From IMG/VR virus record IMGVR_UViG_3300006920_005224, positions 1-20,972 of that record: a DNA stretch of 20,972 nt. One strand, given 5' to 3'. Source of the DNA: a virus. The translations under genes and the position numbers were made by a program. Every line of letters starts with the position of its first letter. Positions within the stretch are counted from its first letter, which is position 1. A model generated the notes under the pieces. That model ran no database searches, was not told where the DNA came from, and was given only the letters and a program-made list of their open reading frames with translations. This document shows positions 1 to 20,972 of the stretch, in pieces.

Positions 1-5
1 ATGTT

Positions 6-236
6 ATGGAACCAATCTCAATCGCATTTATGTTTATCATCGCCGTGGCTATGGGCGAAGAAAATAAAGCACAGGCTGAATATATCGATGAACTTCATTA
101 TGAAATGCAACAACTTGAGTCTTGGAACTATCGTCTATCTGGTGGACTTGCCGACATTGCTGGTCGAGAGAATATGAATGATGCTTCTCAGCAAGCCCAG
201 ATTGATGCACTTGTTAGAAAAGTTCTTTCCGAATAA
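6..236 (+). CDS. Small membrane-anchored protein of unknown function
   Basis: The protein is 76 aa. It has a short hydrophobic N-terminal stretch (about residues 4-16, ISIAFMFIIAVAMG) followed by a charged, helix-prone tail rich in Glu, Gln and Ala, so a single N-terminal membrane anchor with a soluble helical domain is likely. The frame is open upstream to the window edge, so a start further left cannot be excluded. The next gene, a tiny lipoprotein, starts 10 bases after the stop. A membrane-anchored helical protein paired with a small lipoprotein resembles a two-component spanin, but neither protein has a diagnostic motif and I do not assert that role. No family is recognised. Confidence 0.5.
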   Translation: MEPISIAFMFIIAVAMGEENKAQAEYIDELHYEMQQLESWNYRLSGGLADIAGRENMNDASQQAQIDALVRKVLSE

Positions 237-246
237 AGGTATCGCT

Positions 247-381
247 GTGAAATACTTACTAATCTTTACATTGTTAGCTGGTTGTGCTAATATACAAGAC
301 AATACGACAGCCATAGATAAAGTAATAATCGCAACAACTTTTGCTCTTATAGCTAGCGGTGCCACTAGATTAATGCAATAA
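247..381 (+). CDS. Tiny lipoprotein, 44 aa, GTG start
   Basis: Reading from the GTG at 247 gives a 44-aa protein with a lysine, a hydrophobic run and a clean lipobox (LLAGC, Cys at residue 13), followed by a short polar stretch and a second hydrophobic segment near the C-terminus (about residues 25-38). The GTG start is chosen over upstream ATGs in the same frame because AAAGG lies 7 bases before it and because it puts the signal peptide at the N-terminus. It follows the 6-236 gene by 10 bases. Lipid attachment at the cysteine is inferred from the lipobox. The role is unknown; an outer-membrane spanin-like partner of the upstream protein is possible but unproven, and the second hydrophobic segment is unusual for that role. 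Confidence 0.5.
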   Translation: MKYLLIFTLLAGCANIQDNTTAIDKVIIATTFALIASGATRLMQ

Positions 382-409
382 TATTTTAAAGACTTGGAGA
401 CACACTTTT

Positions 410-1078
410 ATGGGAATTACACCTAGTCCTAAATATAGTTTACCGACGCTGGATATAGCTCCGCTGAGAAATGTCTGCCTTGCTGACACCGGGATTAGGA
501 TGCATGATTCATTTATTGGTGACGTGATTAAGCTTGAATCTAAAGGTAAGTGGACTCATTCTAAGTGTTCCCACCGTGAGTACAAAGAAAACAAGGGATA
601 CCGAGATCCGAACGGCATCGAGAAGATAGATTTAGATCACAGAGTAATTGTAAGGCAGCTTAAATCTACTATTAAACAGGAAACTCAATTAGGCATGTAT
701 GGCAACATACATGACAATAGCGATAAGGTATCCGTTGCCATACGAGAAGCATTGGGTTCAAAAGCCCAATATTTTTCGAATATGATGATGCTAAAATTTA
801 ACTCGGATCAGGGGCTTATTCCTCACAAAGACGGCGTAGGCGTTGCCAGATTGTATATCCCAATTTATCCTTTTGGAGAAGATTATAGCCGCTTAGAGTT
901 TTATTGGGAAAATCAGATCTATTACCTTTATAATTATATCTCACCACCGCCAATTTATTTGTTTAGTAGTAAAGTTATTCATAGCGTATTCAATCAGGGA
1001 TATCCTACTAGATTAAATTTACAGGTCACTTGTGACTTACCATATGAAGAAGCAGTTGAGATGTTTAATGAGAGTTAA
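410..1078 (+). CDS. 2OG-Fe(II) dioxygenase, HxD...H type
   Basis: The 222-aa protein carries the signature of a double-stranded beta-helix Fe(II)/2-oxoglutarate oxygenase: H139-x-D141 (IPHKDGVG), a distal His (H191 in VIHSVFNQG) and a likely 2OG-binding Arg about ten residues later (R201 in TRLNLQV). Such enzymes hydroxylate or otherwise oxidise proteins, nucleobases or small molecules; the substrate is not evident here. GGAG lies about 11 bases before the ATG. It opens the run of tightly packed enzyme genes and overlaps the start of the radical SAM gene. It is one of three different 2OG oxygenases in the first 7 kb, and the three resemble one another only in the metal-binding motifs. Confidence 0.75.
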   Translation: MGITPSPKYSLPTLDIAPLRNVCLADTGIRMHDSFIGDVIKLESKGKWTHSKCSHREYKENKGYRDPNGIEKIDLDHRVIVRQLKSTIKQETQLGMYGNIHDNSDKVSVAIREALGSKAQYFSNMMMLKFNSDQGLIPHKDGVGVARLYIPIYPFGEDYSRLEFYWENQIYYLYNYISPPPIYLFSSKVIHSVFNQGYPTRLNLQVTCDLPYEEAVEMFNES

Positions 1079-2678
1079 GTTTCTAGCGTTTAGCTATACG
1101 AAACCATATTCGTTTAATCCTATTGCATATTGGTTGCGTTCATTCTATAAGAAGAATGGAAAGCATTACGACAAATATGAATGGCTTCAAACTGAATACT
1201 TTTATGATGAATCTGTTGTAGATAGAATCATAGATGAAGGGACGAATATTCTCTGTCTGTCAGTTTATATTTGGAACTTTGAAAGTATGATGAAAGTTGC
1301 AGAAGAAGCTAAAGCCAAAAATCCAGGTCTTATAATATATGTTGGTGGGCCAGAGTGTCATGCTCATACCGAAGATGGCTGGTTTGAAAAATACCCATTT
1401 GTAGATTTAGCAATATATGGTGATGGTGAAAAGGCGTTTGCGGATCTTCTTGACTGGGAAATTGAGTCACTTCCTTTTCTGTCTGATATTCCAAACATAG
1501 TTTACCCACAACATAAATCAAAACACCAAATTTTTAGATTTAGAGAATATAAAGAATACAGCCCATATTTAGATTTAAAAGAAGATTTTTTATTAGACTA
1601 TAAATCATTTAAATCTAAAGTCGATAATGCCTTTGTATATCTGCCATATGAAAGAACAAGAGGGTGCATGTATTCGTGCGCGTTTTGTGATTGGCAAGGT
1701 GGACTTCATTATAAAGTGAATAGTCGTATCAATGACTATAAACCTGAAATTGATTTCTTTGTTGAAAATAAAATTAGATCTATGCATATTGATGCAAATG
1801 TTGGCATGTCTAAAGAAGATATCCCTCTTTATGAATATGTTTATGATAAAATGCAAGAGAATGATTTAAACTTTATTCCAACAGAACCAAGAAATATGGC
1901 AAAGTTGAATAAGGATAAAGTTGCTAAAATCTATGATATACTATGCAAAGCATCTCCGAATTACAATGTAAAGGTTTCTTTGCAATCCATTTATGATGAT
2001 GTTCTTTCATATATTGATAGACCTGATGTTCCTTGGGATAAGCATAAGCAAATAATTATGAAAACAAAGTCAGATCATCCTGGCATTAAAGTTATTCCAG
2101 AACTTATTATGGGTTTGCCTGGTATGACATACGAAAGAATTAATGAAACTCATTTAGAGTTTACTGATATTCCTATGACTCACATTTATGCATATGAATG
2201 GATCCTTTTAAAGAAAGCTCCTGCGTATTCTAAAGAGTATAGAGATCGTAATAATCTAACAGCAACTAAAACATTTTATCCAGCCATTTTTACAGGTCTT
2301 GATGCTGATGCGATATGCTATGATGATTTTATAGAGGATCCAAATATTCCTATTAATAAGAATCAAGCATACTTTATTGATATGGTATATGACACAACTC
2401 TTGGAATCAAAGGCGTGATTTATAATAAAATCATTACACGAGTTTACAATCGTATGGCATATGATCCAAGGTTTGGTAGAGAATGGCTTACTGAATATTT
2501 AGCTAAACATATGGACTACTATCTAGAAATTGCAGAGAAAGAAGCTAAAATTCAAGATGACTTTTTTGCACAATACGGGTTTTATGTTTGGGGAAAGTGT
2601 GATGTAATAGGAAATAAGATAAACAATTATGAAGCGGTCATTGATCAGTATATAGATCCTACTTTAGGAATAAAGTAA
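1068..2678 (+). CDS. Radical SAM protein with B12-binding-like N-terminal domain
   Basis: The 536-aa protein has the radical SAM cluster motif C200-x3-C204-x2-C207 (RGCMYSCAFCDW), which binds the [4Fe-4S] cluster that cleaves S-adenosylmethionine. Residues 1-135 look like the Rossmann-like cobalamin-binding domain usual in this superfamily (ILCLSVYIWN, YVGGPECH, then D-AIYGDGEKAF), but the cobalamin-ligating DxHxxG motif is absent, so B12 use is uncertain. I chose the ATG at 1068 (MRVKFLAF) over 1032 because the N-terminal beta strand begins there and it gives a short 11-base overlap with the preceding gene. Family members methylate, rearrange or couple unreactive carbons. Substrate unknown. 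By eye the gene uses more AT-ending codons than the sulfotransferase and desaturase downstream, which may point to a separate origin. Confidence 0.8.
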   Translation: MRVKFLAFSYTKPYSFNPIAYWLRSFYKKNGKHYDKYEWLQTEYFYDESVVDRIIDEGTNILCLSVYIWNFESMMKVAEEAKAKNPGLIIYVGGPECHAHTEDGWFEKYPFVDLAIYGDGEKAFADLLDWEIESLPFLSDIPNIVYPQHKSKHQIFRFREYKEYSPYLDLKEDFLLDYKSFKSKVDNAFVYLPYERTRGCMYSCAFCDWQGGLHYKVNSRINDYKPEIDFFVENKIRSMHIDANVGMSKEDIPLYEYVYDKMQENDLNFIPTEPRNMAKLNKDKVAKIYDILCKASPNYNVKVSLQSIYDDVLSYIDRPDVPWDKHKQIIMKTKSDHPGIKVIPELIMGLPGMTYERINETHLEFTDIPMTHIYAYEWILLKKAPAYSKEYRDRNNLTATKTFYPAIFTGLDADAICYDDFIEDPNIPINKNQAYFIDMVYDTTLGIKGVIYNKIITRVYNRMAYDPRFGREWLTEYLAKHMDYYLEIAEKEAKIQDDFFAQYGFYVWGKCDVIGNKINNYEAVIDQYIDPTLGIK

Positions 2679-2680
2679 AT

Positions 2681-3289
2681 ATGTTTTACACCGATAAATG
2701 GACCTTTATTCATATACCCAAAACAGCCGGAAGTAATATACTGTCGCGATGTACAAAGCAGTGTGGCAATCGACTTACTGTACCCTGGAACGCATCCACA
2801 CGGCTTTGCCGTCACAACCCAGTATGGTGGTGGACTGAGCACGCACCTATGGCTACTGGACAAGTACTAAGTGTGGTTAGAAACCCGTACTCAAGATCTG
2901 TCAGTCTGTGGAAAGATATTATGAAAGAAGGTGGCCGCGACGTTAGCTTACTGGATTTTTATACGCATAGACCAGCAGATCTTTTTATGCACTGGTTAGG
3001 CAACAATTCGAACCTAGAAAAACAAATACGTTACAACAGAAAAAGCATCGCGTGGGATATGCACAGCACTCAAAAAAGCTTTGTTAACCCGGAAACAACA
3101 GTATTTCGTTACGAGAGTGAGTTACCTTTACTAGAGTCTAAGCTTGGCGTTAGGTTTACAGATACTCGAATTAACACAGGCAATTATAAAATGGACTATA
3201 GATATTATTACAGCGATGAGTCTCAAGAGGCTGTGTACAATCTTTTTAAAGAGGACTTTATAGAGTATGGCTACAATATTAATCTATAG
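2681..3289 (+). CDS. PAPS-dependent sulfotransferase-like protein
   Basis: The 202-aa protein has both PAPS-binding signatures of the Golgi-type or carbohydrate sulfotransferase family: the 5'-phosphosulfate loop FIHIPKTAGSN (residues 9-19) and the 3'-phosphate loop VVRNPYSRSVSLW (residues 65-77, with R67 and S71). The family transfers sulfate from PAPS to hydroxyl groups of glycans, lipids or tyrosines, and the acceptor cannot be told from sequence. It starts two bases after the radical SAM stop and its 3' end overlaps the desaturase by 23 bases, so the three are very probably co-translated. It is shorter than many cellular members but both cofactor loops are intact. Confidence 0.8.
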   Translation: MFYTDKWTFIHIPKTAGSNILSRCTKQCGNRLTVPWNASTRLCRHNPVWWWTEHAPMATGQVLSVVRNPYSRSVSLWKDIMKEGGRDVSLLDFYTHRPADLFMHWLGNNSNLEKQIRYNRKSIAWDMHSTQKSFVNPETTVFRYESELPLLESKLGVRFTDTRINTGNYKMDYRYYYSDESQEAVYNLFKEDFIEYGYNINL

Positions 3290-3902
3290 CTTCATCTGGT
3301 GGTTATTTTTATCATCTGCTGTGATTTCTGCAGGTTACCACCGATACTTTTCACATAGATCCTTTAAGGCTCCCGTGTGGTATGAATATCTAGTACTTAT
3401 ATTAGGGCCTTTGTCTGGCTCTGGTTCTGCCCTTGGTTGGGTCGGCGTTCATAGAATGCACCATAACCACTCAGATACAGAAAAAGATCCACACTCGCCA
3501 AAATATCAGCCGATGTGGAGAGTGCTTACCTCTACGTTTAAAGTACCCGCAATTCGACCGCGTCATATCACTGATCTACTTAAAAACAAACGAGTTTTAT
3601 GGTTCCATAGACACCATAAAAAAATTAGACTTTTAACTCTTTTTGGGGGGTTACTTTTACCCTTTGAATGGTATATAATACTTATTATATCGCCGATGAT
3701 TTATGGCTATTTAGGGTACGGACTGCTTAACACGCTGTGTCACAGACACGAGCATGTTTCAAATTCCTGGATAGCAAACATACTTACAGGTGGTGAAGGT
3801 TGGCATGCGAATCATCATGATCAACCTAGAGACTGGCGTATTGGAAAGAAATGGTGGGAATGGGATCCGGCAGCTTGGTTTATTCGATTGATCCAAAAAT
3901 AG
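3267..3902 (+). CDS. Membrane fatty-acid desaturase (delta-9 type), compact
   Basis: All three histidine boxes of acyl desaturases are present in order: H25xxxxH30 (YHRYFSHRSF), H62xxH65H66 (GVHRMHHNHSD, followed by DPHSP) and H180xxH183H184 (GEGWHANHH), plus the N155xxxH159 motif seen in delta-9 enzymes. These ligate the diiron centre that inserts a double bond into an acyl chain. Hydrophobic segments lie at about residues 5-22, 42-58, 123-132 and 135-155. At 211 aa it is shorter than usual bacterial delta-9 desaturases (commonly about 270 aa or more), having trimmed termini but a complete active site. The start lies inside the sulfotransferase 3' end and the stop lies inside the next gene. 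It could act on host membrane lipids or on a dedicated acyl substrate. Confidence 0.85.
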   Translation: MATILIYSFIWWLFLSSAVISAGYHRYFSHRSFKAPVWYEYLVLILGPLSGSGSALGWVGVHRMHHNHSDTEKDPHSPKYQPMWRVLTSTFKVPAIRPRHITDLLKNKRVLWFHRHHKKIRLLTLFGGLLLPFEWYIILIISPMIYGYLGYGLLNTLCHRHEHVSNSWIANILTGGEGWHANHHDQPRDWRIGKKWWEWDPAAWFIRLIQK

Positions 3903-4465
3903 TAACACTTCAAGACTACGGACACGGTAATTTCTTAAAAGAGATCGCCCGACTGCGTGAAGAGTCTTACGTTTACGATAAGAAGAATGCCAATTGGTTT
4001 AACCATTTGCCTAGCACGTACAATAGCGACAAATATCTGGATTGGTTTTTTCTGTATGATAACACCAGACCGGTTGCCTTCGCTACTATACAACGGTACT
4101 ACGATGGCTGCTACAGGGTCTGTACAAGAACCTATATATACAGAGAATACAGACGATTCGTCCATCCTAAAAACGATCAGGTGTTTAGCCCATCGCAGCA
4201 TTTGTGCCTTGCTCAATTGGATTACTTAAAAACATGGGACACGGTGTTTGTCTCTATGCAAGGTTTAAATAGAAGAAACAGCATACATAGATTTAAGGAA
4301 AAAATAGAGCGCCGTACAGGACTACCATGGCACGTACCAGAAGGTATGTACCAGACTTCTTCGCCAGCGTATGACCCAGATGCCTATCAGAATATTGTTT
4401 ACAATGGACTTGTACCACACCTAAATAAAATGGATATTGAAACTTACAGGATTTTTCATGGATAA
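3851..4465 (+). CDS. GNAT-like acyltransferase candidate
   Basis: This 204-aa protein contains a stretch compatible with the central strands of an N-acetyltransferase fold (FFLYDNTRPVAFATIQRYYDG at about 66-86, then CTRTYIYREYRRF) and a later WDTVFVSMQGLNRRNS segment, but I see no clean acetyl-CoA (Q/R-x-x-G-x-G/A) loop. The call is therefore tentative. The start is uncertain: ATG at 3851 or 3860, or TTG at 3875 (preceded by GGGA), would all overlap the desaturase 3' end. The 3' end overlaps the next oxygenase gene by 8 bases. It sits within the enzyme array and is presumably part of the same pathway. Confidence 0.5.
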   Translation: MVGMGSGSLVYSIDPKIVTLQDYGHGNFLKEIARLREESYVYDKKNANWFNHLPSTYNSDKYLDWFFLYDNTRPVAFATIQRYYDGCYRVCTRTYIYREYRRFVHPKNDQVFSPSQHLCLAQLDYLKTWDTVFVSMQGLNRRNSIHRFKEKIERRTGLPWHVPEGMYQTSSPAYDPDAYQNIVYNGLVPHLNKMDIETYRIFHG

Positions 4466-5102
4466 AAAATACCTAATTGAGACCACACGCCGACAGCGGG
4501 TCAGAGGCACAGGTCCTAAACGTCACGAGTTAAAGTTTTTTAAAAAGTTAGGCGTTGTACCCACGGAAGTGGTAGATGAACTAAATGAAATTTTAGATGC
4601 AGAACCACAAAATGATATTGGTGGTGATGTGTACGGTATTAGTCAAGCTATTGATTATAAGCAAGTTTTTGACACTAGCGGATATCGCCAACTTTTGGTT
4701 CAAACTAAACCGCCAGGTGAGGTTGGTGTTGATGTAAATGAATATAATTACACTCACTGGACAAAAGATATAAAAGTTAAGAAATATCTCGAATCTTATT
4801 TTAGAAACATTTATCGATTTAGAATGAGTGAAATGAGTAATGCACATCAACTTAACTGGCACATTGATAGCTGCACAAGTTATATGTGCAGAGCTCAAAT
4901 TTGTTTAAATGAGAATGACTCAGTATTTGAGTTTCGTGGGCGAGATGGCGTAATTCACAGTTTCCAAATGAAAGTGGGTGAGTTATGGTTCATTAATACT
5001 GGCTGGAACCATCGAGTTGTGACTGGAGAAATTCCTCGGAGAGTTGCAATATTTGGATATCACTTTAGTGATAGTCTTATCGGAGACACACTGTATGTCT
5101 AA
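4458..5102 (+). CDS. 2OG-Fe(II) oxygenase, aspartyl/asparaginyl hydroxylase-like
   Basis: The 214-aa protein shows H135-x-D137 (QLNWHIDS), a distal H185 (TGWNHRVV) and an Arg at 194 or 195 (IPRRVAIFGYHF), the iron and 2OG ligand pattern of the aspartyl/asparaginyl beta-hydroxylase-type fold. The ATG at 4458 (MDKKYLIE) is preferred to 4437 because CAGGA lies 6 bases before it and the overlap with the preceding gene is then short. It differs in sequence from the other two oxygenases of the array. Hydroxylation of a protein, peptide or small molecule is possible; no substrate clue is visible. Confidence 0.75.
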   Translation: MDKKYLIETTRRQRVRGTGPKRHELKFFKKLGVVPTEVVDELNEILDAEPQNDIGGDVYGISQAIDYKQVFDTSGYRQLLVQTKPPGEVGVDVNEYNYTHWTKDIKVKKYLESYFRNIYRFRMSEMSNAHQLNWHIDSCTSYMCRAQICLNENDSVFEFRGRDGVIHSFQMKVGELWFINTGWNHRVVTGEIPRRVAIFGYHFSDSLIGDTLYV

Positions 5103-5691
5103 CTATGAAAAGATCCTGGGAAGATTTGCTAACACATCATTTCAAAACAATATCTCAGCTAAGTTCGCGGAAAGCTTTCGGCCCAATCAGCTTAAATCCA
5201 AGTCTTGGTTGGTATATGAGATTACCAAGTTTAAGACTGATTTTAAAAAAGTAGCAGTTTTAGGTAGCTGGAATTCTATTCTGCTGTATGAACTAATGAC
5301 AAGTAAAGCAAAAGTGGAGTCTTGGGACTTCTATGACATAGACACTGACGTCCATCACGATCGTGATACTTACTTTAAGTCAAATGAAATGGTTATGAAC
5401 TATAATAGCTTTGATGTAGATGCTACTACAATCTTTTCTAATACTACACTTGCATGTGAATACGATCTTATTATTAATCCTTCATGTGAACATATGATTG
5501 ATATCCCTGCAGTGAAAGGTCCAATGTATGCTCTGACGTCTAACAACTATGAGGGCGTAGAAGGTCACATTAACACTATTGAACACGAGACCGACCTTGC
5601 AGTTAAGAATGGTGTAAATAATATTTTATATAAAGGATCTTTAAAGATGCCTAATTATATTCGATACTGTGTAGTGGGATATGCGGAATGA
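5095..5691 (+). CDS. Class I SAM-dependent methyltransferase-like protein
   Basis: The 198-aa protein has a Rossmann-like signature: KKVAVLGSWNSILLYEL (residues 51-67) in the place of the SAM-binding glycine loop, an acidic strand end DFYDID (78-83), and EYDLIINPSCEHM (122-134) in the place of the motif IV strand. The glycine loop is not canonical (GSWNS), so cofactor binding needs proof. The start at 5095 (GGAG upstream, 8-base overlap with the preceding oxygenase) is preferred to 5044. The stop overlaps the next ATG as ATGA. The product is likely a methyltransferase acting in the same tailoring set. Confidence 0.55.
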   Translation: MSNYEKILGRFANTSFQNNISAKFAESFRPNQLKSKSWLVYEITKFKTDFKKVAVLGSWNSILLYELMTSKAKVESWDFYDIDTDVHHDRDTYFKSNEMVMNYNSFDVDATTIFSNTTLACEYDLIINPSCEHMIDIPAVKGPMYALTSNNYEGVEGHINTIEHETDLAVKNGVNNILYKGSLKMPNYIRYCVVGYAE

Positions 5692-5951
5692 GCGATATGT
5701 TTGATTTCGGATTCACTGCAGTCGATGAGAACGAGTTGGCGTCTGTACAAGAAGCTACTTCGGTAGCAAGAGAAGTTGAACAGGTAGCGAACACCACACA
5801 AGAGCGATTGGATAACTTATACAATGCTGTTATCCCTCTACTAAATAATTTAAAAAAGAATCCAGGAAAAGAATACATCTTGTGGCCAAACCGACTTACT
5901 AAGGTAGAGGAGTTTGAGTCGCAACTCCTTAAAATTTACAAAGGAGAGTAA
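5688..5951 (+). CDS. Small conserved T4-like marine phage protein, unknown function
   Basis: The protein is 87 aa and acidic at the N-terminus (MFDFGFTAVDENEL), with a helical middle and a C-terminal part containing NPGKEYILWPNRLTKVEEFESQL. It starts at the ATGA overlap with the methyltransferase-like gene. From memory its N- and C-terminal motifs recur in small proteins of T4-like cyanophages, but no function is known to me. It is predicted to be soluble, and the helical region (about residues 16-60) may oligomerise. Confidence 0.7.
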   Translation: MSDMFDFGFTAVDENELASVQEATSVAREVEQVANTTQERLDNLYNAVIPLLNNLKKNPGKEYILWPNRLTKVEEFESQLLKIYKGE

Positions 5952-5952
5952 A

Positions 5953-6168
5953 ATGTTTTCAGCAATGGTTTTAGCTTGTGTATTAAGCTCAGATGGAAGT
6001 TTAAATCCCAATAACTGTCGGGGATTCGTTTCTCCTTATATTTGGGAAAATAATGATCACTGTATGCAAGCACTACAAGTTGGTATAGCCGAAGTTGATA
6101 ATCAAGGTTGGGCAGTCATGGACTACCAATGTTTTAACTGGGAAACTAAAAAAGGTACTAGACTTTAA
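5953..6168 (+). CDS. Small cysteine-containing protein, possibly exported
   Basis: Starting at the ATG at 5953, which has a strong AAAGGAG seven bases upstream, the product is 71 aa. It has a hydrophobic N-terminus (MFSAMVLACVL) and cysteines at about residues 8, 21, 38 and 60. It could be a secreted or membrane-associated protein with disulfides, though the first cysteine lies in the hydrophobic segment. No domain is recognised. Its stop overlaps the next start as TAATG, so it is probably translationally coupled to the third 2OG oxygenase. Confidence 0.65.
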   Translation: MFSAMVLACVLSSDGSLNPNNCRGFVSPYIWENNDHCMQALQVGIAEVDNQGWAVMDYQCFNWETKKGTRL

Positions 6169-6872
6169 TGGAACTTAAACGGTGGTTTAGTAGTCCGATA
6201 GGAATTGTTAACTTTGGTGAAATGTCAAGGGATTTAAACACTAAGCTTATAGAAACTATTGATGTCGAGATGGATCAAAAGGCTAATAGAGATCAAAGAT
6301 CTTGGGCTAACAATTCTGCATCTACTGACAAAAATCTTTTATCACATAAACCCTTTCAGATGCTAAATCAGGTGATCTCGCTTTCACTTAAAAACGTTAT
6401 GGTCGGATATGGATACAGAGAAGAAGCTGTAAAGTATATTACGATTGATTACTATTGGGCTAATAGAGCTACACAAGGTGGTTGGTCAAGACCGCATTAC
6501 CACGGCTCAGGAAATACTCTGTGGAGTGGGGTTTATTACCCGCATGGATACGAAGATACCGAACAGAATCTAGACGACTTCAATGAAGATGATTGGATTT
6601 TTGGCGGCGGAAGATTACCTGACGATCCAGGCGGTTTTCTATGTCTTCAGGATACGTCTTTTACTACTAAGGGGTTAATTACACCTGGTGATAAAGATAT
6701 TTTTAAAGCTAATAGTGATTTCAGTACACGTAAATGGGTAAAACCGCGACAAGGTTTATTAGTCCTATTTCCCTGTTGGCAAGATCATTTCGTAGAGCCG
6801 GTGAGTAAAGATGAAACCCGGTATAGCATTTCATTTGGCGCACGACTTAGTGATGCTTATTGGAATAAGTAA
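6168..6872 (+). CDS. 2OG-Fe(II) oxygenase of the phage SGVYY family
   Basis: The 234-aa protein matches the pattern of the putative 2OG-Fe(II) oxygenase family often found in T4-like marine phages (the TIGR02466 type): a Trp-Asn region followed by RPHYHGSGNTLWSGVYY (His at 110 and 112), GGFLCLQD, then GLLVLFPCWQDHFVEPV with the distal H207, and ETRYSISFGAR with R218. The substrate of this family in phages is not established. The start is fixed by the TAATG overlap with the preceding gene. It closes the enzyme array; a 17-base gap with a strong AAGGAGG separates it from the small-gene region. Confidence 0.8.
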   Translation: MELKRWFSSPIGIVNFGEMSRDLNTKLIETIDVEMDQKANRDQRSWANNSASTDKNLLSHKPFQMLNQVISLSLKNVMVGYGYREEAVKYITIDYYWANRATQGGWSRPHYHGSGNTLWSGVYYPHGYEDTEQNLDDFNEDDWIFGGGRLPDDPGGFLCLQDTSFTTKGLITPGDKDIFKANSDFSTRKWVKPRQGLLVLFPCWQDHFVEPVSKDETRYSISFGARLSDAYWNK

Positions 6873-6889
6873 TTTAAGGAGGAAATAAT

Positions 6890-7090
6890 ATGAGTATGTG
6901 TGGAGAAGTAGAAAATTTACGGCATGAGATCGAAAAAAAAGAAACTGAGTTAAAGTCTCTGAGACAACGTCTGAAAGACCTAGAGAAAATTATAGATGAT
7001 GATCGGCAGCCTAAGTTCGATATGCACATTGATCCGGCTAAACGCAACTGGGAGTACGATGGCGATGGCCGAAAAATACCAAAGGAATAA
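6890..7090 (+). CDS. Short coiled-coil protein, unknown
   Basis: The 66-aa protein starts after a strong AAGGAGG. Residues 5-37 form an obvious heptad-type charged helix (EVENLRHEIEKKETELKSL and onward), followed by a polar tail containing DPAKRNWEYDGDGRK. It is probably a small dimeric coiled coil. It overlaps the next small gene. No family is recognised. Confidence 0.65.
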   Translation: MSMCGEVENLRHEIEKKETELKSLRQRLKDLEKIIDDDRQPKFDMHIDPAKRNWEYDGDGRKIPKE

Positions 7091-7208
7091 AGAGATCAAA
7101 GAGTTAATTGATAAGTGCGAAGTACCAATCGGATATCAACAACAAGAGCGTTACCACCAATACATCTTACGGATGCTTAGAGAAGAGCGTGAAAATAATT
7201 CAAAATAA
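7065..7208 (+). CDS. Small basic/acidic helical protein, unknown
   Basis: This is a 47-aa product (MAEKYQRNKEIKELIDK at the N-terminus) with many charged residues and an aromatic patch (YQQQERYHQYILRML). GGGAG at about 7050-7054 could serve the ATG at 7059 or the one at 7065; I give 7065 for the better spacing. It overlaps the previous gene's 3' end in another frame. The stop lies two bases before the first early-type promoter block. The function is unknown and the gene call rests on spacing, ribosome site and packing only. Confidence 0.5.
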   Translation: MAEKYQRNKEIKELIDKCEVPIGYQQQERYHQYILRMLREERENNSK

Positions 7209-7221
7209 ATGAAATTAAACG

Positions 7222-7250
7222 TGTACATTTGATTTGAAATAATGTAGTAT
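7222..7250 (+). promoter_or_regulatory. Early-type sigma70 promoter, copy 1
   Basis: A TGTACA box (7222-7227) and a TAGTAT box (7245-7250) are 17 bases apart, and ATGGTTATA overlaps and follows the -10. The upstream block TGAAATTAAACGTGTACATT (7210-7229) is repeated exactly at 7928-7947 before the next promoter. The layout resembles the strong host-sigma70 early promoters of T4-like phages, which have a GTTTAC-like -35 and an AT-rich upstream element. It would drive the small genes starting at 7276. Confidence 0.7.
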
Positions 7251-7275
7251 GGTTATATCAAATAGGAGATATACC

Positions 7276-7458
7276 ATGAACGGTTTTGATGTACAATCAG
7301 CAACAGAAGTTTCCAAGCAGTTTTCCAGCCTCGCGCGCCGCGCAGAACGCTTTGGTTATTCACGTGTAGAGATCTTGGAAGAGCTTTTGTTTCTTTCTAA
7401 TAACTATCAGAACGTAGCTAATCGTATTGATGCCGCAATGAGCAAGGAAATTGTGTAA
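7276..7458 (+). CDS. Small early-type protein, unknown
   Basis: The 60-aa product starts at the ATG at 7276, with AGGAGAT 7-8 bases upstream. This start is chosen over the upstream ATG at 7249, which lies within the promoter. It is mainly helical (VSKQFSSLARRAERFGYSR, then ILEELLFLSNNYQNVANRI). It is the first gene after early promoter copy 1, which fits a small early host-takeover or accessory protein, but no function is recognised. Its stop overlaps the next ATG as TAATG. Confidence 0.65.
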   Translation: MNGFDVQSATEVSKQFSSLARRAERFGYSRVEILEELLFLSNNYQNVANRIDAAMSKEIV

Positions 7459-7532
7459 TGAGCTTCTTTATTTTTATCGGAATCGTTTTCCTTATTATCT
7501 GCGGTGTAACTGCTATCGTGGAGAACGTATAA
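7458..7532 (+). CDS. 24-aa single-span membrane peptide
   Basis: This is a tiny frame whose product is almost entirely hydrophobic (MSFFIFIGIVFLIICGV, then TAIVENV), predicted to be one membrane helix. Both its start and its stop are joined to the neighbouring genes by one-base TAATG overlaps, an arrangement unlikely for a random frame and typical of translational coupling. No homologue is recognised. It could modulate a host membrane protein, but that is speculation. Confidence 0.55.
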   Translation: MSFFIFIGIVFLIICGVTAIVENV

Positions 7533-7687
7533 TGTCTAATTATGAAGTAACAGCATTCATCAGAAAAGATGGCGAATATAAGCTAATGGAATATGTTTGT
7601 GGTTTGTCTCACCGCCACGCCCGTGCGACCTTTCAACGTTGGTCCTCGAATACTAGTTATGCGATTATTAATATGAAAGCTATATAA
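7532..7687 (+). CDS. Small protein of unknown function, 51 aa
   Basis: Starting at the ATG at 7532 (TAATG coupling with the membrane peptide), the product is MSNYEVTAFIRKDGEYK followed by LMEYVCGLSHRHARATF and ending SSNTSYAIINMKAI. The pattern of short strands and one helix suggests a small alpha/beta fold. A longer frame opening at 7451 would overlap the two preceding genes and is not used. Function unknown. Confidence 0.6.
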   Translation: MSNYEVTAFIRKDGEYKLMEYVCGLSHRHARATFQRWSSNTSYAIINMKAI

Positions 7688-7915
7688 TTGTTTACGAACG
7701 AATTTGAATGGGATGCTACAGTAACCACTATCCTTGATGAGACTGCTGAGCACGAGGATGTACAAGTCTACATCGAGGATAGTGGCGTGTTCATCCGACA
7801 GTTTAACGAGAACTCCAACAAGCATGATCTTATCGTGATGACCCATAGAATGTTCTATGAATTTCTAGCAGCTATGCGTACAGCTGAAGGCACATATAAA
7901 ACTTTTTTAAAATAA
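7688..7915 (+). CDS. Small acidic protein, TTG start
   Basis: The 75-aa frame begins with TTG directly after the previous stop (TAATTG). No ATG offers an alternative before residue 51, and the N-terminal residues FTNEFEWDATVTTILDE already look like folded protein, so the TTG start with coupling to the upstream gene is preferred. The body is acidic (ETAEHEDVQVYIEDSGVF) and the end is helical. Function unknown. Confidence 0.55.
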   Translation: MFTNEFEWDATVTTILDETAEHEDVQVYIEDSGVFIRQFNENSNKHDLIVMTHRMFYEFLAAMRTAEGTYKTFLK

Positions 7916-7939
7916 AATGAAAAAAAGTGAAATTAAACG

Positions 7940-7968
7940 TGTACATTCCCCTTAACTTGATTTAAGAT
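7940..7968 (+). promoter_or_regulatory. Early-type sigma70 promoter, copy 2
   Basis: TGTACA (7940-7945), a 17-base spacer and TAAGAT (7963-7968) are followed by ATGGTTATA as in copy 1. The preceding 20-base block (7928-7947) is identical to copy 1, whereas the spacers differ completely, which argues for selection on promoter elements rather than a recent duplication. It would drive the gene at 8002. Confidence 0.7.
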
Positions 7969-8001
7969 GGTTATAGAAACAAAAACACGGAGACTTACAT
8001 T

Positions 8002-8265
8002 ATGAAAATCGCAACAACACAAGCTGATCGCATCGCTCTTATCAAAGAGATTGCAGAGCGCAAGAATAAAATGGCCAGCATCAAAGCCAAGTCCAAGATC
8101 GTTATGCGTAAGGCTTCTAAACCCGCTCGCACATTCATGGACACACCAGAAGATACTTCTAAGAACCCTAACTACTACACTGACTCTTCTAAGTACGCTC
8201 AGCAGTACTACGGTGAAACATTCCACGAAACAACACGCCACGATACAGACTGGGGCGACTACTAA
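8002..8265 (+). CDS. Basic small protein with tyrosine-rich tail, unknown
   Basis: The 87-aa product starts at an ATG preceded by CGGAG. Its N-terminal half is strongly basic and helical (residues 10-45, many Lys and Arg) and its C-terminal half is rich in Tyr, Thr and acidic residues (NPNYYTDSSKYAQQYYGE). It is the first gene after early promoter copy 2. The basic half could bind nucleic acid, but this is inferred from composition alone. Confidence 0.6.
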   Translation: MKIATTQADRIALIKEIAERKNKMASIKAKSKIVMRKASKPARTFMDTPEDTSKNPNYYTDSSKYAQQYYGETFHETTRHDTDWGDY

Positions 8266-8331
8266 ATGTCTTATGGCGTTGATACGCCATTTGTTATGAA
8301 CACATCTTTAGCATGGAGAACTACAATATGA
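8266..8331 (+). CDS. Possible 21-aa leader peptide
   Basis: A short frame, MSYGVDTPFVMNTSLAWRTTI, starts immediately after the previous stop (TAAATG) and ends at an ATGA overlap with the start of the next gene at 8328. GGGG about 10 bases upstream may serve as ribosome site. It contains a perfect inverted repeat (8273-8290). It could be a coupled micro-gene or leader, but its length gives little support. Confidence 0.25.
   Translation: MSYGVDTPFVMNTSLAWRTTI
8273..8290. repeat. Perfect inverted repeat, 7-bp stem, 4-base loop
   Basis: ATGGCGT, loop TGAT, ACGCCAT. It lies between the 8002 and 8328 genes and is followed only by TTTG, so a classic terminator is not well supported. An attenuator or RNA-stability hairpin is possible. 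Confidence 0.4.
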
Positions 8332-8699
8332 AGAACTTGAATTCAGAAAAGGAACTGGAAGCTATGACACAAGAGACTTTGAGCACAAAGACTACAGCAG
8401 AATTGGAATTGCTTGGGCTGGCAGAATTGGAATTGCTTGAGAAAGATATTCGTAAACAAATTCGAACCAAGATGATTGAAGATCTACAGACTGGAACAAA
8501 GGTAGTGACATTCACAAAAGTGAATGGTGAACAGCGTGTGATGACATCCACATTGGATCAGAATCTTATTCCACAAGATAACCAAGAAAGTGTAGCAAAG
8601 TCGCCTAAACCGGTAAACGAAGAAGTGCTTCCTGTTTGGGATGTTAATGCTGAAGGTTGGCGTTCATTCCGTATCGATAGTGTGGTTTCATTTGAATAA
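8328..8699 (+). CDS. DUF2693 / WYL_2 SH3-like barrel protein
   Basis: The ATG at 8328 (GGAG upstream, ATGA overlap with the possible leader) gives 123 aa; an ATG at 8313 would add five residues. The C-terminal part carries KVVTFTKVNGEQRVMTSTL, then NLIPQD, then WDVNAEGWRSFRIDSV, which is the pattern I know from the DUF2693 / WYL_2 family of small Sm-like or SH3-type barrels common in T4-like phages. The function is unknown, possibly nucleic-acid or ligand binding. The N-terminal helix contains an imperfect 24-base tandem duplication (8397-8440) encoding AELELL twice. Confidence 0.65.
   Translation: MKNLNSEKELEAMTQETLSTKTTAELELLGLAELELLEKDIRKQIRTKMIEDLQTGTKVVTFTKVNGEQRVMTSTLDQNLIPQDNQESVAKSPKPVNEEVLPVWDVNAEGWRSFRIDSVVSFE
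8397..8440 (+). repeat. In-frame 24-base tandem duplication (second copy 20 bases)
   Basis: GCAGAATTGGAATTGCTTG occurs at 8397 and again at 8421, one period of 24 bases, encoding AELELLGL followed by AELELLEK. It extends the predicted N-terminal helix of the WYL_2-like protein without breaking the frame. Confidence 0.8.
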
Positions 8700-8710
8700 A
8701 CTAGTTAAAG

Positions 8711-8718
8711 TATAAATA
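8711..8718 (+). promoter_or_regulatory. T4-type late promoter TATAAATA
   Basis: An exact TATAAATA is followed by G, 24 bases before the ATG at 8742, with AGGAG in between. In T4-like phages this box alone defines late promoters recognised by the gp55 sigma factor with gp33; gp33 is encoded in this window. Expected RNA start is near 8724. Confidence 0.75.
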
Positions 8719-8741
8719 GTTTAAACAATAAGGAGATCGCT

Positions 8742-8954
8742 ATGTACATTGACCCTATGGTGCTTAACTGGATCCTTATCGGAGTTGCTTCTGGCTGCTC
8801 CGCTATGATCGGATATCATTTCGGTAAAAGATCTAATGAAGACACTATTGCCGACACTATCACATTCTTGGCAAAAGAGGGATTCGTCAAATCTTACGAG
8901 AATGAAGACGGTGAGCTAGAGCTCGTCAAATTAAATGACGATCTTCCCAAATAA
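8742..8954 (+). CDS. Small membrane protein, late-expressed, unknown
   Basis: The 70-aa product has one membrane helix (about residues 8-28, LNWILIGVASGCSAMIGYHFG) followed by KRS and an acidic soluble tail (DGELELVKLNDDLPK). The positive residues after the helix suggest the tail stays in the cytoplasm. AAGGAG lies before the ATG and a perfect late box lies upstream. From memory, similar small N-anchored proteins occur in T4-like marine phages, but no function is recognised. Confidence 0.65.
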   Translation: MYIDPMVLNWILIGVASGCSAMIGYHFGKRSNEDTIADTITFLAKEGFVKSYENEDGELELVKLNDDLPK

Positions 8955-8978
8955 ACTATATACTTCTCTAGCTATCTG

Positions 8979-8992
8979 TGATACAATGCAAT
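8979..8992 (+). promoter_or_regulatory. Extended -10 candidate before the 378-aa gene
   Basis: TGATACAAT (8979-8987) is an extended -10 match, and ATACAATGCAAT (8981-8992) recurs exactly at 10426-10437 before gp32. The base run 17 bases upstream (TATACT, 8959-8964) is a poor -35. The repeat may mark a shared middle-type promoter. Confidence 0.3.
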
Positions 8993-9011
8993 TACATTAT
9001 GGAGATTTAAC

Positions 9012-10148
9012 ATGGTAGCTCGTCAAAAGCCTACACGTAAAAAGGCATCATCACTTCCCCGCAAGGCCCGTACAGGGCTTGCGGCTGCTCCTACTAAAAA
9101 CTTCCATGCATTCCGAGAATACTTTCGAGTGGATCTTGAGCGTAAAGAAGTTGCAGGAGTTCTTCGAACATACATTCGCGATAACTATACAGGTGAAGAG
9201 CGTAAGCTACTTCTCTCTGGACCAGATCATGTGTATACGTCACACTATGGTCCAGCGTCTGGTATCCAGTGGAAAAATCTTGGCTATGACTGGCCAGAGA
9301 ATTACCATGGAGTAAAAGCTGCAGATAGCTACATCGAGAATGTTCGATACTGGGCAGAAAAGAAAGCTGCAGAGAAATCTGAAGAAGTCAAGACTGCACA
9401 GGTTGTACGTTCTCCTATGGATATTGTTAAGGAGCGTACGTCTGACTTTATTGGTGAGGTCGAAGATGTACTGGATCTTTTCTATAATGGGACATACATT
9501 GACGTAGAAAACTACTCGGTGTATAACGAAATGGTTAAGGCTGATCTGAACTCTTTTTCTGCTGCTAATGTACTAAAGTACTACCAACCGGTTCTTGCAG
9601 AGATCAATGAACTAGTATCAGATAAGACCGAAGATCTAGTCGAAGCTTACAGTCACTGGACTATTCCCAAGCGTAAAAAGTACCTTAAGCTTGTACAATC
9701 AATAGTGCATGATGCAGAGCGCTATGTGCTATCGAAGAAAGCTACACGTAAACCTTCGAAGCCTAAAGTTAAAACCGCAGACAAGCAAGTCTCTAAGCTC
9801 ATCTTTGCATCGGATTCTGCAGAGCACAAGATTACCTCTATCAATCCAACATCAATTGTCGGCGCAAATAGACTGTATACGTTTAACGTAAAATATCGTG
9901 TACTCACAGAGTATGTTACTGAGTCGCCAAAGGGCTTCGAGGTTCGTGGCAGTACAATCTATGGCATTGACCTCGAGCGCTCGCGAGCTGTACGCTTACG
10001 TAAGCCTGAAGAGCAGTTAAGCACGTTTCTTACTAAGACGCCAACTGCTATTAATAAGTTCTGGGCCATGCTCACCACCAAGACAATCACAGATGTGAAA
10101 GGTCGTATTAACAAGGATACAATACTATTGAGAGCACTAGATAAATGA
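9012..10148 (+). CDS. Conserved hypothetical phage protein, 378 aa
   Basis: I do not recognise the family. The protein begins with a very basic 30-residue tail (KPTRKKASSLPRKARTG), has a mixed helical middle with acidic runs (about 115-240), a second Lys-rich linker (about 238-256, KKATRKPSKPKVKTADK) and a C-terminal alpha/beta region. The basic tails suggest DNA or RNA contact. GGAG lies 7 bases before the start. Its stop overlaps the gp33 start as ATGA, and gp32 follows, so by location it belongs with replication or late-transcription functions. In T4 the helicase loader gp59 lies between gp33 and gp32, but I see no match to gp59 here. Confidence 0.7.
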   Translation: MVARQKPTRKKASSLPRKARTGLAAAPTKNFHAFREYFRVDLERKEVAGVLRTYIRDNYTGEERKLLLSGPDHVYTSHYGPASGIQWKNLGYDWPENYHGVKAADSYIENVRYWAEKKAAEKSEEVKTAQVVRSPMDIVKERTSDFIGEVEDVLDLFYNGTYIDVENYSVYNEMVKADLNSFSAANVLKYYQPVLAEINELVSDKTEDLVEAYSHWTIPKRKKYLKLVQSIVHDAERYVLSKKATRKPSKPKVKTADKQVSKLIFASDSAEHKITSINPTSIVGANRLYTFNVKYRVLTEYVTESPKGFEVRGSTIYGIDLERSRAVRLRKPEEQLSTFLTKTPTAINKFWAMLTTKTITDVKGRINKDTILLRALDK

Positions 10149-10372
10149 ACGATAAATTTCTAACTAAATCAGAATTCTCTAAACTTGTCGAAAAGGCAGT
10201 GCTTGAGAATAAACTTGGATATATGGATGCCGTACTAATGGTCTGTGACGACCACGGCATCGATCCAGAAGACGTGCGTAAGTTCGTTTCTGCGCCAATT
10301 CAAGAGAAGATCGAGGGTGAAGCTATGCGCTTGAATTTAATCCCACGTACCAACGAACTTTTCTTCGAATAA
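10145..10372 (+). CDS. 33: Late transcription coactivator gp33
   Basis: The 75-aa protein fits gp33 of T4-like phages, which bridges RNA polymerase, the gp55 sigma factor and the gp45 sliding clamp to activate late promoters. The typical core is present: LGYMDAVLMVCDDHGIDPEDV, then KFVSAPIQEKI, then EAMRLNLIP near the C-terminus. It is shorter than T4 gp33 (112 aa) but similar to forms seen in marine relatives. The gene overlaps its upstream neighbour by ATGA and precedes gp32, as 33 and 32 are neighbours in T4. The perfect TATAAATA boxes elsewhere in the window fit its presence. Confidence 0.8.
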   Translation: MNDKFLTKSEFSKLVEKAVLENKLGYMDAVLMVCDDHGIDPEDVRKFVSAPIQEKIEGEAMRLNLIPRTNELFFE

Positions 10373-10375
10373 TTG

Positions 10376-10408
10376 CATATATAACATGTACTCTGGTACA
10401 AATATATG
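10376..10408 (+). promoter_or_regulatory. Two-part hairpin in the gp32 leader
   Basis: Outer stem CATATAT (10376-10382) pairs with ATATATG (10402-10408). Inner stem TGTAC (10387-10391) pairs with GTACA (10396-10400) around loop TCTG, with a small internal loop between the stems. It lies between gp33 and gp32. It may protect the gp33 3' end or take part in autogenous control of gp32, as the T4 gp32 leader does through a pseudoknot; there is no T-run to make a terminator. Confidence 0.45.
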
Positions 10409-10425
10409 TTAATATACTTCAGTTA

Positions 10426-10437
10426 ATACAATGCAAT
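10426..10437 (+). promoter_or_regulatory. Repeated ATACAATGCAAT element before gp32
   Basis: The 12-base string is identical to 8981-8992. TACAAT could act as a -10 box, with RNA starting just before the gp32 ribosome site (AAGGAA). No good -35 is visible at 17 bases. Confidence 0.3.
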
Positions 10438-10450
10438 ACAAGGAAATATA

Positions 10451-11362
10451 ATGTCTTTTGCAAATCTTAAACGTAACCGTAACTCCATCGATAAACTCGT
10501 AGCTGCAGCAGAAGCTACTGGAGGCGGTGAAAAATCCTCCTACAAAGACGAACGCATGTGGAAGCCAACCATTGATAAGATGGGTAATGGCTATGCGGTA
10601 ATTCGTTTCCTACCAGCAACCGAAGATCAGGATCTCCCGTGGGTACGCTACTGGGATCATGGATTTAAGGGTCAGACGGGTAAATGGTACATCGAACGTT
10701 CTTTGACTTCAATCGGTCAGGATGATCCAGTAGGCGTGCTTAACAGCAAGCTCTGGAACATGAGTGACGATGATAAGTCTCCGACACGTAAACAAGCTCG
10801 AGATCAGAAGCGTCGTCTGCACCATGTAGCAAACGTACTTGTAGTATCTGATCCTGCCAATCCACAGAACGAAGGCAAGGTCTTCATGTATCAGTTTGGT
10901 AAGAAAATCTTCGATAAGATCATGGATGCTATGCAGCCACAGTACGCCGACGAGACTCCAATGAACCCATTCGATTTTTGGGAAGGCGCTGACTTTAAGA
11001 TTAAAATTCGTAAAGTAGAAGGTTGGGTGAACTATGATAAAAGCGAGTTTAGCTCTGCATCTGAACTATCTTCAGATGAGGCGTACCTCGAAGGCATCTA
11101 CAACACACTGCATCCTCTGAGCGAGTTTACAGATCCTAAGTTTTATAAGTCTTATGCTGATCTTGAGAAGAAGATGAATGACGTCCTTGCTCTTCAGTCT
11201 GAGATGCCTATGGCACAACAGTCTATGATGAATGCAGAATCACCTGCACCAGTCATGCGTGAGACACCACCTCAGACTATTGAAGAGATGGCAACTGCAT
11301 CTGACGATACTGAGGAAGAAGAGGATACCATGAGCTACTTTGCCAAGCTGGCAAACGGTTAA
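10451..11362 (+). CDS. 32: Single-stranded DNA-binding protein gp32
   Basis: The 303-aa protein aligns by eye with T4 gp32: basic N-terminus for self-association, then the core WKPTIDKMGNGYAVIRFLP, DHGFKGQTGKWYIE, HHVANVLVVSDP, NEGKVFMYQFGKKIFDKI, FWEGADFKIKI and NYDKSEF, and an acidic tail (SDDTEEEEDT) for partner proteins. It coats ssDNA in replication, recombination and repair. The T4 zinc ligands C77, C87 and C90 are replaced (YIERSLTSIGQDDPVGVL), only the His remains, and the protein has no cysteine at all, so the subdomain must fold without zinc. Its stop overlaps that of the convergent gene by 4 bases. Confidence 0.93.
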   Translation: MSFANLKRNRNSIDKLVAAAEATGGGEKSSYKDERMWKPTIDKMGNGYAVIRFLPATEDQDLPWVRYWDHGFKGQTGKWYIERSLTSIGQDDPVGVLNSKLWNMSDDDKSPTRKQARDQKRRLHHVANVLVVSDPANPQNEGKVFMYQFGKKIFDKIMDAMQPQYADETPMNPFDFWEGADFKIKIRKVEGWVNYDKSEFSSASELSSDEAYLEGIYNTLHPLSEFTDPKFYKSYADLEKKMNDVLALQSEMPMAQQSMMNAESPAPVMRETPPQTIEEMATASDDTEEEEDTMSYFAKLANG

Positions 11363-13269
11363 TCTAGTCCAGCAATAGCTCCACCCACATCATGTGGGTT
11401 GGGCGTGCTCCCAGCATCTATTCGAGTATTAGAAACATTAGTAGACGCGTCGGTGGTTGTCACTGGCGCGTTTACTGTTGCAGCAGCTCGTTGTTCGTAA
11501 GTTGCCATTATCTGCTCAAGTCTTGCTAGCTCCTCCATCATTACCTGAACTTGGGGCTGACTAGCGTAATATTCGCTCGCTTGACTACGCAACTGTGGAG
11601 AGCCTCTTCCGCGCGTGAGTTCTTTAGATCTTTTTTCCCACTCTTCGAATGTTATGTCGCCAGCCATCTCCTGCCGATCTAATTCTCTTTGAGCGTTAGA
11701 TGAAGCTTTACTATAATTAAATTCCCCGACCCCACTTGGACGCATTATCCCGGTTGAAACAATATAGTCAAATATTTCTTCTTTGTTTTTAAAGCCACCT
11801 AATAAAGACCCAGATTCTTGCTTGGCCGATAGCATCTTTTCATCTAATCCCAATGCTCTAAGCGCTTTTAAAGCTGACTCTGTGGCTAAATTTCCAGCCT
11901 TTGATCCCAGAGAAGATTCGCCAAACGATTCTTGGGCTACCTCTTCGTTGCTTTTGCCTGTAAACATTCGCAGGGCAGATTTGGCTGCATAGATCCCTAG
12001 ATCGGCCATGCCTACAATACCTTCGGCAGCACCACCAGCGCCGCCTGATAACTTTTCTAAATTGGTAGCTACCTGCCCCATCTCGGCTGTTTCAACGACC
12101 TGTTTCTTCGCGCCTTGGACAGCATCGCTAGCAACTAGAAGAGCACCAAGCGGTGCAGCCGCAAGTTTACTAACTGCTTTAGCACCACGGCGCGCTACGA
12201 CGAGGACCGGCTGTGGCCGCTTCAATGCTGCTAAGACCTCCTTGGGCGAGGCAAATGGCAGTTCGCCGCCAGGAGTTATTTTTCTGATGCTTATTCTACC
12301 GTCTTTGTGCTGGACTCTTTTGAATCCTGCGGTCTCAAGATCTGTATCCGAAAACTTAGATAACTCCGTCTGAGTAACGCTTTTAGAAGGGGCATCATCA
12401 CCAAGCGCACTAGATGGGGCTGATGGTCTAGCCGTTTGACCAGCTCCTCGAGGATCATACTCAGCATCTACTGCTATATACTGCGCTCTTTCAAGAGCCA
12501 GACGACTAGCCTTAGTACTTCTGGCTTTTTTTACTTCTGCAGCAGCGATCTCAGCGTTTTTAGCTCTTAAAGCACGTTCGTCAGCGAGAACTTTATCGCT
12601 AGCTGCACGATTGGCTAATTTTTTCTTTAACTCTTTTTCTTCGTATAGCTTGTCAGCCTCACGCATTTTAGCACGGGCTTCTTCCATCTTCTGTTGTCTT
12701 TCAAACCGCTTTGCTTCTTTCTTAGCCGCCAGTTCTTTTCTGTGAGCTGCAGCAGATTCGGCTCTTAAGCTGCGTTCTTCCACTTTAAGCCTATCTGATT
12801 CTGCGCGTGCATTTAATCTTTCAGCTTTTTGCTTTTTCTTTAATTCATCAGCCTCAATTAAAGAAAGACCCCGTTGGGTTTTGGCGCGCTTCGACATGAC
12901 GTCTGAAAGAGCCGTGGCTGCGCCGCTTAACAACTTTAATGCGCCTTTGGCAGTTGCCAGACCCGCACCGAGCAAAGTAAGGTCTTTTATCCCACTTAAT
13001 ATACCAGGAATATTACTTCCTTTAGATGCCTTAGAGGCAGAAGTAAAGGCGCCACCAGCAGCAGCGCCTTTACCCAATCCTTTTAAGAGTTTATTTCTTT
13101 CACGTTCCGCTTCTAGTCTATCGCCCCGACCGTTTTTTTCATTTTCAAGAAACTTTTTAAGATTCTTGTCCATGGACTGTAGAGATTTATTCCCAGTCTC
13201 TTGGTTCTCGATGATGATTTTATCATCTTCTTGAATTAGCCTTGCGACTTCCTGTAACGTGATAGCCAT
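11359..13269 (-). CDS. Probable tail tape measure protein (coiled-coil structural protein)
   Basis: The 636-aa protein has a short N-terminal helix, a Gly/Ala-rich hydrophobic stretch (about 88-125), a long charged coiled coil rich in Lys, Glu, Arg and Ala (about 135-265), a second Ala-rich hydrophobic stretch (about 358-385), and a polar Thr/Asn/Ala tail containing VNAPVTTTDASTN. This composition and the position directly after tube, gp26 and gp51-like genes suggest the tape measure, the counterpart of T4 gp29 (590 aa). At about 1.5 angstrom per residue, 636 residues span about 95 nm, near the T4 tail length. No strong sequence match to gp29 is visible, so the role is inferred from synteny and composition. 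The start overlaps the gp51-like stop as TAATG. Confidence 0.55.
   Translation of the reverse strand: MAITLQEVARLIQEDDKIIIENQETGNKSLQSMDKNLKKFLENEKNGRGDRLEAERERNKLLKGLGKGAAAGGAFTSASKASKGSNIPGILSGIKDLTLLGAGLATAKGALKLLSGAATALSDVMSKRAKTQRGLSLIEADELKKKQKAERLNARAESDRLKVEERSLRAESAAAHRKELAAKKEAKRFERQQKMEEARAKMREADKLYEEKELKKKLANRAASDKVLADERALRAKNAEIAAAEVKKARSTKASRLALERAQYIAVDAEYDPRGAGQTARPSAPSSALGDDAPSKSVTQTELSKFSDTDLETAGFKRVQHKDGRISIRKITPGGELPFASPKEVLAALKRPQPVLVVARRGAKAVSKLAAAPLGALLVASDAVQGAKKQVVETAEMGQVATNLEKLSGGAGGAAEGIVGMADLGIYAAKSALRMFTGKSNEEVAQESFGESSLGSKAGNLATESALKALRALGLDEKMLSAKQESGSLLGGFKNKEEIFDYIVSTGIMRPSGVGEFNYSKASSNAQRELDRQEMAGDITFEEWEKRSKELTRGRGSPQLRSQASEYYASQPQVQVMMEELARLEQIMATYEQRAAATVNAPVTTTDASTNVSNTRIDAGSTPNPHDVGGAIAGLD
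11383..11399. repeat. Inverted repeat near the convergent gene ends
   Basis: ACCCAC, loop ATCAT, GTGGGT lies inside the last codons of the - strand gene, about 20 bases beyond the gp32 stop. No T-run follows on either strand, so it is at best a weak bidirectional pause or RNA end-stabilising hairpin. Confidence 0.35.
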
Positions 13270-13424
13270 TATTGCATCTCTCTTATTTGTTGTTCTCGCG
13301 CCTTCATCTGATTAATTAATAAAGTAACGTATACTTCCCTTTCCCACGGCATCATACTATAAAGATCTGCTAGTGAATAACTATGATTTTCCATTAATTG
13401 AAAGTTTGTTTCAAAGTGATTCAC
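13269..13424 (-). CDS. 51: gp51-like hub/tape-measure chaperone segment, probably expressed by -1 frameshift
   Basis: A frame open from 13457 to the TAA at 13269 encodes a polypeptide with HSYSLADLYSMMPWEREVY and a charged helical end, a pattern I associate with gp51-type hub-assembly proteins and with the frameshifted chaperone extensions of other phages. The only possible starts are GTG at 13424 (51 aa, coordinates given) and ATG at 13394 (41 aa), and neither has a ribosome site. The frame is open back to the slippery heptamer at the end of gp26, so expression as a gp26 fusion (60 extra residues, about 297 aa in total) is the preferred reading. The stop overlaps the tape-measure start. Confidence 0.6.
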   Translation of the reverse strand: MNHFETNFQLMENHSYSLADLYSMMPWEREVYVTLLINQMKAREQQIREMQ

Positions 13425-13444
13425 TAGGTTTTCGTGAGAAAGGG

Positions 13445-14161
13445 CTATTCGAAAAAATCAGATAATCCTCTTAAAGTTGTTTGGTTTTTATGTTTACAGC
13501 CTTCACACTCGAACTCCACGCCTAATTTCATGCTAGGTGTATTAAGTACAAATTCTCTAAGCTTTTCAAATTGGCGTGACGTCATACTATTAACAAAGGC
13601 TTCTAATTCTTCTTTGGGCTCTTCGTTTACCTGCAGACGCTCATCTTGGGTAAGAACCGCCTCAATGCTGTTCATAATAATAGCGTAAAGCCTTGATATA
13701 TCGTCTTTTGCTTCAGCAATTTCAGGCTGCGATAAAGAATCATTATACGAGAGATATTTCATCTCTAAAGAAATTCCCGGGCTAATCTCAATAATATTTG
13801 ATGTATCATCGGGAAATTCTACAGTCACATCATTTAGGTTTAGGGTTACTGATGTTTCATGTTCACATTCTTCACAAAGAAAAAATAGATCACTAGTTTC
13901 GCCGACCGATTTACTCCGGATCTTTAGGAAAAGGTATTCGGCATCAAATGATGATAGTTTATTAACGTCAATGGGGTCTTCAATACAAGCTTGAACCAAA
14001 TCCAGTGTTGCTCTGGTAATTTGATTTATATCATCAGACTCAGCTGCAATTAATAGTACCTTTTCTTCGCCAACGAGATAAGGCCTAAACCTGGTCTTTT
14101 TGTTCATCGAAGGGATAGTCACCTCATACTTTGGTGCATCATTTAACTTGGGTAGTGCCAT
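13445..14161 (-). CDS. 26: Baseplate hub subunit gp26 (T4_baseplate family), zinc-ribbon-like
   Basis: The 238-aa protein fits the gp26 family (PF12322): N-terminal beta segment YEVTIPSMNKKTRFRPYLVGEEKVLL, then IDVNKLSSFDAEYLFLKIR, then two CxxC knuckles, C96-x2-C99 (FLCEECEH) and C219-x2-C222 (FECEGCKH), which probably form one zinc ribbon. In T4 gp26 is needed for hub assembly. Here it lies between the tail tube and the tape measure candidate, which is the place of the tail assembly chaperone in other long-tailed phages. Its last codons contain T TTT TTC just before the TAG. AAGGA lies upstream of the ATG. The family call is firm; the chaperone role is inferred. Confidence 0.8.
   Translation of the reverse strand: MALPKLNDAPKYEVTIPSMNKKTRFRPYLVGEEKVLLIAAESDDINQITRATLDLVQACIEDPIDVNKLSSFDAEYLFLKIRSKSVGETSDLFFLCEECEHETSVTLNLNDVTVEFPDDTSNIIEISPGISLEMKYLSYNDSLSQPEIAEAKDDISRLYAIIMNSIEAVLTQDERLQVNEEPKEELEAFVNSMTSRQFEKLREFVLNTPSMKLGVEFECEGCKHKNQTTLRGLSDFFE
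13451..13457 (-). promoter_or_regulatory. Putative -1 ribosomal frameshift site T TTT TTC
   Basis: On the - strand gp26 reads GAT TTT TTC GAA TAG. The heptamer T TTT TTC obeys X XXY YYZ in the gp26 frame, two codons before the stop. After a -1 slip the reading continues as CGA ATA GCC and runs through the gp51-like frame to 13269. The -1 frame has a TGA immediately upstream of the heptamer, so the open overlap begins at the slip site. Confidence 0.6.
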
Positions 14162-14179
14162 TCATTATATCCTTATAAT

Positions 14180-14887
14180 TTAAAATAGTTTATCTAGAAG
14201 ATCTTCGACTTTGCTTTCAAAGAAACTTTCAACTTTATATAGCGGGTTAGAAGTAGACACCCAATTTCTGTAGCTGAGCTGTACACTTAATTCAATTACA
14301 TCTTCTTGTGAGTTACCCAGCTCAATGGTATTCATAGTTGTTGGGAATGCTTCTCTTAGTTCGCACTCATACACAATCTGATTGCCTCCTAAGAATCCAA
14401 CTTCGAGCGATCCCTGTGCTAAATTGATTGGACCAACCTTAGGAAGAAACTGTTGGATAAGCGACGGAATAGAAGGAATTCCAAGTGGGGTTTGGTATAC
14501 GGGAAGATCGGTACCTTTTGTTAGTTGCTGGATTTTTATATCAAATGCATAGTCTCTTAAGTAACCCACTTCAAGTGTACTTTGATTAATGCACAAATTT
14601 TGCCAGCGTTCAAAGTAGGTACGAATGCCGTAGTCATTCAGTAGTAAAAATGATAACTGTACGTCGTCGTATGCTTGATCGTATGCGACCTTTTGATTGA
14701 TAAGACCAATCTTACGTTCTTGGGTCATGATCTGGCGACCAGGTATATTCACACCAGTACAAAGAAGGTTTACCTCTTGTGAAGTAGCACCTGGTATTGC
14801 TGGAAAGAATACCCTGAATACATTACCTCTAGCTAGTCCACGTTTCTGTGACACCAGACCTTTTAGTTCGTTAATCGAATCAGCCAT
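14180..14887 (-). CDS. 19: Tail tube protein gp19
   Basis: The 235-aa protein fits the T4 gp19 tube family, which stacks as hexamers inside the sheath and caps onto the baseplate. Visible features are the N-terminal ARGNVFRVFFP strand, the LLCTGVNIPGRQI turn, AYDDVQLSFLLLNDYGIRTYFERWQ (the conserved strand-helix), and a C-terminal YECELREAFPTTMNTIELGN, then VIELSVQLSYRNW. It is longer than T4 gp19 (163 aa), mainly through a Pro/Gly-rich insertion at about residues 124-160. It overlaps the preceding - strand gene by 8 bases and is followed by gp26. A high-copy product is expected. Confidence 0.88.
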   Translation of the reverse strand: MADSINELKGLVSQKRGLARGNVFRVFFPAIPGATSQEVNLLCTGVNIPGRQIMTQERKIGLINQKVAYDQAYDDVQLSFLLLNDYGIRTYFERWQNLCINQSTLEVGYLRDYAFDIKIQQLTKGTDLPVYQTPLGIPSIPSLIQQFLPKVGPINLAQGSLEVGFLGGNQIVYECELREAFPTTMNTIELGNSQEDVIELSVQLSYRNWVSTSNPLYKVESFFESKVEDLLDKLF

Positions 14888-15470
14888 TCATTTTCTTTCT
14901 GGAATCTTTGTAGACTTGGGTCTTACTTGCTTTCTGGAAGTCAGCTGTCGGAAGAAACGTCGCGATTTCCCATTCTGGTGCTTCCACCATAGCAAATCTG
15001 GATCTTACATTAGCACTCAGATAATGTTTAATACAAGGTTTAAAATACTTCATTTTGGCTGCACGCTGTAGCATATCATATGTTATATTAAATTTAGTAC
15101 TATCATCATACAGTCTATTGTTAGTTACATCAAGTAACGCATCAAGAAATTTAGCACGCAGAAGAGGCGGAAGGTAGTGTAGATTTAAGCCTAAGAAGCC
15201 ACCTTCTGCTTTCCCAATTATAATCACCAGAGGAAAAGAGTCATAATATGGTAGTGTCTTTTTATGCTTAGGATCGTAGAAGAACATATACATGTTACCT
15301 ATTGCACTACGATTCTTTAGCTGAACTGGCTCTTCTTTCATTAAAGCATTACGGTTAACCCTACGCATAGTAGCAGCTTTCTTACGGAACCACTCACGTG
15401 ACTCCGTTGTGCGCAAGGTAATGCCCTTGCGAAATGCTTCAATTTCTAAGGTGTAAAATAAATTGCTCAT
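14880..15470 (-). CDS. Conserved T4-like structural protein, unassigned
   Basis: The 196-aa basic protein contains KTLPYYDSFPLVI, GGFLGLNLHYLPPLLRAKFLDAL and FKPCIKHYLSANVRSRF, a pattern I have seen in T4-like phages, but I cannot fix its T4 number. Its place between gp4 and gp19 makes a head- or tail-completion protein (gp2- or gp3-type) possible. The high Lys/Arg content of the first 70 residues would suit DNA or neck contact. It starts after a GGATATT ribosome region and near a variant late box (CATAAATA). Its stop overlaps the gp19 start. Confidence 0.6.
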   Translation of the reverse strand: MSNLFYTLEIEAFRKGITLRTTESREWFRKKAATMRRVNRNALMKEEPVQLKNRSAIGNMYMFFYDPKHKKTLPYYDSFPLVIIIGKAEGGFLGLNLHYLPPLLRAKFLDALLDVTNNRLYDDSTKFNITYDMLQRAAKMKYFKPCIKHYLSANVRSRFAMVEAPEWEIATFLPTADFQKASKTQVYKDSRKKMNG

Positions 15471-15495
15471 GTATAATATCCGTTATTCATACATC

Positions 15496-15503
15496 TATTT
15501 ATG
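15496..15503 (-). promoter_or_regulatory. Variant late promoter CATAAATA
   Basis: CATAAATAG reads on the - strand 26 bases before the 15470 start, one mismatch from the T4 late consensus and overlapping the gp4 stop region. It may give extra late transcription of the structural gene and gp19. Confidence 0.4.
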
Positions 15504-15984
15504 TTGTTTTCTTACGCTTTTTATAAGGCTTAAGAGGTTTAGTTGACTTAGGTTTAATCCCCATTTTATGCAACGTGTCTTCTGTCCAAATCTGAAATCC
15601 CCATCCTCTGTCAGCCGCATAGTTCTGTGCAGCTGCCCATTTGTTCATATTCTTAACGTATGTTAGACCTTCTGTAATATAACGCTTTGTTTTACGTCCA
15701 GTAAATGTAGGAGGCTTTGTTTCTTTGTCGGGTTTAATTTCAACAAGAATTGTTTTACCATTCATATAGTTGATCTTAAGATCCATAAAGTATCGATGGT
15801 ACTTTTTATCTACCTCATAGAAGTATGGTATGACTACTTCCTCACTACTCCAAGATTTTATATCGGCATTTTCATCGCAGTATTTAAAGCAATACTTTTC
15901 CCAAAGTGATCTATATACTACCTTTGTGTGATCTCCTGCGTATTTCTTTGGGTTTTTAACTTTGTATTTGCCAGAATAAGCCAT
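15499..15984 (-). CDS. 4: Head completion protein gp4 (nuclease fold)
   Basis: The 161-aa protein matches T4 gp4 well by eye: MAYSGKYKVKNPKKYAGD, YRSLWEKYCFKYCDENADIKSW, VVIPYF, RYFMDLKINY, ILVEIKPDKETKPP, KWAAAQNYAADRGW and IWTEDTLHKMGI. E29, D68 and E82-x-K84 form a PD-(D/E)xK/Vsr-like nuclease site. In T4 the protein finishes filled heads before tail joining. The start is placed at MAYSG (15984), as in T4, rather than at an upstream ATG at 16017 that would fall inside the late promoter and add 11 unlikely residues. A perfect late promoter lies 36 bases upstream. Confidence 0.92.
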   Translation of the reverse strand: MAYSGKYKVKNPKKYAGDHTKVVYRSLWEKYCFKYCDENADIKSWSSEEVVIPYFYEVDKKYHRYFMDLKINYMNGKTILVEIKPDKETKPPTFTGRKTKRYITEGLTYVKNMNKWAAAQNYAADRGWGFQIWTEDTLHKMGIKPKSTKPLKPYKKRKKTT

Positions 15985-15993
15985 AGTTTTCCA

Positions 15994-16001
15994 TATAAAT
16001 A
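15994..16001 (+). promoter_or_regulatory. T4-type late promoter TATAAATA (rightward)
   Basis: An exact TATAAATA on the + strand, followed by ATG bases, lies 36 bases before the gp48 start. Expected RNA start is near 16007. It should drive the gp48-gp53-hub-gp5 operon. Confidence 0.8.
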
Positions 16002-16019
16002 ATGATAAGATTTCCAATT

Positions 16020-16027
16020 TATTTATA
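16020..16027 (-). promoter_or_regulatory. T4-type late promoter TATAAATA (leftward)
   Basis: An exact TATAAATA on the - strand lies 35 bases before the gp4 start. Expected RNA start is near 16014. It should drive gp4, the 196-aa gene, gp19, gp26 and the tape measure candidate. It faces the rightward box with 18 bases between them. Confidence 0.8.
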
Positions 16028-16037
16028 AGGGAAAAAG

Positions 16038-17042
16038 ATGCAGGGATTTTTTAAGTACCCTCTCCATAACGACCAAGACTATCAGGGCCGAATGGTGTTT
16101 CAGGTGGTAAATGAAGCGGCTGAAAGGATATCTGCCATTGACTATGCAGGCGCAGGTGCTGCAGCAGCAAGCGCATTAGGTGAAACGATATCTACCGTAG
16201 GCACTGCAGTTGGAGCAGCAGCTCGATCTGCATTCTCTGCGCTCCCATCTGGTGCAGAGCAAGGTGGACGTACTTTAGTTTTTAATAGACAAAACGGCGA
16301 ATACGTCGGTGCAAGTAAGCAACTCACTGCGCTTACTGATAGAAAAGTAACGCTCTTTCTTCCGCAGGCTATTCAAATTCAAGATGCAGTATCATATGAC
16401 AATAACGTAGAGCTTGGTGCAATTGGTGGTGCTATGGCCAATAACTTAGGTCAAACTGCAAGCCTTGCTAATGCTATTGGTAAAGGCAGCGAAATAGCTA
16501 ATAAAACAATTAAGGCCCTTTCGCAAGGAAATTTATCTGCAATTACCTCTGAACAGGCTTCACTTGCTTCTCAGCAGGTTCTTAAGAATACTGGTGGTGC
16601 AAGAGGTGCAAGTGCAGCAAACGCTCTTAGTAGTGTAACTGGTACTACTGCAAATCCGAATACCCGGACCCTATTCAGACAAGTACCTATACGTAATTTC
16701 GCATTCAACTTTACTCTTATTCCTACAAGTCGTCAAGAAGCTGAACAGATCAAATCCATTATTAAGTTTTTCCGTGAAGAGCTTTACCCAGAAGCATTAA
16801 CAGTCGGCGGTGTCGATTATGGATATAGATTCCCAAACAGAATGCTTATTAGACTTACATATAGAAATAGAGATATTCCTGGTGTTAAATTTCTTCCAGT
16901 CTATCTTCAGAGCTTTAATGCTGTTTATAACGCGAATGGTATGGGTATGCACTCAGATGGTAACTTTACAGAGGTCCAAATCAGTATGAACTTTACTGAA
17001 ACTAAACCGCTGGCCAAACAAGATATAGAAAGAGGTTACTGA
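16038..17042 (+). CDS. 48: Baseplate tail tube cap/initiator, gp48 family
   Basis: The 334-aa protein has the gp48/gp54-type layout: an N-terminal strand region (YPLHNDQDYQGRMVFQVV), a long Ala/Gly/Ser-rich middle (about 37-70 and 125-205), VTLFLPQAIQIQDAVSYDN, and a C-terminal tube-like domain VPIRNFAFNFTLIPTSRQEA, IIKFFREELYPEA, FTEVQISMNFTETK. In T4 gp48 and gp54 join the baseplate hub to the first tube ring. I prefer gp48 as in annotated marine relatives, but gp54 is a paralogue and cannot be excluded. AAGGGA precedes the ATG. Its stop overlaps gp53 as TGATG. Confidence 0.75.
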   Translation: MQGFFKYPLHNDQDYQGRMVFQVVNEAAERISAIDYAGAGAAAASALGETISTVGTAVGAAARSAFSALPSGAEQGGRTLVFNRQNGEYVGASKQLTALTDRKVTLFLPQAIQIQDAVSYDNNVELGAIGGAMANNLGQTASLANAIGKGSEIANKTIKALSQGNLSAITSEQASLASQQVLKNTGGARGASAANALSSVTGTTANPNTRTLFRQVPIRNFAFNFTLIPTSRQEAEQIKSIIKFFREELYPEALTVGGVDYGYRFPNRMLIRLTYRNRDIPGVKFLPVYLQSFNAVYNANGMGMHSDGNFTEVQISMNFTETKPLAKQDIERGY

Positions 17043-17785
17043 TGTCAGGAACATTTTTTAAGAATTTTCCCCTACTTGCTTATCAGTTTGGAAATGAGGT
17101 TACACCCGTACTTTTCCAAAATATTTCTGCATATGTTTCTTTAATTGACGAGATTAAAGACGAGGCAACTGCTTATACTACCATTACTATTAATGATGGT
17201 GAACGTCCTGATACACTATCCTATAAGCTTTATGGCGATGAAACCTTTTATTGGACGTTTTTCTTTTTAAATAATGATATCCGTGAAAGTGGTTGGCCAC
17301 TGACAGAGAATGAAGTTTATGAATATGCTAGCAAATTTTATCCGAACTGGACTGTTACAACCCAAGCTCCTATCCATAATATTTTTCTTGAGGGCCAGAA
17401 CATTGAGGGACTAAGCTCCGATGCTACTGGCACTGTGGTAAAACGGTTTCTTGATATGGGACAGATCATTGTAAATAAAAATGATCCAAATGGGGTACGA
17501 GATTTTAGAGCAAATGAGATAATTCGGTCAAACAATAATTTTGCAGATATCGTAGAAACATCAGGTGCAGTATTACAATATAACTCGGTACATCATTACG
17601 AGAATACCGATGGCGAATGGGTTGATATAGATCCATTTAATCCAAATACCTCAGGTCTTATTCCTGTCACGTATCTGGAACGTCTTAGGAATTTAAACGA
17701 CAAACTAAGAGAGATTAAGGTATTTACACCTGAAACGGTTGTACAGGTTCAATCTGAATTCAGCAAACTTATGCTAAAAGGTTAA
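17042..17785 (+). CDS. 53: Baseplate wedge subunit gp53
   Basis: The 247-aa protein has the gp53 core: YTTITINDGERPDTLSYKLYGDETFYWTFFFLNN, which corresponds to the T4 gp53 stretch RPEELANAIYGNPQLYWVLL, then WPLTENEVYEYASKFYPNW and a C-terminal LNDKLREIKVFTPETVVQV resembling the T4 ending LRQIKIIAKSDINSF. It is longer than T4 gp53 (196 aa) through a middle insertion at about 105-200. gp53 clamps the wedges to the central hub. The operon position next to gp48 and before the hub genes supports the call. Confidence 0.87.
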   Translation: MSGTFFKNFPLLAYQFGNEVTPVLFQNISAYVSLIDEIKDEATAYTTITINDGERPDTLSYKLYGDETFYWTFFFLNNDIRESGWPLTENEVYEYASKFYPNWTVTTQAPIHNIFLEGQNIEGLSSDATGTVVKRFLDMGQIIVNKNDPNGVRDFRANEIIRSNNNFADIVETSGAVLQYNSVHHYENTDGEWVDIDPFNPNTSGLIPVTYLERLRNLNDKLREIKVFTPETVVQVQSEFSKLMLKG

Positions 17786-17787
17786 TA

Positions 17788-19119
17788 ATGACTGATCAAA
17801 AACCATTTCAATCGTCTAATGATTACACCATTAAAAGTGTTACTGTAACAAGTGACACTGGAACAGTAATCAATATTGCAAATCTTGTTGCACAGTTAGA
17901 GATTTTTGAAAGTCTAGAAAGACCGTATCTTACTGGGATAATGTTAATCCGGGATGATGTTGATTTTGTTGACGGCATTTCCTTTAATGGCACAGAAAGA
18001 TGTGTTATTACTATTGAGCAACCGCTGAGTAATGGTGTCCCAATTACTATTAATTTTATTCTAAGAAAAATTAATTCAGTAAGAAAGACCAATGACCAAA
18101 CCGAAATTCTAAGTATATCACTGATTGAAGAAGTAGCTTTTAACTCACAGCTACAAAAATTATCAACATCTTATACAGGAAGACCTGACGAGATCATACA
18201 AAAGATCTTTGAGGATGTTGATGAGACAATTGACATGCCAATTATTGTTCCTGCGCAATCGCCTAATATTAAATACTTAATCCCTAATCTGACTGCAATG
18301 AGTGCTGCAGACACTGTTAAGTCCAGATGCTCAACGGAAAATGGTATGCCATTCTTTCTTTATAAGACTATGAATGAGCCAAACATAAAATTAAAATCAT
18401 TAGAAGAAATGATGGCTACTCCACCCTGGAATCAGGGTAAACCCTATCGCTACTCTCAGGCATACACCAACAGCCAAGTTAATTTAACGGCTGAAGCGCT
18501 TGCTTATTCTGTAGAAAAGTTTTCATACGCTACCAAGGATGACACGCTTTCACTTATAGAAGCTGGATCAGTTACTAGCTCAATTGATATGATTGACCTT
18601 ACCACAGGGGTCAAAGAATCATTCTCATTCAATGCACAGGCCGCATTTCAAGGCCTATATGACACTGGCGTTCTTACTCCAGATAATAACCCAGTGTTAT
18701 CATCGAAGTATACCTTTAACGACTTAGATCTTACAAATGCACCAGCAAAAACAATTAGTAGAGTGATAACTACCTCCACATATAATGGTTATAAAAATCT
18801 TTTTGAAGAAACCTCTCCAGCTCTGTTTAAGCTAGATTTCGTAAGAAGAGCGTTTAAAAATATAATGCTTAAAAGCTCTATTAGTATAACGGTACCGGGC
18901 ATTCATTACCTTACGGGAGTGAACAAAAGTATCGGGACTCAAATACAATTCTTCTATCATAACAATAACTCTGTCTCTATAGATAAACTTTCTTCGGAAG
19001 ACGATTTAAGAGATCGAAAAAGATCTGGTAAATACATTGTGTATGCAGCAAGACATTTGTTTGTGGCAAATAAGCATACGGTAGATCTTCAAGCAGTTAA
19101 ACTAGGGAATGAAAAATAA
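17788..19119 (+). CDS. Baseplate hub protein, gp27-like
   Basis: The 443-aa protein is mostly beta-rich, with LEIFESLERPYLTGIMLIRDD near the N-terminus, ISLIEEVAFNSQLQKLSTSYTGRPDEIIQKIFED (about 110-145) and a C-terminal IGTQIQFFYHNN followed by SGKYIVYAARHLF. The RPYLTG strand, the helical GRPDEIIQKI segment and the final YIVYAARH strand fit the tube-domain hub proteins represented by T4 gp27 and P2 gpD, which hold gp5. It lies directly before gp5, two bases after gp53 and with a one-base overlap with gp5. No close gp27 match is claimed, so the symbol is left empty. Confidence 0.65.
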   Translation: MTDQKPFQSSNDYTIKSVTVTSDTGTVINIANLVAQLEIFESLERPYLTGIMLIRDDVDFVDGISFNGTERCVITIEQPLSNGVPITINFILRKINSVRKTNDQTEILSISLIEEVAFNSQLQKLSTSYTGRPDEIIQKIFEDVDETIDMPIIVPAQSPNIKYLIPNLTAMSAADTVKSRCSTENGMPFFLYKTMNEPNIKLKSLEEMMATPPWNQGKPYRYSQAYTNSQVNLTAEALAYSVEKFSYATKDDTLSLIEAGSVTSSIDMIDLTTGVKESFSFNAQAAFQGLYDTGVLTPDNNPVLSSKYTFNDLDLTNAPAKTISRVITTSTYNGYKNLFEETSPALFKLDFVRRAFKNIMLKSSISITVPGIHYLTGVNKSIGTQIQFFYHNNNSVSIDKLSSEDDLRDRKRSGKYIVYAARHLFVANKHTVDLQAVKLGNEK

Positions 19120-20138
19120 TGCCTGATATTATTAATTCAGAATTTTATGGTGATCAAGTAAGATGGTTTGTTGGTGTTGTTATAGCTGTAGGAGAAGACG
19201 AACCAAAACTCGGTAGGGTTAAGGTTAGGATTTACGGTATCCACGGTGACGAATCACAGGTGCCAGAAGAAGATCTGCCATATGCACAAACGCTTGTGCC
19301 TACTACTGAGCCTGGTGTATCAGGACTGGGTAGAAATCCTTATCTTCAACCGGGTGCAACAGTATTCGGTGTGTTTTTAGATGGTAAACATTCTCAGTCT
19401 CCTTTAGTACTAGGATCTATTCCTACGATACAAACCCCTTCTATCACTCAATTAAATAATCAGTCACAAGATGAGAAGTTTAATGATGTCACAAAACAGA
19501 CCCAAGGGTTTACCGTACCTGGTACGCCAGGTACTGGTACAGGAGGCCGCACTGGCATCCAGAGCGCGCTCGCTGGAGGTCTTGATTCGTTTAATGTAGA
19601 TCCTGATGCACCTGCTGGTACTAACGTACAGATTGCTTGGGAATACTTTAAATCCCTTGATAGATATCCTGACGCTGCCATTGCTGGCTTGCTTGGTAAC
19701 TTCTTAGCTGAATCAGGCAGTGGTAGCCCTATAGATATCCAAACCTCTGCAAGAGGCGATATTGGGTTAAAGGTTCCAGAAGATCAATCATTTGGTATTG
19801 CTCAGTGGTACAATATGGGTGGAGATCCTAATAGTAGATTTGCACAGCTTATTGCATTCTGCGATCGCATCGGTAAGCCAAAAGAAGATCTTCTTGCCCA
19901 ACTTGCATTTGTTGACTGGGAGCTTTCGAATACTAGATGGCTCGGTGGAGAAGAACTTAAGAAAAAGCCTACTGCAACACTGGCAGCTATTCATGTGCAC
20001 AGAAAATATGAAAGACCTGCGCTTGAGAAACCTAAAAAGCTTAGTCCGGTAGATGGTCAGCCGATGCGACTTCATGAAGCAAAAAGAATTAAGTATGCTA
20101 AGATGGTTTACAATCACTTTACCCGTAAGGCCCAATAA
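19119..20138 (+). CDS. 5: Baseplate hub gp5: OB-fold plus tail lysozyme
   Basis: The 339-aa protein has the gp5-type OB-fold at about residues 14-102 (FVGVVIAV, GRVKVRIYGIHG, QPGATVFGVFLDGKHSQSPLVLGSIP), a Gly/Thr/Pro linker (about 130-147), and a C-terminal domain (about 168-338) with GLLGNFLAESG (candidate catalytic E198) and SFGIAQW, which matches the phage tail lysozyme type (PF18013) rather than the T4L-like domain of T4 gp5. It would digest peptidoglycan during tail penetration. T4 gp5 (575 aa) carries a C-terminal triple beta-helix spike, and none is visible here, so the spike must come from another protein. It lies at the end of the gp48-gp53-hub set. Confidence 0.85.
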   Translation: MPDIINSEFYGDQVRWFVGVVIAVGEDEPKLGRVKVRIYGIHGDESQVPEEDLPYAQTLVPTTEPGVSGLGRNPYLQPGATVFGVFLDGKHSQSPLVLGSIPTIQTPSITQLNNQSQDEKFNDVTKQTQGFTVPGTPGTGTGGRTGIQSALAGGLDSFNVDPDAPAGTNVQIAWEYFKSLDRYPDAAIAGLLGNFLAESGSGSPIDIQTSARGDIGLKVPEDQSFGIAQWYNMGGDPNSRFAQLIAFCDRIGKPKEDLLAQLAFVDWELSNTRWLGGEELKKKPTATLAAIHVHRKYERPALEKPKKLSPVDGQPMRLHEAKRIKYAKMVYNHFTRKAQ

Positions 20139-20140
20139 AA

Positions 20141-20972
20141 ATGGCGAAGATTTCCTCTGAAGAATTATCCAGACAATTAAGTATTTCAAATAAGACTACT
20201 GAAAGCATAGCCCCTCTTGCTTCTGCAATAGATGTATCACAAGCACAAGCTGAAGTCGGCAATGTAAATATTGGCGCCTTAAAAGATCAAATACCTAATT
20301 TAGTTAATACGGCTTCAAGTGGTATTAATCTAGACCTTTCTGCACAACTTACTGACCTACTCCCAGGCGGACTAGCAGATGTGAATTCTCTTTTTGCTGG
20401 CACAGCGCCACAACTACACGAACTCGGTAAATTACAGATCCTACAGGACTTTGGCCCGCCAAAGGGTGGTATTCAACCATTAGTTAAAACATCATATGAT
20501 CTTATTGATGATGTTCAACAGGATTTGCCAGATCTACTAAAGAGCGATAATCCTGCATTGTCTAAGATCGATCAATCAATGGCAGGGGAAATCCCTGCTT
20601 TAAAAACTGAAATACCTGAAGCAGATCTTGCTAACATGGAAAAATTATTTATGACACCAGCAGATGCTGGAGGTGTTGATCCGTCTACTATGTTCGCAAA
20701 AGCTACCGCAGTCTTACAAAATGCATCTGCAATTACAAAAGAAGTTTACACAGACGGATCTATTGAAGCCATTGCAGAAGAACTAAAGAGTCAAACAGGT
20801 TTAGATGCAACGCAATTAAAAGGCACTTTAGAAAAGTTTGCTGGTCCAAATCTTACAGAAGAACTTGATGATCTGTTAAATAAGGTTACAAGTGGTGATC
20901 TGATATCAGGTTTAACTGCAAGCATTGAAAAATTAAATACTGTAATATCAGGCACAGTTGGTAATCTAACAG
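20141..20972 (+). CDS. Virion structural protein, 3' part outside the window
   Basis: The frame starts at the ATG at 20141, two bases after the gp5 stop, and stays open to the window edge (277 codons). The visible part is low in aromatic residues and rich in Ala, Leu, Asp and Thr, with repeated helical segments of the form DLTAQL/LPGGL and LKTEIPEADLANMEKL. It resembles elongated, helical structural proteins rather than an enzyme. By position in the hub operon it is probably a baseplate, spike or tail-associated protein. No family is recognised, and the total length is unknown. Confidence 0.65.
   Translation, partial: MAKISSEELSRQLSISNKTTESIAPLASAIDVSQAQAEVGNVNIGALKDQIPNLVNTASSGINLDLSAQLTDLLPGGLADVNSLFAGTAPQLHELGKLQILQDFGPPKGGIQPLVKTSYDLIDDVQQDLPDLLKSDNPALSKIDQSMAGEIPALKTEIPEADLANMEKLFMTPADAGGVDPSTMFAKATAVLQNASAITKEVYTDGSIEAIAEELKSQTGLDATQLKGTLEKFAGPNLTEELDDLLNKVTSGDLISGLTASIEKLNTVISGTVGNLT

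Follow-up and report, generated by a model that had tools for sequence, protein, structure and literature searches.

The gp26 gene of the marine T4-like phage DNA analyzed here (IMG/VR record IMGVR_UViG_3300006920_005224, positions 1 to 20,972; this whole stretch of 20,972 nucleotides is called the window) very probably gives rise to two tail assembly chaperones, a short one of 238 aa and a long one of 297 aa, through a programmed -1 frameshift of the lambda gpG/gpGT type. This reading is built on the sequence signals at the end of the gene, their conservation among relatives, selection on the -1 frame ahead of any start codon, and the chaperone fold found for gp26. The features concerned are as follows.

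14180 to 14887, minus strand: tail-tube-fold protein upstream of gp26, gp54/gp19-like (phrog_45 'tail tube', E 2.4e-33)
13445 to 14161, minus strand: gp26, short tail assembly chaperone, 238 aa, 0 frame (PF12322, phrog_150, structural model)
13466 to 13471, minus strand: SD-like AGAGGA, 8 nt upstream of the heptamer, candidate weak stimulator
13451 to 13457, minus strand (read 13457 to 13451): T TTT TTC, the slippery heptamer, set to the codons of gp26 as X XXY YYZ and lying within the -1 overlap
13445 to 13447, minus strand: TAG, the 0-frame stop codon ending the short form
13269 to 13457, minus strand: -1 extension FFRIALSH...REMQ plus TAA, predicted C-terminal domain of the long form, gp51-like (60 aa after FF; phrog_634; pN/pS)
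11359 to 13269, minus strand: next ORF, 636 aa, probable tape measure protein (position; Ala/Lys/Glu-rich)

The gp26 gene and its 3' junction

The 3' end of gp26, read on the minus strand, is TCT GAT TTT TTC GAA TAG, so that the canonical T TTT TTC named in the preliminary description of this DNA is indeed present in frame, at 13457..13451. In the -1 frame a TGA stands directly before the heptamer and is followed by TTT TTT CGA ATA GCC ..., and the frame remains open for 62 codons (FFRIALSHENLVNHFETNFQLMENHSYSLADLYSMMPWEREVYVTLLINQMKAREQQIREMQ) up to a TAA (13271..13269) that overlaps the ATG of the next ORF (13269..13267) by one base. This agrees with the earlier account of a frame closed by TGA at the heptamer and then open for about 60 codons to a TAA on the next start, the 62 codons including the two Phe. 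Possible starts within the frame are a GTG at codon 12 and a first ATG at codon 22, with an SD site at neither, as had also been stated (no ATG in the first 21 codons and no ribosome site at GTG or ATG). The length of the predicted slip product, previously put at roughly 297 aa, was recomputed as 237 + 60 = 297 residues. The window has 51 stop-to-stop ORFs that reach 80 aa, and of these gp26 alone combines a tandem slippery heptamer near its end with a -1 extension of 40 codons or more; in shuffled sequence 60 open codons occur with a probability of 0.006. A chance origin of the junction is untenable, since the junction is kept across the relatives described below.

The two parts of the predicted fusion were compared with known families and structures. 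gp26 matches PF12322 (T4_baseplate) with E 2.7e-56 and 191 bits, against a curated cut-off of 24.5, and matches no other Pfam chaperone family. Its AlphaFold model (pLDDT 94) consists of two halves. For residues 1-92 the best structural match is the HK97 tail assembly chaperone (2OB9; Z 7.9 over 85/107 residues), followed by 3FGX (Z 7.8), YqbN (3KLU; 7.2) and ORF19 of a Vibrio phage-inducible element (Z 5.3); the top matches lie well above the first unrelated one (Z 3.5), and Foldseek gives a probability of 0.82 for gp26 against the HK97 fold. With Z just under 8, the comparison is suggestive, at moderate strength, of a tail assembly chaperone fold in the modelled N-terminal half of gp26. The structure entries state a chaperone function for HK97 only; 3FGX, YqbN and ORF19 are likely to be chaperones as well. 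In the model, residues 89-236 resemble zinc-ribbon folds (ZPR1, Tim15), and gp26 contains conserved cysteine pairs at residues 96/99 (13865-13876) and 219/222 (13496-13507), minus strand, which are kept in the marine set. The -1 extension matches phrog_634 'baseplate hub assembly catalyst' (E 1.3e-21); searched alone, the -1 peptide had neither a significant match in Pfam nor an informative one among structures. A match of this peptide to phrog_11820 'tail assembly chaperone' (E 0.016, 1/28 members) was set aside as too weak to use.

The tail-tube-fold ORF at 14180-14887 occupies the place that gp54/gp19 has in relatives. The 636-aa ORF downstream (11359..13269) has no family match, and its probable identity as the tape measure protein therefore rests on position and on the annotation of a 'putative tail tape measure' nearby in HTVC008M; homologues lie at the same place in loci L010 and L016 of the surveys, with a short match in L014. 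Elsewhere in the window, the plus strand carries phage metabolic genes at 1032-2678, 3267-3902 and 6168-6872 (B12-binding radical SAM protein, fatty acid desaturase and 2OG-Fe(II) oxygenase) and, at 19119-20138, a gp5-like hub protein with an OB domain and a Phage_lysozyme2 domain.

Conservation of the junction and selection in the -1 frame

Relatives of gp26 were drawn from IMG/VR and from GenBank phages, a second survey being seeded with distant groups. In the first survey 92/95 loci have an in-frame T TTT TTN inside a -1 overlap at the end of gp26, followed by a peptide of the form FFxIxLSH...PWERE, and in the second 54/60 have T TTT TTN at the gp26 end with this conserved peptide after it in the -1 frame; the loci are related to one another, and these counts are not counts of independent events. 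Conservation of heptamer and overlap in related phages, which had been proposed as a check, is thus borne out. The arrangement extends over Kyanoviridae, KVP40-like (phi-ST2 among them) and Aeromonas Straboviridae (AS-zj and 65), Emdodecavirus, Sinorhizobium phiM9, Acidovorax ACP17, a Desulfovibrio phage and many IMG/VR contigs.

The junction is conserved at the nucleotide level. T TTT TTN is found in 90/90 unique loci of the first set, and columns 1-6 are invariant in 80 aligned loci. In these 90 loci the third base of the codon preceding the two Phe is T without exception, for D, S, N and A alike, and only TTT is used for the first Phe, though TTT makes up 72% of Phe codons; this codon pattern would have a probability near 1e-32 if sites were independent, the true figure being much larger through kinship. 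Downstream, the -1 frame contains no stop codon in 88 loci, while the other two frames average 6.7 and 5.6 stops per about 175 nt.

The first ATG of the -1 frame lies mostly 20-21 codons past the heptamer, which leaves a stretch of peptide ahead of it. At none of 86 loci is this ATG preceded by an SD-like tetramer at usable spacing, and when first starts of any type are taken (GTG or TTG in some loci) an SD is found at only 1/87. In the 48 nt after the gp26 stop codon, mostly before the first ATG, variability is greatest at third positions of the -1 frame, and pN/pS is 0.28 in that frame compared with 1.02 and 1.50 in the wrong frames. The -1 peptide ahead of its first ATG is under purifying selection, and this is the strongest argument for a frameshift and against a separate gene.

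These observations bear differently on the other ways in which the two frames might be related. GenBank records annotate gp51 from an internal start, and in KVP40-like phages and in Vibrio phage BX-1 an ATG overlaps the gp26 stop codon, as might be expected of a separate small gene started at an internal GTG or ATG and coupled to gp26 translation; such a gene is nevertheless very unlikely, given protein-level conservation ahead of the first ATG, the lack of an SD there in all 86 loci, and a heptamer invariant in nucleotides. Slippage of RNA polymerase on the T run would also join the frames, since the runs are of 6-8 T and one inserted base leads into the same frame. It is very unlikely here: six T, the number present in 34/90 loci, the window included, is short for bacterial transcriptional slippage, and the site is always in X XXY YYZ register with the codons. 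A mutation or assembly error that split a gp51-like fusion could be imagined from T4, where the long form is fused in one ORF, but about 145 loci share this junction, among them independent contigs and cultured phages that belong to several families, and this conservation refutes a broken gene, leaving it a negligible probability.

Proposed mechanism, candidate stimulators and loci without the heptamer

In the programmed frameshift proposed here, most ribosomes would stop at the TAG and release gp26 of 238 aa. In a minority of them, the tRNA-Phe paired with TTT and TTC at the T TTT TTC heptamer would shift back by one base to pair with TTT TTT, and 60 codons of the -1 frame would then be read, giving the 297-aa gp26-51 fusion. 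If lambda gpG/gpGT is taken as the model, coating of the tape measure protein would fall to the gp26 part and recruitment of the tube subunit to the extension. That ribosomes slip here, how efficiently they do so, what each domain does and the ancestry considered below are what we infer.

Two kinds of possible stimulator accompany the heptamer. An SD-like tetramer or longer occurs 8-10 nt upstream in 64/90 loci, compared with 53.5 ± 4.1 expected with synonymous recoding, a weak excess. The region 15-69 nt downstream is more structured than its synonymous recodings (mean z -1.3 to -1.5, compared with about -0.1 in upstream controls). Within it, a stem pairing columns 28-35 with 44-51 (alignment A2) shows compensatory change in 63 cells, compared with 16-29 when slid and 43.8 when shuffled; about 60% of cells form the stem, but the window does not. 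The stem begins 20 nt past the heptamer, which is far for a classical stimulator and counts against it in that role. This covarying stem in the -1 coding region may stimulate the slip or may mask an internal start. When a hairpin shared by all loci was sought with RNAalifold on 84 ungapped sequences, no consensus emerged, and an Rfam search found nothing.

Among Ackermannviridae and Vibrio phages, three loci from the first survey and six from the second keep the -1 frame without a tandem heptamer. Kuttervirus FEC14 and relatives have the junction GAR ATT TTC ATY TAA; Vibrio phages BX-1 and D532 have GTT TTT CGC TAATG and CTT TTC AAG TAATG, respectively, the ATG overlapping the gp26 stop codon in both. 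Heptamer-less loci with a kept -1 frame (...MPWH... or similar) are L096:3760-3970, L107-L117 (Kuttervirus), L093, L095 and L150. Such loci may slip on a single Phe tRNA or, in BX-1 and D532, may restart at the overlapping ATG. Because this distant branch (Kuttervirus, other Ackermannviridae and Vibrio D532) is without a canonical heptamer, the mechanism is not universal. The preliminary description had made its reading depend on relatives keeping the heptamer and having no ribosome site for the downstream gene: across the range listed above the heptamer is kept and an SD is lacking, but the Ackermannviridae and Vibrio phages depart from this in having no canonical heptamer.

Relation to T4 gp26 and gp51 and to known frameshift systems

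T4 carries a short gene 26 and, divergent from it, a gene 51 of 249 aa. T4 gp26 matches PF12322, and so does T4 gp51 over residues 1-201 (E 3.9e-52), while the last 50 residues of gp51 match the family of the -1 peptide (phrog_634; direct comparison E 5e-4). By this combination T4 gp51 is the long form in full, with the gp26 domain followed by the -1 peptide, and a paralogue of gp26. Following T4 gene 26 itself, a gp51-like -1 continuation is absent, and the frame runs into gene 25. The earlier proposal that gp26 and gp51 form the same chaperone system, with separate genes in T4, holds in these respects, but T4 gp51 is not the downstream piece alone.

In a tree of the shared domain, six gp26/gp51 pairs fall on one side of a branch (100/99) and 29 single-copy genes on the other, and the gp51s group together (100/96); a single duplication would be the simplest reading of these pairs. 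The root is not fixed, so that the direction of the duplication is one that we infer. Genes 51 and 26 are tandem on one strand in KP15 (L103:3501-4795) and POP12 (L100:1931-3206), a possible intermediate between the frameshifted single gene and the divergent pair that JSE, Melin and VP8 share with T4. On balance we favor a history in which the frameshifted gene is ancestral across several phage families and was duplicated once, in one lineage of Straboviridae, into a short 26 and a continuous long 51, tandem in KP15 and POP12 and inverted in T4, while the Ackermannviridae branch replaced the heptamer and joins or starts the frame in another way. If this history is true, a programmed frameshift was dissolved by gene duplication. 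The present reading would offer a concrete route from a frameshift to two genes, and would give a function to T4 gp51, which is described as essential, of unknown function and absent from the particle, T4 gp26 and gp51 being hub assembly chaperones (PMC3004832).

The same reading bears on marine phages. Sullivan 2010 (PMC3037559) described the gp51 of cyanophages and marine vibriophages as 'reduced', without the first ~200 residues, and what is left is the same 50-60 aa region as the -1 extension of the window; the 'missing first 200 residues' of cyanophage gp51 would be explained by gp26 supplying them through the frameshift. In marine phages, hundreds of genomes have the extension annotated without its first ~20 residues, and their gp26/gp51 annotation would be corrected.

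Part of this picture has been published. As cited by PRFect, Vladimirov, Gautam and Davidson 2022 (doi 10.1016/j.virol.2021.11.003) found that some T4-like phages have one short gene and one long fused gene and no frameshift; as cited in the Adele paper, the same authors found poly-T -1 signals in T4-like chaperone genes. To the extent that these citations convey it, the T4-like chaperone identity and the two-gene solution of T4 are already in that work, which probably also covers the frameshift in some T4-like phages. Added here are the breadth of the surveys, the test for selection ahead of the first ATG, the structural match, the tree of paralogues with its tandem intermediates, the covarying stem and the exceptions, part of which may already be in Vladimirov et al. 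2022.

A conserved -1 frameshift at a T-rich site with the downstream frame unannotated, as in the window, is known for a myovirus chaperone gene; there the motif is GTTTTT and the phage family is another one. The likeness to T4 lies in gp26 as the short form (PF12322) and in gp51 as PF12322 with the same C-terminal extension, whereas T4 has two separate, divergent paralogous genes and no frameshift where the window has one gene and a putative -1 slip. With lambda gpG/gpGT (PMC5009743) the proposal shares a programmed -1 frameshift that yields tail assembly chaperones; unlike it, the window has PF12322 as its sole Pfam chaperone-family match, a T TTT TTC site and an additional zinc-ribbon-like C-terminal half in gp26. 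A 2016 review (PMC5009743) describes the G-T frameshift as widely conserved 'except T4'; the present reading would extend the frameshift logic of long-tailed phages to much of the T4 superfamily, of which T4 is the cited exception.
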